From assembly GCF_000196175.1 (NCBI RefSeq), contig NC_005363.1, positions 3,658,001 to 3,722,000 of the forward strand: DNA of 64,000 nt, written 5' to 3'. The DNA is from Bdellovibrio bacteriovorus HD100. GTDB taxonomy: Bacteria; Bdellovibrionota; Bdellovibrionia; Bdellovibrionales; Bdellovibrionaceae. The notes beneath the pieces were generated by a model. It saw only the letters and a program-made list of their open reading frames with translations, searched no databases and had not been told where the DNA came from. The position numbers and the translations under genes are program-made. This document shows positions 1 to 64,000 of the stretch, in pieces; position 1 is the stretch's first letter, and each line of letters opens with the position of its first letter.

Positions 1-38
1 GCGATCCTGACCATCTAATCAGGGACTTTCAAAAGATC

Positions 39-773
39 ATGGGAATGCCAAAACATATTGCCATCATTATGGACGGGAACGGTCGTTGGGCTCAGCTCAA
101 ACGCCGTCCTCGCACGTTCGGGCATATCAAAGGCACCCGTGTCGCAAAAAAGATCATCACGGCGTGTTCACGCCGTGGGATCAAAAACCTGACCCTGTAC
201 GCTTTCAGCACGGAAAACTGGTTCCGCCCTCAAGAGGAAGTAAGCCTTTTGATGCTGATCCTGAGCCGTTACCTGAAACGCGAAACCGAAAATCTGGTCA
301 AAGAAAACATCCGCTTCTCGGTGATCGGCGATCTGTCCCGCCTTCCTCTAGATGTTGCCAATGCCATCGAAAAATCCATCGAAGCCACATCTCAATGCAC
401 AGGCCTGAATCTGGTCTTTGCCTTGAGCTATGGTTCTCGCCAGGAAATCACCCAGGCCGTGCGTGATATCGCGGAAAAAGTCGCCGCCGGGGAAATCTCC
501 CCTGCGGAAATCGACGAATCCGTGATCAACTCCGCCCTGAGCACTTTCCCGACGCCGGATCCGGATCTGATCATCCGCACCAGCGGCGAGCAGCGACTTT
601 CGAACTTCCTTCTGTGGCAGGCTGCGTACTCTGAATTCTATTTTACAGAAGTACTGTGGCCCAACTTCACCGAGTCTCACCTCGACGAAGCCCTTCAGGC
701 TTTTGCGATGAGACAACGCCGTTATGGCAAGGTCTCATCCAATGACAACAACCATGAAAAGCTTCCTAACTAG
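39..773 (+). CDS. uppS: Undecaprenyl diphosphate synthase (isoprenyl transferase)
   Basis: Cis-prenyltransferase that condenses isopentenyl diphosphate onto farnesyl diphosphate to make the C55 lipid carrier for peptidoglycan and other envelope glycans. The 244-residue length is normal. MDGNGRW at residues 11-17 carries the catalytic Asp (Asp12), and RTSGEQR at 180-186 followed by SNFLLWQ is the conserved diphosphate-binding region. ATG 39 has no clear ribosome binding site; ATG 45 is an alternative that leaves the catalytic core intact. The next gene, cdsA, starts inside its 3' end, a lipid-synthesis pairing common in bacteria. The family call is very secure. Confidence 0.96.
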   Translation: MGMPKHIAIIMDGNGRWAQLKRRPRTFGHIKGTRVAKKIITACSRRGIKNLTLYAFSTENWFRPQEEVSLLMLILSRYLKRETENLVKENIRFSVIGDLSRLPLDVANAIEKSIEATSQCTGLNLVFALSYGSRQEITQAVRDIAEKVAAGEISPAEIDESVINSALSTFPTPDPDLIIRTSGEQRLSNFLLWQAAYSEFYFTEVLWPNFTESHLDEALQAFAMRQRRYGKVSSNDNNHEKLPN

Positions 774-1578
774 AGCGGTTTCGGCCCTTATTGCCCTTGC
801 GATCATCATCGGACTTTATGTCTCGTTGGGGGTTCTGGGACTGAAAATCGCCGTGGGTCTGATTGTTGTCATCGGCAACTGGGAACTGATCGGCATTTTG
901 TTCCACAATGAAAAATCCAAAGTCATAAAAACTCTTTTCCGACTGATGACCTATGCCGTGTTCGCAGCGTCGATCACTTCTTTGAGCATGGGTTCCATCA
1001 TCTATGCTTTGGCGACCATCGTGATGATCATCACAGTTCTTTTGTCTTCTCACAAAGAAGGCAATCTGGAATACATGGCCTCAGCTCAGGCAAAATCTGC
1101 GCTGGGTCTGTTCTATATGGGTCTTTTGCCTTCCTTTGCTTTCCGTTTATTGGATCAGGCGTATGGACTTTACTGGTTCATCTTCCTGCTGGCGGTAGTA
1201 TTTGCTGGCGACACTCTGGCGTATGTTTTTGGCGTCTTGTTTGGCAAAAACAAAGTCATGCCTTCTGTATCCCCTAAAAAATCCTGGCAGGGTTCTATCG
1301 GGGGCATCATCGGCTCTGTGGCGGCAGGTCTGATCTGCTGGTTGTTCCTGTTTCCGGAAAACAGCGTGGGTGTCTTCCTGCTTCTGGGTGGCATCTCTGG
1401 GTTTGTGGGCCAGTTCGGAGACTTCTTCGAATCTTTGCTAAAACGTGTGGCGGATGTGAAGGATTCGGGCAAAATCATGCCAGGTCATGGTGGTGTCTTG
1501 GATCGAGTCGATGGGGTCCTATTCGCAAGTCCTGTTGTTTTGGGCGGAGTTTTGATTCTATCTCATCTTTTGTCCTAA
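742..1578 (+). CDS. cdsA: Phosphatidate cytidylyltransferase (CDP-diglyceride synthase)
   Basis: Integral membrane enzyme making CDP-diacylglycerol from CTP and phosphatidate. The protein is hydrophobic with about seven or eight membrane segments. The C-terminal family signature is intact: SLLKRVADVKDSGKIMPGHG followed by GVLDRVD. Three in-frame ATGs exist at 724, 742 and 754. I chose 742 because AAGG lies about ten bases upstream and because 724 adds a polar extension. In every case the gene overlaps the end of uppS, which implies translational coupling. The function is secure and the start is not. Confidence 0.94.
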   Translation: MTTTMKSFLTRAVSALIALAIIIGLYVSLGVLGLKIAVGLIVVIGNWELIGILFHNEKSKVIKTLFRLMTYAVFAASITSLSMGSIIYALATIVMIITVLLSSHKEGNLEYMASAQAKSALGLFYMGLLPSFAFRLLDQAYGLYWFIFLLAVVFAGDTLAYVFGVLFGKNKVMPSVSPKKSWQGSIGGIIGSVAAGLICWLFLFPENSVGVFLLLGGISGFVGQFGDFFESLLKRVADVKDSGKIMPGHGGVLDRVDGVLFASPVVLGGVLILSHLLS

Positions 1579-1654
1579 GAGAAACGTCGAGCCCCCCAGG
1601 AAAAATCCCTTAATTTTCTACCCCTTAATCCTTGGCTCACTCTAGAATGGACCA

Positions 1655-3328
1655 ATGGATATTTTCTCATTCTTACAATCTGGTTTGTCTGCAATTGTTC
1701 CATTTGTCATCCTGCTGGGGATCCTGATCTTCGTTCATGAGCTGGGACACTTCCTTGTCGCCCGCTGGTGCGGAGTGCGTGTTGAAGTCTTCAGTCTGGG
1801 CTTTGGAAAAAAGCTGCTGACCTATAAAAAAGGTGACACCACTTATGCGCTTTCATTGATCCCGCTGGGTGGATACGTGAAAATGTTCGGCGAACAAAAC
1901 GGCGAAGGCATTTCGGAAGAGGACAAGAAAGTCTCTTTCACCCATAAAAACGTATGGCAGCGTATCGCCATCGTTCTGGCCGGTCCGTTGATGAACTTCT
2001 TCTTTGCGATCCTGGTGTTCTTCACCGTGGCCCTGATTGGTGAAGATGCCAAGATCCCGGTTCTGGGTGATGTGGCGAAAGACTCCCCGGCTTACACGGC
2101 GGGCTTCCGCTCGGGGGATCAGATTGTTTCCATCAACCAAAAGCCGATCACCACCTGGGAAGATGTCCAGCGCACCCTTTCCTTAAAAGAAAGTCATGAC
2201 CTGCACATCGATGTCGATGTGAAACGTGAAGGCACGGGTGAATCCCTGACGGTTTCCACCACCGCCAAGCCGGAACCAAATCCAAATGTTCTTTCCAGCT
2301 ATGAATACATGGCCAATGTGGAAGGGATCTCTCCTTATTCTGCGGGCACAACGATCGGGGTTTTGGAAAAATCTCCGCTGCATGCTTTGGGTCTGCGCAC
2401 CGGTGACACCATCACCAGTATCAATGGCGTAAAGGTTTCTTACTGGAGATCCTTGGAAGACACTTTGGCAAAATTCAGCGCCAAAGAGCCTTTGACGTTG
2501 GAAGTGATGGGCATGCGCGAAGGCGACAAGGCCGACAAAACCATCACCGTGACTATGGCGCCGATTGAATCCATCAAGGCGTTTTCACTGGCTTCTTTGG
2601 GTCTTGAAAGTTCCGAATTGTATCTGTCCCGCGTGATTGAAGGCTCCCCGGCTCAGGCCGCAGGTCTTCGTGCCGGGGACCGTCTGGTGACTATCAACAA
2701 GATCACTTTGTCCAAGTGGGAAGATGTCCTGAACAACATCAAGTCCTTCGATGGCAAAAATCCGGTGGCGTTGTCGGTTCTGCGTGAAGGCAAAACGATC
2801 GAACTTGAAATCACTCCGAAGATGACCACACAGATGACCGCTTCCGGTGCCGAGGAAAAACGTTATACCATCGGTATTTCGCCAATTCCGAACATCGCTA
2901 TGCCGGAACTGATGACCCTTCGTTCTTCCAACCCGGTGGATGCTTTGATCCGCGGCACAGAAAAAACGTGGGAAGTCTCGGTCATGACAGTCATGAGCTT
3001 TGTTCGTTTGTTCCAGGCCAAGATCTCTCCGAAAAACATCGGTGGTGTGATCTCTATCGGTCAGGCGGCCAGCGAAACATTCAAGATCGGTATCACTCAG
3101 TTCCTGCAGATGATGGCTATTATCTCTGTGAATCTGTTCATCCTGAATTTGCTGCCGGTGCCGGTCCTTGACGGTGGTCACCTGGTGTTCTATGTGATTG
3201 AGCTGGTCAAAGGTGCTCCACTGAGCATGAAGAAAATGGAAATCGCCCAGCAAGTGGGTCTGGCGATTTTGATGAGTCTTATGATCTTTGCCCTGTTTAA
3301 TGACTTCACCCGCTTGTTTGGTCTATGA
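1655..3328 (+). CDS. rseP: Site-2 intramembrane metalloprotease RseP with three PDZ domains
   Basis: Membrane zinc protease of the RseP/S2P family, which in other bacteria cleaves anti-sigma factors and signal-peptide remnants. HELGH at residues 28-32 sits in the first membrane segment, and the second metal site LDGGH has its Asp near residue 506 in a C-terminal segment. Between them are three PDZ-like units centred on GFRSGD (about 149), GLRTGD (about 245) and GLRAGD (about 336). E. coli RseP has two PDZ domains and about 450 residues; this protein has 557, so the extra length is a third PDZ. It lies 76 bases after cdsA and overlaps tsaB by four bases. Confidence 0.95.
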   Translation: MDIFSFLQSGLSAIVPFVILLGILIFVHELGHFLVARWCGVRVEVFSLGFGKKLLTYKKGDTTYALSLIPLGGYVKMFGEQNGEGISEEDKKVSFTHKNVWQRIAIVLAGPLMNFFFAILVFFTVALIGEDAKIPVLGDVAKDSPAYTAGFRSGDQIVSINQKPITTWEDVQRTLSLKESHDLHIDVDVKREGTGESLTVSTTAKPEPNPNVLSSYEYMANVEGISPYSAGTTIGVLEKSPLHALGLRTGDTITSINGVKVSYWRSLEDTLAKFSAKEPLTLEVMGMREGDKADKTITVTMAPIESIKAFSLASLGLESSELYLSRVIEGSPAQAAGLRAGDRLVTINKITLSKWEDVLNNIKSFDGKNPVALSVLREGKTIELEITPKMTTQMTASGAEEKRYTIGISPIPNIAMPELMTLRSSNPVDALIRGTEKTWEVSVMTVMSFVRLFQAKISPKNIGGVISIGQAASETFKIGITQFLQMMAIISVNLFILNLLPVPVLDGGHLVFYVIELVKGAPLSMKKMEIAQQVGLAILMSLMIFALFNDFTRLFGL

Positions 3329-4029
3329 AAATACTAGCTATGGAAACCAGCACCGCCGTCGGCGGTGTTGCCATCATCGTGGATGGGAAAATTGTCGCCG
3401 AGGAAACCACTTTGCGACAAAAAACCCATAGCGAAATCATCTCTCCTTTCACTGAACACTGCCTGCAAAAAGCCGGATTAAAACTTGAAGACATCGACGT
3501 CTTTGCCGTGGGCCAGGGCCCGGGCAGTTTCACCGGCATCCGTGTGGCCGCCAATGCGGGAAAGACTTTTTCCTACAGCTTCAACAAACCTCTAGTCACA
3601 ATTGATTCTTTGGTTCTGTTGGCTGAACGCGCGCGCGGATCTGACAAACCGGTTCTGGCCATCATCAATGCCTATAAAAACATGGTGTACACCGGTCTTT
3701 TTGATATGTCCGGTGAGGAACCGAAGTATCTGAAAGGCCCGGCGGCCATTCCCGTTCGGGAACTTTCCCAGCACATCAGTCAGGACGTCCTGGTCGTTGG
3801 TGACGGGTGGGAGGCTTATCATGAGTACTTCCCCGAAGAACTTTCCAAGAAAATGCATCGCGATTCCACCCTGCCGGACTATCCGCTGGCGACCACTTTG
3901 GGTCTGATGGCGGAAGCCCGTGCAAAAAAAGGTCAAACTTTGGACTGGAAATCGTTTGTTCCTCTTTATATTCGCGCCTCTGAAGCCGAAGAGACAAAAA
4001 AAGGGATTCTTATCTCACCATTGAAATAG
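3325..4029 (+). CDS. tsaB: tRNA threonylcarbamoyladenosine biosynthesis protein TsaB
   Basis: TsaB is the non-catalytic ASKHA-fold partner of TsaD in making t6A37 on ANN-decoding tRNAs. The N-terminus MKILAMETSTAVGG and the segment GQGPGSFTGIRV near residue 60 are the usual TsaB signatures. The 234-residue length is normal. Its ATG overlaps the rseP stop (ATGA), so the two are translationally coupled. The C-terminal half is more divergent, as is usual in this family. Confidence 0.93.
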   Translation: MKILAMETSTAVGGVAIIVDGKIVAEETTLRQKTHSEIISPFTEHCLQKAGLKLEDIDVFAVGQGPGSFTGIRVAANAGKTFSYSFNKPLVTIDSLVLLAERARGSDKPVLAIINAYKNMVYTGLFDMSGEEPKYLKGPAAIPVRELSQHISQDVLVVGDGWEAYHEYFPEELSKKMHRDSTLPDYPLATTLGLMAEARAKKGQTLDWKSFVPLYIRASEAEETKKGILISPLK

Positions 4030-4044
4030 CAAGAGGATGCAACC

Positions 4045-4998
4045 ATGGATAAGGCTGTATTGGAATTCAAACCGACCCACGCAAATAAAGACCATGACAC
4101 CAAACTATGGGTTGTCGCTTCCGGTAAAGGTGGTGTGGGTAAAACGTTTGTATCCTCTTCCCTGGGCATGACTCTTTCCAAATTGGGCCACTCCGTCGTG
4201 ATCGTGGATCTGGATCTTTCCGGTTCCAACATCCACACTGTTCTGGGTTTGAATCCTTCCCACATGAATATCCGTCACTACTTTGAAGGTGCTAAAACCC
4301 TGCAAGAGCTGGTGATCCCGACTCCGTATCCGCATCTTTCTTACGTTCAGGGCTTCTGGGATTCCTGGACACCGACTGATTTTTCCCACAACCAGATTCA
4401 AAGCCTGATCCCGCAGCTGAAAAATCTGCGTGCTGATTATGTGATCGTGGACCTGGGGGCTGGGGCTTTGGAAGCTCACCTGGAGCTGTTCAAAGTCGCT
4501 GATGAAAAGTTCCTGATCACGACTCCGGAACCAACCAGCATCGAAAAGACTTATCGTTTTATTGAATCCTTCATGTGCTATTCCCTGCGTGAAAATTCCA
4601 CGCCGGATGCTTACGGCAACATGATTTCCACTTTGCGAAATCACCGCCAAAGAACTTTGAGCAAACCGTTTTCTTTCCGCTCTTATCTGAAAGAAGAAAC
4701 CGGCATTCACTATGACTTCTTTGAAGCTCTTTCCTCAACACCAGTTCGTTTGTTGGTGAATACGTCCCGCAATCAGGCCAACGATGACTTGGGTCACTCG
4801 ATGAAAAGTGTCTGTAACAAGTACTACGACCTTGGTATTGATTATATCGGTGCGATTGATTATGACAATGCGGTGTGGCAGTCCGTGCGTGTGAGAGAAC
4901 ACGTCCTTGTCGCACAACCCTTCACTCCCCTTGCAGGACAATTTTTGGCAACCTGCAAACAACTTATTGCTCCAGAGGAGCTTCGCGCCGTAGTATAA
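4045..4998 (+). CDS. MinD/FlhG-like ParA-family P-loop ATPase
   Basis: A deviant Walker A motif GKGGVGKT is at residues 27-34, followed by VVIVDLDLSGSNIH and, at about residue 130, DYVIVDLGAG, all typical of SIMIBI-class ATPases such as MinD, FlhG and ParA. They act as membrane- or DNA-associated positioning switches. The 317-residue length and the insertion of about 60 residues after position 180 resemble FlhG-like proteins more than MinD. No minC, minE or flagellar gene is adjacent; the partner downstream is a J-like/HTH protein nine bases away. A strong site (AGAGGATG) precedes ATG 4045. The exact role cannot be fixed from sequence. Confidence 0.85.
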   Translation: MDKAVLEFKPTHANKDHDTKLWVVASGKGGVGKTFVSSSLGMTLSKLGHSVVIVDLDLSGSNIHTVLGLNPSHMNIRHYFEGAKTLQELVIPTPYPHLSYVQGFWDSWTPTDFSHNQIQSLIPQLKNLRADYVIVDLGAGALEAHLELFKVADEKFLITTPEPTSIEKTYRFIESFMCYSLRENSTPDAYGNMISTLRNHRQRTLSKPFSFRSYLKEETGIHYDFFEALSSTPVRLLVNTSRNQANDDLGHSMKSVCNKYYDLGIDYIGAIDYDNAVWQSVRVREHVLVAQPFTPLAGQFLATCKQLIAPEELRAVV

Positions 4999-5006
4999 TA
5001 GCTACG

Positions 5007-5633
5007 ATGCAAGCGACGTCTAGATACAACTATTACGAAGTCCTGGAACTCACAGCCAACGCCCCTCAACATGAGGTGACGACGGCCTATGAGCGCGCTC
5101 GCTCGACTTATTCCGGGGACAATCCGGCGATCTACACTATTTTCTCTGAACAGGAAGCCCGTGAGCTTCTGGTTGTGATCGAAGAGGCCTATCAGGTTCT
5201 TGGTAACAAAATCCTTCGCAATATCTATGATCAAAGACTTTTGTCCGGCCGTTCTTCTTTGAACGATCTGACATATGAGTCCATCCTGGAAGCCAGCAAG
5301 CAGGTTTTCCCTGAAACCAAAGTTGAAAAACCAGCAGCGGCTTATCAGAAGGATGAATCCTTTGAAAAAGAAATCGCCGCCCGCACTGACTGGGATGGCG
5401 CTTTCCTTAAAAAGGTTCGTGAGTACAAAAAGATCACCACTCAACGCATGAGTGAGATCACCAAAATCAATTCCTACTATGTCACAGCCATTGAAAACAT
5501 GGATCCGGGCAATCTGCCGGTTGTGGTTTTCGTTCGTGGTTATGTGGTGCAAATTGCCAAAGCTTTGGGTCTGGACGAAAAAAAGGTCGCCGACTCTTAC
5601 ATGACACACTTTAAAAACAAACTTGGAAAATAA
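5007..5633 (+). CDS. J-domain-like protein with a RodZ-type helix-turn-helix
   Basis: 208 residues in two parts. Residues 8-70 (YYEVLEL, then VIEEAYQVLGNKILRNIYDQ) have the helical pattern of a DnaJ J-domain, but HPD is replaced by QHE, so classical DnaK stimulation is unlikely. Residues 130-208 (LKKVREYKKIT, MSEITKINSYYVTAIE, VFVRGYVVQIAKALGL) match the HTH found at the start of RodZ. There is no membrane segment. An upstream in-frame extension to 4875 overlaps the ATPase gene and is rejected. ATG 5007 gives the J-like domain intact. The gene is tightly linked to the MinD/FlhG-like ATPase, suggesting a joint cytoskeletal or positioning role (inference). Confidence 0.8.
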   Translation: MQATSRYNYYEVLELTANAPQHEVTTAYERARSTYSGDNPAIYTIFSEQEARELLVVIEEAYQVLGNKILRNIYDQRLLSGRSSLNDLTYESILEASKQVFPETKVEKPAAAYQKDESFEKEIAARTDWDGAFLKKVREYKKITTQRMSEITKINSYYVTAIENMDPGNLPVVVFVRGYVVQIAKALGLDEKKVADSYMTHFKNKLGK

Positions 5634-6630
5634 GAACAACACGACTATTTCGGTCACTGCCACAGCAGAGATGAGTGGACTTCGCCTTGATAAAGCGATG
5701 GCGCTTATTCCTGAAATCGGCACCCGTTCTCGCGCAAGCCACCTGCTTGAAAGCAACTCGGTTCTGCTAAACGGGAAGCCCGCCAAAGCCTCTGTCGCCA
5801 TCAAAGAAAACGACCTGATTGAAATTCAACTGCCAGAACCTGAACCGACCGAACTTCAGCCCTTTGATCTGAAGCTGGATGTGCTGTTTGAAGATGAAGA
5901 TCTGATCGTCATCAACAAACCCGCCGGCCTTGTTGTTCACCCGGCGGCGGGACATGCGCATGACACTTTGGTGAATGCATTGATCCATCATACGGATGAT
6001 CTTTCCATGAAATTTGGCGAAGAACGTCCCGGCATCGTGCACCGCCTGGATAAAGAAACCAGCGGCATCATCGTCATTGCCAAAAACGACAAAGCCCATG
6101 AATCTCTGACTTCACAGTTCAAAGAGCGCAGCACGCATAGAATTTACTATGCTGTGTGCCTGGGCACCGCCCGCACTCTGTCCGGCAGTGTTCGCAGTTT
6201 CCTGGCCCGCCACCCGGTGGATCGCAAACGTTATGCTTCTGTACTGGGGGATGACCGCAAGCCCCTGACTGATCCGAACGACGATCCGGGTCTGGGCAAA
6301 TGGGCTGTGACTCACTTTGAAGTGCTGCAAAGAAAAAGCGGCATGAGCTATCTGAAACTAAAACTTGAAACCGGACGGACACACCAAATTCGTGTGCACA
6401 TGTCTGAAAGCGGCCTGCCGATTGCCGGTGACACTTTGTATGGAGCCGATCGCAAGATCAAATCCATCGAAGCCCGCGCGACCCAGGAAGACCTTCGCAC
6501 TTTACCAAGATTCCTGCTGCACGCAGCAGAACTGGGTTTCACCCATCCCCGCACCAAAGAGCGCATGTTCTTCACAAAGGACTGGCCTGAAGATGTTCTG
6601 GTGCTGATTAAAAAATGGGGTTTACTGTGA
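5623..6630 (+). CDS. RluD-family 23S rRNA pseudouridine synthase
   Basis: Converts uridines to pseudouridine in large-subunit rRNA. An N-terminal S4 RNA-binding domain (residues about 17-75, from RLDKAMAL) is followed by the RluA-type catalytic domain with HRLDKETSG, whose Asp is the catalytic nucleophile. The 335 residues fit RluD/RluB-like enzymes; the exact target uridines cannot be named. The start used is TTG 5623, overlapping the previous stop; ATG 5671 (MSGLRLD) is a credible alternative that keeps the S4 domain. The gene overlaps pgeF by 16 bases. Confidence 0.9.
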   Translation: MENKNNTTISVTATAEMSGLRLDKAMALIPEIGTRSRASHLLESNSVLLNGKPAKASVAIKENDLIEIQLPEPEPTELQPFDLKLDVLFEDEDLIVINKPAGLVVHPAAGHAHDTLVNALIHHTDDLSMKFGEERPGIVHRLDKETSGIIVIAKNDKAHESLTSQFKERSTHRIYYAVCLGTARTLSGSVRSFLARHPVDRKRYASVLGDDRKPLTDPNDDPGLGKWAVTHFEVLQRKSGMSYLKLKLETGRTHQIRVHMSESGLPIAGDTLYGADRKIKSIEARATQEDLRTLPRFLLHAAELGFTHPRTKERMFFTKDWPEDVLVLIKKWGLL

Positions 6631-7325
6631 ACCTGGAAAAAACCCCGCTTGGATATGAACTCAAAACCCCGCATATCACGGCTTTCTTCGGTGGGGCTGC
6701 GGCTCCGCTGGCGGACTTAAAATCCGCGTATCCTCAGTTTGATTTTGTCCGTCTAAAACAAATTCACAGCGATGCCGTCATTGAAAGCAAGGACAGTTCT
6801 TTGGACTATCAGGTGCTAGGGGACGCGCATTTTTCCCGCACCAAAAATCTGGCCCTGTGTGTGATCACCGCTGACTGTGTGCCGGTGCTTTTCTATCATC
6901 ATGGCACTGGCTTAGTTTCCGGTGTTCACGCCGGCTGGCGCGGAGTTGCCAACAGAATTATCCCCAAGACCGTACAGAAACTTATTTCTGAAGGCGCTGT
7001 GGCTTCAGAGCTGGACGTGATCATCGGCCCACACATCCAGAAAAACAGTTTCGAAGTCGGAAACGACGTGCGCGATCAGATTCTTTCCAGCCTGGGACCT
7101 TTAAGCCCGGCGGAACGCGCTCAGTACTTCCAGAATCTGGAAGACGGAAAGTCTTTGATGGATTTGAATCTTGTCGTGCGCACCCAGCTTGAACAAGAGG
7201 GGATCGTCCTAGAGCGCTTGTTTGACCTGCATATTGATACGGTCACCAACAATGAATTTCATTCTTACCGCCGGGACAAAGAAAAGTCCGGGCGCCAGAT
7301 CAGTTTCATCTGCCGAACCTCATGA
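6615..7325 (+). CDS. pgeF: Multicopper-oxidase-like laccase domain protein PgeF (YfiH family)
   Basis: The YfiH/PgeF family, once annotated as polyphenol oxidase, contains peptidoglycan editing factors that remove mis-incorporated L-Ser from UDP-MurNAc tripeptides, and some members act on purine nucleosides. TADCVPVLFYH and GVHAGWRGVANRII carry the conserved Cys and His metal-site residues, and the C-terminal HSYRRDKEKSGRQ is also typical. It has 236 residues. It overlaps both the pseudouridine synthase and the glycosylase, so it is part of one transcript. Confidence 0.9.
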   Translation: MGFTVNLEKTPLGYELKTPHITAFFGGAAAPLADLKSAYPQFDFVRLKQIHSDAVIESKDSSLDYQVLGDAHFSRTKNLALCVITADCVPVLFYHHGTGLVSGVHAGWRGVANRIIPKTVQKLISEGAVASELDVIIGPHIQKNSFEVGNDVRDQILSSLGPLSPAERAQYFQNLEDGKSLMDLNLVVRTQLEQEGIVLERLFDLHIDTVTNNEFHSYRRDKEKSGRQISFICRTS

Positions 7326-7900
7326 TACTGCCACAAGAATTTTACTTTGAAGACACGACCCTGGTGGCTCAGTCTCTTCTGGGAAAAGTTCTGAATATCC
7401 GCACTGACAGTGGAATCCAAAAAGCCCGCATCATCGAAACCGAAGCCTATCTAGGCATTGAAGACCCCGCCTGTCATACATTTGAAGACCGTCGCACCGA
7501 ACGCACCAAATCCATGTATCTGGATGGCGGGCATTCTTATGTGTATATGATTTATGGAATGTATTTTTGCCTGAATTTTGTGACCCGCACCCATCAACAC
7601 CCGGAAGCGGTTTTGATCCGTGCGGTGGAACCTTTGCCAGCACAGGAAAATCTGCGCAAGAAAGATTTAAAAACCAACGGTCCGGGCAAGCTTTGCAAGT
7701 ACTACGGCATCACCCGAAAGCATGACGGTCTGAAGCTGTGGAAGAAAAGTTCTGATCTGTATGTGACGGACGAGGACTTCAAAGTTTCCAAAAAACAAAT
7801 CATCCCCACGGCGCGTGTGGGTGTTGATTATGCCGGTGAAGCGGCAAAATGGCCTCTGCGTTTCTATCTGCGCGATCATCTGTTCGTTTCTAAAAAGTGA
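7322..7900 (+). CDS. mpg: 3-methyladenine DNA glycosylase (AAG/Mpg family)
   Basis: Base-excision repair enzyme that removes alkylated purines. ETEAYLGIEDPACHT has the catalytic Glu, and the following SMYLDGGHSYVYMIYGMYFC is the DNA-intercalating and active-site region of the AAG fold. RAVEP and NGPGKLC are also family hallmarks. At 192 residues it has the usual bacterial length. Its ATG overlaps the pgeF stop by four bases. Confidence 0.94.
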   Translation: MILPQEFYFEDTTLVAQSLLGKVLNIRTDSGIQKARIIETEAYLGIEDPACHTFEDRRTERTKSMYLDGGHSYVYMIYGMYFCLNFVTRTHQHPEAVLIRAVEPLPAQENLRKKDLKTNGPGKLCKYYGITRKHDGLKLWKKSSDLYVTDEDFKVSKKQIIPTARVGVDYAGEAAKWPLRFYLRDHLFVSKK

Positions 7901-8001
7901 TCAATTTACTGGACCGCTAAAATTTTTTGTTCATTCTGGACACACCAATGATGATAAGCTGGACTTATACGGAACAGGTTTAATTCAGCAGGTTTTAGGG
8001 A

Positions 8002-8628
8002 ATGATTCAGAAGATCGAACATGGAGAAAGACTCAACGTCGTCACCCACGCCATCGGAGCGTTGCTGGCGCTGGTCGGGTGTGCTCTGCTTCTTGGGCTT
8101 GCAGCCACAAAACATGACACCTGGAAAATCTTCAGCTTCGGTGTGTATGCGGTTTGTACTGTCGGTCTTTACTGCATTTCAACCATCTATCATGGCACCC
8201 GTGGTGAAAGAAAAAAACTATATCGCCGCTTAGACTATATCGGCATCTATCTGAAAATCGCCGGCGGTTACACGCCGTATGCGCTGCTGGCTTTGCGCGG
8301 AACTTTGGGTTGGGTGATTCTGGGAATCGTCTGGTCTTTAGCGGTGGTGGGGATTTTCTGGGAACTTCTAAATCCGAAAAACCGTCTGCCTTCACTGCTT
8401 TTGTATTCCACCATGGCCGTGACGATCTTCCCGTTTATCAAATACCTGATGGATGCGATTCCGCCGATGGGTTTTGCGATGATCATCGCGGGCTTCATCA
8501 GCTATGGCATCGGCATGATCTTTTTCCTGAATGACGAACGCATCAAACACGGCCACGGCGTGTGGCACGTCTGCGTGATGGGCGGAACCGCCCTGCAATA
8601 CCTTTGTCTTCTGATTTATTTCACTTAA
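8002..8628 (+). CDS. Hemolysin III family (TrhA/YqfA-like) membrane protein
   Basis: 208 residues with seven predicted membrane segments. HGERLNVVTHAIGALLAL at the N-terminus, ISTIYH near residue 57, the LDYIGIYLKIAGGYTPY stretch and the C-terminal HGVWHVCVMGG are the conserved His-bearing motifs of the PAQR/hemolysin III superfamily. In E. coli the homologue TrhA affects membrane energetics and fluidity; haemolysis is not implied. ATG 8002 has CAGG at nine bases upstream. A palindromic terminator follows. Confidence 0.92.
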   Translation: MIQKIEHGERLNVVTHAIGALLALVGCALLLGLAATKHDTWKIFSFGVYAVCTVGLYCISTIYHGTRGERKKLYRRLDYIGIYLKIAGGYTPYALLALRGTLGWVILGIVWSLAVVGIFWELLNPKNRLPSLLLYSTMAVTIFPFIKYLMDAIPPMGFAMIIAGFISYGIGMIFFLNDERIKHGHGVWHVCVMGGTALQYLCLLIYFT

Positions 8629-8656
8629 TCGCCTGGAATATCAGGCCCCTGAAACG

Positions 8657-8686
8657 AAAAAACCCGCTGATTCAGCGGGTTTAGTT
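8657..8686. terminator. Bidirectional terminator between the hemolysin III gene and tRNA-Phe
   Basis: An 11-bp perfect stem (AAACCCGCTGA at 8660-8670 with TCAGCGGGTTT at 8672-8682) is flanked by A residues on the left and a short T run on the right, so it can stop both the rightward gene and the leftward tRNA transcript. Confidence 0.8.
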
Positions 8687-8708
8687 GCTTTGAACTTTTG
8701 AAGAAAAA

Positions 8709-8784
<76 letters not shown>

Positions 8785-8846
8785 ACTGGAACTTATGCGT
8801 TCAAAGAGACCAAAGGTTTATCCATTGGCCCCCTGCATGTCAACAG

Positions 8847-10010
8847 TTAAGCCTTATCAAAAGCAGTTTTAAGGTCGGCAATCAGGTCGTTCAGATCCTC
8901 TACACCTACAGAAAGGCGGATCAGGGTGTCGTCGATCCCCAAAGCCTTGCGGTTTTCAGGTGGAACGGAGGCGTGCGTCATAATCGCCGGATGCTCGATC
9001 AGGGACTCAACCCCTCCCAAACTCTCGGCCAATGAAAAGACATTCACGTTTTCCAGGAACTTACGAGCCGAATCCAGGCCCCCTTTGATGTAGAAAGTGA
9101 TCATCCCACCGAAACCATGCATTTGTTCTTTCGCCAAAGCATGCTGAGGATGGCTTTCCAGACCCGGATAGATGACTTTGTCCACTTTTGGATGAGATTC
9201 CAAAAACTTCGCAATCGCCATGGCGTTTTCCTGATGGGCCTTCATACGAAGTGGCAAAGTTTTCAAACTTCTCAGGAACATGAAGGAATCAAACGCCCCT
9301 TGAGTCGCCCCGATACCGTTGCTCAGGAACGCCATTCTTTCTGCCAGATCCGCGCGGGATACAACGACCATACCGCCGACCGTATCACTGTGGCCGCCGA
9401 TGTATTTTGTCGCAGAATGAACCACGATATCCGCACCCAGCTCCAAAGGTCTTTGGAAGTAGGGGCTCATGAACGTGTTATCAACCGCTACCAGAATGCC
9501 TTTGGCTTTGGCAATGGCTGCGATTTTTTTGATATCAACCAGTTTCAAAGTCGGATTGGTCGGAGTTTCCAACCATACCAGCTTGGTGTTTGGTTTTACG
9601 GCTTTTTCAAAGTTTTCAACCTTCGTCAGATCAACGAAAGAAAACTCCATGCCGTCGTGCTTAAGGATTTTGTCAAACAGACGGAAGGTGCCGCCGTACA
9701 TGTCATCCATGGCAATCACATGATCGCCACCTTTTAGAAGATGCAATACAGTTGTCGTTGCCGCGCAACCGGAAGAAAACGCAAAACCATGTTTGCCACC
9801 CTCCAAACTTGCCATGCAGCTTTCGTAAGCGTGACGAGTGGGATTGTGCGTGCGGGAATATTCCCAGCCTTTGTGAACACCAGGAGATTCTTGTACGTAA
9901 GTCGAGGTCAGATAAACCGGCGTCATGATGGCGCCCGTGGAAGGATCCGGAGCTTGGCCGGCATGAATCGCACGAGTGGAAAAACCAAGGTTGTCGTTCA
10001 TTTTTTTCAT
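8847..10010 (-). CDS. Cystathionine gamma-lyase/gamma-synthase type PLP enzyme
   Basis: Cys/Met metabolism PLP-dependent enzyme of 387 residues. The PLP lysine lies in VHSATKYIGGHSD (residues about 205-217), and YSRTHNPTR and SSGCAATT are also conserved. The family includes MetB, MetC, MetY and Cgl, which motifs alone do not separate. The upstream partner is a cystathionine beta-synthase eight bases away, which favours gamma-lyase in reverse transsulfuration (homocysteine to cysteine). AGGTGATGAA precedes ATG 10010. Confidence 0.9.
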   Translation of the reverse strand: MKKMNDNLGFSTRAIHAGQAPDPSTGAIMTPVYLTSTYVQESPGVHKGWEYSRTHNPTRHAYESCMASLEGGKHGFAFSSGCAATTTVLHLLKGGDHVIAMDDMYGGTFRLFDKILKHDGMEFSFVDLTKVENFEKAVKPNTKLVWLETPTNPTLKLVDIKKIAAIAKAKGILVAVDNTFMSPYFQRPLELGADIVVHSATKYIGGHSDTVGGMVVVSRADLAERMAFLSNGIGATQGAFDSFMFLRSLKTLPLRMKAHQENAMAIAKFLESHPKVDKVIYPGLESHPQHALAKEQMHGFGGMITFYIKGGLDSARKFLENVNVFSLAESLGGVESLIEHPAIMTHASVPPENRKALGIDDTLIRLSVGVEDLNDLIADLKTAFDKA

Positions 10011-10018
10011 TTCATCAC

Positions 10019-11065
10019 CTACTTATTCAGTTCTGCCAGAAAATCGGCGGCATTCACCACGCGATTAAAGACATTTTTCGCTTCTTCCGGTTTCAGAAGA
10101 GCATTTTCAATCATCCATGTATCATTGAAGGCCTTGCTCAGATACGCTCGTCCGCTGTCCGGGAAAACCACCACAATATTTGATGGCTTTTCGATCTTTT
10201 CCGCAGCTTTCATCGCACCCACCAGGGCCAAAGCACTGGAAGGCCCCACAAGAAGACCTTCTTCCGCCACCAGGCGACGGGTCATCGTAAAAGCTTCCGG
10301 GTCAGACACTCGTTCAAAGCCATCATAAATATTCAAGTGAACGTTGTCCGGCAGCATATCTTCGCCGACACCTTCCACTTTGTAAGAGCCCGGTGGATCC
10401 ACGATCTTCTTATGATAATAAAGATCATACAGAATGCTTCCAATTGGATCTGCACAGATTGCTTTGATGTTTGGATTCATTTCTTTCAGGTATTTAGCAA
10501 CCCCGGAAAGTGTGCCTCCAGTGCCAGCCCCGCCGACCACAACATCCACTTTTCCATCCATCTGCTTCCAGATTTCTGGACCCGTGGTTTGATAGTGACG
10601 CTGAGGGTTGTCAGGATTGTGATACTGGTTCGTTAGAAATGCTCCGGGAGTTTCTTTTGCAATTTTCTGAGACACTGAATAGTGACTCAGCGGATGCTCA
10701 GGGTCGACCATCGGAGTGATGACAACTTTGGCGCCATAGGCACGCAAAATAGCTCTTTTTTCTTCACTCATCTTTTCTGGCATCACGAAAATGCACTTAT
10801 AACCCTTAACCGCCGCCGCCAAAGCCAGGCCGACACCGGTATTGCCGGAAGTGGCTTCGACAATAGTGCCACCCGCCTTCAGATCGCCGCGTTTTTCCGC
10901 CTCTTCAATCATCGCCACAGCGACGCGATCTTTGATGCTGCCACCTGGATTGAAATACTCGATTTTCGCAAAGAACTGGTGTTTTGAACCCTTGGTAACG
11001 TTTTTAAGGCGGACAATCGGTGTGTTTCCGATGGTCTCCAGAATGGAGTCGTAAATATGTGACAT
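10019..11065 (-). CDS. cbs: Cystathionine beta-synthase-like PLP enzyme without CBS domains
   Basis: Fold-type II PLP enzyme. The PLP lysine is in NPGGSIKDRVA (near residue 45), with TSGNTG near 75 and GGAGTGGT for phosphate binding. VFPDSGRAYLSK near the C-terminus is typical of cystathionine beta-synthases rather than CysK. At 348 residues it lacks the regulatory Bateman (CBS pair) module found in the human and yeast enzymes, leaving only a 25-residue tail. It is operonic with the gamma-lyase type gene downstream. Cysteine synthase activity is the alternative. Confidence 0.88.
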   Translation of the reverse strand: MSHIYDSILETIGNTPIVRLKNVTKGSKHQFFAKIEYFNPGGSIKDRVAVAMIEEAEKRGDLKAGGTIVEATSGNTGVGLALAAAVKGYKCIFVMPEKMSEEKRAILRAYGAKVVITPMVDPEHPLSHYSVSQKIAKETPGAFLTNQYHNPDNPQRHYQTTGPEIWKQMDGKVDVVVGGAGTGGTLSGVAKYLKEMNPNIKAICADPIGSILYDLYYHKKIVDPPGSYKVEGVGEDMLPDNVHLNIYDGFERVSDPEAFTMTRRLVAEEGLLVGPSSALALVGAMKAAEKIEKPSNIVVVFPDSGRAYLSKAFNDTWMIENALLKPEEAKNVFNRVVNAADFLAELNK

Positions 11066-11069
11066 GAGG

Positions 11070-11279
11070 CTAACCTTCTAGATCTTTTCTTCTGTTGGAA
11101 CGAAGATAGACCGTATTCATGGATTGAAGAACCGTATTGATTTGAGTCATAGGGTCCAAAGAATAAGGCATTCCCAGCTCGTTGGTCAGCTGCTTAACAA
11201 GCTGACGACTGGGTTGATCTTTCATCAACTCGTCCACCAGTTTTTCAAGTGCCACCTGCTTTTTATCAGCCTGAGCCAT
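11070..11279 (-). CDS. Small conserved-looking hypothetical protein
   Basis: 69 residues, charged and probably helical (MAQADKKQVALEKLVDEL onward), with no signal peptide, Cys or known motif that I recognise. A perfect GGAGG lies seven bases before ATG 11279, and the gene ends four bases before the cbs start, so it is very likely translated in the same operon. Function unknown. Confidence 0.7.
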   Translation of the reverse strand: MAQADKKQVALEKLVDELMKDQPSRQLVKQLTNELGMPYSLDPMTQINTVLQSMNTVYLRSNRRKDLEG

Positions 11280-11306
11280 AGGAATCCTCCAACAGATGGC
11301 ACTCTA

Positions 11307-11744
11307 TCACCCCCCTCCCAAAGAGTGAAAAAAATTTTGAAGAAGAGGACCAAAAAGGAGCAGCAGAAACGCCGGAAACTGAAACAAAAGAAGCGGGATC
11401 AGCAATATAAACGGCAACCGCGCTATCTTTTCTGAAATTTCCTCCTGACAGGCCTGCACCAGTTCCGCTTCCAGCTGCACCAGCACATTAAAAACGGCCT
11501 CGCCCCGCAAACCGCGCTCCAGAACCTGCAGAAGGCTGCGGCGATACAGGGAGGGCACTACCTTCAACGCCTCTTTTGGATCCTGCCCTTGCTGCAATAG
11601 CGCCAACCACTGGGTCACAACGGGGACAAAGTCATCGTGCGAGGTCTTTACATAAGATAAAACACCCTGACGCACCGACTGCCCGCGCTCCACCGCACGT
11701 TTAACCTCCAATAAAAGCTTTAACGGAGGTGCTACACCGTCCAT
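11307..11744 (-). CDS. TadC-like short type II secretion F-domain membrane protein
   Basis: 145 residues. A helical cytoplasmic part (GQSVRQGVLSYV, QGQDPKEALKVVPSLYRRS, VLERGLRGEAVFNVL) is followed by a strongly hydrophobic C-terminus (ARLPFILLIPLLLFQFPAF). This matches the C-terminal half of TadC/GspF-like platform proteins of Flp/Tad pili, which are normally about 300 residues. It overlaps the TadB-like gene by 13 bases and has GGAGG before ATG 11744. There is no tadA ATPase or pilin nearby. It may be a reduced Tad-like pair with a different role. Confidence 0.6.
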   Translation of the reverse strand: MDGVAPPLKLLLEVKRAVERGQSVRQGVLSYVKTSHDDFVPVVTQWLALLQQGQDPKEALKVVPSLYRRSLLQVLERGLRGEAVFNVLVQLEAELVQACQEEISEKIARLPFILLIPLLLFQFPAFLLLLFGPLLQNFFHSLGGG

Positions 11745-12469
11745 TTCATCCTCCGACCCACATAAAAAATGAAAACAAGGCCCGCGATGAACACCAAACC
11801 GGAGCCAAAAAGCAGATTTCGGTGCTTCTCAAATCCAAATTGCATAATTACAAAGACAAAAAGCGCGAGATAAAGAGCGGTGACAATTATCGCCTGCATC
11901 TTGATCTGCTGACTTGCTTGTCCGGACCTACGTCGAAAATCTTCGAGCATTTTGTAGTGCCGGCGAAGGGCCTTCACCTGCTCCACACAGCGGGTTTGCG
12001 ACTGATCAATCGTGCGCATCTCTGACAGGAAATCCGCCAGCAGAGCGGATTTCACGGCGATGCCCGATTCCGTAAACTGCAGCGAATGTAACACTTCAAA
12101 CATCTGCACACGCACCCAACCACTTTGTGATTCAACGGCCGAAAGGAACGAAGCACGGAAGGATTTTCCGGTTTGCAAACCCAGAATCATGCAATCAAGA
12201 AGCGGAATCAGCGCACTTCGCAGTCTCCGAATTAAGAAAAAACGCAAAATTGCCGGAAAAAACTTTAAAGTTATTAAAAGAATGCCGATGAAAAGCCAGA
12301 GCAAGGTGGGTGTCGAGGCTGCGACGGTGAGAAAGCAGATCACAACCAGGTTCATGATCGAAAAAGATCGAACCCAGTGTTGAGAGAATGCAAAATCCCG
12401 CGCCACCGATGAAAAGATTCGGTGAACGAGCGCATGTCCGAACAGCGAAATCGAAAAAACGATGAGCAA
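11732..12469 (-). CDS. TadB-like membrane protein (type II secretion F domain)
   Basis: 245 residues with two N-terminal membrane segments, a central helical T2SSF-like domain (LRSALIPLLDCMILGLQTG, then SGIAVKSALLADFLSEM) and two C-terminal membrane segments, the order seen in TadB. The start is TTG 12469: a perfect AGGAGG at 12476-12481 is six bases upstream, whereas the in-frame ATG at 12511 has no site and adds a polar Cys/Arg-rich stretch. It is paired with the TadC-like gene. Confidence 0.65.
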   Translation of the reverse strand: MLIVFSISLFGHALVHRIFSSVARDFAFSQHWVRSFSIMNLVVICFLTVAASTPTLLWLFIGILLITLKFFPAILRFFLIRRLRSALIPLLDCMILGLQTGKSFRASFLSAVESQSGWVRVQMFEVLHSLQFTESGIAVKSALLADFLSEMRTIDQSQTRCVEQVKALRRHYKMLEDFRRRSGQASQQIKMQAIIVTALYLALFVFVIMQFGFEKHRNLLFGSGLVFIAGLVFIFYVGRRMKWTV

Positions 12470-12475
12470 AGGGCA

Positions 12476-12481
12476 CCTCCT
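12476..12481 (-). promoter_or_regulatory. Ribosome binding site selecting a TTG start
   Basis: The minus strand reads AGGAGG, six bases before TTG 12469 of the TadB-like gene. It decides against the longer ATG 12511 start, whose upstream sequence has no Shine-Dalgarno match. Confidence 0.7.
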
Positions 12482-12616
12482 TGAACCCGGTTGCTCGCAA
12501 AAAATATGCAAGGTAAATTTTTTGTTGACGTCGGTGGTCGAATTAGGAAAAACTTAAGTAAGTAAAGTTTTGTAAGTTAAGAAACAACAACAACGTTTGC
12601 ATCCTAGGAGGAGCAC

Positions 12617-12748
12617 ATGGCAAAGAAAGCAGCTAAAAAAGCTACAAAAAAAGCAGTTAAAAAAACTACTAAAAAAGTAGCAAAAAAAGCTACAAAAAAA
12701 GTAGCTAAGAAAGCTACTAAAAAAGCTACTAAGAAAGCTGCGAAGTAG
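12617..12748 (+). CDS. Histone H1-like Lys/Ala/Thr-repeat small basic protein
   Basis: 43 codons with a strong ribosome binding site (TAGGAGGAG) just upstream and a good terminator downstream. After Met-Ala the protein is an almost perfect run of four-residue units of the form Lys-Lys-X-X, where X is Ala, Thr or Val: about half of all residues are Lys, and there are no acidic, aromatic or Cys residues. This is the composition of eukaryotic histone H1 tails and of bacterial H1-like proteins (chlamydial HctA/HctB, Bordetella BpH1, AlgP tails). The likely role is nucleic-acid binding and nucleoid compaction, possibly in the non-growing attack phase (inference). The repeat could vary in length by slippage. 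Confidence 0.82.
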   Translation: MAKKAAKKATKKAVKKTTKKVAKKATKKVAKKATKKATKKAAK

Positions 12749-12780
12749 TCTTTCTTAGGAACTAGTTTTTAGTTCTTGAA

Positions 12781-12807
12781 CCCCAGAGGCAACTCTGGGG
12801 TTTTTTT
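12781..12807 (+). terminator. Terminator of the H1-like gene
   Basis: An 8-bp perfect stem (CCCCAGAG and CTCTGGGG) with a GCAA tetraloop is followed by seven T residues, 32 bases after the stop codon. It is a textbook intrinsic terminator and makes the small gene a single-gene transcript. Confidence 0.9.
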
Positions 12808-12950
12808 ATGCCCAAAACCCGCCACCAGAGCGGTTTTCAAGCCGATCCAAATTTTCCAATTTCACACAAAATTCCAGATTAAAAATAGATCCAAAAAAAC
12901 GCTCTTGCGAAAGCAAGGCGCCCCGCGATTCGCGAAGCGAGAGCCAGTAT

Positions 12951-12986
12951 AAAAAAAAGACCAACCCAAAAAGCTTGAGGTTGGTC
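12951..12986 (-). terminator. Second leftward terminator in the gap
   Basis: On the minus strand GACCAACC ... GGTTGGTC forms an 8-bp stem followed by eight T residues. It is downstream of the barrel gene's own terminator, so it may be a backup or may end a separate short transcript. Confidence 0.65.
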
Positions 12987-13058
12987 AAAAGGGTTCAGCC
13001 GCGAGGCGGAGGGTTTTTTACGAAACGGAGGCGTGCTCCAAGCACGTCGAAGAGAAGT

Positions 13059-13092
13059 AAAAGGCCCGACAACGAAGTGGATGGGCCCTTTT
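13059..13092. terminator. Terminator of the Mla-like operon
   Basis: AAAAGGGCCC-type stem: AAAAGGCCC at 13059-13067 pairs with GGGCCCTTTT at 13083-13092. It lies ten bases after the stop codon of the leftward barrel gene, so it probably ends the whole leftward operon. Confidence 0.7.
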
Positions 13093-13102
13093 CACCAACC
13101 GA

Positions 13103-13753
13103 TCAGAAGTAGTAGAGGGCGCCTACGGTACCCGTCGGAACTAGCATGCCGCGTTTAATTTCGGTCATGGCCATCAGTTCTGCATAAACTGAGACACCTC
13201 GGAAGTCGCCGGAAAGCTGATTATATTGCAGGCCAAACGATGCATTCACAAAATCTGTGCCAAATCGGCCGGTTTTTTTCTCTTCCGTGGTCAAAACACG
13301 GTCCAGAATTCCGGAATGATTAGCAGCCGACGTGCTGCCGCTGGAATTATACCAGCGGGAATAACCGGCCGTGAAATAAGGAGCCAGATAATCTCCCTCG
13401 AAAGCATGTTTCCACGCCAGTTGGAAAGAGTTGTAACCATGGCCCGTGCCGAATCCGGCAATGGCACCGTCGGCATCTTCCACGTTCAATTCCAAATTAA
13501 AACCCATGGCACCCAGGGCTCCGCCCACGGACATGCCGGCGCCAACTTTCAACTGCTGGCGCATGCTCAGTGTGGAGGAATAAGTGTTCATCAGTCGCTC
13601 ATCGCGCATGCCTTGGGCATATTCAGTTTCGATAGAGCGTGCTTTGGTGTTGATGGTGTTGGAGTCGGCACCCAGAATCACCGTGGCTTGGGCTTGCAGG
13701 GCTGCAAAAAACACCACGGTGGACACCGCATGACGGATAGAAAGTTTCAACAT
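13103..13753 (-). CDS. Predicted small outer-membrane beta-barrel protein
   Basis: 216 residues with a signal peptide (MLKLSIRHAVSTVVFFAALQAQA). The mature part has alternating polar and aromatic strands rich in Gly, Tyr and Trp (SFQLAWKHAF, APYFTAGYSRWYNSS, ASFGLQYNQL, VSVYAELMAM) and ends in ...GALYYF; a C-terminal Phe is the usual recognition signal of the BAM machine. No known family was recognised. GGGAGG precedes ATG 13753, and it starts only 28 bases after the MCE gene, so it is probably in the same operon and may be its outer-membrane partner (inference). Confidence 0.7.
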   Translation of the reverse strand: MLKLSIRHAVSTVVFFAALQAQATVILGADSNTINTKARSIETEYAQGMRDERLMNTYSSTLSMRQQLKVGAGMSVGGALGAMGFNLELNVEDADGAIAGFGTGHGYNSFQLAWKHAFEGDYLAPYFTAGYSRWYNSSGSTSAANHSGILDRVLTTEEKKTGRFGTDFVNASFGLQYNQLSGDFRGVSVYAELMAMTEIKRGMLVPTGTVGALYYF

Positions 13754-13781
13754 AGAGGACCTCCCTGTGCTCGAGGAGATC

Positions 13782-14558
13782 TTAGAAAACGCGGGCTTTC
13801 ACACCCTCTTGCTGGAAGAATTTCTTCAAAGCCGGACCATCCAGCGGTTCGAGCCTGAAAAGAAGCTTATGAACCAGTTCATAAGTCTCTTCCGCTTTCT
13901 TCGATCTCATTTTGTCTGTCAAATATGCCATGTCATCGCTGATTTTGACCGCATTATCAAGCAGTCTGGCCATTTCTTTATTCTTCGTGGTTTTATCCAG
14001 CAGAACCAGCGTTTTATTGAAGTTTGTCGTCAAAGAGTTCAGCTGTTGGATCATATTGGTGACCGAACCTTCATTTTTTTCCACAAGTTCGATGATTTTG
14101 CCGGCCAAACCGTAACCTTGAGAGATCAACTGATCCACACGCGGAGGATCTTCACCACGAACATAGTCGCCGGATGAAAATTCACCGGAATCCACAGACC
14201 CTGGAGAGATTTCCAGAAACTTTTCCCCAATCACGCCGGCAAGGTTGATGAAGAATTTGGAATCTTTCCGGACACTGGTCCAGGCTTTTTTGTCGACCGT
14301 GATCGTCAGACGAAGTTTTACTTCTTCACCGGAAGGCGCTTTGTATCCGGGATCAAAAGTGATCGCCTTTACTTTGCCCACTTTGATACCCATCACCCGC
14401 ACCGGGGAGCCTTCTTCGATCCCGCCGGCATAGTTGTACATGACATTCAATTCTTTGGAATTGGAGAACGGGGAAATGAATCCCATGAAGTAGGCAAAGA
14501 CCACAATCAGAACTACCGAGACCAGAGCCAACAGGCCCACTTTGGTTTCAACCTTCAT
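13782..14558 (-). CDS. mlaD: MCE/MlaD-family lipid-binding protein
   Basis: 258 residues: one N-terminal membrane anchor (about 7-27) and one MCE domain (about 38-118) with GSPVRVMGIKVGKVKAI and GEKFLEISPGS, followed by a helical C-terminal region. MCE proteins form hexameric rings that carry phospholipids between inner and outer membranes. The helical extension of about 130 residues is longer than in E. coli MlaD (183 residues) and more like Ttg2C-type or needle-forming proteins. It is the only MCE protein for two permeases and two ATPases in this operon. Confidence 0.92.
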   Translation of the reverse strand: MKVETKVGLLALVSVVLIVVFAYFMGFISPFSNSKELNVMYNYAGGIEEGSPVRVMGIKVGKVKAITFDPGYKAPSGEEVKLRLTITVDKKAWTSVRKDSKFFINLAGVIGEKFLEISPGSVDSGEFSSGDYVRGEDPPRVDQLISQGYGLAGKIIELVEKNEGSVTNMIQQLNSLTTNFNKTLVLLDKTTKNKEMARLLDNAVKISDDMAYLTDKMRSKKAEETYELVHKLLFRLEPLDGPALKKFFQQEGVKARVF

Positions 14559-14566
14559 ACGTTCCC

Positions 14567-15286
14567 CTAGTAAAGATAACTAAAAGTATAGGACAAAATA
14601 AAATCAATCACAATAATTGCGATCGAAGACACGACCACCGTGTTTGTTGTCGCTCGACCCACGCCCTCGGCACCTTGCTGACAACGAAATCCAAAGTAAC
14701 AAGCCACAAGAGGAATCACTCCCCCGAAGCATGCGCCTTTGATCATTGCAAAGATCAGGTCTTTAAAATCCACAAACCGCTGCATGGAGGTCAGGAACAT
14801 CCCTGGCGTGTAACCCAAATAGAACTGACTGACCGCCATCGCAGAGAATATACAAGCCATATTGGCAACAACCGTGATCATCATGGCACCCAGAACGCAG
14901 GCCAAAAAACGCGGAACCACCAGATAATTAACCGGATCAATTCCCAGCATTTTCAGCGCATCGACTTGTTCAGTGATCTGCATGGAACCGACTTCCGAGG
15001 CATATCCCGCACCCACGCGCGAGCTCAAAAGCAACGCTGTGACGATCGCCCCCAGTTCCCGCAGAATCAAAACAGCGGCAAAACCCGGGACCATCGAGTC
15101 ATTCTGAATGACCATCTTCATATGGAAAGAGGACTCTAGGATCGTGACAATCGCGGCAAAACACACACAAAAAACCACGATAAAAAGGCTTTTATTGCCC
15201 ACAAAATGCAGCTGCTGGAAGAATTCCTTGCGACGAAAAGGCGGAGTGAACACCCCGGTCAGGGTTTCAGCGATCAATGTGATCAT
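14567..15286 (-). CDS. mlaE: MlaE-family ABC permease (second copy)
   Basis: 239 residues with about five membrane segments. SRVGAGYASEVGSMQITEQ and the following VDALKMLGIDP region are the conserved coupling motifs of MlaE/TrbE (DUF140) permeases. It overlaps the other permease by four bases and lies eight bases before mlaD. Both permeases keep the EQ.DAL coupling helix, so both may contact an ATPase. A heterodimeric permease like mycobacterial YrbEA/YrbEB is the simplest reading. Confidence 0.92.
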   Translation of the reverse strand: MITLIAETLTGVFTPPFRRKEFFQQLHFVGNKSLFIVVFCVCFAAIVTILESSFHMKMVIQNDSMVPGFAAVLILRELGAIVTALLLSSRVGAGYASEVGSMQITEQVDALKMLGIDPVNYLVVPRFLACVLGAMMITVVANMACIFSAMAVSQFYLGYTPGMFLTSMQRFVDFKDLIFAMIKGACFGGVIPLVACYFGFRCQQGAEGVGRATTNTVVVSSIAIIVIDFILSYTFSYLY

Positions 15287-16062
15287 GGCCTAAACCCCCG
15301 CACCATCGTCAGAATAATGTCCCCGATAAAACTGGTCATCCAGTCCATCACCACAATACAAATCATGGTCGTCACGGCGGTGGCCACCACCGCGCGGCCC
15401 ACACCTTTGGCTCCGCCGGTTGTGGCATAACCCTGATAAGTGCAGATTGTCGCCAGCACCACCGCAAAAGTCCCGCATTTCACAAGGCCGCTCAAGATTG
15501 ATACCGGACTGACAATCAGCGGAACATGGCGCAGGTATTCTTCATAGTTCACACCGGCAAACAGTTCGCCCAACAGCATTCCACCAAAGACGGACATCAT
15601 CAAACCCGCCGCCAGCAGGAAGAAACTTGAAACGATGATGCCCACAAATCGTGGAACGATGATTTCCTGAATCGGATCTGCCCCCAGGCAGCGGACGGCA
15701 TCGATTTGTTCGGTGACCTTCATGGTCCCCAGTTCTGCGGAAGTGAACGCCCCGACTTTTCCGCTCAGCATGAAGGCGATCAAAAGCGGGCCTACTTCTC
15801 TGAAGGTCGCACTGGTGGCCAAAGCCCCCAGGTATCCCAAAGCACCGAATTCTTTTACCTGCATCGCAAACTGCACAGTCATGATCGCGCCCACAAAGAA
15901 ACCCGCCATCGCGGTGGTCGGGAAACTGTCGACAGTGACCTTCCAGATCTGCTCAAAAATCTCATGAGTTTTGAGTTTCTTGAATATCATCGTGCGCAGG
16001 ATTCTTTGCAGGAATAAAAGGGTGGCCCCCATCTGATCTAGGAGTGATGTGATCATGGTCAT
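15283..16062 (-). CDS. mlaE: MlaE-family ABC permease (first copy)
   Basis: 259 residues, about five membrane segments, with GKVGAFTSAELGTMKVTEQ followed by the IDAVRCLGADP coupling motif. It is clearly homologous to the next gene but well diverged, so this is an old duplication rather than a recent one. It overlaps the ATPase gene upstream by four bases (ATGA). Confidence 0.92.
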   Translation of the reverse strand: MTMITSLLDQMGATLLFLQRILRTMIFKKLKTHEIFEQIWKVTVDSFPTTAMAGFFVGAIMTVQFAMQVKEFGALGYLGALATSATFREVGPLLIAFMLSGKVGAFTSAELGTMKVTEQIDAVRCLGADPIQEIIVPRFVGIIVSSFFLLAAGLMMSVFGGMLLGELFAGVNYEEYLRHVPLIVSPVSILSGLVKCGTFAVVLATICTYQGYATTGGAKGVGRAVVATAVTTMICIVVMDWMTSFIGDIILTMVRGFRP

Positions 16063-16790
16063 GCCTCTAAAACCTCCGCCAGGAAGTCTTTTACTAACGG
16101 CTGATCAGATTTTTTCAATTCATCAGGGGTGCCCAAAGCCACGATATTTCCCTTGTCCAGTACGACAATGCGATCGGCAATGGAAAGCGCGCAGTTCATA
16201 TCGTGGCTGACGACCAAAGACGTCGTTTTCAATTCGCGGGAAAGATCCAATATCAACTGGTTCACCGCCGTGGTGGTGACAGGATCCAAACCTGTGGTGG
16301 GTTCATCAAACAGCAAAATGCGCGGCTCTAAAGCCACAGTTCTGGCCAGGCTCACGCGCTTTTGCATGCCGTACGAAATCTGTCCGGGACGTTTTTGTTC
16401 CACCCCGTGCAAGTTCACCAGGCGCAGAGCTTTTGAAACCTTCGCCTGAATGACTTCTTCAGACAGTTGATAGTGACGGCGCAGCCCGAAGGCTACATTT
16501 TCGTAAATTGTCAGGGAATCAAAAAGGGCTGGATGCTGAAAGACCATGCCGCATTTTTTGCGAATCGGAAGATATTGTTCTTCGGAAAATTTAGAGACCT
16601 CTTCTTCGTCAATCCAGATTTCTCCTTCATCCGGAGTCAGAAGACCTACGATGTTTTTCAGAAGAACGGATTTTCCTGTCCCGGATGTCCCCAGAATAAA
16701 GATGATCTCGCCCTCGCGGATTTTTAGATTTAATCCGTTGAGTACTGTCCTTGTACCGAATCTTTTCACGAGGTTTTTGAACTCAATCAC
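16059..16790 (-). CDS. mlaF: MlaF-like ABC ATPase (canonical)
   Basis: 243 residues. Walker A is GTSGTGKS near residue 34, the signature is SYGMQKRVSLAR, Walker B is RILLFDEPTTGLDP with the catalytic Glu, and SHD gives the switch His. It would power retrograde or anterograde phospholipid movement with the MlaE permeases. It lies 46 bases after the second ATPase and is coupled to the permease gene. Confidence 0.93.
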   Translation of the reverse strand: MIEFKNLVKRFGTRTVLNGLNLKIREGEIIFILGTSGTGKSVLLKNIVGLLTPDEGEIWIDEEEVSKFSEEQYLPIRKKCGMVFQHPALFDSLTIYENVAFGLRRHYQLSEEVIQAKVSKALRLVNLHGVEQKRPGQISYGMQKRVSLARTVALEPRILLFDEPTTGLDPVTTTAVNQLILDLSRELKTTSLVVSHDMNCALSIADRIVVLDKGNIVALGTPDELKKSDQPLVKDFLAEVLEA

Positions 16791-16836
16791 TGACTCATGG
16801 TAGAGGCGTGTTCACATACGGTCAATGCGAATAAAA

Positions 16837-17595
16837 CTAGACGTTAGCTGTGGTGAGTGGACCCGCAAGCAATCCGCGAATGAATTGATGCACGCGTGGA
16901 TCTGTGTGATTTTTGGTTTCATCAGGTGTTCCGGTGATCAACAGTTCCTGATCAACCACCATGCCGATTCGATCCGCCATTTGGAACGCACGATTCATGT
17001 CGTTGGTGATCGCCACAACGGTGGAGCCTTTTTCTTTTTTCAACGTCATGATCAGATCAATGATCTTGCGCGAAGTGATCGGATCAAGACCCGCCGTTGG
17101 GTCATCATAGAAAATGATCTCGGGATCCAGAGCTAATGCTCGAGCGATTCCCAGGCGTTTTTGCATCCCACCGCTGATTTCATCCGGATATAAATCACGG
17201 GCATGAGGGATGCCGACCGCATCCAAGAAATACTCTGCTTTTTTTGTTATTTCCCAGTCCGAAAGAGCCGTGGTTTCACGCAACGGAAAGCTGATATTTT
17301 GAACACAGGTCAGGGAATCAAAAAGCGCGTTTTTCTGAAACAGAATTCCGACTTTTTTAAGCAGCGGCAGGCGCTCTTTGCTGCTTAGCGTTGACCAGTC
17401 CTTTTGTTCAACAAATACTTTGCCATTACGAGGACTTACCAAGCCTGACATGGTCTTTAGCAAGGTCGTTTTACCCTGCCCGCTGGGACCGACAATCACG
17501 AATGATTCGCCCGCCTGAATTTCCAGATTGATGGACTTCAGCACAACAAGATCTTCAAAGGCCACGGTCACGTCTTTCAGACTGATGATGCTCAT
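16837..17595 (-). CDS. MlaF-like ABC ATPase with an altered Walker B
   Basis: 252 residues, first gene of the leftward Mla-like operon. Walker A is GPSGQGKTTLLK and the signature is SGGMQKRLGIAR. Walker B reads EIIFYDDPTAGLDP, with Asp where the catalytic Glu should be, and the switch region is VAITNDMNRA, with Asn where His is expected. These two changes are those seen in the degenerate subunit of heterodimeric ABC transporters. Together with the canonical ATPase downstream it probably forms an asymmetric pair (inference). Confidence 0.9.
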   Translation of the reverse strand: MSIISLKDVTVAFEDLVVLKSINLEIQAGESFVIVGPSGQGKTTLLKTMSGLVSPRNGKVFVEQKDWSTLSSKERLPLLKKVGILFQKNALFDSLTCVQNISFPLRETTALSDWEITKKAEYFLDAVGIPHARDLYPDEISGGMQKRLGIARALALDPEIIFYDDPTAGLDPITSRKIIDLIMTLKKEKGSTVVAITNDMNRAFQMADRIGMVVDQELLITGTPDETKNHTDPRVHQFIRGLLAGPLTTANV

Positions 17596-17790
17596 GCGGT
17601 CCAGATTCTCTCTCTGCAGGCTTCTGCGCCCAGCGGTAATTGTTGTCTCTAAATACGATTTGATATTGAATGGGTCATCGAACGCAAGTTTTTATTTTTT
17701 CTGCTTATTTTGAAAGTTTGCATGGGTACGACCGCGGGTCTTTAGCTCTGCAAACTGTGATGCCTTAGGTGGGAATTTAGGAGTAATTAA

Positions 17791-18954
17791 ATGAATATTC
17801 ATGAGTATCAGGCTAAAGAAGTCTTGAGAAAGTTCGGAGTGGCTACGCTGAAAGGCAAACTTGCTCACTCTCCTGAAGAAGCTGTTGCTGCGGCAAAAGA
17901 AATCGGCGGAAGCGTTTGGGTTGTAAAAGCCCAGATCCACGCTGGTGGTCGCGGTAAAGGTGGCGGTGTTAAAGTTGCCAAGTCTCTGGACGAGGTTTCT
18001 GAATTCACCAAGAAAATGATCGGCATGACTTTGGTGACTCACCAAACAGGCCCTGAAGGCAAAGTTGTTCAAAAAGTCTTCATCGAACAAGGCTGCAACA
18101 TCGCAAAAGAATACTATGTTGCCTGCTTGATCGACCGTGCGACAGGCCGTGCGGCTATGATGGCATCTTCCGAAGGTGGTATGGACATCGAGGAAGTTGC
18201 TGAACACAATCCAGACGCGATCAAAAAAGTCGACATCGACCCAACTGTGGGCTTGATGCCGTTCCAGGCTCGCGAACTGGCTTTCCAAATTGGTATGGAA
18301 CCAGCGATCGTGAACAAAGCGGTGAAATTCTTCGCCGGTCTTTACAACGCATTCGTTGCTACGGACTGCTCTATCGCGGAAATCAACCCATTGGTTGTGA
18401 CTAAAGAAGGCGACGTTCTTTGCTTGGATGCGAAAATGAACTTCGACTCCAACTCTTTGTTCCGTCATCCAGACATCGTAGAGATGCGCGACCTGAACGA
18501 AGAAGAACCGTCTGAAATCGAAGCTTCCAAATTCGACCTGGCGTTCATCAAGCTTGATGGTAACATCGGCTGCCTTGTGAACGGTGCGGGTCTGGCGATG
18601 GCGACTTTGGACATCATCAAATTGCACGGTGCTGAGCCTGCAAACTTCCTGGATGTTGGCGGCGGCGCTAACAAAGAGAAAGTGACTGAAGCGTTCAAAA
18701 TCATCCTGAAAGACAAAAACGTAAAAGGGATCCTGGTTAACATCTTCGGTGGTATCATGAAATGTGACATCATCGCGGAAGGTGTGATCGCGGCGTCCAA
18801 AGAATTGGGCCTGAAAGTTCCATTGGTTGTTCGCCTTGAAGGTACAAACGTGGAATTGGGTAAAAAGATGTTGAAAGAATCTGGTTTGAACATCACTCCA
18901 GCCGACAACCTGACTGATGCAGCTAAAAAGATCGTTGCTGCGATTAAAGGATAA
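17791..18954 (+). CDS. sucC: Succinyl-CoA synthetase beta subunit
   Basis: TCA-cycle enzyme making ATP or GTP from succinyl-CoA. 387 residues: an ATP-grasp domain from [17 protein letters not shown], with [16 protein letters not shown], and a C-terminal CoA-ligase domain with GKNVKGIL-like and FGGIMKCD motifs. TTAGGAG precedes ATG 17791. sucD follows after six bases. Codon use is strongly biased, as expected for a highly expressed gene. Confidence 0.98.
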
Positions 18955-18960
18955 GCGAAC

Positions 18961-19833
18961 ATGGCAATTCTTATTAACAAAAACACAAAAGTAATCTGCC
19001 AAGGTTTCACTGGTGCTCAAGGGACTTTCCACTCTGAGCAGGCATTGGCATACGGAACTAAAATGGTTGGTGGTGTGACTCCGGGTAAAGGGGGCACAAC
19101 TCACATCGGTCTTCCGGTGTTCAACACTGTGAAAGAAGCCAAAGCAGCCACGGGTTGCAACGCTTCCGTGATCTTCGTTCCACCTCCATTCGCAGCGGAT
19201 TCCATCATGGAAGCCGTTGATGCGGATCTGGATCTTGTAATCTGTATCACTGAAGGCATTCCAGTTTTGGACATGGTGAAAGTGAAAGAATACATGAAGG
19301 GTAAACGCACTCGCTTGGTAGGTCCTAACTGCCCGGGCGTTATCACTCCAGGTGAATGCAAAATCGGGATCATGCCTGGCCACATTCATAAACCAGGCCG
19401 TATCGGCGTTCTTTCCCGTTCCGGCACATTGACTTACGAAGCTGTGGGTCAGTTGACAGCACTGGGTATCGGCCAATCCACTTGTGTGGGTATCGGCGGT
19501 GACCCGGTGAATGGCACAAACTTCATCGACGTTTTGAAATTGTTCAATGAAGATCCAGACACTGACGGCGTTATCATGATCGGTGAAATCGGTGGTACAG
19601 CTGAAGAAGAAGCTGCTGAATACATCAAAGCTCACTTCAAAAAACCTGTGACTGCGTTCATCGCGGGTGCTGCGGCTCCTGCTGGTAAACGCATGGGTCA
19701 CGCGGGTGCGATCATCAGTGGTGGCAAAGGCACAGCTGAAGCGAAGTTCAAAGCGCTTGAAGCTGCTGGTTGCAAAATCTCCCGTTCCCCAGCGGACATG
19801 GGTACGACTATGCAATCCATGCTGAAAAAGTAG
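18961..19833 (+). CDS. sucD: Succinyl-CoA synthetase alpha subunit
   Basis: 290 residues. [14 protein letters not shown] at the N-terminus starts the CoA-binding Rossmann fold, GPNCPG is conserved, and [17 protein letters not shown] carries the phosphorylated catalytic His (about residue 246). It forms the heterodimer with SucC and is co-transcribed with it; a strong terminator follows. Confidence 0.98.
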
Positions 19834-19856
19834 TTCTAAGTTTTTAGACTCAACTT

Positions 19857-19893
19857 TGAAAAACCCACGGCAAAAATGTCGTGGGTTTTTTAT
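19857..19893 (+). terminator. sucCD terminator
   Basis: AAAACCCACG ... CGTGGGTTTTTT forms a stem with a loop of about nine bases and a T run, 24 bases after the sucD stop. Confidence 0.88.
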
Positions 19894-20033
19894 TTCCAAA
19901 ACTGACCATTTCCGATCCCTGTCAATTTTTAAGACAGTCCCCCGTCGTCAACAGCCACTGAATGGCTTCAGACCCCTGTTTTGCTGGAACGCCTCTTGTA
20001 ACAAGCTATGCGTTGATCAATTTAGGAGAGTTT

Positions 20034-21803
20034 ATGAAACGTTCTGGTTTGGCTGCTTTTATGGCCTTATTGTCGCTAACTCACAATGCGGCTCGCGCTG
20101 ACATCATCGTCGATTTGCCATTCCCGGGCGAATTCGAAGGTGACGTTGTCACGGCACCGGCAACTCCTCCGGCCCCGCCGGCGGAAGACACGACTCAGAC
20201 TCAACCCACAACAACGCCTGCAGCTCCCACAGCGCCCGTACAAACCGAATACAAGGGTGAACTTACCATCACCTCGATGTCGCGCAAATCCGGCGGCGCC
20301 ACTTACAAGATCAAACTGCAGCGTTCAACCATCCTGAACCGTCTTGAGATGGTGATTGAAGCCCACAAACTGAAGATTCACTCTGCCTCCCTGATCACCG
20401 AAAGTGGCCAGGAAGTTTCCGTGCGCGAATTCAAGGACAGCCGTGTGCTTTCCACTTGGGAGTCACTGACGTCAGAAAATCTGAATCTGTCCGACCGTGT
20501 GGTTTCCATCGAACTGGTCGCTGAATCTTATGGTGGGGCGGCGAACGTCCGCCTGCGTGCCATCGGCGCCACCGAGGTTCCTCGTCTGACATTGCAACAG
20601 GTGATTGAACCCGTTGCTGCCACTCCGGCGACTCCTCCGGCTCCGACCAACCCGGCCCCGGTTCAAGCTCTGCCGTCTGTTCCAAACAGCCGTCCTGAGG
20701 CCATCGCCAAAGGCACAAAGATTGTGTATTCCGGCTCTTACGTCGGCACCATCACGCAGGTTTTGGGCGGCGGTAAAGTTCGCGCCACACTGGATGGTTA
20801 CAGTGGAACCCACGATCTTGATATTCGGGACATCGGCACCCAAACAGCGTGTCTGGATGGCCTGTGCGGCGGATACAACATTTTGTATTCCGATAGCTAT
20901 AGTGGCGTAATCAAAGAGGTATTCTCGAACAGGAAAGCACGCGTGGTGCTGGATGGTTATTCCGGTTTGCACATCGTGAGCTTGAGTGAAATTGCCAAAT
21001 CCGTCGACTGCCATCAGAACTTCTGCATCAACCGTCAGGCGATCTATAGCAATTCCTACGATGCTACCATCAAAAAGCTCTTCACCAACGGCAAAGCTCA
21101 GGTCACCTTGGCCGGGTATTCCGGAATGCACATCGTAAGCCTGTCCGAACTTGCCAGTTCGATTCAGTGTTCGCGTGAACTTTGTGTCGGCGATTCTGTG
21201 ATGTACAACAACACCACCAAGGCCAAGCTTCTAAAGGTATATTCCAACGGCAAGGTGCAGGTGACCATCGAAGGTTATTCCGGCACTCATATGATCAGTA
21301 TCTCAGAGATTTCCCGCCCAACACGTTGTCTTGAAGGCGTCTGTGCCGGTGACTCCCTGATGTACGACCGCACGATGGAAGCCAAGGTCATTGAAGTCTA
21401 TAACAACAGACAGGCCCTGGTCACAATTGAAGGCTATAACGGAACTCACACCGTCGCGATCAGTTCACTAAGCAAGAAAATCACCTGCGCCAGCGGCATC
21501 TGCGCGGGCGATCAAATGATGTATGATTTCACCATGAAGGCCAAGGTCATTAAGGTTTATAGCAATGGCCAGGCAATGGTGCGCATCGAAGGTTATAGCA
21601 GCACTCACACGGTCTCTTTAACCAGCCTGACAAAAGCTGTTTCCTGCTCCAAGGGTATTTGCGCCGGAGACCGAATTGTCTATGATCGCACCTACACGGG
21701 CAAAGTGATTTCCGTGTTTGGCAACGGCACCGCCCAAGTCACCTTGAACGGCTACTCAGGCACTCACAACGTCAGCGTGAACAGCCTGGTGAAAGTAAAA
21801 TAA
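20034..21803 (+). CDS. Secreted protein with seven Cys-paired ~53-residue repeats
   Basis: 589 residues. Signal peptide MKRSGLAAFMALLSLTHNAARA, a Pro/Ala/Thr linker (about 35-70), a beta-rich N-terminal domain (about 75-190), a second Pro-rich linker, then seven tandem repeats of about 53 residues from about 225 to the end. Each repeat has a (V/I/L)MY..T/SY..K(V/I) strand, a NGKA.VT(L/I).GYSGTH core, and all junctions carry C-x4-C (for example CLDGLC, CSRELC, CASGIC). The repeats resemble small SH3-like or beta-sandwich units. TTTAGGAG precedes ATG 20034; a longer frame from 19962 is rejected. Likely periplasmic or surface-exposed; function unknown. Confidence 0.85.
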   Translation: MKRSGLAAFMALLSLTHNAARADIIVDLPFPGEFEGDVVTAPATPPAPPAEDTTQTQPTTTPAAPTAPVQTEYKGELTITSMSRKSGGATYKIKLQRSTILNRLEMVIEAHKLKIHSASLITESGQEVSVREFKDSRVLSTWESLTSENLNLSDRVVSIELVAESYGGAANVRLRAIGATEVPRLTLQQVIEPVAATPATPPAPTNPAPVQALPSVPNSRPEAIAKGTKIVYSGSYVGTITQVLGGGKVRATLDGYSGTHDLDIRDIGTQTACLDGLCGGYNILYSDSYSGVIKEVFSNRKARVVLDGYSGLHIVSLSEIAKSVDCHQNFCINRQAIYSNSYDATIKKLFTNGKAQVTLAGYSGMHIVSLSELASSIQCSRELCVGDSVMYNNTTKAKLLKVYSNGKVQVTIEGYSGTHMISISEISRPTRCLEGVCAGDSLMYDRTMEAKVIEVYNNRQALVTIEGYNGTHTVAISSLSKKITCASGICAGDQMMYDFTMKAKVIKVYSNGQAMVRIEGYSSTHTVSLTSLTKAVSCSKGICAGDRIVYDRTYTGKVISVFGNGTAQVTLNGYSGTHNVSVNSLVKVK

Positions 21804-21811
21804 AATATTTC

Positions 21812-21847
21812 AAAAAGCCCACAGCAAAAAACACTGTGGGCTTTTTG
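21812..21847 (+). terminator. Terminator of the repeat-protein gene
   Basis: AAAAAGCCCACAG pairs with CTGTGGGCTTTTT (13-bp stem, nine-base loop), starting eight bases after the stop codon. Confidence 0.9.
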
Positions 21848-21969
21848 TTTCCGGATCTTGGTAGGGTCTGCCTTTATTTCATCCATTTAAAACAGCATAT
21901 GGACGATTCGTAACTCCCCAAAAATAGCGCCTCTTTGGAAACTGGGTTCAGTCACAAGGAGGAATGCCC

Positions 21970-22899
21970 GTGGCAGAAGATCTTCTTTTCATTGCCGATG
22001 ACTTGGCAGAAAGATCCGCCAAAGGGCGCCTGCGCTCCAGACTTCTGCGCGACAATTCCGTTGAAATTGCAAGAAAATGGGGTCTGAAGATCGAGTATCT
22101 TTACGTTGTCGACCTCAAGATTCCGTTGTTTAAGAAACAACAGTTCAAAATTCTCAAAGAGAACTTCGATGCGATCAAAGGTTCAGTCGAAGAAAAGTAC
22201 CGAAAAGAGAAAATCCCGGCAGAGATCAACATCCTTTATGGAATCCCCGCGGAAGAAATATTAAAAAGTGTGCGCCTGGCCAACGAAGCAAGACTCCTGC
22301 TGATCGGCACTCAAGGCAGAAAAGGCATAAAAAAGCTGCTCATGGGAAGTGTCGCGGAAGAAGTCCTGCGCAACACCTCCACCCCCGTTCTTGTGCTGGG
22401 CCCCAAGGCCCAGGAAAAGCGTAAGGTCCTGCAAATCAGTGAAAAAATGAAAGTGCTGTTTCTGACAGATTTCAGTGACAGCAGCGATGCCGCTGAGAGC
22501 TTTCTGATAAGTTTCTGCAGCAAATTCAAATGTCCCGTGCTGATTGCTCATAGTGTGGGGGAGCAAATTTCACGAATACGCCAAAGCCTTCTGGCTGCCG
22601 GTGACGTCCCGCTGGATATCGAAAGAATGTTCAATCAAATGACTGAGGATGCACAAAGGGATCTGCAGCGCAAAACACGGGACTTTCAAAAAAAAGGTCT
22701 GAAGGCCACATCCCACCTTTTTGTTAAAGAAGAGCGTCTGGAAGCTTCGCTTAAAAGTCTTTTGGCCAAGATGGATTTAGTTGTCATGGGGACGCGGGGG
22801 CGCAACAAAGTCCTGAGCTCTTTCGTCGGCAGCACAGCAAGGGATTTGATTCTTAATTCACCGGTTCCGGTGGTTGCCATCCGCAACGAGGAGGACTAA
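21970..22899 (+). CDS. Tandem universal stress protein (UspA x2)
   Basis: 309 residues with two Usp domains (about 1-150 and 155-309). Both carry the ATP-binding G-x2-G-x9-G-S motif: GTQGRKGIKKLLMGSV and GTRGRNKVLSSFVGST, so both halves could bind nucleotide. AGGAGG at 21957-21962 is one base from ATG 21964 but seven from GTG 21970, so I take GTG as the start. It opens a rightward cluster and overlaps the SDR gene by one base. Tandem Usps are typical of low-oxygen and stationary-phase regulons. Confidence 0.9.
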   Translation: MAEDLLFIADDLAERSAKGRLRSRLLRDNSVEIARKWGLKIEYLYVVDLKIPLFKKQQFKILKENFDAIKGSVEEKYRKEKIPAEINILYGIPAEEILKSVRLANEARLLLIGTQGRKGIKKLLMGSVAEEVLRNTSTPVLVLGPKAQEKRKVLQISEKMKVLFLTDFSDSSDAAESFLISFCSKFKCPVLIAHSVGEQISRIRQSLLAAGDVPLDIERMFNQMTEDAQRDLQRKTRDFQKKGLKATSHLFVKEERLEASLKSLLAKMDLVVMGTRGRNKVLSSFVGSTARDLILNSPVPVVAIRNEED

Positions 22900-23651
22900 T
22901 GAAAACAGGAGCTGCATTTATCACCGGCGCTGGATCCGGCATCGGACGCGCCACCGCGATGGCCTATGCCCAGGCGGGAATTCCCGTGGCCGTCGTCGAC
23001 TTTTCAGAACAAGGCGCCAATGAAACGATAGCGCTGATTCGCAAAAATTCGGATGTCCCCGCTGATGCCTATGTCTGCGATGTTTCTATCGACGGCGATG
23101 TGAGCAGAACCTTCTTTGCCGCCGTCGAACGATTTGGTCACATCCGTTACGCCTTCAACAATGCCGGTGTGGAGGGGGACTCCAGTCTTTTGCAGGATGT
23201 GACTGATGAAAATTGGGACGGAGTTCTTAACGTCAATCTTCGCGGAGTTTGGCTATGCATGAAGTATCAGCTTTATCACATGGCCAAAGCCGGGGGTGGA
23301 TCCATTGTAAACTGCTCCTCAATTGCCGGCCTTGTGGGCTTTGAGAATCTTGCCCCTTATGTCGCCAGCAAACACGGTGTGATAGGACTCACCAAGGCGG
23401 CCGCCCTGGAGTACGCCAAAAAGAACATCCGGGTGAATGCGGTCTGCCCGGGAGTTATCAAAACCCCGATGTTAGATCGTGCCATGAAACACCTTCATCA
23501 GGATCCGGAACAGTTTGCCAAGGCAGCACCTATTGGCAGAATGGGCACTCCGCAGGAAATCGCCGAAACCGTTCTGTGGCTGAACTCAGACAAAGCCTCC
23601 TTCGTTACCGGCCACTCTCTGATTGCTGATGGAGGATGGACAGCCCAATAG
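22899..23651 (+). CDS. Short-chain dehydrogenase/reductase
   Basis: 250 residues, classical SDR. TGAGSGIG at residues 7-14 is the NAD(P)-binding turn, NNAGVEG the structural motif, and SSIAG ... YVASKHG carries the catalytic Ser, Tyr and Lys. PGVIKTPML and the C-terminal GHSLIADGGW are typical of the glucose 1-dehydrogenase/FabG-like branch. An Asp after the second strand (VAVVDFSE) suggests NAD preference. The substrate is unknown. GAGGAGG lies just upstream, and the start overlaps the Usp stop (TAATG). Confidence 0.93.
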   Translation: MKTGAAFITGAGSGIGRATAMAYAQAGIPVAVVDFSEQGANETIALIRKNSDVPADAYVCDVSIDGDVSRTFFAAVERFGHIRYAFNNAGVEGDSSLLQDVTDENWDGVLNVNLRGVWLCMKYQLYHMAKAGGGSIVNCSSIAGLVGFENLAPYVASKHGVIGLTKAAALEYAKKNIRVNAVCPGVIKTPMLDRAMKHLHQDPEQFAKAAPIGRMGTPQEIAETVLWLNSDKASFVTGHSLIADGGWTAQ

Positions 23652-23679
23652 AATTCTCACTTTGAATGTCGGAGGAACA

Positions 23680-25005
23680 ATGGAACGATACAGAGACCGA
23701 GACCATGCCAGCCATGTTCTGGCCCAGAATCTTTCACAATACAAAGACAGCAACCCCGTTGTGCTGGCGATTCCCCGCGGAGGCGTGCCCGTGGCCTTCG
23801 GAGTGGCCAGGGCCCTGCACTGTCCTTTGGATCTTATCATGGTTAAAAAAATCGGGGCTCCCCGCCAGCCGGAGCTGGCCGTCGGCGCCGTCAGTGAAGA
23901 TGGAAAGCCCCTCTTCGATGAAGGGCTGATCAAAGCCCTCAGCCTGAGTTCGAGCTACTTGAAACAAGCCGCCAGTCAGAAGATCCGCGAGATCCACGAG
24001 CAGCTTCATAAATTTCGCGGCTCCAAACAAGCAGAGCCCATCCAAAACCGCACTGTCATTCTGGTCGATGACGGCATCGCCACCGGCTCGACACTGACGG
24101 CCGCCATTCAGTTTTTGCGCCTAAAAAACCCGCGCGAAATTGTTGTCGCCGCCCCCGTCGGAGCCTTGGAAACCGTTCAGCGAATTAAAGAGATCGCCGA
24201 TGCGGTGATCTGCCCTCTCACCCCCACAGACTTTATGGCCGTGGGCATGTGGTATGAACAGTTCGAGCAGGTGCCTGACGAAGAGGTGATCCGCCTGATT
24301 GGAGAGGCCCGGTTTTCCAGCCAGAGTACCGCAGAACAAATCACCATTGTCGACGGCCCCAAAAAACTCACCGGAGATCTGACCAGAGTTAAAAACAGCA
24401 AGGGCCTGATTTTGTTCGCTCATGGCAGCGGCAGCAGTCGCCTTAGTCCCCGCAATAGGAAAGTGGCCACGGAACTGAACAAACGGGGTTTCAGCACCTT
24501 GCTTTTTGATCTTCTGACTGACAGTGAGGCCGAGGACCGTCGCAATGTTTTCAACATCGCACTGCTCGCTCGCCGTCTGTTGTGCGCCACGGACACCGTT
24601 GTTGAAGTCTATCAGGGAAAAACTCCCCCCTTGGGATATTTCGGCGCCAGCACCGGAGCCGGAGCCGCATTGACCGCCGCCGCTCAGTCGACACACCCAA
24701 TTTCTGCCGTGGTCAGCCGCGGAGGCCGACCCGATCTGGCGGATGAGTTCCTTTCACAAGTGCTTGCGCCAACACTGCTCATTGTCGGCGGCAATGACAC
24801 GCAGGTGATCGAACTCAATGCAATGGCAGAAAGAAAGATTGGTAAAGTCAAAATGGCAGTCGTCCCCGGCGCCACCCACTTGTTTGAAGAGCCCGGCGCC
24901 ATGGAAAAAGTCATCGAGCTGGCCGCCAACTGGTTCAGCCAAAACCTTTCCGCTGCAAAAGCCCCACACCCTCAGGAGCCCCCAGTCCGGCCCGGAGGTT
25001 TATGA
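23680..25005 (+). CDS. Phosphoribosyltransferase fused to a dienelactone-hydrolase-like alpha/beta hydrolase
   Basis: 441 residues in two domains. Residues 1-215 are a type I phosphoribosyltransferase with [13 protein letters not shown] at about 126-138, the PRPP-binding loop. Residues 235-430 are an alpha/beta hydrolase: AHGSGSSR oxyanion region, nucleophile Ser about 324 in FGASTGAG, Asp in GGNDTQ and His in [11 protein letters not shown]. The same architecture occurs in mycobacterial Rv0571c of the DosR dormancy regulon (family knowledge). GGAGG precedes ATG 23680; an upstream in-frame start at 23623 lies inside the SDR gene and is rejected. Overlaps the ABC ATPase by four bases. Confidence 0.88.
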
Positions 25006-25715
25006 AAAGTCAGACACCTGTCATCTTCTGCAGGAATCTGAAGAAAGAATACCGGATGGGAGAAGTGACAATCGAGGCTCTGCGCGGAGTCGATCTGGAA
25101 CTTTTCGCAGGTCATTTCGTCGTTTTGCTTGGCCCCTCTGGCAGCGGCAAGTCGACACTTCTGAATCTGCTGGGTGGGTTGGACAGGCCTTCTTCTGGCG
25201 AAATTCATTTCAGAGACCACACTTTATCAGAGGCCAGCCAGAAGGAACTCACCACCTACAGGCGGGATCACGTCGGCTTCGTGTTTCAGTTCTATAATCT
25301 GATCCCGAATCTTTCGGCCCGGGAAAATATTGATCTGGTCACCGATATATCAACGAATCCCATGAGCAGCGACGAAGCCCTGGATCTGGTGGGACTTTCA
25401 GCCCGAAAAGACTTTTTTCCCTCGCAACTTTCCGGCGGAGAACAACAGCGCGTCGCCATCGCCCGGGCCATAGCCAAAAGGCCGGAAGTCCTTCTGTGCG
25501 ACGAACCCACCGGGGCGCTTGATTTGCAAACCGGAAAGCTGGTTCTGGAAGCCATCGCCAAAGTCCACCGCGAACTGGGCACTCTGGTTGTGGTCATCAC
25601 CCACAACTCCACCATTGCCGGGATTGCTGATTGTGTCCTGCATTTAGGGGACGGAAAAATCCTGCGACAGGACTGGAACACTCACAAGGTGTCCATCAAC
25701 GAGGTGACGTGGTGA
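25002..25715 (+). CDS. LolD/MacB-type ABC transporter ATPase
   Basis: 237 residues. Walker [17 protein letters not shown] near residue 44, signature [14 protein letters not shown], Walker [14 protein letters not shown] and switch VVITHN. The Q-loop segment [19 protein letters not shown] is typical of the LolD/MacB/FtsE (type VII) group. It is coupled by overlaps to the hydrolase fusion upstream and to the FtsX-type permease downstream. Confidence 0.93.
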
Positions 25716-28069
25716 AGTCTCTTTCGCGAAAGCTGCTTCGTGACATCAGTACTCTGCGCCTGCAGATCCTTTCGATGGCGCTGCTGGTTTCCTGTGGGGT
25801 GGCCATATTGGTGGCCTCGTGGAGTTCATATCTTTCCTTGGCACGGGCCCAGCAGGAATACTATCAGGATCATCAGTTTGCCGATGTCTTTACAGAATTG
25901 GTGCGCGCGCCACGGCACCTGGCAGATCAGATTCGCGATATTCCCGGTGTTCAGGTTGCAGAGGCCCGGGTGATCGAAGATGTGCTGATTGATCTGGCCC
26001 ATCAGAATGAACCGGCCCTGGGGCACGTTGTTTCGTATTCACCCACACAGACCCTGAACAGGATCTATCTGCGCCAGGGAAGATTTCCCGAGCCCGGGGA
26101 CCGGCTTGAAGTGCTGGTGCACGAAAGCTTCGCCAAGGCCCATGAACTGAAACCCGGTGATTCCTTCAGCCTCGTGATCAGGGGGCAGAAAAAAACCGTT
26201 CAGGTTTCCGGAATTGGACTGTCACCCGAGTTTGTCTATGCACTCAGTCCGATTTCCATGTTTCCCGATGATTTGCACTATGGAGTTTTATGGCTGCCTG
26301 AAAGGGACCTTGCACGCCTGAACAACATGACGGGGGCCTTCAACAGCCTGATTGTCAAAACAGCACCCCACGTTCCCATTGAAAGCATCAAACGCCGCAT
26401 CGACTTTATTCTGTCGCCCTATGGCAGCCTGGGATCTTATGATCGCAGCCGCCAACTCAGCCATCTTTTCGTCGAAGACGAGATTCGCCAGCAAAAATCC
26501 ATGTCCGCCATCATCCCCGCGATTTTCATTTCGGTGGCCGTTTTCATCCTTCATACCATCATCAGCCGTTTGATCGGCCTGCAAAGAATTCAGATTGCGA
26601 CCCTGAAGTCTCTGGGTTACGGCTCAGGAGTCCTGGCTTTTCATTACTGGAAGCTTGTTTCCGTCATTCTTGTTCTGGGCCTTCTGCCGGCAATTGCTTT
26701 CGCCTACGGCATCGGCCAGTGGTATGCAGTTCTTTATGAGCGTTACTTTCGCTTTCCTCACATCGACTTTTCCCTGTCACAAGAGGCGCTGTTCTGGGGG
26801 CTTTTGGCGGCCCTGTTGCCGGGCTGGCTGGCCACTGCGAGTTCCCTGTCCAGAATATTCAAGCTGGATCCGGCCGAGGCCATGCGTCCTCCGGCCCCCG
26901 CCTCCTACAACAGAACCTTCATGGAAAAGTGGAAAATTGCCAGAACCATGCACATACAAACTAAAATGCTGGTCCGAAACATCCTTGCCCGCCCCTGGAG
27001 GTCGACCCTTTCCATCCTGAGCCTTTCCGCAGCGACAGCGATTCTTATCAACGGCAGCTTCTGGTCAGACATTATCGAGTTCGTGATTCAGCGCCAGTTT
27101 ATTGAAATCAGCCGCGAGGATCTTGAAATTCGTTTTCTGCATCCACGCCGAATGGAGGTGCTGTCTGAAATTTCCAGGATTCCCGGAGTCTACATTGTCG
27201 AAGGCGCCCGCACCGTACCGGTCCGGCTGCACTTCAGGCAGCTCGACAAAAACACCGCCGTTCTGGCCTATGACGGCATCTCGACGTTGCGAAGAATACT
27301 GAACCGGGAAGGTGTCGTGATACAGCCCAGGGAAAATCAGGTGCTGCTCAGCCAGTACTACGCAAAGAAGTACGGACTGAAAACCGGCGACCGGCTGTTC
27401 CTGGAGGTCGCCGACAAAACCCGTCCGGGCTTTACTGTCACCGTCGGCGGTTTCGTCGAGGACATTGTCGGTTCCTCTATCTATGCGCGCCGGGAGGATC
27501 TTTCCCGCTGGCTTTCCGAGTTCCCCAGTATAAATACAGCTTATGTCAAAATTGATCCGGCTTTTGCAGAACAAATTTACATAAAACTAAAGCAGTTTCC
27601 CGAGGTCATCACCGTGGGTGTTAAACGCCTTGTCTTTGAAAGCTTCACGGCCACTTTGTCAGGAATGATCATGACCTTTACAGCCATCCTTTTGTTGTTC
27701 GCCGTCACGATCTCCGGAGCCGTTTTGTTCAACATGGTGCGAATCGATGTTTCGGAAAAATCCTGGGAGCTGGCCAGCCTTCGAATTCTGGGCTTTGAAA
27801 TTTCTGCGGTCTTTCAGGTTCTCTTCTTTCAGATGGGCCTGCAGGTGCTGGTGTCGATATTTCCGGGCCTGCTACTGGGTTATGGCTTGTCATATCTAAG
27901 CACTAAGTGGATTCACACGGATGCCTTCATCTTCCCCTTGGTAGTTGACACAAGAACTTACGCTCTGGCGGTGGCTATTATGGTTTTATGCTATCTTATG
28001 ACAGGATTATTTCTGTACTCCAAAGTCAAATCGCTCAACATGACGGAGGCCCTGAAAGCCCGGGAGTAA
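25712..28069 (+). CDS. FtsX/MacB-type ABC permease, double-domain
   Basis: 785 residues from GTG 25712, which overlaps the ATPase stop (GTGA); a longer frame from 25631 runs back into the ATPase gene and is rejected. The N-terminal membrane segment (about 15-40) is followed by a periplasmic domain of about 220 residues, three membrane segments (about 265-400), a second anchor near 430, a second periplasmic domain and three final segments (about 650-780). This is the two-FtsX-domain layout of the AttF/DevC-like or YtrF-like single-chain permeases. With the membrane-fusion protein next door it probably forms an exporter or mechanotransducer; substrate unknown. Confidence 0.9.
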
Positions 28070-28073
28070 CCGC

Positions 28074-28967
28074 ATGAAAAAGAAAACTCAATACGTTGGA
28101 AAGTTCATCTACGTAACACTGGCCATTCTGACGGCGGTGGCACTGGGACTTCTTTTGCGCCCCTCTGCTGTGCCTGTGGAAATCGCCGTCGTGGAACAAG
28201 GGCCCTTCACCGAGCAGCTGAGGGTTGATGGCACCGTCCGGTCCCGGCACATCACCACCGTCACCGCCTTTGCCACCGGGGATCTGGAACGCCTGGAAAT
28301 GAAGGCCGGAGAATCCGTTAAAAAAGGCCAGACACTGACCCATCTCAAATGGGACTTCAGAAAACCCGTGACCAGCCCGGTTGCCGGTGTCGTTGCCAAA
28401 GTTTATCGCGAATCCGCCGGGCCGATCCAGCGGGGTGAGCCCATCGTGGATATCATCGATCCCCGCGATATTGAAGTTGTCGCAAAAGTTCTCACCACAG
28501 ATGCCGTCAAAGTGCAGCCCCAGTCTGTTGTGAAAATCTTCGGGCTGGGTGACGACTCAGAGCTTGAAGGCCGAGTCCTCCGCGTCAGTCAGGCGGGCTT
28601 CGTTGAAATCTCCGCCTTGGGAATAGAAGAGGAAAAGACCGAGATCTTCATCGAATTTCAGAAACCCCCGCCGGTGCAAATCGGACACAACTTTCATGTC
28701 GAGCTGCTGATTGAAGTTTCCCACACAGATCAGGCCCTGCAGGTTCCTCTTGGTGCCCTTTTAAAGAACAGAAACAACTGGGCGGTTTACACAGTTCAGG
28801 ATCAGCGCGCGCATCTTCAGTCCGTGGAAATAGCCAAAAGAAACGACTCTCACGCCGTAGTTAGCAGCGGTCTTAAGGCGGGAGAGCAAGTGATTCTCTT
28901 CCCCGGGGACCAGGTTTTTGACAACAGCAAAGTGAAGATCAGAAGGAACTCGCACCCGGATCCTTAA
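28074..28967 (+). CDS. Membrane-fusion (HlyD/MacA-like) periplasmic adaptor
   Basis: 297 residues. One N-terminal membrane segment (about 11-30) anchors a compact lipoyl/biotinyl-like hairpin (GDLERLEMKAGESVKKGQ and VTSPVAGVVAKVYRESAG) and beta-barrel domains. The coiled-coil hairpin that normally reaches an outer-membrane channel is almost absent, so this short adaptor may not engage TolC. It begins four bases after the permease stop. Confidence 0.9.
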   Translation: MKKKTQYVGKFIYVTLAILTAVALGLLLRPSAVPVEIAVVEQGPFTEQLRVDGTVRSRHITTVTAFATGDLERLEMKAGESVKKGQTLTHLKWDFRKPVTSPVAGVVAKVYRESAGPIQRGEPIVDIIDPRDIEVVAKVLTTDAVKVQPQSVVKIFGLGDDSELEGRVLRVSQAGFVEISALGIEEEKTEIFIEFQKPPPVQIGHNFHVELLIEVSHTDQALQVPLGALLKNRNNWAVYTVQDQRAHLQSVEIAKRNDSHAVVSSGLKAGEQVILFPGDQVFDNSKVKIRRNSHPDP

Positions 28968-29050
28968 GAATTTCTCTGCGATTAAGCACGGGCTATGGAA
29001 AATAGTCTCGTCCTCACTTAAATTCAGTACTGGATTTCACAGGAGATTTT

Positions 29051-29977
29051 ATGGCCTCTGTTTCCATTCTTGTGGCTGATGACATCATGGCTCAGTCAAA
29101 AAAAGCCCGAAAGAGATCCGACGATCTTCGCAGCATCGCCACCCACTTTGCACGGCTGTTGAAGGCCGACCTTCACTTTCTCTACGTTGAAGATATTCCT
29201 GAGCGCCTGAGAAAAGGGGACAAGATCAAGAGCCTTGATCAGCGCAACCCCCAGATGACCGCCAAACTCAGAGCCGAGTTAGAGGCCCTCAATCCCGGCA
29301 GTGAACTGCATCTGGACCGGGGCAACCCGATTTTAAAAGCACTGGAATGGGAAAAAAAGCTGAATCCCGATTTGATCGTATTGGGAACCCGCGGTCACAA
29401 AGGTCTTTCGAAATTCTTTCTGGGAAGCGTGGCCGAAGAGCTTCTTCGTCGTTCACGCCGGCCCGTTCTGGTTTTGGGCCCCCATTATTCTTCGGCTGAA
29501 TTTCCGGCAAATCCTCGTGCGGGATTGCGCATTCTGCTTTTGTCGGATCTGACCTCCGCCAGCAGCCGTGCGGAAGCCTACACCCGCAAGCTAGCACAAA
29601 AAACCAAGGCCCGCGTGACGCTGATGCATTCCGTGGGGGACCCGATCATGCGACTGCGCCAGATTTATGCCCAAAGCCGCATTCCCATGTACTCGCTGGA
29701 AAAAGAGGTTCAAGAGATCAAAGACTTTGCCCGGATCCAAATGAAAAAGAAAATGGAGCGCTTCAAAGAGGACGGACTGACCGTGCAGGCAAAGCTGATA
29801 GAGCATGACAGGGATCTTGCTGACGACATCCAGGATGAACTGACCGAAGGCTATGACCTGGTTGTCATGGGCACTCATGCTCACAATCGGCTGCTGACCG
29901 TGTTCCTGGGAAGCACCTCCAGAAAAACCTGTCTGCTGTCCTCTGTTCCCGTGATCATCCTGCCTTCTTCATCGTGA
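29051..29977 (+). CDS. Tandem universal stress protein (UspA x2), second copy
   Basis: 308 residues, two Usp domains. The first has an intact ATP motif, GTRGHKGLSKFFLGS; the second reads GTHAHNRLLTVFLGS, where the second Gly is Ala, so its nucleotide binding may be weakened. CAGGAGATTTT precedes ATG 29051 after an 83-base gap, so it may have its own promoter. It mirrors the Usp at 21970 and closes the cluster. Confidence 0.9.
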   Translation: MASVSILVADDIMAQSKKARKRSDDLRSIATHFARLLKADLHFLYVEDIPERLRKGDKIKSLDQRNPQMTAKLRAELEALNPGSELHLDRGNPILKALEWEKKLNPDLIVLGTRGHKGLSKFFLGSVAEELLRRSRRPVLVLGPHYSSAEFPANPRAGLRILLLSDLTSASSRAEAYTRKLAQKTKARVTLMHSVGDPIMRLRQIYAQSRIPMYSLEKEVQEIKDFARIQMKKKMERFKEDGLTVQAKLIEHDRDLADDIQDELTEGYDLVVMGTHAHNRLLTVFLGSTSRKTCLLSSVPVIILPSSS

Positions 29978-29996
29978 AGACTGATACGCCAGAAAC

Positions 29997-30353
29997 CTAT
30001 TTGTCGGCGGGGTAGTAAGGAATTTCGATCACGGCACGGGACCCGGCCGCCCCCATGATGGCTCCCACCACCTGGCGCAAAGACATGATCGTTGCGCCTT
30101 TTTGGCCGATCACACGACCAATGGCCTCTTTCGGGCAACGGACCACATACTGGGTGGTCTTTTCACCAATCACCACATCCACGCCAATTCCCGGCGTCTC
30201 AGGAGCCAGCATCTGCAGAGCAGACAGCAGAAACTCACGCGCCTTTTCCCGAATCTCCGTAATATTGTCGGCCAATGGCGCCGCCCCGGATTCAGCTTTG
30301 GCGGCTGGTGAGGAACGCACTACTTTAATCACTTTAACGGACTCGGAAGCCAT
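29997..30353 (-). CDS. KH-domain RNA-binding protein (KhpA-like)
   Basis: 118 residues. A C-terminal KH domain has the nucleic-acid-binding GxxG loop in GRVIGQKGATI (about residue 80) and resembles KhpA, the small KH protein that pairs with KhpB/EloR in other bacteria. An N-terminal extension of about 35 residues is Ala/Ser-rich and probably disordered. AGGAG precedes ATG 30353. The usual partners of khpA (rpsP, rimM, trmD) are not beside it, so the gene is isolated and convergent with the Usp gene. Confidence 0.82.
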   Translation of the reverse strand: MASESVKVIKVVRSSPAAKAESGAAPLADNITEIREKAREFLLSALQMLAPETPGIGVDVVIGEKTTQYVVRCPKEAIGRVIGQKGATIMSLRQVVGAIMGAAGSRAVIEIPYYPADK

Positions 30354-30557
30354 AAAACTCCTGTTAACAGTTTCATGTTAACTTAGATTTTTGCTTTCAC
30401 CAGATCCTGGACGCAGATAGTGCTCCCCTTCTAATAAAAGGAACACACCATTACAATTTTTCATTAGGCCCCCATTAAAAGCTTTGGAGGCCAGCTCTGC
30501 CCGTCAAACGACAGAATATTATTGTCTAGTAATCTTACGACAATGTAAGCATCGGGA

Positions 30558-32231
30558 ATGACGAAGTTCTTTTTCCTTCTGACCCTGATCTCCGCGACTG
30601 CTTTTGCCCAATCCGAACCCGACTGGACAGCCGGAGTCCCGGTCCCCCCGGGAGGGAGATCCAACATTTATTCGTGGAACGATTTTGATTTCCAGGCCAC
30701 TTTGAATAAGGGAAAAATCCACGCCCAAGTCTATCCCGTGACCGTCACCGGAATGCTGCCACCCTACGAACCCGTGCGCCGCCTGATTGAAGAAAAGAAC
30801 AGCAATCCTTTGCGCAAATGGATTCAAAGCCTGATGAAAGGCCTCAGTGGCTTCCGAAGTTTTGAGGACGTTTTAAAAAATCTGGGCCTGCACAAGTACC
30901 CGCTTGAAAACGAACGCGGGGTTTATGCCGTTCCCTATCCGAATGAAATCCGCCCCGACACCCTGATGGGTTTTGGTTTGATTGAACGAAACGGCGCTGA
31001 AGGTTTCACGTTCAGCTGCGCGGCCTGCCATTCATCCAACCTGTTTGGCAAAACAGTCCTGGGCATGACCAACCGATTCCCGCGCGCGAATGAATTTTTC
31101 ATCAAAGCCAAGAAAGTCATGCCCCTGATGGATCCGCACATCTTTCAGGCATACACGCGCGCCACCGATGCGGAAACCGCCTTGTTGGTGGAGTCCAAAG
31201 AACGTCTGAAATCCGTGGCACTGAAACAACCCATCGCCCTGGGCCTGGATACATCTTTGGCGCAGGTCAGTCTTTCCCTGAATCGCAGAGCCAAAGACGG
31301 ATACGCCAACTACAGCGACAAAGCCGCAAGATCACCGCGGGCAGATGCCTATCTGGATAACAAGCCCGCCGATTCCAAACCCGCCGTGTGGTGGAACGTG
31401 AAATACAAAAACCGCTGGCTGTCGGACGGAAGCGTTCTGAGTGGCAACCCGATCTTCACCAATCTAATCTGGAATGAAATCGGGCGCGGAGCGGATTTGC
31501 ACGAGTTAGAGCAGTGGCTGGCTGACAACGATCATATCATCAAAGAGCTGACCACGGCCGTCTTTGCGTCTGAAGCTCCGCACATCACCGATTTCTACCC
31601 GGCGGAAAAAATCGATCTGGGACGCGCCAAAGCCGGCGAGCAGATCTTTAAAAACACCTGCGCCAAGTGCCACGGCCACTATGAAAAAGCCTGGAACCTG
31701 CCGCAGGCCTTGGTGCTGTCCGCAGCCGAGCGCCTGAAAACCGTCGAAGTGCGCTACAAAGAAAAAACCCCGGTAGTGAATGTCGGCACCGACCCGTTCC
31801 GCCGTCAGGGCATGAAGTCTTTGGAGCAGCTGAATGATCTGGAGATCTCTAAAAAGAACGGGATCGTGATCAAAGCGCAGGAAGGTTATGTGCCGCCACC
31901 ATTGGTGGGCATCTGGGCCAGATGGCCGTACATGCACAACAACTCGATCCCGAATCTGTGTGTGCTGCTGACTCCGGCAAAGAAGCGTCCGTCGATCTAT
32001 TACTCCGGTGAAGCGTTGAACAAAGACACGGACTATGACTTTAGCTGCGGTGGCTACCCTATCGGTGACAAGACACCGAAGGCGTGGAAGACGCGCGAGC
32101 ATCTTTACGACACCCGCAATCCGGGCATGGGCAACATGGGTCACGACGAAGGAATCTTCATCAAAGACGGAAAAGAAATTCTGTCTGCCGAAGACAAATA
32201 CAATCTGATCCAATTCCTGCAGACACTTTAA
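30558..32231 (+). CDS. Secreted di-heme c-type cytochrome, RoxA/peroxidase-like
   Basis: 557 residues with a signal peptide (MTKFFFLLTLISATAFAQ). Two heme c sites are visible: CAACH at 154-158 and CAKCH at 368-372. The segment GIWARWPYMHNNSIPNL near 450 is like the conserved region of RoxA-type rubber oxygenases and di-heme cytochrome c peroxidases, where a nearby residue ligates heme iron. Periplasmic redox function is secure; whether it is a peroxidase, an oxygenase or an electron carrier is not. It is a single gene with no obvious partner. Confidence 0.85.
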   Translation: MTKFFFLLTLISATAFAQSEPDWTAGVPVPPGGRSNIYSWNDFDFQATLNKGKIHAQVYPVTVTGMLPPYEPVRRLIEEKNSNPLRKWIQSLMKGLSGFRSFEDVLKNLGLHKYPLENERGVYAVPYPNEIRPDTLMGFGLIERNGAEGFTFSCAACHSSNLFGKTVLGMTNRFPRANEFFIKAKKVMPLMDPHIFQAYTRATDAETALLVESKERLKSVALKQPIALGLDTSLAQVSLSLNRRAKDGYANYSDKAARSPRADAYLDNKPADSKPAVWWNVKYKNRWLSDGSVLSGNPIFTNLIWNEIGRGADLHELEQWLADNDHIIKELTTAVFASEAPHITDFYPAEKIDLGRAKAGEQIFKNTCAKCHGHYEKAWNLPQALVLSAAERLKTVEVRYKEKTPVVNVGTDPFRRQGMKSLEQLNDLEISKKNGIVIKAQEGYVPPPLVGIWARWPYMHNNSIPNLCVLLTPAKKRPSIYYSGEALNKDTDYDFSCGGYPIGDKTPKAWKTREHLYDTRNPGMGNMGHDEGIFIKDGKEILSAEDKYNLIQFLQTL

Positions 32232-32373
32232 AATTTTTTTCGTTGCGAGTGTTCCATCGCAACCATCAAACGCGGGCGCTTATTGGCGTCCGCTGTTCAA
32301 TCCCTAAACACAAGCCAGCATCGTATTTACCATGAATTTCCGGCAAGTCCGTGAATTCCCGTCCTGAGACACC

Positions 32374-32390
32374 TTGGCACTGTTGCTGCA
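32374..32390 (+). promoter_or_regulatory. Candidate sigma-54 promoter
   Basis: TTGGCAC at 32374-32380 and CTGCA at 32386-32390 put the invariant GG and GC at the -24/-12 spacing required by RpoN. The predicted transcript start near 32401 gives a leader of about 40 bases to the DUF2388-like gene at 32443. No enhancer site was identified. Confidence 0.45.
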
Positions 32391-32442
32391 ATACTCCCCA
32401 GCCAGTAACCAAAAACACATTAAACCCCTTTTAGGAGTATCC

Positions 32443-32781
32443 ATGAAAAAGTCCGTTGTCGTTGCTTTGTTGTTGTCTGCCACTATGGCTCAAGCCACTG
32501 AGATCTCTCAGGTTTACTCTGCATCTGTGACCTCCACAGTGGACTCCATCCTGGCGATCCCTTTGATGACTACAGGTGGTGTTGTGGCGACGTCCGCTTC
32601 TATCTCTGGTCAGACTTTGAAACTTGTTGTTGAAGCTAAAGAAGATGCTGCAACGATGGTTGCTTCTGATGGCGCGATCCGTGGTGTGGCTTTGCAAAAA
32701 GCGTTGGAAGCGATCCGCGCTGAAAACCCAAAACTTCAGGCTTCTGATCTTGAACTTGCTGAAGGCATCCTGAAAATGTAA
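32443..32781 (+). CDS. Small secreted DUF2388-like protein
   Basis: 112 residues with signal peptide MKKSVVVALLLSATMAQA. The C-terminal part (VVEAKEDAATMVASDGAIRG, then ALEAIRAENP and ASDLELAEGIL) closely follows what I recall of DUF2388, small secreted proteins known mainly in Pseudomonas and of unknown function. TTAGGAG precedes ATG 32443; an earlier in-frame start at 32374 is inside the promoter. It is a monocistronic unit with its own terminator. Confidence 0.75.
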   Translation: MKKSVVVALLLSATMAQATEISQVYSASVTSTVDSILAIPLMTTGGVVATSASISGQTLKLVVEAKEDAATMVASDGAIRGVALQKALEAIRAENPKLQASDLELAEGILKM

Positions 32782-32810
32782 TTCGCGCTTCATCTCCTCC
32801 TCTTCTCTGG

Positions 32811-32840
32811 AAAAGGGCTGCCGCGAGGTGGCCCTTTTTT
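32811..32840 (+). terminator. Terminator of the DUF2388-like gene
   Basis: AAAAGGGC at 32811-32818 pairs with GCCCTTTT at 32831-32838, followed by further T, 29 bases after the stop. Confidence 0.8.
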
Positions 32841-32963
32841 ATTTTCATATCAATCACTTAGGTCCCCATAGTCTGGCACTGAATTTGTATTAACTTTCAG
32901 AGCAGGGCTTGGATTTTCCAAAGTCCGGGCAGGTTTGTCTCATTTTGAAACAAGGAGAGACCG

Positions 32964-34898
32964 ATGAATAAAGCAGGATTGATTGTCGCCGCGATGCTAA
33001 TGGCTTCCAGCGCTCATGCTTCATTCAGTTACTCTCTGACCGAAGGACCCGCAGACAAACAATTCAGACAAAACGCTCAGATTCTGCTGAAACAGGCCGA
33101 ACAACTGCTGCCGGTTTCCATTAAATCCAAATTCAAAAAACCTCTGGAAGTCCGCTTTGAGAGCCTCAAAGAAAACGGCGATCACGCTTTGGGAAAACTG
33201 TCCTGGGGCAAAGTGCGCATCGACCTTAAAGCCATTCCAGAAATTCGCCGCGGTGAAAGCAATGCCACGCGCACCAACCGCACTCACAAAACCTTCTATC
33301 GCGAGATTCTGGCAACCGTCGTGCATGAGACCATTCATGCTTATGACAAACTGAACGATCACGATGCGGATGAGGCCCGCATGATCCGTGTGTGCAAAGA
33401 GGAAAAAGAGGACCGCCAAAACACCCGCACCAGCCCCGAGTGCAAGCCTTACGAAAACATGTATCGCAGCTATTCACAAAATCCGTATTTCACAATGATT
33501 GCAGGGTTTGTTGACAGCGACGAGTCCTGGATGAAACACCGCAGTCCTGACATTTATGAGCTGACCAGCGCCTTTGAATCTTTCGCGGTGAATATGGAAT
33601 ATTTCCTGATGGACCCGGACTATGCATGCCGTCGTCCATCACTGTACCACCTGTTCCGCACCAAATTCAAACACACCCCTTTCCCGAACAGCGGCTGCCA
33701 GGTGCCACTCAACTATGTGATCCCGGACTTCAAGGGTAAAGACAGCCCGCTCCGCAGTATTGATCCGAGCCGCATCTATCAGGTGCACTATCTGCTGGCC
33801 GCAGAAGGTGAAGCAATGATGAGCGGATGGGGTCATTCCATGTTCCGTCTGGTGATGTGTGCTCCGGAAAGAAAAGTTGTCGGTCCCGACTGCCTGAAGG
33901 ATCTGGATCAGCATATCGTGCTTTCTTACCGCGCTTTTGTGAACAGCATTCAGATCAACACCCTTAAAGGTCTGACCGGGGACTATCCTTCGCGTCTATT
34001 CCTGGTGCCCATGCATCAGGTGATTGATGAATACACCAAGACGGAGCTGCGTGATCTAAGAAGTGTCCCTATGAATTTGTCTCGCGATGAAATCCGCCAG
34101 TTCGTGACCCGCACGATTGAAACCCACTGGTCTTATGACGGCCGCTACTATTTCACCTCCAACAACTGCGCGGTGGAATCGTTGAACCTGATGAAGGGGT
34201 CTTTGTTCCGCCCGGAACTGATCTATCTGGAAACCAAAACCCCGATCGGTCTTGAAAAGGATCTGCTGCGCCTGAAGATCGCTGACAATCGCGTTTTTGC
34301 AAACCGCACCCAGGCCATCAACACAGGCTACCTGTTTGATTCCTACCGGGACCGCTATGAGATGAGCTTTAAAGTTCTGAAAGACACTATTGGTGTTAAT
34401 CAAAAAGACTTCCGTGAACTGCTCAGCCTGACGGCCTCCCAGCGTGGCAGTCTGTATTCGCGCATCAACAAGCTGGAAGGCAAAACCCGTCGTAAAGCGG
34501 CGGCTGCGATTGTGCTGCTTGAAAACGGTGCCCACCGCTTCCTGACGGCCGCGATCAAAGCAGATCTGACCCAGCATGTGATCAAGGAAGAAAAACAGGC
34601 CGCCAAACGTGGCGAAACCACCCGTCAAAAAGAGATCGTGACCGCATTGACTGAAATCAGCGACATGTTCTCGCAGCCGGCTTCGTTCCTGAAAGGTGCG
34701 GAAGGTTACGGTCTGCCGACGGAGCAGGACTGGGAGCAGGTTCAGCGTCTTTCCTCGCACAAACAAAACCAGGGATCTGACATCTACGATGAAGTGCAGA
34801 AGAATGTGGAAAGCCTGATCAATTCGGCCCAAATGAAGGAAATTGAAGCCATTAAAAAGAACGTGGAATTTGCGCTTAGCTTTATGCGCTCCATTTAA
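32964..34898 (+). CDS. Secreted HExxH metalloprotease-like protein with a Lnb_N/DUF4105-like domain
   Basis: 644 residues with signal peptide (MNKAGLIVAAMLMASSAHA). HETIH near residue 118 is a zinc-protease motif, in ATVVHETIHAYDKLND. The region about 265-420 (MSGWGHSMFRLVMC, then YFTSNNCAVESLNL) has the Gly-His and Asn-Cys features of DUF4105 (Lnb_N), a periplasmic Cys/His domain thought to act like a peptidase or amidase. The last 200 residues are helical. The two modules together suggest a secreted hydrolase. GAGAG precedes ATG 32964. Confidence 0.7.
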   Translation: MNKAGLIVAAMLMASSAHASFSYSLTEGPADKQFRQNAQILLKQAEQLLPVSIKSKFKKPLEVRFESLKENGDHALGKLSWGKVRIDLKAIPEIRRGESNATRTNRTHKTFYREILATVVHETIHAYDKLNDHDADEARMIRVCKEEKEDRQNTRTSPECKPYENMYRSYSQNPYFTMIAGFVDSDESWMKHRSPDIYELTSAFESFAVNMEYFLMDPDYACRRPSLYHLFRTKFKHTPFPNSGCQVPLNYVIPDFKGKDSPLRSIDPSRIYQVHYLLAAEGEAMMSGWGHSMFRLVMCAPERKVVGPDCLKDLDQHIVLSYRAFVNSIQINTLKGLTGDYPSRLFLVPMHQVIDEYTKTELRDLRSVPMNLSRDEIRQFVTRTIETHWSYDGRYYFTSNNCAVESLNLMKGSLFRPELIYLETKTPIGLEKDLLRLKIADNRVFANRTQAINTGYLFDSYRDRYEMSFKVLKDTIGVNQKDFRELLSLTASQRGSLYSRINKLEGKTRRKAAAAIVLLENGAHRFLTAAIKADLTQHVIKEEKQAAKRGETTRQKEIVTALTEISDMFSQPASFLKGAEGYGLPTEQDWEQVQRLSSHKQNQGSDIYDEVQKNVESLINSAQMKEIEAIKKNVEFALSFMRSI

Positions 34899-34922
34899 CA
34901 TTTGCGACGGACAGATTTGACG

Positions 34923-35723
34923 ATGAAGAACGCCAAGCTGATATTTACATTTGCAATGATGCTGACGTCCCTGGGGGCGCAGGCCAACACATTCAACGAA
35001 GAACGTGAAACCCACGCTCGTGGAATCATGGTGGCCGTCGACACGCGCGACCACCGGCAATGCCAGACCACGAAACGCAGTCTGGAAGACCTGGTCCCTC
35101 TGGAAGAGGATCTGTGTGCCGCTGATGAGCTCAATCCCCTCAGCGTCGTGGTCATCACCATACCCATAGACGAATGGGACTTTATGGCCGAGATCGACAA
35201 CTCCCGCAATGCCGAAAAAAGCATCCGCGACACCAACGCCGGATTCGTTCGCGCCAGTCGCACCAATTTGCTTTTCATTCTGCCCAGTGCCAGAACCTCG
35301 AACAACATGATCCGCGTGGCCGTGCGCCGCCACCAAGCCACCGTGGCCCAGGTGCGTGTGTCGGACCTGTCCATGCTGCATGAAATGAATTTTGGCTCAG
35401 CCATCGTGCATTTTACCTTAAAAAATATCCCCCACCAGCTGACCGAAAAGGACCGCGAATCCGCTGAACGCATCGTCCGCCGCGTGCGCGTGCGCTCGAA
35501 CGCCATTGCCGGTGCAGAACGCGAAAAAACAATTTTGGATTCATTGAACGTGGTCTCTACCATCAATTCATCACTCAACGAAGCGGCAAACACTCCGAAT
35601 CGATTTGAGATGAACTTGTTCCTGCCGGATGCCTATTGCCGAAGGGAAAACAAATGCTCCAAGGGCGATGACGACCGCCTGATTCCGCTGGGACTGGGGT
35701 TTTCATTTAAAATCAGATTCTAA
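34923..35723 (+). CDS. Secreted hypothetical protein
   Basis: 266 residues with a signal peptide (MKNAKLIFTFAMMLTSLGAQA). The mature protein has a conserved-looking N-terminal block (ETHARGIMVAVDTRD, followed by paired Cys about 25 residues apart) and a predicted alternation of strands and helices; I recognise no family. The start is ATG 34923; an upstream TTG 34902 adds only seven residues. It lies 24 bases after the metalloprotease-like gene and overlaps the convergent TonB-like gene by four bases. Confidence 0.7.
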   Translation: MKNAKLIFTFAMMLTSLGAQANTFNEERETHARGIMVAVDTRDHRQCQTTKRSLEDLVPLEEDLCAADELNPLSVVVITIPIDEWDFMAEIDNSRNAEKSIRDTNAGFVRASRTNLLFILPSARTSNNMIRVAVRRHQATVAQVRVSDLSMLHEMNFGSAIVHFTLKNIPHQLTEKDRESAERIVRRVRVRSNAIAGAEREKTILDSLNVVSTINSSLNEAANTPNRFEMNLFLPDAYCRRENKCSKGDDDRLIPLGLGFSFKIRF

Positions 35724-36601
35724 AGCAGATACGCCGGATCTTTGCGATAATGGGCGAAGGGATCATACTCGCCCACGTCCAGGCGTTTTTTCTTGTTATA
35801 CTTTTGCCATCTTTCCACCATGGCAAAAGCATCATAGTCGATACCGCCGTTTAAAAGATGATCCTGCAGATTTGTCGCCACCGGCTTTTCTTTGGTGGCC
35901 CGGGTGAAGTTCAGCACCGGTTTGCCAAACTCGCGCTGCTTGCGAAAATTCAATGATGGTGAATCACTCAAGAATTCAAACTTTGCCTGGAAGATGGTGT
36001 TTTCTGAACTCCACTTGAGCTCCTGGAACTTTTCCGTCAAAGCCTTTCTAACGGCGCGCACGGCATGCACTTTCAAAATTGGATCCTCGGAAGACGCACG
36101 CAGTGATTTTTCCAGCAGATAGCCCTTTTCATCGACTTCAAACTGCAGCATCACGGTGCCGAAGTGATTGTACTGAGCAAGAATCGAATCAAACATCAGC
36201 TCGCTGTCAATGCGCCTAAAAACCTCGCGGTGATAATCCCAGTTGTCAGTGTCGGCAAAGACGTTGGCACTTTCCAGTGCATAGGTGGCGCGATCCCGAA
36301 AGTCTCTCGCAGGCCCGTCAGAGTTTTCAGTGACATCTTCACTGTCATTGAAGTCATAGGTTTTAAACAGGGACTTTGTTATCGTCCCGGGCTTCGCACC
36401 CATGGCTTGCGACGCCCCGGAAGGGATCCCTCTTTTCGGACCCGCGGAAGGCGCGTGGGATTTTTCGACAACTGCAAACTCCACCGGGATCGGGTCCGGA
36501 CTGTGGGGCACTTCAATAACCGCAGGTTTTCCCAGCCACAGGGCTGACAAAGCAAGGGCATGAATCGTGACAGAAGTGAGGATCCATCTTGAGGAATGCA
36601 T
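35720..36601 (-). CDS. TonB-like energy transducer C-terminal domain protein
   Basis: 293 residues. A single N-terminal membrane segment (about 5-22), a short Pro/Ser linker, and a C-terminal alpha/beta domain at about 130-215 with YNHFGTVMLQFEVDEKGYLL and HAVRAVRKAL that matches the TonB C-terminal fold. TonB spans the periplasm and passes proton-motive energy to outer-membrane receptors. The linker is shorter than usual, and an extra 70-residue tail follows the domain. No exbB, exbD or receptor gene is nearby. Confidence 0.7.
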   Translation of the reverse strand: MHSSRWILTSVTIHALALSALWLGKPAVIEVPHSPDPIPVEFAVVEKSHAPSAGPKRGIPSGASQAMGAKPGTITKSLFKTYDFNDSEDVTENSDGPARDFRDRATYALESANVFADTDNWDYHREVFRRIDSELMFDSILAQYNHFGTVMLQFEVDEKGYLLEKSLRASSEDPILKVHAVRAVRKALTEKFQELKWSSENTIFQAKFEFLSDSPSLNFRKQREFGKPVLNFTRATKEKPVATNLQDHLLNGGIDYDAFAMVERWQKYNKKKRLDVGEYDPFAHYRKDPAYLL

Positions 36602-36670
36602 GGAAAAAACGCTATCCCAGGATTCAGTTCGAATATAGAAGAGCCTATAACCCCATGCGGCAATTTTCCA

Positions 36671-36699
36671 TTGACAGCGCCTCTTCCGGCCTCTATTTA
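36671..36699 (+). promoter_or_regulatory. Sigma-70-type promoter
   Basis: TTGACA at 36671-36676 and TATTTA at 36694-36699 are separated by 17 bases, 22 bases before the small secreted gene that leads into ndk. This is one of the clearest housekeeping promoters in the window. Confidence 0.75.
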
Positions 36700-36721
36700 A
36701 GGGCCACTCAGGAGATCTAAG

Positions 36722-37021
36722 ATGAAGAAATTATTGGTTTTTGCCTTGCTGGCCGCCAGTCCCGCATTCGCCGGCCGTGTTGATGAAATCCAGATCATGA
36801 CCACCGAAGATGTCGAGTTCACCCTGAATCTTTGGCAGAACCGCGCAAGCTATCAGATCACCTACCAGAACTTCACCACCCCGTCCGAAGGCCACGATCT
36901 GGCTGTTCAGACAAAACTGGTTGTGAACATGCCGAACCAAGGAAACCAAGAGTGGACATGTGTCACTCAATTCGTTAAAACTCCTAGGTTCTTTGAGATT
37001 ACTAAAACAGTTTGTCATTAA
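36722..37021 (+). CDS. Small secreted hypothetical protein
   Basis: 99 residues with signal peptide [17 protein letters not shown]. The mature 82 residues are beta-rich with two Cys near the C-terminus (WTCVTQF and KTVCH) that could form a disulphide. CAGGAGA precedes ATG 36722. The 16-base gap to ndk suggests a shared transcript. No family recognised. Confidence 0.75.
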
Positions 37022-37037
37022 TAAACAAGGAGACACC

Positions 37038-37463
37038 ATGTCTATCGAACAAACATTCTCTATCATCAAACCAAATGCCATGAAGAAAAACGCTATCGGC
37101 GATATCGTGAGCATGTTTGAAGCTAACGGCCTGAAAATCGCTGCTGCGAAAATCACCGTTCTTACAACTGCAAAAGCTGAAGAGTTCTACGCTGAACACA
37201 AAGCACGCCCATTCTTCGGTGAGCTTGTGTCCTTCATGACTTCCGGTCCGGTTATGTTGATGTGTCTTCAGGGTGAAGGCGCAGTTTTGAAAAACCGCGA
37301 AATCATGGGTGCTACGGACCCTAAAAAAGCAAACCCAGGCACAGTTCGCGCGAAATTCGGCGACAACGTGGGTGAAAACGCAGTTCACGGTTCTGACTCT
37401 CCAGAGTCTGCAGCTCGTGAATTGGCTTTGTTCTTCGAAAAACACGAAATCTGCAACGTTTAA
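37038..37463 (+). CDS. ndk: Nucleoside diphosphate kinase
   Basis: 141 residues. [14 protein letters not shown] starts the fold, and [12 protein letters not shown] carries the phosphorylated His (about 116). It makes NTPs from NDPs. AAGGAGA precedes ATG 37038; an in-frame extension to 36960 runs into the previous gene and is rejected. Length and start are standard. Confidence 0.97.
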
Positions 37464-37500
37464 TCGTTCACAGATTCAAATTTGAAATTAGCGATATAAA

Positions 37501-38682
37501 ATGTCTGCGAAATCAAACCAAAGGGGAGCGAAAGCTCCCCTTCTTGGTTCCAAGATCAAACTGAATATTGAAAAACTCGCCATTGGCGGTGCTGGAGTCG
37601 CTCGACACGAGGGCATGGTTGTCTTCGTTCCTCAAGCAGCGCCCAATGAAGAAATCCTGGCGGAAATCACTCTGGTAAAAAAGAACTTCATGGAAGCCCG
37701 CGTGGTCGAAATTCTGACGGCCAGCCCCCATCGTCGTGAACCACCCTGCCCGGTGGCGCACACTTGCGGCGGCTGCAACTGGCAGCACATCACCGAGGAA
37801 GAACAGCGCCGTCAAAAACACACGCTGGTTCTGGAAACGATCAAAAAGTTCAACCGGGATCTGGAATTCAACTATCTTCCCATCCAACCAAGTCCGCGTG
37901 TGCTGCGCTATCGCAACCGCATTCAGCCGAAATTCAAAAACGGCCGCTTCGGTTTCTTTGCGCGCAATTCCCACCAGATCGTGGAAACGATGGACTGCCT
38001 GATCACGGAAGAAACTCTGACCGATAAATTTGCCGAGGTGAAGGCCTGGGCCGAAAAGAAAAATGCGAAAGATCTTCAGCGTCTTGAGATGTACATCGCC
38101 GAAGAAGGTGATGTGCGCTATGGCCTGATCACTGACGAAGATGACGGCATCGGTTTTTCTCAAGTGAATCGCTTTCAGAACGAGGACCTGCTGCGCACGG
38201 CTTTGGACTGGGCGGGCGACGGTCCGTACAAAAAAGTTTATGACCTGTATGCCGGTGCCGGGAACTTCACCTTCCCTCTGGCGGCAAAATACGCCGGCTC
38301 GGAAATCATTGGTGTGGAACTCAACCCGAAGCTCGTGGAGCGGGCTCGTTCCAAAATCACCGACAAGCGCATGACCTACTTCATGTCGGATGTGGAAACC
38401 TACATGCGCCGGGCCAGCATTGGAAAAGACGATCTGGTGGTCCTGGATCCTCCTCGGGCCGGAGCCAGCGAATACACCATGCAGACCCTCGCCGCCGCCC
38501 AGCCACGCAAGATCATCTACATCAGCTGCCACCCAGTGTCTTTGGCGCGGGATCTTAACTGGTTCTTTGCTCAGACGCAGAAACTAGGCATCAAGTACAA
38601 GCTCGACCGGGTGCAGACTTTCGAGATGTTCCCGCAGACGGATCATGTGGAAACTATTGCGGAACTCAGGGTTGACTCTTAG
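37501..38682 (+). CDS. RNA m5U methyltransferase (RlmD/TrmA-type)
   Basis: 393 residues. A TRAM domain (about 20-75), then CPVAHTCGGCNWQH with the Fe-S cysteines, a SAM motif YDLYAGAGNFTF near 250, VVLDPPRAG, and the nucleophilic Cys in YISCHPVSLARD. It resembles the RlmC/RlmD family that makes m5U in 23S rRNA; exact target uncertain. The ATG 37501 start has no clear ribosome site, and the first codons overlap a perfect hairpin at 37521-37542, so the start is less sure. Confidence 0.88.
   Translation: MSAKSNQRGAKAPLLGSKIKLNIEKLAIGGAGVARHEGMVVFVPQAAPNEEILAEITLVKKNFMEARVVEILTASPHRREPPCPVAHTCGGCNWQHITEEEQRRQKHTLVLETIKKFNRDLEFNYLPIQPSPRVLRYRNRIQPKFKNGRFGFFARNSHQIVETMDCLITEETLTDKFAEVKAWAEKKNAKDLQRLEMYIAEEGDVRYGLITDEDDGIGFSQVNRFQNEDLLRTALDWAGDGPYKKVYDLYAGAGNFTFPLAAKYAGSEIIGVELNPKLVERARSKITDKRMTYFMSDVETYMRRASIGKDDLVVLDPPRAGASEYTMQTLAAAQPRKIIYISCHPVSLARDLNWFFAQTQKLGIKYKLDRVQTFEMFPQTDHVETIAELRVDS
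37521..37542 (+). other. Perfect hairpin at the start of the methyltransferase gene
   Basis: AAGGGGAGC, GAAA tetraloop, GCTCCCCTT: nine perfect pairs at codons 7-14. It resembles an ndk terminator but lacks a T run and lies inside the reading frame. It may be an attenuator or an RNA control element. Confidence 0.5.
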
Positions 38683-38705
38683 TCCTCTAATGATACCTTT
38701 TTAGC

Positions 38706-39461
38706 ATGCGTAAATGGATTCTCGCTCTGTGCGCCCTGACGATGCTGGGTTGTGCCAGCCGGTCGGCACAGGAAAAACAAAAAGCCGAACTTCATCTTCG
38801 ATTGGGTGTTGCCCATATCGAGACTGGTGCTTATCCCTATGCCTTGCAGGAGCTGCTGAAGGCGCAGGAACTGGATCCCAAAAATCCCGTCATTCAAAAC
38901 AATCTGGGTCAGGTCTATTTCTTCCGCGATCGTCTGGATCTGGCCGAAAAACATCTGCGCCAGGCTTTGAGTCTTGAACCCCGCTATTCTGATGCACGCA
39001 ACAACCTGGGCCGCGTGCTGATTGAAGCCGGTCGTTATGCCGATGCTGAAAAAGAAATCCAGCTGGTGCTGAATGATCTGACTTATGGAAATCCGGAAAA
39101 AGCCTACATCAATCTGGGCCTGGTTAAGTTCAATCAGAAAGAATATGCAGCCGCCCGCACCTCTTTTGGCAAGGTCATGGACTCTCAAACGGATGACTGC
39201 ATCGCCAACACCTACTATGGCCGTACGTTCTTTGAAGAAAAGGACTATGGTCGGGCTGCCGAAGCCCTGGATCGCGCTATCGGATTCTGCCAGAAGAATC
39301 TGTATGATGAGCCTCACTACTACAGCGCGCTTTCCTACTATCGTCTGGGCGAGAAATCAAAATCCGTCGCCCGCTTTGAAGAGTTGATAAAATACTATCC
39401 CACCGGTAAGTATCGCGACAAAGCCAAGGGAATGCTCAGTTTGATTCGAAAGGGACATTAA
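38706..39461 (+). CDS. TPR lipoprotein (PilF/PilW-like)
   Basis: 251 residues. A lipobox (LGCA, Cys16) follows a short signal peptide, then about five tetratricopeptide repeats such as ALQELLKAQELDPKNP and LAEKHLRQALSLEPRY. PilF/PilW, a lipoprotein of this type, assembles the type IV pilus secretin. Here it precedes a RodZ-like gene with a one-base overlap, and pilT is elsewhere in the window. The pilus role is likely but not proven by sequence. Confidence 0.85.
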   Translation: MRKWILALCALTMLGCASRSAQEKQKAELHLRLGVAHIETGAYPYALQELLKAQELDPKNPVIQNNLGQVYFFRDRLDLAEKHLRQALSLEPRYSDARNNLGRVLIEAGRYADAEKEIQLVLNDLTYGNPEKAYINLGLVKFNQKEYAAARTSFGKVMDSQTDDCIANTYYGRTFFEEKDYGRAAEALDRAIGFCQKNLYDEPHYYSALSYYRLGEKSKSVARFEELIKYYPTGKYRDKAKGMLSLIRKGH

Positions 39462-40585
39462 TGAAAAAGACCGGAGAACTTCTAAAAAAAGCCCGCGAGG
39501 AAAAAGGCCTCTCCCTGCACGAAATTGGTCTTTCTTTGAAAATCAGCAGCAAGGTTCTTAAAGCCATCGAAGAGGGTGATGAAACCCAATTGCCGGCAAA
39601 GACCTTTCTGCGCGGCTTTGTACAGAGCTATGCCAACTTCCTGCACCTGAACTCAGATCAGGTTCTTGAAGTCTTCTACGAGGAAATGGGTTCAACAAAA
39701 CCCAAACCTTACATCCGCCAGACAGAAGAACCCAAAGCAGCGGGAACAACAACCGAATCAGAAACAAAACCGGCAGGTGCGGCAACTGAAGGCACTGCGG
39801 AAGCAGCAGCTCCGGCTCCGGAAGCCACTGTCACGCCGATTCGCAAAACCCCGCCGCCAACCAGTTCCAACCACGGCATGCAGTCCCTGAAAGAAAATAA
39901 GAACACCAAAACCTACATCATTCTGGGTCTGGGTGTTATTCTGGTGGGCCTGATTTTGTTCACGAAAAAAATGATCGACAAATATTCCAAGGAAGCCGAG
40001 GTTCCAAGTGCGGAAGTCGCGCAGACCATGGAAGGGGCCACTCCGGTTGTGGTCGACACCACCATTGATGGCGGCACTTTGACTGAAGTGGATCCCAATG
40101 CCACTCCGGGCCCGCTGGGCAACCTGACGACCGCTCCAACACCAGCAGCGACCGTGTCCTCCACTGCAACTCCCGCAGCGTCTCCGACTTCGGCAGTTTC
40201 AACGCCGGTGACTGCAGCAACTCCTGCGGCGTCTCCGACTGCAACTCCGAAACCGACGGCGACTCCCAGTCCTGCTCCGACCGCAACTCCGTCCCCGACA
40301 CCAGTGGCGTCACCAAGTCCGACGCCCACTCCGACTCCAAAACCTGAGTCCGGCAAACCCGTGGAGCTGATCGTGGAGGCTTTGGATTCAGTCGAAATTG
40401 AATACTCCGCTCCGAACGGAAAACCGCAAAAGATCCGTCTGTCTGCTGAGCAGGTTCACACCTTCAAAAGCAAAAGCGGTCTGAAGATCAATTTCTCCAA
40501 CGGTGGCGCTGTGAATCTGATTTTGAACGGAAAAGAAGTCGGCATTCCGGGTGACCTTGGCAAACCCATCCGCTTGAGCTACTAG
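39461..40585 (+). CDS. RodZ-like HTH membrane protein
   Basis: 374 residues. A RodZ-type HTH at 8-75 (LLKKAREEKGLSLHEIGLSL), a Pro/Ala/Glu linker, one membrane segment near 152-168 (YIILGLGVILVGLILF), a long periplasmic linker of Ala/Thr/Pro-Ser repeats (about 215-300), and a DUF4115 beta domain at the end. RodZ links MreB to the wall machinery. The low-complexity linker (repeated TP, ATP and SPT units) is much longer than in E. coli. The gene overlaps the TPR lipoprotein gene. Confidence 0.85.
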   Translation: MKKTGELLKKAREEKGLSLHEIGLSLKISSKVLKAIEEGDETQLPAKTFLRGFVQSYANFLHLNSDQVLEVFYEEMGSTKPKPYIRQTEEPKAAGTTTESETKPAGAATEGTAEAAAPAPEATVTPIRKTPPPTSSNHGMQSLKENKNTKTYIILGLGVILVGLILFTKKMIDKYSKEAEVPSAEVAQTMEGATPVVVDTTIDGGTLTEVDPNATPGPLGNLTTAPTPAATVSSTATPAASPTSAVSTPVTAATPAASPTATPKPTATPSPAPTATPSPTPVASPSPTPTPTPKPESGKPVELIVEALDSVEIEYSAPNGKPQKIRLSAEQVHTFKSKSGLKINFSNGGAVNLILNGKEVGIPGDLGKPIRLSY

Positions 40586-40587
40586 TC

Positions 40588-41904
40588 TTGAAAGATCTAT
40601 TCCGCATCTGGTGGATCAGCCTTCTGGTAAAACTTGTTCTGTCAGCACTCATCCCCTTGAGTGCTGATGAGGCCTACTACTGGGTGTGGGCCCAGCGCCC
40701 CCAGCTGAGCTACTTCGACCATCCCCCTCTGGTTTCCTGGCTTTTTTATCTTGGACACTTTCTTGAACCTTTCATGAACGCCGTGCGCTGGCCGGCGGTG
40801 ATTCTGGGTCACGGGCTTTTGGCTGTGTGGTTCTATATCCTGAAGGACAAGATCGATTTTGATAAAATCAAAGTTTGGACCTATCTGGTGCTGTTCTCCC
40901 CGCTTCTGGGGTTTGGCTCTTTGATCGTAACTCCGGATCTGCCGGTGATGTTCTTTTGGTCATTGGCGATTTTACTGGCTCTGCAGGCTCTCGACAAAAA
41001 AGCTCTTTCCAGCTACATCTGGCTGGGAGTGGCGTTAGGCCTGGGGTTCTGTTCCAAGTATCACATCGTTCTTTTCGTGCCGTGTCTGCTGGTGTATCTG
41101 ACGGCAGAGAAGCGCTGGAAGGATGTGCGCTGGAATGGGGTTTTGCTGACTCTTGTGTCCGGTCTGATCTTCTGCACACCGGTTCTGTTGTGGAATTATC
41201 AGAATGACTTTGCTTCGTTTGAATTCCAAATCAAACACGGCTTGGAAAAAAGCTCTTACAACCCGGAATGGACCCTTTCCTACATCCTTGGGCAAATCCT
41301 GATCGTGTTCCCCCTGATCTTCTGGGCTGCTTTGCGGGCAAAAGTTCCCAAGGACCTGCGCTGGTTGTTCTATTTCGGCTGGGGTCCATTGCTGTTCTTC
41401 CTGTTCACTTCCTTCCGCGCTTTGGTGGAAGCCAACTGGCCGATCATCGCTTATCCGGCGATCCTGGCATTGGCGCTATTCCATCCGAAGGTGCAAAAGT
41501 GGACAAAAGTTTACGTGATCTTCTGGGGCGCGATTGTCGCCGTGGTGCTGGCAACCTTGTTCACACCGTCCTTGCGCAAGCTCAGTGACAAAGTCGAAGA
41601 GCCTTATGTCTTCCAAGAACTGAGCAGCGTGGCCAAAGAAGTGAGTCCACTTTACGCCAGCAGCTATCAAATGGCGGCCTCACTTTGGTATTTCAGCAAA
41701 GTTCCGGTGTTTAAGCTCAAGGGAATCAGCCGTTATGACTTCTTTGACACACTCCCGGAAGCCGAGCCGCAGGGCAAAGTTTTTTATTTAGTGAAGCGCG
41801 AGAGAAATGGTTTACCAAAGTGGATTTCCGAACAACAATGGCAGATGAAAGAGATTCGAAAAATCTCTCCTGACTTTGTCCTGTTGGAATTCACAAGACC
41901 ATGA
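40588..41904 (+). CDS. GT39-type membrane glycosyltransferase (ArnT/PMT-like)
   Basis: 438 residues with about ten membrane segments. SADEAYYWVWAQRPQLSYF near residue 27 is the acidic first loop of ArnT/PMT-type enzymes, which transfer sugars from polyprenyl phosphate donors to lipid or protein. DHPPLVSW follows. The acceptor is unknown. The start used is TTG 40588, two bases after the RodZ-like stop, without a good ribosome site. It overlaps the PHP-like gene by four bases. Confidence 0.85.
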   Translation: MKDLFRIWWISLLVKLVLSALIPLSADEAYYWVWAQRPQLSYFDHPPLVSWLFYLGHFLEPFMNAVRWPAVILGHGLLAVWFYILKDKIDFDKIKVWTYLVLFSPLLGFGSLIVTPDLPVMFFWSLAILLALQALDKKALSSYIWLGVALGLGFCSKYHIVLFVPCLLVYLTAEKRWKDVRWNGVLLTLVSGLIFCTPVLLWNYQNDFASFEFQIKHGLEKSSYNPEWTLSYILGQILIVFPLIFWAALRAKVPKDLRWLFYFGWGPLLFFLFTSFRALVEANWPIIAYPAILALALFHPKVQKWTKVYVIFWGAIVAVVLATLFTPSLRKLSDKVEEPYVFQELSSVAKEVSPLYASSYQMAASLWYFSKVPVFKLKGISRYDFFDTLPEAEPQGKVFYLVKRERNGLPKWISEQQWQMKEIRKISPDFVLLEFTRP

Positions 41905-43112
41905 AAGTAATTGCAACTCTTTCTTTTTTGCTGGTGACCTTCTTCTTGTACGGATTTTATCTGAATCAGTACGAACTGGCTGTGGTACCACCACAAATCA
42001 CCTCACAACACTCCTCAAGAAATCTGTATGACTACAAAGGTGTGCTGAATGTGCACACCGATCTGTCCAGCGGTTCGGCGACTTCCAGCTTTGTCATCAC
42101 TTCAGCAAAACTGGCCAATCTGGATTTTATCTTCTTCACCGATTACAACGTTTTTAATATCCCGACGACGTTTGAATCCTACCACGGAAATCTGCTGGTC
42201 TTTAACGCCGGCAAGTACAGCTATCTGGATTCCCGTTTGATTTACTATTCGCTGAATCAAGAAAGCATCGGGGCCAACCTGGGTGATGCCCAGGTGAAAC
42301 TGTCGGATCTGTTGTCGCAGAAAACCGGCGCCAGCAAAGACACACTGACGATTTTGGCCCACCCTTACAAGGCGGGTTACTCCTGGTCTGGAGAGATTCC
42401 TTCAGGCCTTGATGGGTTTGAGCTGCTGAACATGAAAAGTCTGATCAACCGCGCCTGGGCTGAGTCCAAGATCTCCACCATCTGGAGCCTTTTGATTTAC
42501 CCTTTCAATCCGCGCCTGGCCTTCGTTCGGCTTTACACTGAACCCACGGATGAAATCGCACTGTTAAACAAACTCAGCCAGCAGCGCAAAGTGGTTGTCT
42601 ATGCCGGAACAGAAGCCTCGGCCCGCGCGATTCCTCTGGCAAATTACTTCATTCGCTTCCCCAGTTATAAACGCAGCTTTGAATTCATGAGCAATCACGT
42701 GCTGCTAAAGTCCGAATTGACCGGAAGCTTCAACAGTGACCGCACCAAGATCTTCAATGCCATTAAAAACGGAAGCTTCTATATCGCGCTGGATACTTTA
42801 GGGGATCCAAAAGGCTTCTCAGCCACTATCGAAGATGGCAATCACAGCCACATGATGGGCTCCGAGGTGAAGTTCAGTAAAAACATGAGCCTGAAAGTGA
42901 TTCTTCCGGCAAAGCCCCAGGACTTTTTTGAAATCATGATCATCAAAGACGGTGAAGTGGTCGCAAGAAAGAACGATCCAGAGCCGGTCTTTGAAATCAA
43001 AGAGCCGGGAACTTATCGAGTGCAGGTGCGGGTCAGTCCGATGCTGCCCATCCCGGACGCGAAAAAATGGATCACGTGGATTTACACCAATCCATTCTAT
43101 GTCCGCCCTTAA
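41901..43112 (+). CDS. Membrane-anchored PHP-domain-like protein
   Basis: 403 residues. One N-terminal membrane segment (about 5-22), then a fold like PHP phosphoesterases: LNVHTDLSSGSA, LDFIFFTDYNVF and LTILAHPYKAG correspond to the first, second and third metal motifs (HxHS, TDHN and HP). Two usual His residues are replaced (HTD, TDYN), so metal binding may be altered or lost. The C-terminal part is beta-rich. It is coupled to the glycosyltransferase gene, suggesting envelope glycan work (inference). Confidence 0.7.
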   Translation: MKVIATLSFLLVTFFLYGFYLNQYELAVVPPQITSQHSSRNLYDYKGVLNVHTDLSSGSATSSFVITSAKLANLDFIFFTDYNVFNIPTTFESYHGNLLVFNAGKYSYLDSRLIYYSLNQESIGANLGDAQVKLSDLLSQKTGASKDTLTILAHPYKAGYSWSGEIPSGLDGFELLNMKSLINRAWAESKISTIWSLLIYPFNPRLAFVRLYTEPTDEIALLNKLSQQRKVVVYAGTEASARAIPLANYFIRFPSYKRSFEFMSNHVLLKSELTGSFNSDRTKIFNAIKNGSFYIALDTLGDPKGFSATIEDGNHSHMMGSEVKFSKNMSLKVILPAKPQDFFEIMIIKDGEVVARKNDPEPVFEIKEPGTYRVQVRVSPMLPIPDAKKWITWIYTNPFYVRP

Positions 43113-43468
43113 TCATCTGAAAGTGGAATCTCGACGGTGAGCCCGTCCACTGGCTCGATCTGACAGGCCAGACGCTCAAATGGCTGAAACCCCCGGTCTT
43201 CGGCCATCTCCTGCTCCAGCTCGTTGCGCGGAGGCAGCTTCTCAAGGCCCTTCACCACCAAAACCCGGCACGTCCCACAGGTCGCATTTCCGCCACAGGT
43301 GTGATTCAGCGGCACCTTCGCCCGGATGGCCACAGCCAAAACAGAATGATCCTTTTGACTCACTGAGACATCAATATTTTCGGGCAAAAAGCTTATAATT
43401 TTTCCAGACTTGGATGACACAGTCAGGAACTCCTTCACGGGGACACTCTTTAGTTGAAACAGCCCCAT
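43109..43468 (-). CDS. 2Fe-2S ferredoxin (adrenodoxin/plant type)
   Basis: 119 residues. CGGNATCGTCRV carries three of the cluster cysteines (C-x5-C-x2-C) and LACQIEP the fourth. It has the usual beta-grasp fold and length. It overlaps the convergent PHP-like gene by four bases and starts only 21 bases from the divergent exonuclease gene. The partner reductase or oxygenase is not in the window. Confidence 0.9.
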   Translation of the reverse strand: MGLFQLKSVPVKEFLTVSSKSGKIISFLPENIDVSVSQKDHSVLAVAIRAKVPLNHTCGGNATCGTCRVLVVKGLEKLPPRNELEQEMAEDRGFQPFERLACQIEPVDGLTVEIPLSDD

Positions 43469-43489
43469 CCATTTTGTATCAATGTTTTC

Positions 43490-44107
43490 ATGAGATTCAT
43501 AGCTTTTGACTTAGAGACCACTGGTACAGTTCCTGGAGTAGATCAAATCGTAGAAATCGGGGCCGTTCGTTTTATCGATGGCCAGCCCGAGGCGATCTTT
43601 GCCACTTTGATTGACCCACTTCGCCCTATCCCACCGGGAGCTTCGGCGGTGAACGGTATCTCTGATGATATGGTTAAAGGCAAACCCCTGATCGACACCA
43701 TCCTGCCGGCCTTTGCAGAGTTCTGCGGTGAGGATGTGCTGGTGGCGCACAATGCGCCTTTTGACTCCCAGTTCCTGATTGCTGACATTAAAAAGCATGA
43801 AACCACAGCTCCTCGTGGAGTGATTCTGGACAGCTTGCCAATCGCGCGTAAGGTCTTCCCAGGTCTTCCGAACTACAAACTGGGAACTTTGGTTCAGCAT
43901 TTGAAAATCCCGACTTCCAACTTCCACCGCGCTGAAGAAGATGCAACTTATCTGGGCCACATGTTCAGCCAGATGATGAAAAGAATCTCTATCGGCGGCC
44001 AGGCACCTCAGGTCGGAAATCTGATCGCCCTGACCGGCAAACCAGAACTGCGTTTCCCGCAGATCGTGCGCCAGCCAAAACAAATGGACTTCTTCGGAGG
44101 TCTTTAA
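43490..44107 (+). CDS. DnaQ-like 3'-5' exonuclease (DEDDh)
   Basis: 205 residues. FDLETTG gives the first Asp and Glu, HNAPFDSQFL the third, and HRAEEDATY the His and final Asp of the DEDDh site. It resembles the epsilon subunit of DNA polymerase III and stand-alone proofreading exonucleases; the main replicative dnaQ cannot be told from a paralogue here. ATG 43490 keeps the motif at the N-terminus; a longer frame from 43454 is rejected. Confidence 0.9.
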   Translation: MRFIAFDLETTGTVPGVDQIVEIGAVRFIDGQPEAIFATLIDPLRPIPPGASAVNGISDDMVKGKPLIDTILPAFAEFCGEDVLVAHNAPFDSQFLIADIKKHETTAPRGVILDSLPIARKVFPGLPNYKLGTLVQHLKIPTSNFHRAEEDATYLGHMFSQMMKRISIGGQAPQVGNLIALTGKPELRFPQIVRQPKQMDFFGGL

Positions 44108-44111
44108 AATC

Positions 44112-44133
44112 AGGCCCTTCGGGGCCTTTTTTG
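44112..44133 (+). terminator. Terminator of the exonuclease gene
   Basis: AGGCCC-TTCG-GGGCCT hairpin with a stable tetraloop followed by five T residues, four bases after the stop. Confidence 0.88.
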
Positions 44134-44158
44134 TTTCCTTAACCTTTAGGAGTCATAC

Positions 44159-44470
44159 ATGAATAAACTTATGATGCTGTCAGCGGCTTTGATGCTGACC
44201 TTGGCCTCCACCGGACAAGCGGCAACAAACTTTCCCGATCTTAAAACCTGCGAAGAGGCTGTTTTTTATGTGAAAAGCCTTGGTGACTGCAAAATCACAG
44301 AAGCTGAAAAGAACAAGTACACTCTGCCGGATCTTCCTGACAGCAAAATGCCCGAAGGCCTTGAGCAGGTTCTAAAAATGCTGGCCCTGGCGGAATGCGA
44401 AGGCGCCACTGCCGGAGCCCAGCGCGAATGCATCCAGCTTTGCAAAGATGTCTCTGTCTGTGCGAAATAG
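44159..44470 (+). CDS. Small secreted Cys-rich hypothetical protein
   Basis: 103 residues with signal peptide MNKLMMLSAALMLTLASTGQA. The mature part has six Cys (TCEEAVFY, GDCKI, AECEG, RECIQLCKDVSVC), likely three disulphides, and looks like a small helical secreted protein. TTTAGGAG precedes ATG 44159. No family recognised. Confidence 0.75.
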   Translation: MNKLMMLSAALMLTLASTGQAATNFPDLKTCEEAVFYVKSLGDCKITEAEKNKYTLPDLPDSKMPEGLEQVLKMLALAECEGATAGAQRECIQLCKDVSVCAK

Positions 44471-44496
44471 AAAAAGCCCCTGCAAAGGGGCTTTTT
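44471..44496. terminator. Bidirectional terminator between the Cys-rich gene and nadE
   Basis: AAAAAGCCCC, six-base loop TGCAAA, GGGGCTTTTT: a 10-bp stem flanked by A and T runs that serves both convergent genes. Confidence 0.9.
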
Positions 44497-44501
44497 AGTT
44501 T

Positions 44502-46124
44502 CTAGATTTCCCGCGCCCGGTGAGCCACCGGATATCTTCGGCCACGACCGAACGAGTGCTGCGACACTTTCAGTATCGGCGGCGCCTGCCAGCGCTTGAA
44601 TTCCGTGCGCATCAAAACAGGCAACAGCCATTTTTCGGTCGCTGATTTCGCCGGACCTGATTTTTCCACCAAATAAGTCACAGCCTTGTCCAAATCATCG
44701 TACTCAGGCAAAGAGTCCTGATCTTTTTGGTTCGGACGAAGTTCCGCCGATGGTGGACGATCAATGATCTCTTGAGGGATCACTTCACCTTGTTTGTTAT
44801 AGTATCTGGCCAGAGCATAAACTTGCGCTTTGGTCAGATCACCCAATGGCGCCAAACCACCGCACATGTCCCCGTACAACGTGGAATAGCCCGAGGCATA
44901 TTCACTCTTGTTCCCGGTCGTCAGCAGCATGCTGTTTTCCTTGTTGGACCAGGCCATCAAAGTCAGACCACGCAAACGCGCCTGCAGATTTTCATTCACG
45001 ATACTGAAACCCTCCAGCCCCAGGCCCTTGTTCAAAGCCTTCAGCACAGATTCATACATCGGACCGATTTCGACAGTTTTGAAATCCACACCCATATTGG
45101 AAGCCAGATCTTTTGCCAAAGTCAGACTTTGTGGAGCATTGAACGGACCCGGCAACCCCACACCCACAACATTCGCAGGCCCCAGGGCATCCACCGCCAA
45201 AACGGCCACGACCGCAGAATCAATCCCGCCGCTTAAGCCCAGATGAACTTTCTTGATGCCGGTCTTTTCACAGAAATCACGGATTCCCAAAACCAGCGCC
45301 CGGCGAAGTTCTTCGATGGCTTCAAGTTTGGGATTCTTGTTCCAGACTTCCAGGGTGTTAAGGTCAATCACGTTGATGTCTTCACTGAACTGCTGGCAGG
45401 TCAGAAGTTTTTTGCCTTTTTTATCCAGCACGAAGCTGCCGCCATCAAAGATGATTTCATCCTGCGCACCCACCAGATTCACGTACATGATCGGAGCGTT
45501 GAAATACGCCGCCGTTTTTTGTGTGACGTATTCACGCTGCTTCATCTTACCCACAAAGTAAGGCGAAGCGCTCAGATTGATGACCATGTCGATTTTTTGT
45601 TTTTTCACTTTGGCCAGAGGGTTTTCCCGGTAAGGGGAATTTCCCTTGGCATCCGGCCAGGCCCAGATGTCTTCACAGATGGTCAGGAAGAACTTCTTCC
45701 CTTTCCATTTGAAATAGTTTTTTGAAACGTCCCCGGATTCAATGAAGCGCGCTTCATCAAACACGTCGCCGGTCGGCAGAAGCTGTTTGTGGAAGAAGCG
45801 CGGTTTCTCACCCTTGGCAATCAAAGCGGCACTGTTGAAATAAGGACGCCCTTTTTTGGCCGGGTTTCTGGTGATCAGGCCCATGATCACGCCGATATTT
45901 TTTGGAAGTTTTTTGATCAGGTCTTTGAATTCAGCTTCTTGTTTGGCGACGAGCTTTTCACGCTCCAGAAGATCAAACGGGTGATAACCAAACAGGGTGC
46001 ATTCAGGGAAGACAACCAGATCACATTTTCTTTGAACGGCCTGGTTGACGAAATCGAGGATTTTTTCTTTGTTAAACTGAAAGTCAGCAAGAACTGGATT
46101 TATTTGGGCGACGGCGATTCTCAT
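44502..46124 (-). CDS. nadE: Glutamine-dependent NAD+ synthetase
   Basis: 540 residues. The N-terminal nitrilase-type amidase (about 1-255) has FPECTLFGYHP, a KQLLPTGDVFDEARF block and the catalytic Cys in TICEDIWAW; the C-terminal synthetase has the ATP-PPi loop GLSGGIDSA. It makes NAD from deamido-NAD with ammonia from glutamine. A nadD is fused to rsfS later in the window. It overlaps the DUF2203 gene by four bases. Confidence 0.96.
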   Translation of the reverse strand: MRIAVAQINPVLADFQFNKEKILDFVNQAVQRKCDLVVFPECTLFGYHPFDLLEREKLVAKQEAEFKDLIKKLPKNIGVIMGLITRNPAKKGRPYFNSAALIAKGEKPRFFHKQLLPTGDVFDEARFIESGDVSKNYFKWKGKKFFLTICEDIWAWPDAKGNSPYRENPLAKVKKQKIDMVINLSASPYFVGKMKQREYVTQKTAAYFNAPIMYVNLVGAQDEIIFDGGSFVLDKKGKKLLTCQQFSEDINVIDLNTLEVWNKNPKLEAIEELRRALVLGIRDFCEKTGIKKVHLGLSGGIDSAVVAVLAVDALGPANVVGVGLPGPFNAPQSLTLAKDLASNMGVDFKTVEIGPMYESVLKALNKGLGLEGFSIVNENLQARLRGLTLMAWSNKENSMLLTTGNKSEYASGYSTLYGDMCGGLAPLGDLTKAQVYALARYYNKQGEVIPQEIIDRPPSAELRPNQKDQDSLPEYDDLDKAVTYLVEKSGPAKSATEKWLLPVLMRTEFKRWQAPPILKVSQHSFGRGRRYPVAHRAREI

Positions 46125-46483
46125 TCAATCGTTATACGCCCAGAAAAGCCATCTTGGTAGCCGTGCCAGTGATTAATTTCAACTTCTGGATACTTCCAGC
46201 AATAGTAACCATCCCCATTGTCAAAATCAGCCATCCACAGGCCCTTGGGCTCGCCGCCCAGCTTTTCGATTTTAACCTGCCAGCGGTCAATAACAGAGTT
46301 GATCTGTGTTTCAATAACCGCCACTGACGGGTGGCTTTTGTCGGAATAGGCATCGATGCGGTTCAGGTGCTGTTTCACCTCACGGCAGGCCTCTTCCGTC
46401 ATACGATAAATGACGGGAAGCAAGCGGCGCGCTTCATCCAAGCTGAACGTTTTACTGCGATTGATCTCAATCACATTTTCCAA
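46121..46483 (-). CDS. DUF2203-family protein
   Basis: 120 residues. FSLDEARRLLPVIYRM at the N-terminus, then GLWMADF and YYCWKYPEVEINHWHGYQDG near the end, match the DUF2203 pattern as I recall it. Function unknown. The start is TTG 46483: GGGGGAG lies six bases upstream, and no ATG nearer keeps the N-terminal motif. It is coupled to nadE. Confidence 0.8.
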   Translation of the reverse strand: MENVIEINRSKTFSLDEARRLLPVIYRMTEEACREVKQHLNRIDAYSDKSHPSVAVIETQINSVIDRWQVKIEKLGGEPKGLWMADFDNGDGYYCWKYPEVEINHWHGYQDGFSGRITIE

Positions 46484-46568
46484 AGGAACTCCCCCATCAC
46501 TGAACAGATAGGCTGTATCCTTTAAAGCATGTACTGTTTCAAGAAATTAACGACATGACAGACAACTT

Positions 46569-46592
46569 AAGAATTTCTATGAAGAATTTCTA
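46569..46592. repeat. Short perfect direct repeat upstream of the DUF2203-nadE operon
   Basis: AAGAATTTCTA occurs at 46569-46579 and again at 46582-46592, thirteen bases apart, in the gap between two leftward genes. It could be a protein-binding site or part of the promoter, or chance in AT-rich sequence. Confidence 0.35.
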
Positions 46593-46605
46593 AACGCGAC
46601 GCAGA

Positions 46606-47490
46606 CTATTTTTCAAAACTCTTCGACATTTGCAATGCCTGACCACCCAGGAACACAACCAGGGCCAGAATGATGGCGACGATGAACAGAATTCTTATAA
46701 AATTTCCAATGGTGAACGGTTCTTCCTCTTTTTCAAAGGTTTTGACCGGCGGCTTTTTCACCGCAAGCTTTTTCACCGGCGGAGTCAGGGATTCCCCGGT
46801 TACAATCGATGCTTTTCCTTCACCGTTTGCCTTTTTTTCCAGTTTTTTTCGTTCCATTTCGGTCAGTCCCGAAATCGCCACAGATCTGGTTTTGCCGGGA
46901 CGAAGGCCATAGCTGCCGCCACTGCTGCCGCGGAAGAATCCGCCGCTGCCGCCGCCCTCCAAAGCGATTTCAACGACCTTTCCTTGCGCGCCCCCTCCGG
47001 ATTCCACGCCCGAAGACGGACGACGCCCACGATTCATAAAACGACTGCCCCCGCGGGACTGGGATCCGGCATAGGTTCCTCCACTGGAGCCGCCACCACC
47101 ACTGCCGCTGCTGCCATCACTGCCCGAGCCGCTGCCCGATCCGTCTTTGTTGGACCCCGAACCACTGCCGCTGGAACCCCCACTGCCACTTCCATTGGGC
47201 GGACGGCCGTTCGCCCACGTTCCAGCCTGGAATCGGGCATTACAACCTTCATCTTCCACGGCGGTGTCTTCGCTTCCGATCGAAGGAAGTTCACCCATTT
47301 CCAGCAAACATTGCACGTAAGAGCCCATGTAGTTTTTGATGAAGGCGTCCATGGGTTTGATAATTTGAGACGTCAGCCCGATCAGTAATGCGACAATGAT
47401 CACGAGCATAAGGACATACTCGAGCGCGGCCTGACCTCGCTCGCTGGGTAGTCCAGATGTAAGTTGAGATTTCTTCACTCGTAAGAGCAT
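46606..47490 (-). CDS. Prepilin-like (class III signal) Gly/Ser-rich membrane protein
   Basis: 294 residues. The N-terminus reads SERGQAALEYVLMLVIIVA, a type IV/Flp prepilin site (Gly, then Glu at +5) followed by a hydrophobic stalk. A middle region about 100-165 is almost only Gly and Ser with a few Asp/Asn, and a second membrane segment lies near the C-terminus (IRILFIVAIILALVVFLGG). The N-terminal part resembles TadE/Flp-like pseudopilins. The start is 19 bases from the divergent TPR gene. Confidence 0.7.
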   Translation of the reverse strand: MLLRVKKSQLTSGLPSERGQAALEYVLMLVIIVALLIGLTSQIIKPMDAFIKNYMGSYVQCLLEMGELPSIGSEDTAVEDEGCNARFQAGTWANGRPPNGSGSGGSSGSGSGSNKDGSGSGSGSDGSSGSGGGGSSGGTYAGSQSRGGSRFMNRGRRPSSGVESGGGAQGKVVEIALEGGGSGGFFRGSSGGSYGLRPGKTRSVAISGLTEMERKKLEKKANGEGKASIVTGESLTPPVKKLAVKKPPVKTFEKEEEPFTIGNFIRILFIVAIILALVVFLGGQALQMSKSFEK

Positions 47491-47509
47491 TTAGGTCATA
47501 ATACAGCAT

Positions 47510-48841
47510 ATGCCCAATGGACTGAATTTCAATCGACTCATATTTACTGTGTTCTTGGCTTTTGTCTCATTTCTGGACATCGTTCCTCCTCAAGCCTTAG
47601 CGGCAGAGCAGACCAAAGACGAGTTCTCTCTCTTTGAAGACGAGATGAAACCGGCAGCGACTCCGCCTGCTCCGGTCGTAAAACCCACCGCTCCCACCAT
47701 CAGCAAGCCGACTGTGAATAAACCCACGGTGACGGCACCGAAAGTGGAAACTCCGAAAGTCGAAGCTCCTGCAGTCCCGGCCACTCCGGCCGCTCCGGAA
47801 AAGACCGCCGTGACGGTGCCGAAACCTGAAGCCGTTGCGGCCCCCGTGACAGCAGCTCCGGCTGAAGAAACCCCGGACCAAAAAATCGAACGCCTGAAGA
47901 AAGAAATCCGCGCCAGCCCCAAAAACGCACGCCTGATTGTGGATCTGGCGGAAGAACTTTACAAAAAAGAAGAGTACGAAAAGATCACCCTGCTTTTGTG
48001 GAAACACGTCGACAAAATCGACCGCCGCGGACTTTTGATCCTGGCCAGATCCCATGAAAAGCGCAAAGAGCCAACGGAAATGATCCGTTCGCTGAACGTG
48101 CTTCTGGGTAAGGACGAAAAAGACTTTGAGGCTTACAACCTGATGGGGAACGCCCACACCCTTCAGCGCAAAACCAAAGATGCGATGGAAGCCTACAAAA
48201 AGTCCATCGAACTCAATGCCAAGTATGAGCCGGCGTACGACGGACTGATCTCGCTTTACGAAAAGCGTGACACTCCGAACCTCTATGAACTGCGTATTCT
48301 GTTGCAGGACATGGTGCAAAACATCGGTCCACGCCCGCAGTACTTAAGAAAGCTTTGCGAGATCAACACCCGCGACGGCACTTACGAGCCCGCGGTGCAG
48401 TCCTGCAAGGAGGCCATTCAGAAAGACCCTAAAATCGCCGACGCTTACGTTTACCTGGGACTTTCCTACAAGGCCCTGGGGGAAGATGCCATCGCGGTAA
48501 AAACCCTTAAAAAGGCCGCTGGCGACTTCCCTAAATCAGAACTGGCGCAATACCATTATGGCGCCCTGCTAGAAGAGCAGAAAAACTATATCGAGGCGAT
48601 GAAGGTGTTTAAATCCGGCACAGAGGCCGATGCCCAGGCGGGACGCTCGTGGCTGGGGCTTGCCACCACGTCGTTTGAGCTCCGCAAGTACGAAATTTCG
48701 CTGATGGCATACAAGAACGCCTGCAAATTTGACAAAAAAAATGCCGTGGCCTTTAGAAGAGCCACGACAGTTTTAAGAAACGCAAAAAATAACAAATGGA
48801 CCGACCAGTTTGAACAGGCCTCGGAAAACTGTACGTTCTAG
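47510..48841 (+). CDS. Secreted TPR protein with a Pro/Val/Lys linker
   Basis: 443 residues. Signal peptide to about residue 32 (PPQALAAEQ), a low-complexity linker of Pro-Ala-Lys-Val-Thr repeats (about 45-125), then about eight tetratricopeptide units (KDAMEAYKKSIELNAKYEP, AVQSCKEAIQKDPKIA). It would scaffold a periplasmic or outer-membrane complex. It is divergent from the prepilin-like gene, so a pilus or secretion role is plausible. It overlaps rimO by four bases at the 3' end. Confidence 0.8.
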   Translation: MPNGLNFNRLIFTVFLAFVSFLDIVPPQALAAEQTKDEFSLFEDEMKPAATPPAPVVKPTAPTISKPTVNKPTVTAPKVETPKVEAPAVPATPAAPEKTAVTVPKPEAVAAPVTAAPAEETPDQKIERLKKEIRASPKNARLIVDLAEELYKKEEYEKITLLLWKHVDKIDRRGLLILARSHEKRKEPTEMIRSLNVLLGKDEKDFEAYNLMGNAHTLQRKTKDAMEAYKKSIELNAKYEPAYDGLISLYEKRDTPNLYELRILLQDMVQNIGPRPQYLRKLCEINTRDGTYEPAVQSCKEAIQKDPKIADAYVYLGLSYKALGEDAIAVKTLKKAAGDFPKSELAQYHYGALLEEQKNYIEAMKVFKSGTEADAQAGRSWLGLATTSFELRKYEISLMAYKNACKFDKKNAVAFRRATTVLRNAKNNKWTDQFEQASENCTF

Positions 48842-50211
48842 TTTTCAACCACGATCTCACCGATGAGATCGTATTCCATGTTGTCGGTGATATGAACTTT
48901 CACCATGTCGCCGACCTGAGCCTGACCGTCATTGATCAGAACCACACCGTCGATATCCGGAGCCTGACCCCAGAAACGGCCCTGCAACAGCAGGTCGGTT
49001 TCCTCTGAGAAGCCTTCCACGATCACCTGCAAAGTTTTACCGACAAAGTCGCTGTGCTTTTCACGGGAGATGTTCTGCTGAACTTCCATCAAAGCATCGT
49101 GACGGTATTGTTTTGTTTCCTCGTCGATCTGGTTTTCCATGCGACCGCCCGGAGTGTTTTCTTCCGGAGAGTATTTGAAGCAACCCACGCGGTCGAACTG
49201 CTGTTCAGCCACGAAATTCAGAAGCTCTTCGAACTGCTCCTGGGTTTCACCCGGGAAGCCCACGATGAACTGCGTGCGGATCACTGCTTCCGGCAGATGT
49301 TCACGGATGTTCATCAGTGCCGTTTCGATTTCGTCACGGGTCATTTTGCGGTTCATGGATTTCAGAACCTGATCGTTCACGTGCTGCAAAGGCATGTCGA
49401 AGTACTTCACGATCTTGGTGCTGTTTTTGATAACCTGAACCATCTCTTGTGTGATGCCATCTGGATACAGATACATCAAACGGATCCACTGCAGGCCTTC
49501 CACCTGATCCAGAGCTTTCAACAGCTCCACCGGGCTTTCTTTGCGAGTTGGATCTTTACGACGGATATCAAAACCATAATCTGTGAAATCGTGGCTGATG
49601 ATGATCAGCTCTTTCACGCCGCCAGCAACCAGCAATTTTGCTTCGGCCACGATCGCATCGATGGAGCGGGACTGCAGGTTGCCACGGATCAAAGGGATCG
49701 CGCAGAACGCACAACGCTTCATGCAGCCTTCAGAGATTTTCAAATACGCACGGTGACCCGGCTGGGAGTTCACTCGCGGAGTCGCTTCTTCCTGCAGATA
49801 AGTTGGCAGGTTGAAGAAGGTCTTCTGTTTTTCACCTTCATCAGAGTTTTTCAGGATTTTCGCAATGTTCTGGAACTCACCAGAGCCCACGAATAAATCC
49901 GCTTCCGGCAAACCTTCCACCAGGTCGTCTTTATAACGCTGGGTCAGGCAACCCGCGACAACAACCTTTTTGATTTTGCCTTCCTGCTTCAGGTCACTCA
50001 TGTCCAGAATGCGCTGAATGGATTCTTTTTTGGAGTCCTCGATGAAACCACAGGTGTTCACGATGACCGTGTCGGCCTGATCCGCCTCACCCACAACCTC
50101 ATAGCCGTCTTTCATCAAAGTGCCGGCCATGATTTCGCTGTCGACAAGATTCTTCGGGCAACCCAGAGAGATAAAGTGAACTTTTTTGTTTTGAGCAGTC
50201 TCTTGTTTCAT
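48838..50211 (-). CDS. rimO: Ribosomal protein S12 methylthiotransferase
   Basis: 457 residues. MTTase N-terminal domain (SLGCPKNLVDSE), radical SAM domain with CMKRCAFC, and a C-terminal TRAM domain. It adds a methylthio group to an Asp of ribosomal protein S12. The SLGCPKN and GCMKRC patterns separate it from MiaB. It is the last gene of a comF-lolA-rimO leftward group, overlapping lolA by four bases. Confidence 0.96.
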   Translation of the reverse strand: MKQETAQNKKVHFISLGCPKNLVDSEIMAGTLMKDGYEVVGEADQADTVIVNTCGFIEDSKKESIQRILDMSDLKQEGKIKKVVVAGCLTQRYKDDLVEGLPEADLFVGSGEFQNIAKILKNSDEGEKQKTFFNLPTYLQEEATPRVNSQPGHRAYLKISEGCMKRCAFCAIPLIRGNLQSRSIDAIVAEAKLLVAGGVKELIIISHDFTDYGFDIRRKDPTRKESPVELLKALDQVEGLQWIRLMYLYPDGITQEMVQVIKNSTKIVKYFDMPLQHVNDQVLKSMNRKMTRDEIETALMNIREHLPEAVIRTQFIVGFPGETQEQFEELLNFVAEQQFDRVGCFKYSPEENTPGGRMENQIDEETKQYRHDALMEVQQNISREKHSDFVGKTLQVIVEGFSEETDLLLQGRFWGQAPDIDGVVLINDGQAQVGDMVKVHITDNMEYDLIGEIVVEN

Positions 50212-50858
50212 AGGTCGGTTACCTGTGCATCTTTTGGCGGTTGATATTTGAACAGTTTCTTATTTTCTTTTTTCAGGAACTTCACATCGGAAAACTTCAT
50301 GGTGGTCAGGTTTCCGATATCATCCAAGTAGGAAATCGTCTGCAGCGTGTTGTCCTTGGGCTTCACTGTCAGCTTCAGGGACTTCACGGTCAGGCCGCCA
50401 TTGAGCGGCTGCACTTCGATGTTGACCAGCTCCCCGTCTTTTTCCTCTTTCAGGATCTTGAAGTTTTTGTTCAGATCCTCACCCAGCAAAGAAGAAATCA
50501 GAATGTGGGACTTGGTCTTTTTGTCGACGACACCTTTTGCCACCTGCACGGCCCCGCCAAATTCTTTTGGTGGCACCTGCACGCTCCAGATGGTTTTACC
50601 ATCGAACACCAGCAGCGTTTCTTCCGGCTTGGTGTTTTCCCAGCGGAACTTTCCGTTGGCCAGATAGATTTTGCCGTCGTACTTGGTTTCTTTGCCAAGC
50701 AGTTCAGACTTCACAGTCTTTTCCACATTCATTTCCACAAGCTTTGTGGTGCGGTATTTTTTCGCGACTTTCTGAAGAGCGCCGTTGCCTGTGACGGCCG
50801 CCATAGCACTCAGAGAAAACAGGAATGTCAGGACCAGGGAAAGAGTCGATCTAAGCAT
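50208..50858 (-). CDS. lolA: Outer-membrane lipoprotein carrier LolA
   Basis: 216 residues with a signal peptide (MLRSTLSLVLTFLFSLSAMA). The mature fold follows LolA/LolB: GKIYLANGKFRWEN, LLVFDGKTIWSV and DDIGNLTTMKFSDVKF. It ferries lipoproteins across the periplasm. The upstream frame to 51050 lies inside comF and is rejected; ATG 50858 overlaps the comF stop. Confidence 0.92.
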   Translation of the reverse strand: MLRSTLSLVLTFLFSLSAMAAVTGNGALQKVAKKYRTTKLVEMNVEKTVKSELLGKETKYDGKIYLANGKFRWENTKPEETLLVFDGKTIWSVQVPPKEFGGAVQVAKGVVDKKTKSHILISSLLGEDLNKNFKILKEEKDGELVNIEVQPLNGGLTVKSLKLTVKPKDNTLQTISYLDDIGNLTTMKFSDVKFLKKENKKLFKYQPPKDAQVTDL

Positions 50859-51525
50859 GCGGGTTTTGTAGCATATCCGTGGACGCTCCGCAAGAGAGGC
50901 CCCTCTCAGCCAAGACCCAAACTTCAAAGTGAGGGGGACTCCCGAGCGCCAGCCGGGCGGCGCGCGCTGTAGAGCCCGTTGTAAGGACGTCGTCGACAAA
51001 GATCCAGAGGATGTCTGTCGAGTTTTTGGACAGCTCTGTATTTTTTTCAACCAGTTCCATCGCGATCAAGGCCCGCTCCCCGCGGTCGGCCCGGCGCTGC
51101 TTCCCTGAAGTGGCTTTGCGCAAACAGGGAAAGTAGACTCCCCCCATGTGAGCTGCCAGCGCTCTGGCAAAAAGCGAGGCATGATCTTCAGCACCGGACT
51201 TCGACGGTGCGGGAACAAAGTGCAGTCTTCGTCCGGCGGGCAGGTCCGGCACATGCTGCTGCACCATCATCTGCGCAAAGTGCTGCCAGCCCTGTTTGTT
51301 GTGCCGGCCCTTTAAACTCAGGACCAGCGCTGACAGCAGATCACTTTCCCCGGGATTCCACGAATACAGCGCCCGCAGCCACTCCTGCCTGCGGCGGCGT
51401 TGATGGGGATAGTGGTTCAACACTTCATGACAGGGAACACACATCCCCGCCCTCTCCACCTCCAATGATCCGCAGTGCAGACAGGCGGACAGTCGCTCTT
51501 TAAGCATTTTCAACAAGGAATTCAT
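50851..51525 (-). CDS. comF: ComF-family phosphoribosyltransferase-like protein
   Basis: 224 residues. An N-terminal zinc finger (CLHCGSLE ... MCVPCHE) and a C-terminal phosphoribosyltransferase domain with WIFVDDVLTTGSTA, the PRPP loop. ComFC proteins aid DNA uptake in competent bacteria (family knowledge); whether this organism is transformable is not shown here. It overlaps lolA by eight bases. Confidence 0.9.
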   Translation of the reverse strand: MNSLLKMLKERLSACLHCGSLEVERAGMCVPCHEVLNHYPHQRRRRQEWLRALYSWNPGESDLLSALVLSLKGRHNKQGWQHFAQMMVQQHVPDLPAGRRLHFVPAPSKSGAEDHASLFARALAAHMGGVYFPCLRKATSGKQRRADRGERALIAMELVEKNTELSKNSTDILWIFVDDVLTTGSTARAARLALGSPPHFEVWVLAERGLSCGASTDMLQNPHA

Positions 51526-51595
51526 TCTTTCGCGTCACTGCAAATTCTTTGACAGTCCCTGACAGCAGGCCTAGAACCGAAAGAGTGAGGGGTTT

Positions 51596-52354
51596 ATGAG
51601 GGCACTTTTCGTTTCATTGATGATTCTGTCTGCTTCCGCCACGGCCGTGGCCGGTCTTTCTTCCATCCGCCATTCCGGTGAATCTTTTGAGGCGGCTCGC
51701 CAGCGCAGCACTCCGGTGTGGGAACTCTTTGGTCGCGGCAGCTATCCTGATCGCATGAAAAAACCCATGAAAGAGCTGAACATTCAGGACATCCCGGATG
51801 TGGGTTCTTACGCGGATCTGGAACGGGAATTCAAATACGTGCGTGACACCCGCTTTATTGCCGATGCCGAACCTTTTGCCCGCCGCCTGACCTGGATGTA
51901 TCCGGACGATGGCTGTTATGCCCGTGCGGAACTGGCCGCTACCGAGCTGGTGGAACACCAGTTCACCACACCTAAAAAGATTTTTGTTTTCGGGAACCTG
52001 TACGCTCCGACCCAGAACGCCCCGGGTGGCTCTGTTTCCTGGTGGTATCACGTGGCCGTAACCTACCGAGTAGGTAACGAAGTTTACGTCTTTGACCCGG
52101 CTATCAATCCGGAAAAACCGGTGACTTTGGTTGAATGGAACAAGGCCGTGGGTGGCGAAAAAAGCCAGGTGCAGTACACCATCTGCTCTCACAAAACATT
52201 TGATCCGGGCTCAGACTGCCTGAATCCACGCGCTCTGTCTGAACAAGAAGCCATCTCGGAACAAAAGAATTTCCTGAGCCTTGAATGGAACCGTCTGTTG
52301 GATCTGGATCGCGATCCGGAGAAAGAACTGGGTAACGAGCCACCTTGGCTCTAG
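51596..52354 (+). CDS. Secreted protein-glutaminase-like enzyme
   Basis: 252 residues with a signal peptide (about 1-19). The core has DDGCYARAELA (Cys about 104), WWYHVAVTY (His about 151) and VYVFDPAIN (Asp about 165), the Cys-His-Asp triad and spacing of protein-glutamine glutaminases (Chryseobacterium PG family). Such enzymes deamidate glutamine side chains in proteins. A role on prey or envelope proteins is inference. No propeptide as long as that of the Chryseobacterium enzyme is obvious. Confidence 0.75.
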   Translation: MRALFVSLMILSASATAVAGLSSIRHSGESFEAARQRSTPVWELFGRGSYPDRMKKPMKELNIQDIPDVGSYADLEREFKYVRDTRFIADAEPFARRLTWMYPDDGCYARAELAATELVEHQFTTPKKIFVFGNLYAPTQNAPGGSVSWWYHVAVTYRVGNEVYVFDPAINPEKPVTLVEWNKAVGGEKSQVQYTICSHKTFDPGSDCLNPRALSEQEAISEQKNFLSLEWNRLLDLDRDPEKELGNEPPWL

Positions 52355-52821
52355 ATATTGTGATACGGGATTTTTTTGATGATCGTAAAGGCCCGGTAGA
52401 TTTGCTCTAAGCTCATTGCCTGGGCCATCAGATGATTCATCACCATCGGCGACAAAGCCACCTTCAGGTCCGCACGCTTGCGGACCTCTTCATTGACTCC
52501 GAAAGCACCGCCAATAATGAAAATCGCGCGCTTCTTGGAGCTTCCCAGAATGTTTTCCACTTTTTTTGAAAATTGAATCGAATCCAGCACCGAACCGCGC
52601 TCGTCAAAGAGCACGACATAGTCATCACTGTTGATATTTTTGAGGATCAATTCGGATTCTTCGTTGCGCTTGAAGTCCGCATCTTCACGCGCGGACTTTT
52701 TCGCTTTTAAGGATTGGATATCAAAGGGAATGAAGAAGGAGATCTTCTTCTTGTACAACTCGCTGACCTCGTCCGCCCAGGGCTCTTTGGCCGTCGCGAG
52801 GTTGTACAAAATGAACTTCAT
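52351..52821 (-). CDS. rlmH: 23S rRNA pseudouridine(1915) N3-methyltransferase
   Basis: 156 residues of the SPOUT class. The C-terminal knot motifs FIIGGAFGVNEEVRKRAD and LSPMVMNHLMAQAMSLEQIY are typical of RlmH. It lies two bases after the nadD-rsfS fusion, among ribosome-maturation genes; overlaps the convergent glutaminase-like gene by four bases. Confidence 0.95.
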   Translation of the reverse strand: MKFILYNLATAKEPWADEVSELYKKKISFFIPFDIQSLKAKKSAREDADFKRNEESELILKNINSDDYVVLFDERGSVLDSIQFSKKVENILGSSKKRAIFIIGGAFGVNEEVRKRADLKVALSPMVMNHLMAQAMSLEQIYRAFTIIKKIPYHNI

Positions 52822-52823
52822 GA

Positions 52824-53852
52824 TTACTGATCACCCTTGCCAACATAAGGATCTTTCAATCCCATGTCTTTGCCTTCTCTCCACAGGTTTTCCAGATTGT
52901 ATTCCTGGCGAACGAAGTCGTAGAAGACGTGGATGATCAAAGAACCGTAGTCGACCAGAACCCAGCGGCCCTCGTCCACACCCTCGATGCTTTGCGGGTG
53001 CACGTTGTATTCCTCTTTCACGGCCATCACGATGTTTTCTGCCATCGCCGCCGCATGACGGGTGGAAGTACCGGAAGCGATCAGAGTGTATTCACTGGGT
53101 GCCGACATCTGAGTCAGGTCGAAACCACGAACGTTGATGCCTTTTTTCGCAAACAGAACATTGGCGCAGAATTCAGTGAACTTGGTATAGTCACCGATAC
53201 GGTCGCCCAGATTGCGGTAAAGTTTGTTTTCCTTGATATAGGATTCAACAGACAACGGCAGGTATTTTTCCACCGGTTTGCCGGAACGAAGCCATTTACG
53301 AACTTCGCTGGAGGAAACTTCCACATCACGCAAAGTGATGAACTGGATGTTGCGGCCGGTGTTCAGCTCAATAAAGTTGAAATCAAATTCCGCCACCAAA
53401 GGCTTCAGGAATCCCGGCATCTCTTCCAAGGATTCCGGCATGTCGTAACCCGGGCGGGTTGTGACAATCAGATTCGCCTCAGTCAGGATCTTTTGATAGT
53501 CCTTCCACTGAGCCAGCTCCTCAAACTTGTCAGCACCCACGACCAGATACAGGTCGTTGGCATCGTAGGATTTGCGCAGATTCATCACGGTATCAATCGT
53601 GTAGCTCATGCCACCGCGTTTGATTTCCTGATCGTCCACGAAGTAAGTTTCACCGTACTGGGCAAATGCCAGACGAGTCAGCTCCACACGCTGTTCAGGC
53701 GTTGGACCTTCCACCGGGGTTTTCAGAGGATTCTGAGCCGCAGGAATGATGTGAACTTTGCCCAAGCCGGCTTTTTTCGCCACGGTTTGAATGGCGTTGA
53801 TGTGACCCATGTGTGGAGGGTTGAAACTGCCTCCGAAAATACCTATTTTCAT
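52824..53852 (-). CDS. nadD: NadD-RsfS fusion: nicotinate mononucleotide adenylyltransferase and ribosome silencing factor
   Basis: 342 residues. Residues 1-200 are NadD: GIFGGSFNPPHMGH nucleotidyl-transfer site, LVVGADKFEELAQW, and SSSEVRKWLRSGKPV. Residues 225-335 are RsfS/Iojap: YTLIASGTSTRHAAAMAENI and WVLVDYGSLIIHVFYDFVRQ. The genes are neighbours in many bacteria, but here one reading frame joins them without a stop or frameshift. NadD makes deamido-NAD; RsfS blocks subunit joining through L14. Its ATG overlaps the obgE stop. Confidence 0.93.
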   Translation of the reverse strand: MKIGIFGGSFNPPHMGHINAIQTVAKKAGLGKVHIIPAAQNPLKTPVEGPTPEQRVELTRLAFAQYGETYFVDDQEIKRGGMSYTIDTVMNLRKSYDANDLYLVVGADKFEELAQWKDYQKILTEANLIVTTRPGYDMPESLEEMPGFLKPLVAEFDFNFIELNTGRNIQFITLRDVEVSSSEVRKWLRSGKPVEKYLPLSVESYIKENKLYRNLGDRIGDYTKFTEFCANVLFAKKGINVRGFDLTQMSAPSEYTLIASGTSTRHAAAMAENIVMAVKEEYNVHPQSIEGVDEGRWVLVDYGSLIIHVFYDFVRQEYNLENLWREGKDMGLKDPYVGKGDQ

Positions 53853-54883
53853 TATTCTTCTTCCTCTTTCAAGATCTGACGAGCCAGTTCCTGAACAAAT
53901 TCTTTGATGTTTTTGCCAGTCACCGCAGAAATCGCAAACGGCTCACTGCCGCTGGCTTCTTTGAACTGCTTTTTCAGCTTCGTCAGCTGAGATTCACTCA
54001 AGGTGTCGATTTTGTTCAAAACAACCAACTGCGGACGCGTGGATAGAGGGAAGAAACCCTCTTTGTCCTGGTTGTTTTCATCGTACATCTTAAGTTCGTT
54101 ATTAATATCCGTATAATCCTCTAAAGGATCACGACCTGACATTCCGGATGCATCAACCAGATGGATGAACAGACGTGTCCGCTCAATGTGTTTCAAGAAC
54201 TGAATGCCCAGACCCACACCCGCGTGTGCGCCTTTCACCAGTCCCGGAATATCCGCAACCACGAACGAGGAATAATCCCCGGCCTTCACAACTCCCAGAT
54301 TCGGAGTCAGGGTTGTAAACGGATAATCCGCAATTTTTGGTCGTGCTGCAGAGATGCGCGAGATCAAAGTGGACTTACCCGCGTTCGGGAATCCAACGAT
54401 ACCCACATCCGCAATCAGTTTTAGTTCCAGACGAACTTCAATTTCCTGACCTTCTTCGCCGGGTTGCGCGTGCTCAGGAGCCTGATTCACACTGTTTTTG
54501 AAAAATTCATTTCCTTTTCCGCCACGACCGCCTTTAAGCAGGGTGTGTTCGGAAATTCCGGTCATATCGATGATGATTTCACCATCCATGTTACGGAATA
54601 CAGTGCCCTGAGGAACAATAAGGATCAGGTCTTCGCCATCCATGCCGGACTTCTGACGACCCTCACCCATCCTTCCGGATTGAGCGGCGTATCTTTTATT
54701 TTGTCTAATATCTACAAGAGAATTGATATGACGTGAGGTGCGGATGATAACATCACCGCCCTTACCACCGTTGCCCCCGTCTGGGCCGCCACGGGCTTGC
54801 ATAGACTCGCGGCGAAAACTGACACAACCCGGGCCGCCACGTCCCGAAGCTAAAGAGATACTGACTTCATCGATGAATTTCAT
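53852..54883 (-). CDS. obgE: Obg family ribosome-assembly GTPase
   Basis: 343 residues. Glycine-rich Obg domain (GRGGPGCVSFRRE, GPDGGNGGKGGDV) to about 158, then the GTPase with GFPNAGKSTLI, DIPGLVKGAH and NKID. It helps 50S assembly and the stringent response. The start is ATG 54883 (MKFIDEV); 11 upstream codons overlap the terminator and are rejected. Confidence 0.97.
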   Translation of the reverse strand: MKFIDEVSISLASGRGGPGCVSFRRESMQARGGPDGGNGGKGGDVIIRTSRHINSLVDIRQNKRYAAQSGRMGEGRQKSGMDGEDLILIVPQGTVFRNMDGEIIIDMTGISEHTLLKGGRGGKGNEFFKNSVNQAPEHAQPGEEGQEIEVRLELKLIADVGIVGFPNAGKSTLISRISAARPKIADYPFTTLTPNLGVVKAGDYSSFVVADIPGLVKGAHAGVGLGIQFLKHIERTRLFIHLVDASGMSGRDPLEDYTDINNELKMYDENNQDKEGFFPLSTRPQLVVLNKIDTLSESQLTKLKKQFKEASGSEPFAISAVTGKNIKEFVQELARQILKEEEE

Positions 54884-54902
54884 AACTGACTGTCTATACA
54901 AC

Positions 54903-54931
54903 AAAAAAGGAGCCATGGGATGGCTCCTTTT
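54903..54931 (-). terminator. Terminator between rpmA and obgE
   Basis: On the minus strand GGAGCCA and TGGCTCC form a seven-bp stem with a five-base loop followed by six T, between the rpmA stop and the obgE start. It may make obgE expression partial to the rplU-rpmA transcript. Confidence 0.8.
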
Positions 54932-54970
54932 CCATTTGTGAAAAAATGTATCGGTTTATCTTAAGACTGA

Positions 54971-55231
54971 TTAAACAGCTTTAGGATAAACGCTAACTTT
55001 GAAACGCTCTTTGGAGAAACGCTCAAATTTAACAAGACCTTCAACTACAGAATAGATAGTGTAGTCGCGACCCATTTTTACGTTGTTACCCAAGTGGAAC
55101 TTAGTGCCACGTTGACGAACGATGATAGTTCCTGGAAGAACTTTCTCGCCACCAAATCTTTTTACACCCAGTCGTTTACTCTGTGAATCACGACCGTTCT
55201 TTGTACTACCACCGGCCTTCTTACTTGCCAT
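54971..55231 (-). CDS. rpmA: 50S ribosomal protein L27
   Basis: 86 residues. [16 protein letters not shown] and [14 protein letters not shown] are the family signatures, and the length is standard. It is the second gene after rplU, 29 bases away; AGAGAGG precedes its start. Confidence 0.98.
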
Positions 55232-55260
55232 GACGAACCTCTCTTACGAAATAAAATTAA

Positions 55261-55824
55261 TTAAGCTTTCTTAGAAGTTTTTTTAGCTGCTTTTTTCTTC
55301 GCGCCAGTTTTAGTCGCTTTTTTCACAGTCTTTTTAACTGCTTTTTTCGCAACTTTTTTCTTCGCTACTTTTTTAGCTGCTTTTTTAACAACTTCTGCAG
55401 GACCTTTGTTCGCTGCGCGCTCTTTACGAGCTGCCACGCGAGCTTGTGCTTTTTCAGCACGAACTGCTTTCACGTCAACAACAGTTGCTGCTTCATCAGA
55501 TTTAGCAGTTTTTCCATCGAAGGAAATTGCTTTCACAAATAGTTCGGTGAACTCTTGTTTGTGAGTTGCGAACTTTCTGTAACCTTGACGACGCTTCTTT
55601 TTGAAGACGATCTCTTTTCTTGTCTTAGCTTGTTTAGTAACAACAACAGTTACTTTCGCACCTTTAACAAGAGGTTGACCAACAGCAGTGGACTCACCAC
55701 CAACCATCAAAACTTCGTTGATTTCAAACTCTGCACCAAGTGCTTGTTCAAGTTTATCAACCTGAACTACGTCACCAGCTTGAACTTTATATTGTTTCCC
55801 GCCAGTACGAATAATCGCGTACAT
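55261..55824 (-). CDS. rplU: 50S ribosomal protein L21 with a long histone H1-like tail
   Basis: 187 residues. Residues 1-103 are L21 (MYAIIRTGGKQYKVQAGD, then KKKRRQGYRKFATHKQEFTE). Residues about 104-187 are a tail of Lys, Ala, Val and Thr, in part repeats such as KKVAKK, KKAVKK and KKTVKK, that L21 elsewhere lacks. This resembles the small H1-like protein at 12617. GGAGG lies before ATG 55824; the earlier start at 55875 is rejected. The tail may bind RNA or DNA. Confidence 0.95.
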   Translation of the reverse strand: MYAIIRTGGKQYKVQAGDVVQVDKLEQALGAEFEINEVLMVGGESTAVGQPLVKGAKVTVVVTKQAKTRKEIVFKKKRRQGYRKFATHKQEFTELFVKAISFDGKTAKSDEAATVVDVKAVRAEKAQARVAARKERAANKGPAEVVKKAAKKVAKKKVAKKAVKKTVKKATKTGAKKKAAKKTSKKA

Positions 55825-55858
55825 GTAATACCTCCAGCTACCCGAATTAAGCCAATGG

Positions 55859-55888
55859 TAAATGCCACTTTGCACTAGGCTTTGTCAA
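55859..55888 (-). promoter_or_regulatory. Candidate rplU promoter
   Basis: The minus strand has a perfect TTGACA (55883-55888) and CATTTA (55859-55864) with an 18-base spacer, 35 bases before the rplU start. The -10 element is weak. Confidence 0.5.
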
Positions 55889-56031
55889 CCTAATACATGC
55901 TATTTTTTTCAGCTTTTTACGAGAGAAAGAGAGGTTAGCTTTAACCCCCCTCAAATGCAAATATTTTTGGAAAAAGTTAGCGAGGTCTAGGTGCCAAATA
56001 AAAGCCCATATTTTCAGCACCTTAGCTTAAC

Positions 56032-57633
56032 TCAGGGCTTCAGAAGTTCCCGTTTCCAGGCATCCCCAAGCTGCAGGTTCTTACTATTCACCACCGCTTC
56101 AATCAGCTTTTTATGATCTTGATAATTTTTCTGGGCGGACTTGCTGGCAGGATTTCGGGCAGCAATAACGCGCAACTCATCTTTTTCGCGGTTGAGGGCA
56201 TCAAAGATGTTCTGGGCTTTGACGTCCGACCGGCTGGTGGCCTGCTCTGTTTTGATGAAGTATTCCGCAGCCTTATCGTATCTTTCGGCGGAGGCATTCA
56301 TCTTCGCCCCCACCCAATAATCCCGCGAAGATTTGGCCGCTTTTGCATCATTCATAAAGACTTCATAAGAGTCAGACGCCTTGCGGTAACTATTTGTAGA
56401 TTCAGAGATATTGCCAGACACACGAAGCTTGTCAGCTTCCAAGCGGGCCTTGTTGGCAAAGTCCCGGGCCGCTTTGGTATCTGACAGGCTTCCGGCCAAT
56501 CCCTGACGCATTAATAGATCACGCTCTTCAGCTTTGAAACCGGCGTTCTTCAATATATTAGCTTTGTCGCTGAGATCCGTCTTCGAATAGGTTCCGTAAC
56601 CCCGGCCGGTCCCCTTGCCCACTTCATGGGCCGAGATCAGCGCCTTTTTTTCTGCTTCACTTAAAGATCGACCCAGGGATTTTTCCGCCGCGGTCACGCG
56701 CTCTATATTAGACAGCTTGGCGGCCTTTTCCAATTCCGCCGCCGAAGCCACAGTTCGGGAGGCGGTGGACGCCTTCCCGGCATCGGCTCCCACGCCGGCC
56801 AGTTTCATGATGTTCTTGGCTTTGGCCGCTTTGAGCGCCACCCCCGCAGGTCCGCCGGCCAACGTCGCAACCTCGGCCACAGCTTCACAGACAATCGCAG
56901 CGGCTTGCTGGGAGTTGTAACACTCAATCTGCACGCCCATCTCTTTAAGTTTGGCTTTAGCCATCCCCACCAAATCAATATTTGATGGCGTCACTTGCTT
57001 CTGACTCCACTGAACATATTCCCGTTCATCAGCGGAAAGGTTTTTATCACCCTTCATCATGACAAGGCGAAGGGTTGCATTGCCCTTGTCCATACCCTGC
57101 ATTTTAATGATGCGTTTTACGGTCGCACAGTTGGCGCGCTTTAAAACCGAGGCTTCAGGCATCTGCACCTGCAAAAGTTTCGGCACCGTGCTGTTGTATT
57201 GTTTGAAAAGATTTTCTTTACCCTTGGGGTCGGCTTCACAGGCTTTATTGGCAGCCGCCTCGGCTTCCATATCCAGAGCGACTTTCGCCGCTCCTTCACC
57301 GATCGCCGTCCCGATGGCAACAAAAGAGTCCTTCACAAAGTTCCAGCCACCCACCGCACAACCCGAGGTGTAACCCCAGGTGCTTTCCGCCGCGCGCGAG
57401 AGCGAACTTTGATCATGGCACTTCAGCGCTTTTTCCTCTGGTTTTTCCCCATTGGCGCGCATCTTCGCAAAAAGATCCTGACACTCTTTGGATTTCAAAG
57501 TCTCCAGGCAAGTGTTGCGGGAAACATCCGCCAGGGCTTTCACCTTATAAGGATTGCCACCACAGAAAAGCGGCTCCGCTTGAGCGACAAAAGAAAATAG
57601 AATGCCAAAAAGAAAAATCAAAAGATGTTTCAT
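56032..57633 (-). CDS. Large secreted protein of unknown function
   Basis: 533 residues with a signal peptide (MKHLLIFLFGILFSFVAQA). The N-terminal 100 residues hold paired Cys (LFCGGNPYKV, NTCLETLKSKECQDLF). A central segment about 280-350 (AEKSLGRSLSEAEKKALISA, HEVGKGTGRGYG, ILKNAGFKAEERDLLM) has a pattern I have seen beside toxin- or repeat-type secreted proteins but cannot name. The C-terminal third is helical, TPR-like. The start is ATG 57633; an upstream 24-codon extension is rejected. Confidence 0.75.
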   Translation of the reverse strand: MKHLLIFLFGILFSFVAQAEPLFCGGNPYKVKALADVSRNTCLETLKSKECQDLFAKMRANGEKPEEKALKCHDQSSLSRAAESTWGYTSGCAVGGWNFVKDSFVAIGTAIGEGAAKVALDMEAEAAANKACEADPKGKENLFKQYNSTVPKLLQVQMPEASVLKRANCATVKRIIKMQGMDKGNATLRLVMMKGDKNLSADEREYVQWSQKQVTPSNIDLVGMAKAKLKEMGVQIECYNSQQAAAIVCEAVAEVATLAGGPAGVALKAAKAKNIMKLAGVGADAGKASTASRTVASAAELEKAAKLSNIERVTAAEKSLGRSLSEAEKKALISAHEVGKGTGRGYGTYSKTDLSDKANILKNAGFKAEERDLLMRQGLAGSLSDTKAARDFANKARLEADKLRVSGNISESTNSYRKASDSYEVFMNDAKAAKSSRDYWVGAKMNASAERYDKAAEYFIKTEQATSRSDVKAQNIFDALNREKDELRVIAARNPASKSAQKNYQDHKKLIEAVVNSKNLQLGDAWKRELLKP

Positions 57634-57710
57634 GCAGAATCTATCGGAACACCAGACCCCCGGCTCAACAGCCCAAGGTCCAGCAATCCCAAAATGATTC
57701 CACAATTCAT

Positions 57711-59228
57711 CTATACGAAGAAGATTTCGTACTGCTCGAGATGGTAATTTGGTTCGATTTTAAACGCGACAGAACGGCCCAGTTTCTTTTCGATGCCTTC
57801 CAGGCTTTCACCTTCGACTTCGTAGATCCAGTCGACCACTTCACTGTGGCAGTGAATGACCACGTTGGTTTTTTTATTGATCAGCATGTCGGCATCACGC
57901 TCAAGTTCACGGAAGATTTCATTGGCCACCGTGGATTTGCGTTTGATGTAGCCTTTGCCCTCACAGTAAGAGCACGGTTCACACAACGTCTTGATCAGAC
58001 TTGGACGGATGCGTTTACGGGTCATTTCCACCAAGCCCAGCTGGGACATGGAAACGATGTTGGTGCGGGCACGGTCGCGCGCCAGCTCTTCAGCCAAGGC
58101 CTCCAGAACCTTTTCACGATGGGATTCTTTTTCCATATCGATAAAGTCGATGATGATGATCCCGCCGCAATTACGCACCCGCAGCTGGTGCGCAGTCTCG
58201 CGAACCGCTTCCAGATTGGTTTTTAAGATCGTGTCTTCCAGATCTTTTTTACCGACAAACTTCCCGGTGTTCACGTCAATGACCACCAGGGCTTCGGCTT
58301 CATCAATCACGATGTAACCACCGGATTTCAGCCAGATCTTACGCTCCATCGAGCGGGAAATTTCAATATCGATGTCATACAGGTCAAACAGGGGCTTTTT
58401 CTCTTCATAAAGCACGATGTTTTGTTTGTACTTCGGCATGAACTGGGACACGAATTTCACGACTTTTTTGTGAATCTCGACGTCATCCACCCATACGCTG
58501 GTGACATCCTCACTCATCAAGTCACGAAGGGCCCGAAGTTCAACATCCAGCTCCGTGTGCAAGGTGCCTGGAGTTTTTTTCTTTTCGTAGTTTTTAAAGA
58601 TCTCTTTGCTCAAACGATCCAGATACTCGATGTCGGCTTTCAACATCTCTTCCGAAGCACCGTCCCCGGCAGTTCGGACAATCACACCACCGGAAGGATT
58701 GATTTTTTGAACCAGCTTTCTTAAGCGCTCACGCTCCCCTTCGTCTTCGATACGACGGGAAATTCCCAGGTGGCGCACGGTGGGCAGGAACACCACGAAA
58801 CGGCCTGGCAATGACAAGTGCGTCGTCAGACGCGCGCCCTTGGTGCCCAGCGGATCTTTGGAAACCTGAACCAGAATGCTCTGGCCTTCTTTCACCAGAT
58901 CCTGAATCGGTGTTTTACTGGCGTGGGACAGAGGTTTGTCGTCATCCCCTTCATCCAGCGGCTCTTCGCGATCCACGGCTGAAAGGAAGTTGTCATCGAC
59001 GTCTTCACGGATATCACCAACATACAGGAACGCCGCTTTTTCCAGACCAATATCCACAAACGCCGCTTGCATTCCAGGAAGCACACGAATCACCGTGCCG
59101 CGATGAATGGACCCGACCAAAGTGGGGGACGTTTTTCGTTCAATTTTCAAATCAGTCAGGATCCCGCCGTCAACATAGGCTACACGTGTCTCTTGAGGTC
59201 GAACGTTAATCAGAATTTCTGCGGACAC
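57711..59228 (-). CDS. rng: Ribonuclease G
   Basis: 505 residues. An S1-like RNA-binding domain (about 35-125), the RNase E/G core with VIDVNTGKF (metal Asp near 305) and the CEPCSYCEG zinc-link Cys near 405. It processes rRNA and decays mRNA. The start is GTG 59228, with AGGAG seven bases upstream. The sequence lacks the long C-terminal scaffold of RNase E, hence RNase G. Confidence 0.95.
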   Translation of the reverse strand: MSAEILINVRPQETRVAYVDGGILTDLKIERKTSPTLVGSIHRGTVIRVLPGMQAAFVDIGLEKAAFLYVGDIREDVDDNFLSAVDREEPLDEGDDDKPLSHASKTPIQDLVKEGQSILVQVSKDPLGTKGARLTTHLSLPGRFVVFLPTVRHLGISRRIEDEGERERLRKLVQKINPSGGVIVRTAGDGASEEMLKADIEYLDRLSKEIFKNYEKKKTPGTLHTELDVELRALRDLMSEDVTSVWVDDVEIHKKVVKFVSQFMPKYKQNIVLYEEKKPLFDLYDIDIEISRSMERKIWLKSGGYIVIDEAEALVVIDVNTGKFVGKKDLEDTILKTNLEAVRETAHQLRVRNCGGIIIIDFIDMEKESHREKVLEALAEELARDRARTNIVSMSQLGLVEMTRKRIRPSLIKTLCEPCSYCEGKGYIKRKSTVANEIFRELERDADMLINKKTNVVIHCHSEVVDWIYEVEGESLEGIEKKLGRSVAFKIEPNYHLEQYEIFFV

Positions 59229-59375
59229 AGGCGACTCCTTGGCGAATATAACCCCTCTTGAACGGGGCTGGTCTTAGTTCAATAGTCCAGAAACAAGACC
59301 GATAGCAATTAATATTTAATATTGAAACATATCTGACCGAAAAGATCACTGAATTAGAGACCTTAGGAGACGACG

Positions 59376-60479
59376 ATGGCAACAATTGATGAATTGTTCA
59401 AACTCATGGTGGAACAAGGTGCCTCCGACTTGCATATCACAAGCGGAGCCGCCCCTTATTTGCGCCTGCATGGAAACATGGTTCCATTGAACTATCGCGA
59501 GCTCACAAATCAGGACGTGCAGGGACTGCTTTTTGAAATTCTCTCTGAAAAGCAGAAGAAAGCTTTCGTTGAAAAGTGGGAACTGGATTTCGCCTACACT
59601 TTGTCAGGTGTCGGACGTTTCCGTTGCAATATCTTTATGCAGCGTAAAGGCCTTGGCGCCGTTATGCGTATCATCCCGGAAAAAATCAAAACAGCACAGG
59701 AACTGGGACTGCCTCCGGCAGTGATGGACATGATCGATTGTGATCGTGGTCTGATTCTGGTTACCGGTCCGACGGGTTCTGGTAAATCCACAACTCTGGC
59801 GGCGATGATTCACCAAATTAACATGACCCGCGAAGCCCATATCATCACGGTGGAAGACCCGATCGAGTTCGTTCACCCGAACTTGAAGTCTCTGGTCAAT
59901 CAGCGTGAAGTGGGAAGCCACACCAAAAGTTTTGCCAACGCCCTGAAAGCGGCCTTGCGTGAAGACCCGGATATTTTGCTGGTGGGTGAGCTTCGTGACT
60001 TGGAAACGATTTCTTTGGCCCTGACTGCCGCAGAAACAGGTCATATCGTTTTCGGAACCCTGCACACCAACAGTGCGGCGAAAACCATCGATCGTATCAT
60101 TGACGTATTCCCTGCCGGTCAACAGCAGCAGATCCGAACGATGCTGGCTGAATCCCTGCGCGGAGTTGTCGCCCAGACGCTGTTCTCCCGCGCGGACGGA
60201 CAAGGTCGTGTGGCGGCTTACGAGATCATGAGAAACACCAAAGCCATCTCGAACTTGGTTCGTGAAGGTAAGGTCCACCAGATCCCATCTGCCATGCAGA
60301 CCGGTGCCACTCAAGGGATGGTTCTGTTTGAAAAGTACATTGAAGATCTGGTTCGTAAGGGTAAAGTTTCCGCAGCCGACGCCAAGACCTTCCTGGGTCA
60401 GGCCGGTGGTGGTGACACCAGCGTGCAGACCGGAATGGGTGGCGCACCTGCTGGCGGTCCGCGCACCAAAGTGGGCTAA
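59376..60479 (+). CDS. pilT: Type IV pilus retraction ATPase PilT
   Basis: 367 residues. Walker A GPTGSGKST near residue 130, the Asp box and Walker B (EDPDILLVGELRDLET), the His box (GHIVFGTLHT) and the C-terminal AISNLVREGK (AIRNLIRE-type) motif that marks PilT. It powers retraction; type IV pili are needed by Bdellovibrio to enter prey (established). TAGGAG precedes ATG 59376. The C-terminal tail is Gly-rich. Confidence 0.96.
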   Translation: MATIDELFKLMVEQGASDLHITSGAAPYLRLHGNMVPLNYRELTNQDVQGLLFEILSEKQKKAFVEKWELDFAYTLSGVGRFRCNIFMQRKGLGAVMRIIPEKIKTAQELGLPPAVMDMIDCDRGLILVTGPTGSGKSTTLAAMIHQINMTREAHIITVEDPIEFVHPNLKSLVNQREVGSHTKSFANALKAALREDPDILLVGELRDLETISLALTAAETGHIVFGTLHTNSAAKTIDRIIDVFPAGQQQQIRTMLAESLRGVVAQTLFSRADGQGRVAAYEIMRNTKAISNLVREGKVHQIPSAMQTGATQGMVLFEKYIEDLVRKGKVSAADAKTFLGQAGGGDTSVQTGMGGAPAGGPRTKVG

Positions 60480-60480
60480 A

Positions 60481-60858
60481 CTAGAAAGTAAACGAATACT
60501 GAATCATGGGAGGGGCCTTGGCGACGAAAGTTTCCGAGGCCCTTCGGTTTTTAAAGTCCATTCCCAAATTCTGGGAATACTCATACTGGGGCGCCGCTGG
60601 GTGCGAAGAGTCATAAATAACATACCCCACCCCGCCTAGCAGTCCCACCAGCGCACCCGTTGTGATATTGCCCGTGTGCTCTTGAGGTTCACCGTAAAAA
60701 GACAGTGTGCTTAATCCCAGAATCGCCCCGCCCAGAGTGGAAAACAGGACGGCGGCGACATTGCGTTTCACACTGCGGTTGGCCTGGGCCATCGAGGTGG
60801 AGGACATGAAAAGGAACAAAGATATGAGTAAAACTGAGGTCCACTTCTGTGGTGTCAT
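60481..60858 (-). CDS. Small membrane or secreted hypothetical protein
   Basis: 125 residues. An N-terminal signal or anchor (about 8-24), then a second hydrophobic stretch rich in Gly and Ala (VAAVLFSTLGGAILGLS, TTGALVGLLGGVGYVIYD), ending in QYSFTF. GGAGG precedes ATG 60858; an earlier start at 60903 is rejected. Function unknown; convergent with pilT. Confidence 0.7.
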   Translation of the reverse strand: MTPQKWTSVLLISLFLFMSSTSMAQANRSVKRNVAAVLFSTLGGAILGLSTLSFYGEPQEHTGNITTGALVGLLGGVGYVIYDSSHPAAPQYEYSQNLGMDFKNRRASETFVAKAPPMIQYSFTF

Positions 60859-60917
60859 GATTGCCTCCTGCAATGATCTGAGATAACTTTTTAATTTAAA
60901 CATTCTTGAGGTGCCCC

Positions 60918-61580
60918 GTGCAACTAAGTCGTTACATTGACCATACTCTTTTAAAGCCTGAAGCCCAAACCGCCCAGATTGAAAAGCTGTGCGCGGAAGC
61001 CAAAGAGCACAACTTCTTCTCTGTCTGCGTGAACACGTCCTATGTAAAGACCTGCGCGGAACTTTTAAAAGACTCTTCCGTGAAAGTCTGCTGCGTGGTG
61101 GGTTTCCCGCTGGGCGCCATGGACACCACCAGCAAAGCCTTTGAAACCAAAACCGCCATCGCCAACGGGGCGCAGGAAATCGACATGGTCATTCAGATTG
61201 GTGCACTGAAAGACCGTCGTCTGGACTATGTTCGCGACGATATCAAAGCCGTGGTTCAGGCAGCCAACGGTCACACCGTCAAAGTCATCATCGAAACTTC
61301 TTTGCTGAATCAGGAAGACAAAACCCTGGCGTGCAAAGCGGCTTTGGAAGCCGGTGCGCATTTCGTAAAAACCTCCACCGGCTTTGGTGGCGGCGGCGCC
61401 ACGGTGGATGATGTGAAACTGATGAAGTCCGTTGTGGGCTCATCCATGGAAGTCAAAGCTTCCGGCGGCATCAAAGATGCCCAACAAGCAAAATCAATGA
61501 TCGACGCTGGAGCCACCCGTCTTGGCACAAGCTCAGGGATCACAATTATTCAAGGCGGCTCTGTACAAGGTGGTTACTAA
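60918..61580 (+). CDS. deoC: Deoxyribose-phosphate aldolase
   Basis: 220 residues. [10 protein letters not shown] at the N-terminus, [10 protein letters not shown] and [14 protein letters not shown], with the Schiff-base Lys in the latter. It cleaves deoxyribose 5-phosphate to glyceraldehyde 3-phosphate and acetaldehyde. The start is GTG 60918 with GAGGTG seven bases upstream; a TTG at 60906 is less likely. First gene of the nucleoside salvage operon. Confidence 0.96.
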
Positions 61581-62899
61581 TGGCTTTTCTTCCTGCTGAA
61601 ATTATTAAAATCAAACGCAATGGCGGCGAACTAAAATACGAAGAAATCAGCGAATTCATCCTGGGCTATGCGCGCGGGCAGATTCCTGATTACCAGATGT
61701 CGGCATTGCTGATGGCGATCTTCTTCCGTGGCATGAACACCGAAGAAACTCTGTCTTTGACCAAAGCCATGCTTCACTCCGGCGAAGTTGTGGATTTTTC
61801 TTCCGTGAAGGAATTCAAAGTGGATAAACACTCCACCGGTGGTGTGGGTGATAAAACCAGCCTGATTCTGGGTCCGATCGTGGCCGCTGCAGGTATTCCC
61901 GTGCCGATGATTTCAGGCCGTGGCCTGGGCCACACTGGTGGGACTCTGGACAAACTGGAATCCATTCCAGGATTCAACACGCAGAAGTCCTTGCCTGAAT
62001 TTATCGAGCTGGTTCACAAACACAAAATCTGCTTCATCGGCCAGACCAAAGAAATCTGTCCGGCTGATAAAAAGATCTATGCCCTTCGTGATGTGACAGC
62101 GACGGTGGAAAGCCTGCCGCTGATCTGCGCTTCAATCATGTCCAAAAAAATGGCGGAAGGGATCGATGGCCTGGTGCTGGATGTGAAGTTCGGATCCGGT
62201 GCCTTCATGAAAACCCCGGTGCTGGCGGAAGAACTGGCGGTGAACCTGATGGCGATTGCCAAAGGTTACGGCAAGAAAGTCACAGCATTGCTGACGAATA
62301 TGGATCAGCCGCTGGGTCGTTATGCCGGGAACTCGGTGGAAGTCGAAGAATGCGTGGCCATCATGAAGAATGAAAAGTTCATGGGCCCTGCGGGGTACGA
62401 TCTTTACGAAGACACACGCGAGCTGAGCCTGCGTCTTTCTGCACACATGCTGCTTTTGGCGGGTGTGGGGAAAAACGAAGAGGAATCCTACAAAATTGCT
62501 GAAGACATTCTTGTTTCTGGCAAGGCGATGGCCAAGTTTGAAGAACTTTGCTCCATCCACGGTGGGAACTTGAAGGCCCTGCCAAAACCGAAGCATTCCA
62601 TCGAGGTGAAATCTGACAAAGCCGGCTGGGTGGGTGGTTTCCACACCGAAAGCATTGGTGTTGCGGGCATCTTGATCAAGGCCGGTCGTGCACAAACCAC
62701 AGACATCATTGCCCCTACTGCGGGCATCGAATTCCATGTGAAAGTGGGCGATGAAGTGAATGTCGGCGACACGGTCTTTACATTGCATGGCGACGACAAA
62801 GATCTGTTGCAATCTGCTCTGCCGATGCTTCGTTCAGCAATGACAATTTCCTTGCAAAAGACATCAAAGCCTAGTTTGATACTCAAAACTTTGAGCTAA
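61580..62899 (+). CDS. deoA: Thymidine/pyrimidine-nucleoside phosphorylase
   Basis: 439 residues. KHSTGGVGDKTSLILGP and SGRGLGHTGGTLDKLE are the phosphate- and substrate-binding signatures of class II nucleoside phosphorylases. It releases deoxyribose 1-phosphate from thymidine. Its ATG overlaps the deoC stop (TAATG), and it is coupled to the purine phosphorylase downstream in the same way. Confidence 0.95.
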   Translation: MAFLPAEIIKIKRNGGELKYEEISEFILGYARGQIPDYQMSALLMAIFFRGMNTEETLSLTKAMLHSGEVVDFSSVKEFKVDKHSTGGVGDKTSLILGPIVAAAGIPVPMISGRGLGHTGGTLDKLESIPGFNTQKSLPEFIELVHKHKICFIGQTKEICPADKKIYALRDVTATVESLPLICASIMSKKMAEGIDGLVLDVKFGSGAFMKTPVLAEELAVNLMAIAKGYGKKVTALLTNMDQPLGRYAGNSVEVEECVAIMKNEKFMGPAGYDLYEDTRELSLRLSAHMLLLAGVGKNEEESYKIAEDILVSGKAMAKFEELCSIHGGNLKALPKPKHSIEVKSDKAGWVGGFHTESIGVAGILIKAGRAQTTDIIAPTAGIEFHVKVGDEVNVGDTVFTLHGDDKDLLQSALPMLRSAMTISLQKTSKPSLILKTLS

Positions 62900-63741
62900 T
62901 GCTCGAGAAATTAAGGGAGAGTAAATTGGTACTCAATAAGCTACAAGAATCCATGACCTACATCCGCACCAAGACTTCGGCAAAACCGAAAATCGGTGTT
63001 GTATTGGGATCGGGCCTTGGCGCTTTTGTGAAAGAAGTGGAAGTTGAAACGACCATTCCTTACAAAGACATTCCTCACTTCTCCCCTCCGACTGTCGAAG
63101 GACATTCCGGAAATCTGATCTTCGGTAAAATCAACGGCCAATCCATCGCGATCCTTCAGGGTCGCAACCACTACTACGAAGGCCACAGCATGGAAAGTGT
63201 TGTGTTCCCGACTCGTACTTTGGCGATGCTGGGTGTGGAAACTTTGATTCTGACCAACTCTGCCGGTGGTTTCGGTGAAAACATGCAGGCCGGTGACTTC
63301 ATGGTCATCGAAGATCACATCAACCTGATGGGCACGAATCCTTTGATGGGTCCGAACATCAAGGAACTGGGTCCTCGTTTCCCGGACATGACGGAAGCTT
63401 ACGACAAGCGCCTGATCCAGATCATGGAAGATGTCTTGATGAAACAAGGTACACGCTATCACAAAGGTGTGTACTGCGGTGTGAGCGGTCCTACTTATGA
63501 AACTCCGTCTGAAGTTCGTTACTTGAAACTGATTGGCGGTAAAGCGGTCGGCATGAGCACGGTTCCTGAAACCATCGCAGCCAACCACCTGGGTCTGCGT
63601 GTTGCGGCTCTTTCTTGCATCACCAATTTGGCGGCAGGGATTTCCTCTCAGAAGCTTTCCCACAACGAAGTGACAGAGACAGCCAAGCAGGTAGAGATGC
63701 AATTCTCCTCGTTTTTGCGCGAGTTTATCGCTCATATCTAA
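62899..63741 (+). CDS. Purine nucleoside phosphorylase
   Basis: 280 residues of the trimeric class. VVLGSGLGAF, EGHSGNL, GRNHYYEGHSM and NSAGGFGENM are typical. It releases purine bases with (deoxy)ribose 1-phosphate. ATG 62899 overlaps the deoA stop; TTG 62926 after GGGAGAG is a possible alternative start that removes nine residues. Last gene of the deo-like operon. Confidence 0.95.
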   Translation: MLEKLRESKLVLNKLQESMTYIRTKTSAKPKIGVVLGSGLGAFVKEVEVETTIPYKDIPHFSPPTVEGHSGNLIFGKINGQSIAILQGRNHYYEGHSMESVVFPTRTLAMLGVETLILTNSAGGFGENMQAGDFMVIEDHINLMGTNPLMGPNIKELGPRFPDMTEAYDKRLIQIMEDVLMKQGTRYHKGVYCGVSGPTYETPSEVRYLKLIGGKAVGMSTVPETIAANHLGLRVAALSCITNLAAGISSQKLSHNEVTETAKQVEMQFSSFLREFIAHI

Positions 63742-63802
63742 TGGGTTGGACCTGACAAAAGGGTCCAGTCCAGTTTCTGAAATTTAGCCTCAAAATAAGA
63801 CA

Positions 63803-63808
63803 TATAAT
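63803..63808 (+). promoter_or_regulatory. Possible -10 element before the last lipoprotein gene
   Basis: A perfect TATAAT lies at 63803-63808, but no good -35 box is found at the usual spacing, so the promoter call is tentative. A GTCCCAT-TGAT-GGGAC-type stem follows near 63846-63860 in the leader. Confidence 0.4.
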
Positions 63809-63885
63809 AGCCGAAGAGCTAACCGGTCGGGCCTTTGTAGTGCGTCCCATTGATGGGACCCGTTGGGCTCGCACAGGGAGTGAAC

Positions 63886-64000
63886 ATGGATGTTCAAAAA
63901 ATTCTCTCGGCGGTCGCTTGCGTCTTTGTATTTGCAGCTTGTAGCCAGAAATCCGCTGAAACAGTCTTTCCAGAAAATGGCGCGCTTGATTCCAGCGCCT
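63886..64000 (+). CDS. Lipoprotein, N-terminal part (cut by the window end)
   Basis: 38 codons visible. MDVQKILSAVACVFVFAAC is a lipoprotein signal with lipobox FAAC (Cys19), followed by a polar start of the mature protein. AGGGAG lies just upstream of ATG 63886. The rest lies outside the window, so no family can be named. Confidence 0.7.
   Translation, partial: MDVQKILSAVACVFVFAACSQKSAETVFPENGALDSSA

What the first reader, a model, noticed from the sequence alone, without database searches (positions are those of the whole stretch)
55261..55513. Histone-like tail on ribosomal protein L21
L21 is normally about 103 residues. Here an extension of about 80 residues, ending in KKxx-type repeats like those of the small H1-like protein at 12617, is added in frame with no frameshift. 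The same low-complexity motif in a ribosomal protein and a free basic peptide suggests shared origin or shared nucleic-acid binding.
Basis: partly seen in the sequence, partly recalled or inferred. Interest (0 to 1): 0.6.

Follow-up and report, generated by a model that had tools for sequence, protein, structure and literature searches.

The report
Lysine-rich tail on ribosomal protein L21
In Bdellovibrio and nearly all sampled members of its order, ribosomal protein L21 carries an extra 70-110 residues (a small hairpin, a helix and a floppy lysine/alanine tail), which evolution preserves as carefully as the rest of the protein, so the tail is very probably a real working part of their ribosomes, though its similarity to the nearby free basic peptide is probably convergence.

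Summary
L21 (rplU, minus strand, 55261-55824) has 187 residues; the Pfam L21 domain ends at residue 100. AlphaFold2 gives the extension three parts: a hairpin (about 101-110), a confident helix (118-139), and a disordered +20 Lys/Ala tail (144-187). A relative from another family of the order models the same way. The extension (>=60 aa) is in 15/15 genus, 12/12 other family and 21/26 other order genomes sampled; four order members lack the Lys tail, so it can be lost. Within the genus the tail is as constrained as the L21 core; the linker is far looser. Its DNA avoids runs of seven or more A, unlike control genes. So the tail is very probably translated and kept, most likely as a ribosome-anchored polycation for RNA (mechanism inferred). 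'Shared origin' with the 12617 peptide is not supported: shared words are no longer than codon-shuffled controls, and the peptide varies in repeat number and does not avoid A runs. 'Shared nucleic-acid binding' is plausible but untested. Disordered ribosomal-protein extensions are common in bacteria, and H1-like ones are known in mosquitoes. This is a new clade-wide variant of a known kind, of moderate interest.

The parts
55261..55824 (-). rplU, ribosomal protein bL21, 187 aa plus stop, the only L21 gene in the genome
   Evidence: PF00829 113 bits; SD GGAGG at 55831-55835
55525..55824 (-). canonical L21 core, residues 1-100 (beta barrel)
   Evidence: Pfam 1-100; AF2 pLDDT block means 88-96; Foldseek best hits are bL21 of Listeria, Enterococcus and Bacillus ribosomes
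55474..55524 (-). extension part 1, residues 101-117: beta-hairpin lengthening the last core strand (E91-102 / E105-108), then a loop; Gly104 invariant in 51/51, Asp117 in 43/51
   Evidence: AF2; column counts
55408..55473 (-). extension part 2, residues 118-139: confident alpha-helix; Arg122 25/25 and Arg136 24/25 in the family
   Evidence: AF2 H118-139, pLDDT block means 83-90; same helix in a distant order member (H119-138); column counts
55264..55395 (-). extension part 3, residues 144-187: disordered Lys/Ala tail, net charge +20, 4-residue KKxx rhythm
   Evidence: AF2 pLDDT 37-48; composition and periodicity; constraint equal to the core
54971..55231 (-). rpmA, ribosomal protein L27, next gene downstream (usual rplU-rpmA-obg order)
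53852..54883 (-). obg/cgtA GTPase, third gene of the usual cluster (start taken at MKFIDEV)
   Evidence: sequence

Best explanation
Bdellovibrionales ribosomes carry a clade-specific C-terminal extension of bL21. A short hairpin and a conserved helix (residues 101-139) fold next to the L21 core on the solvent side of the 50S subunit and hold out a disordered +20 Lys/Ala tail. The tail most likely acts as a ribosome-anchored polycation that binds RNA, such as neighbouring 23S rRNA during 50S assembly or RNA of adjacent ribosomes in the crowded predator cell. Shown: the extension exists, is clade-wide, has this predicted three-part anatomy, is under purifying selection as strong as the core within the genus, and its coding DNA avoids homopolymer runs that would cause slippage. 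Inferred: that it is on the ribosome in full length, and what it binds.
For: 187-aa frame with PF00829 at residues 1-100. Survey: extension >=60 aa in 15/15 genus, 12/12 other family and 21/26 other order genomes; >=4 KK pairs in 22/26. AF2 for this L21: hairpin, helix 118-139 at pLDDT ~90, disorder 144-187. Same anatomy for a 59%-identical L21 from another family of the order. Invariant Gly104 and near-invariant Asp117 outside the canonical domain. Second-position over four-fold divergence within the genus: core 0.078, linker 0.358, tail 0.083. A7+ runs in the extension: genus 21 vs 51.6 expected, family 19 vs 29.8, order 37 vs 64.4, 0 of 300 shuffles as low in each; 28 of 34 family and order genomes below their own expectation; 85 control genes 29 vs 32.1. 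Literature: bL21 lies on the surface of the large subunit (PMC5071890) with neighbours bL20, uL13 and uL15 (PMC4881015); most M. pneumoniae r-protein extensions are predicted disordered, such extensions are common in bacteria, and disrupting them affects fitness or survival in M. pneumoniae (PMC9534751).
Against: No biochemical, proteomic or structural data for this L21 were available, so cleavage or non-ribosomal use is not excluded. Four members of the order (loci L132-L135) have L21 of 102-133 aa without the Lys tail, with L27 directly behind, so the tail is dispensable over evolution. Beyond the genus, composition and length are kept rather than sequence, so the constraint may be on charge only. 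AF2 modelled a lone chain, so docking of the helix on the ribosome is not shown.
Confidence: 0.55

Rival explanations
1. Ribosome-nucleoid tether: the H1-like tail binds chromosomal DNA (or polyphosphate) and positions ribosomes against the compact Bdellovibrio nucleoid, as AlgP and PhaF tails are thought to tether granules.
For: Composition resembles H1 C-terminal tails. KPAA-repeat peptides of AlgP bind DNA, and removing that tail disturbs polyP granule spacing (PMC9239181). Bdellovibrio chromatin carries abundant histones (PMC10627809).
Against: A cationic tail on the 50S has abundant rRNA and mRNA nearby. No histone or HC1/HC2 family match. The passages read on the attack-phase nucleoid fraction name Bd0055 as its most abundant protein and do not mention L21; supplementary tables were not read.
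Confidence: 0.15
2. Nearly neutral low-complexity tail: Lys/Ala codons expand easily and a basic tail is tolerated on an RNA-bound protein; it has no specific job.
For: Similar tails arise in unrelated lineages: Woeseia and Chromatiales MAGs, Clostridiales Family XIII, Flavobacterium. It is missing in four order members.
Against: Within the genus the tail is as constrained as the core (0.083 vs 0.078). Length stays 83-90 residues after the core. The DNA avoids A7+ runs while control genes and the free peptide do not.
Confidence: 0.2
3. Extra-ribosomal L21: the tail serves a free pool of L21, for example in mRNA binding or autoregulation of rplU-rpmA.
For: r-proteins often moonlight (general knowledge; a review, PMC10931766, was listed but not read here).
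Against: No structured leader matched any Rfam family near rplU; nothing positive points to it.
Confidence: 0.05
4. Shared origin with the free 43-aa peptide at 12617 (one arose from the other by duplication).
For: Both encode KKAVKKT-type repeats and share a 17-nt word.
Against: 33% of synonymous shuffles share a word at least as long, and the local score is at the mean of shuffles. They evolve differently: the peptide varies in repeat number and tolerates A runs.
Confidence: 0.05

Closest known systems
Disordered r-protein extensions of Mycoplasma pneumoniae and other bacteria (Xue et al. 2022, PMC9534751)
   Same: C-terminal extension of >20 aa relative to E. coli, mostly predicted disordered, function unknown
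   Different: The passages read name S6, L22 and L29 as the structured extensions of M. pneumoniae, and the M. pneumoniae L21 chain in the PDB (7ood) is only 100 residues. Here L21 carries a clade-wide hairpin-helix-polycation
Histone H1-like Lys-rich extensions of mosquito RpS6 and RpL23a (Hernandez and Fallon 1999, 2007; cited in PMC11764897)
   Same: Lys-rich H1-like low-complexity C-terminal extension on a ribosomal protein, arising independently
   Different: Eukaryotic, other ribosomal proteins; no homology tested or expected
Flavobacterium johnsoniae bL21 (PDB 7JIL chain R, 147 aa)
   Same: bL21 with a Lys/Ala/Glu C-terminal tail in a solved ribosome; the structure library holds 104 of its 147 residues, so its tail appears unmodelled
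   Different: Shorter, acidic-basic mixed tail; independent by sequence as far as seen
NCBIfam NF008916 / PRK12278 extended 50S L21
   Same: L21 with a long C-terminal extension (model length 223); E 1.2e-32, residues 1-152
   Different: 113.5 bits against a cut-off of 193; no helix-hairpin-helix domain in the Bdellovibrio L21, unlike the extended Rhodobacterales L21 seen here
AlgP / PhaF C-terminal KPAA tails of Pseudomonas (PMC9239181)
   Same: Disordered Lys/Ala repeat tail of H1-like composition
   Different: KPAA with proline versus KKxx without; not ribosomal

Membership tests
Ribosomal protein bL21 (PF00829) | Pfam profile match above the gathering score | tested here: met
   113.2 bits vs 27, residues 1-100
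Ribosomal protein bL21 (PF00829) | single copy, rplU-rpmA-obg neighbourhood | tested here: met
   one match in the genome; L27 and Obg follow on the same strand
Ribosomal protein bL21 (PF00829) | usual length about 100-105 aa (typical, not a condition of membership) | tested here: not met
   187 aa
Bacterial disordered r-protein extensions (PMC9534751 definition: >20 aa beyond the E. coli terminus) | C-terminal extension >20 aa | tested here: met
   84-87 extra residues
Bacterial disordered r-protein extensions (PMC9534751 definition: >20 aa beyond the E. coli terminus) | predicted disordered | tested here: met
   pLDDT <50 for 144-187; 118-139 is helical
Histone H1-like bacterial proteins (HC1/HC2, AlgP) | Pfam HC1/HC2 or linker-histone match | tested here: not met
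   no such match at E<=1 for L21 or the 43-aa peptide
Histone H1-like bacterial proteins (HC1/HC2, AlgP) | Lys/Ala-rich, disordered, highly basic tail | tested here: met
   net charge +20 over 44 aa, KKxx rhythm, disorder
Histone H1-like bacterial proteins (HC1/HC2, AlgP) | binds DNA in cells | not testable with these tools
   needs biochemistry
Extended L21 NF008916/PRK12278 | score above curated cut-off 193 bits | tested here: not met
   113.5 bits
Extended L21 with helix-hairpin-helix domain (as in Rhodobacterales here) | C-terminal helix-hairpin-helix domain | tested here: not met
   no HHH match in P0001, HHH_5 E 3.3e-6 in a Rhodobacterales L21 tail

The most novel reading that the evidence does not exclude
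bL21 of Bdellovibrionales is a ribosome-borne H1-like arm: the hairpin-helix docks on the 50S and the tail physically links ribosomes to each other or to the nucleoid, organising translation in a predator with a highly compact cell.
Probability: 0.12. Interest if true: 0.7.

Novelty: new variant of a known kind. Interest (0 to 1): 0.35.

Why it matters
Ribosomal-protein extensions are common in bacteria but their functions are largely unknown. Here one is clade-wide, has a predicted folded base plus a disordered tail, is constrained as tightly as the ribosomal core, and sits in a genetically tractable predator. A 44-codon truncation would directly test whether a disordered polycation on a ribosome does anything. 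The avoidance of A7+ runs in the tail-coding DNA is an independent sign that the full-length tail matters. It also warns against reading shared Lys/Ala composition as shared ancestry.

Tried and rejected
1. Shared DNA ancestry with the 12617 peptide: not supported on codon-shuffle control. 2. First dN/dS count (NG86) put the tail below the core (0.053 vs 0.099). Lys codons inflate synonymous counts under a transition bias, so it was redone with second-position and four-fold sites, giving parity rather than excess constraint. 3. Avoidance of ribosomal slippery heptamers (A_AAA_AAR) first looked frame-specific, but off-phase A7 runs are avoided as well and six-A runs are not. So it is homopolymer avoidance in general: DNA-polymerase, RNA-polymerase or ribosome slippage cannot be told apart. 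4. An apparent in-frame L21-L27 fusion in genus member G069 (L007): rejected as a probable assembly artefact. A 17-nt Nextera mosaic-end sequence (identified from memory), flanked by a repeat of the surrounding obg sequence, lies about 290 bp downstream of the junction. It is the only copy in that genome and absent from the two others tested, and G069 has no intact L27. 5. RNA leader families near rplU: none in Rfam. 6. A survey centred on another phylum was not possible, so statements outside Bdellovibrionota rest on a biased sample. 8. Papers: no text combining 'ribosomal protein L21', 'C-terminal extension' and 'lysine-rich' was found in the held library.

Full report
WHAT IS THERE. The gene is rplU on the minus strand, 55261-55824, starting ATG behind a GGAGG Shine-Dalgarno sequence and encoding 187 residues. 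L27 and Obg follow, the usual cluster. PF00829 covers residues 1-100. The host genome is 3,782,950 bp in one contig, which matches B. bacteriovorus HD100 in size (from memory). The nearest named relatives returned were Pseudobdellovibrio and Bdellovibrionales records.

ANATOMY. With an alignment of 51 clade members, AlphaFold2 gives the core barrel at high confidence, a hairpin that lengthens the last core strand (E91-102, E105-108), a confident helix 118-139, and a disordered stretch 144-187 with pLDDT 37-48. A second run on an L21 from a different family of the order (59% identical) gives the same order of elements: hairpin, helix 119-138, disorder 146-191. Gly104 is invariant in 51 of 51 and Asp117 in 43 of 51; Arg122 and Arg136 are nearly invariant in the family. 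The top Foldseek hits are ribosomal bL21 chains, aligned over about 100-120 columns, so none models the whole extension.

DISTRIBUTION. A 192-genome search of the phylum found L21 in 186. From the loci fetched, extensions of >=60 residues are present in 15 of 15 genus members (G069 set aside), 12 of 12 others of the family and 21 of 26 others of the order. Outside the order, 13 of 56 have >=60 residues and 13 of 56 have at least four KK pairs; many of those have a short 22-residue extension. The sample outside the order is the better-scoring part, so these fractions are not unbiased. Four order members (L132-L135) have L21 of 102-133 residues with L27 directly behind and no long Lys-rich stretch left in any frame, so the tail has been lost or never gained there. 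Lys/Ala tails without the Bdellovibrionales hairpin motif also occur on L21 of Woeseia and Chromatiales MAGs and a Clostridiales Family XIII MAG, and a mixed one in Flavobacterium, which points to repeated independent gain.

IS IT SELECTED. Within 14 genus members, second-position divergence over four-fold-site divergence is 0.078 in the core, 0.358 in the linker (101-143) and 0.083 in the tail (144-187). The bootstrap interval for tail minus core spans zero. This measure avoids the bias that Lys codons bring to simple dN/dS counts. Independently, the coding DNA of the extension has fewer runs of seven or more A than synonymous shuffles of the same codons: 21 vs 51.6 in the genus, 19 vs 29.8 in the rest of the family, 37 vs 64.4 in the rest of the order. 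Taken genome by genome, 28 of 34 non-genus genomes lie below their own expectation; 85 control genes of this genome show 29 vs 32.1. Both slippery-phase and off-phase A7 runs are avoided, and six-A runs are not, so the avoided hazard is slippage in general. Genus sequences are related and not independent; the family and order sets are more so.

RELATION TO THE 12617 PEPTIDE. That gene has its own SD and a terminator-like stem and is found in 20 of 22 good-quality genus genomes. Its longest word in common with the L21 tail (17 nt) is matched or exceeded by 33% of shuffles, and the local alignment score is average. Its orthologues range from 28 to 44 residues and do not avoid A7+ runs (31 vs 28.7). 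Common ancestry is not supported; common composition is plain. Other Lys/Ala tails in this genome are on L17 (181 aa), a GroES-like protein and a protein with a weak TfoX-N match.

MECHANISM. bL21 lies on the surface of the large subunit (PMC5071890), with bL20, uL13 and uL15 as protein neighbours (PMC4881015). In Flavobacterium ribosomes the bL21 chain is 147 residues but 104 are in the structure library, as expected of a flexible tail. The best-supported reading is a docked hairpin-helix that holds a flexible polycation on the 50S, acting on RNA by charge: rRNA packing or assembly, or contact with adjacent ribosomes. That the tail is made and kept is well supported by the evolutionary data; what it touches is inference. 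DNA tethering, by analogy to AlgP (PMC9239181), is possible and untested.

PLACE AMONG KNOWN THINGS. Bacterial r-protein extensions are common and mostly disordered in M. pneumoniae, with fitness effects when disrupted there (PMC9534751). H1-like r-protein tails are known from mosquitoes (cited in PMC11764897). An extended L21 is known to NCBIfam, but this L21 falls below that model's cut-off. I found no description of the Bdellovibrionales L21 arm in the held library, which misses most subscription papers. Verdict: real, ordinary in kind, a well-defined new variant, worth a simple truncation experiment.

Noticed in passing
L205 (own genome G000:C1 near 3261200, minus strand; outside the window): A GroES/Cpn10 protein (PF00166, 97 bits, residues 124-217) carries an N-terminal Lys/Ala/Pro tail of about 120 residues with a weak HC2 histone-like match (E 2.8e-5, below cut-off): a co-chaperonin with an H1-like tail.
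   Followed up: partly
L007 (genome G069), 1501-2133 and 2287-2303: Apparent L21-L27 in-frame fusion with loss of the L27 N-terminus; a nearby Nextera mosaic-end 17-mer with duplicated flanks inside obg suggests a mis-assembly in a genome rated complete.
   Followed up: yes
L162 (G147) and L189 (G067); Rhodobacterales loci such as L067: L21 carries a C-terminal helix-hairpin-helix domain after an Ala/Lys linker in two Bdellovibrionota outside the order and in many Rhodobacterales (HHH_5 E 4.1e-5, just below cut-off, and 3.3e-6).
   Followed up: partly
L244 (own genome S10-spc region), L17 gene: L17 has 181 residues with a roughly 60-residue Lys/Ala-rich C-terminal extension, the only strongly Lys-rich tail among the ribosomal proteins of that region.
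   Followed up: partly
window 12617-12748 (+): The 43-aa KKxx peptide is a conserved Bdellovibrio gene with its own SD and terminator-like stem; repeat number varies among species and it tolerates A7+ runs, unlike the L21 tail.
   Followed up: partly
L193 (own genome G000:C1 near 12900, plus strand): A protein with a weak TfoX-N match (E 0.03) ends in a Lys-rich KKxx tail.
   Followed up: no
L194 (own genome G000:C1:1693948-1694004): A long (AAG/CTT)n microsatellite that reads as poly-Glu in one open frame.
   Followed up: no
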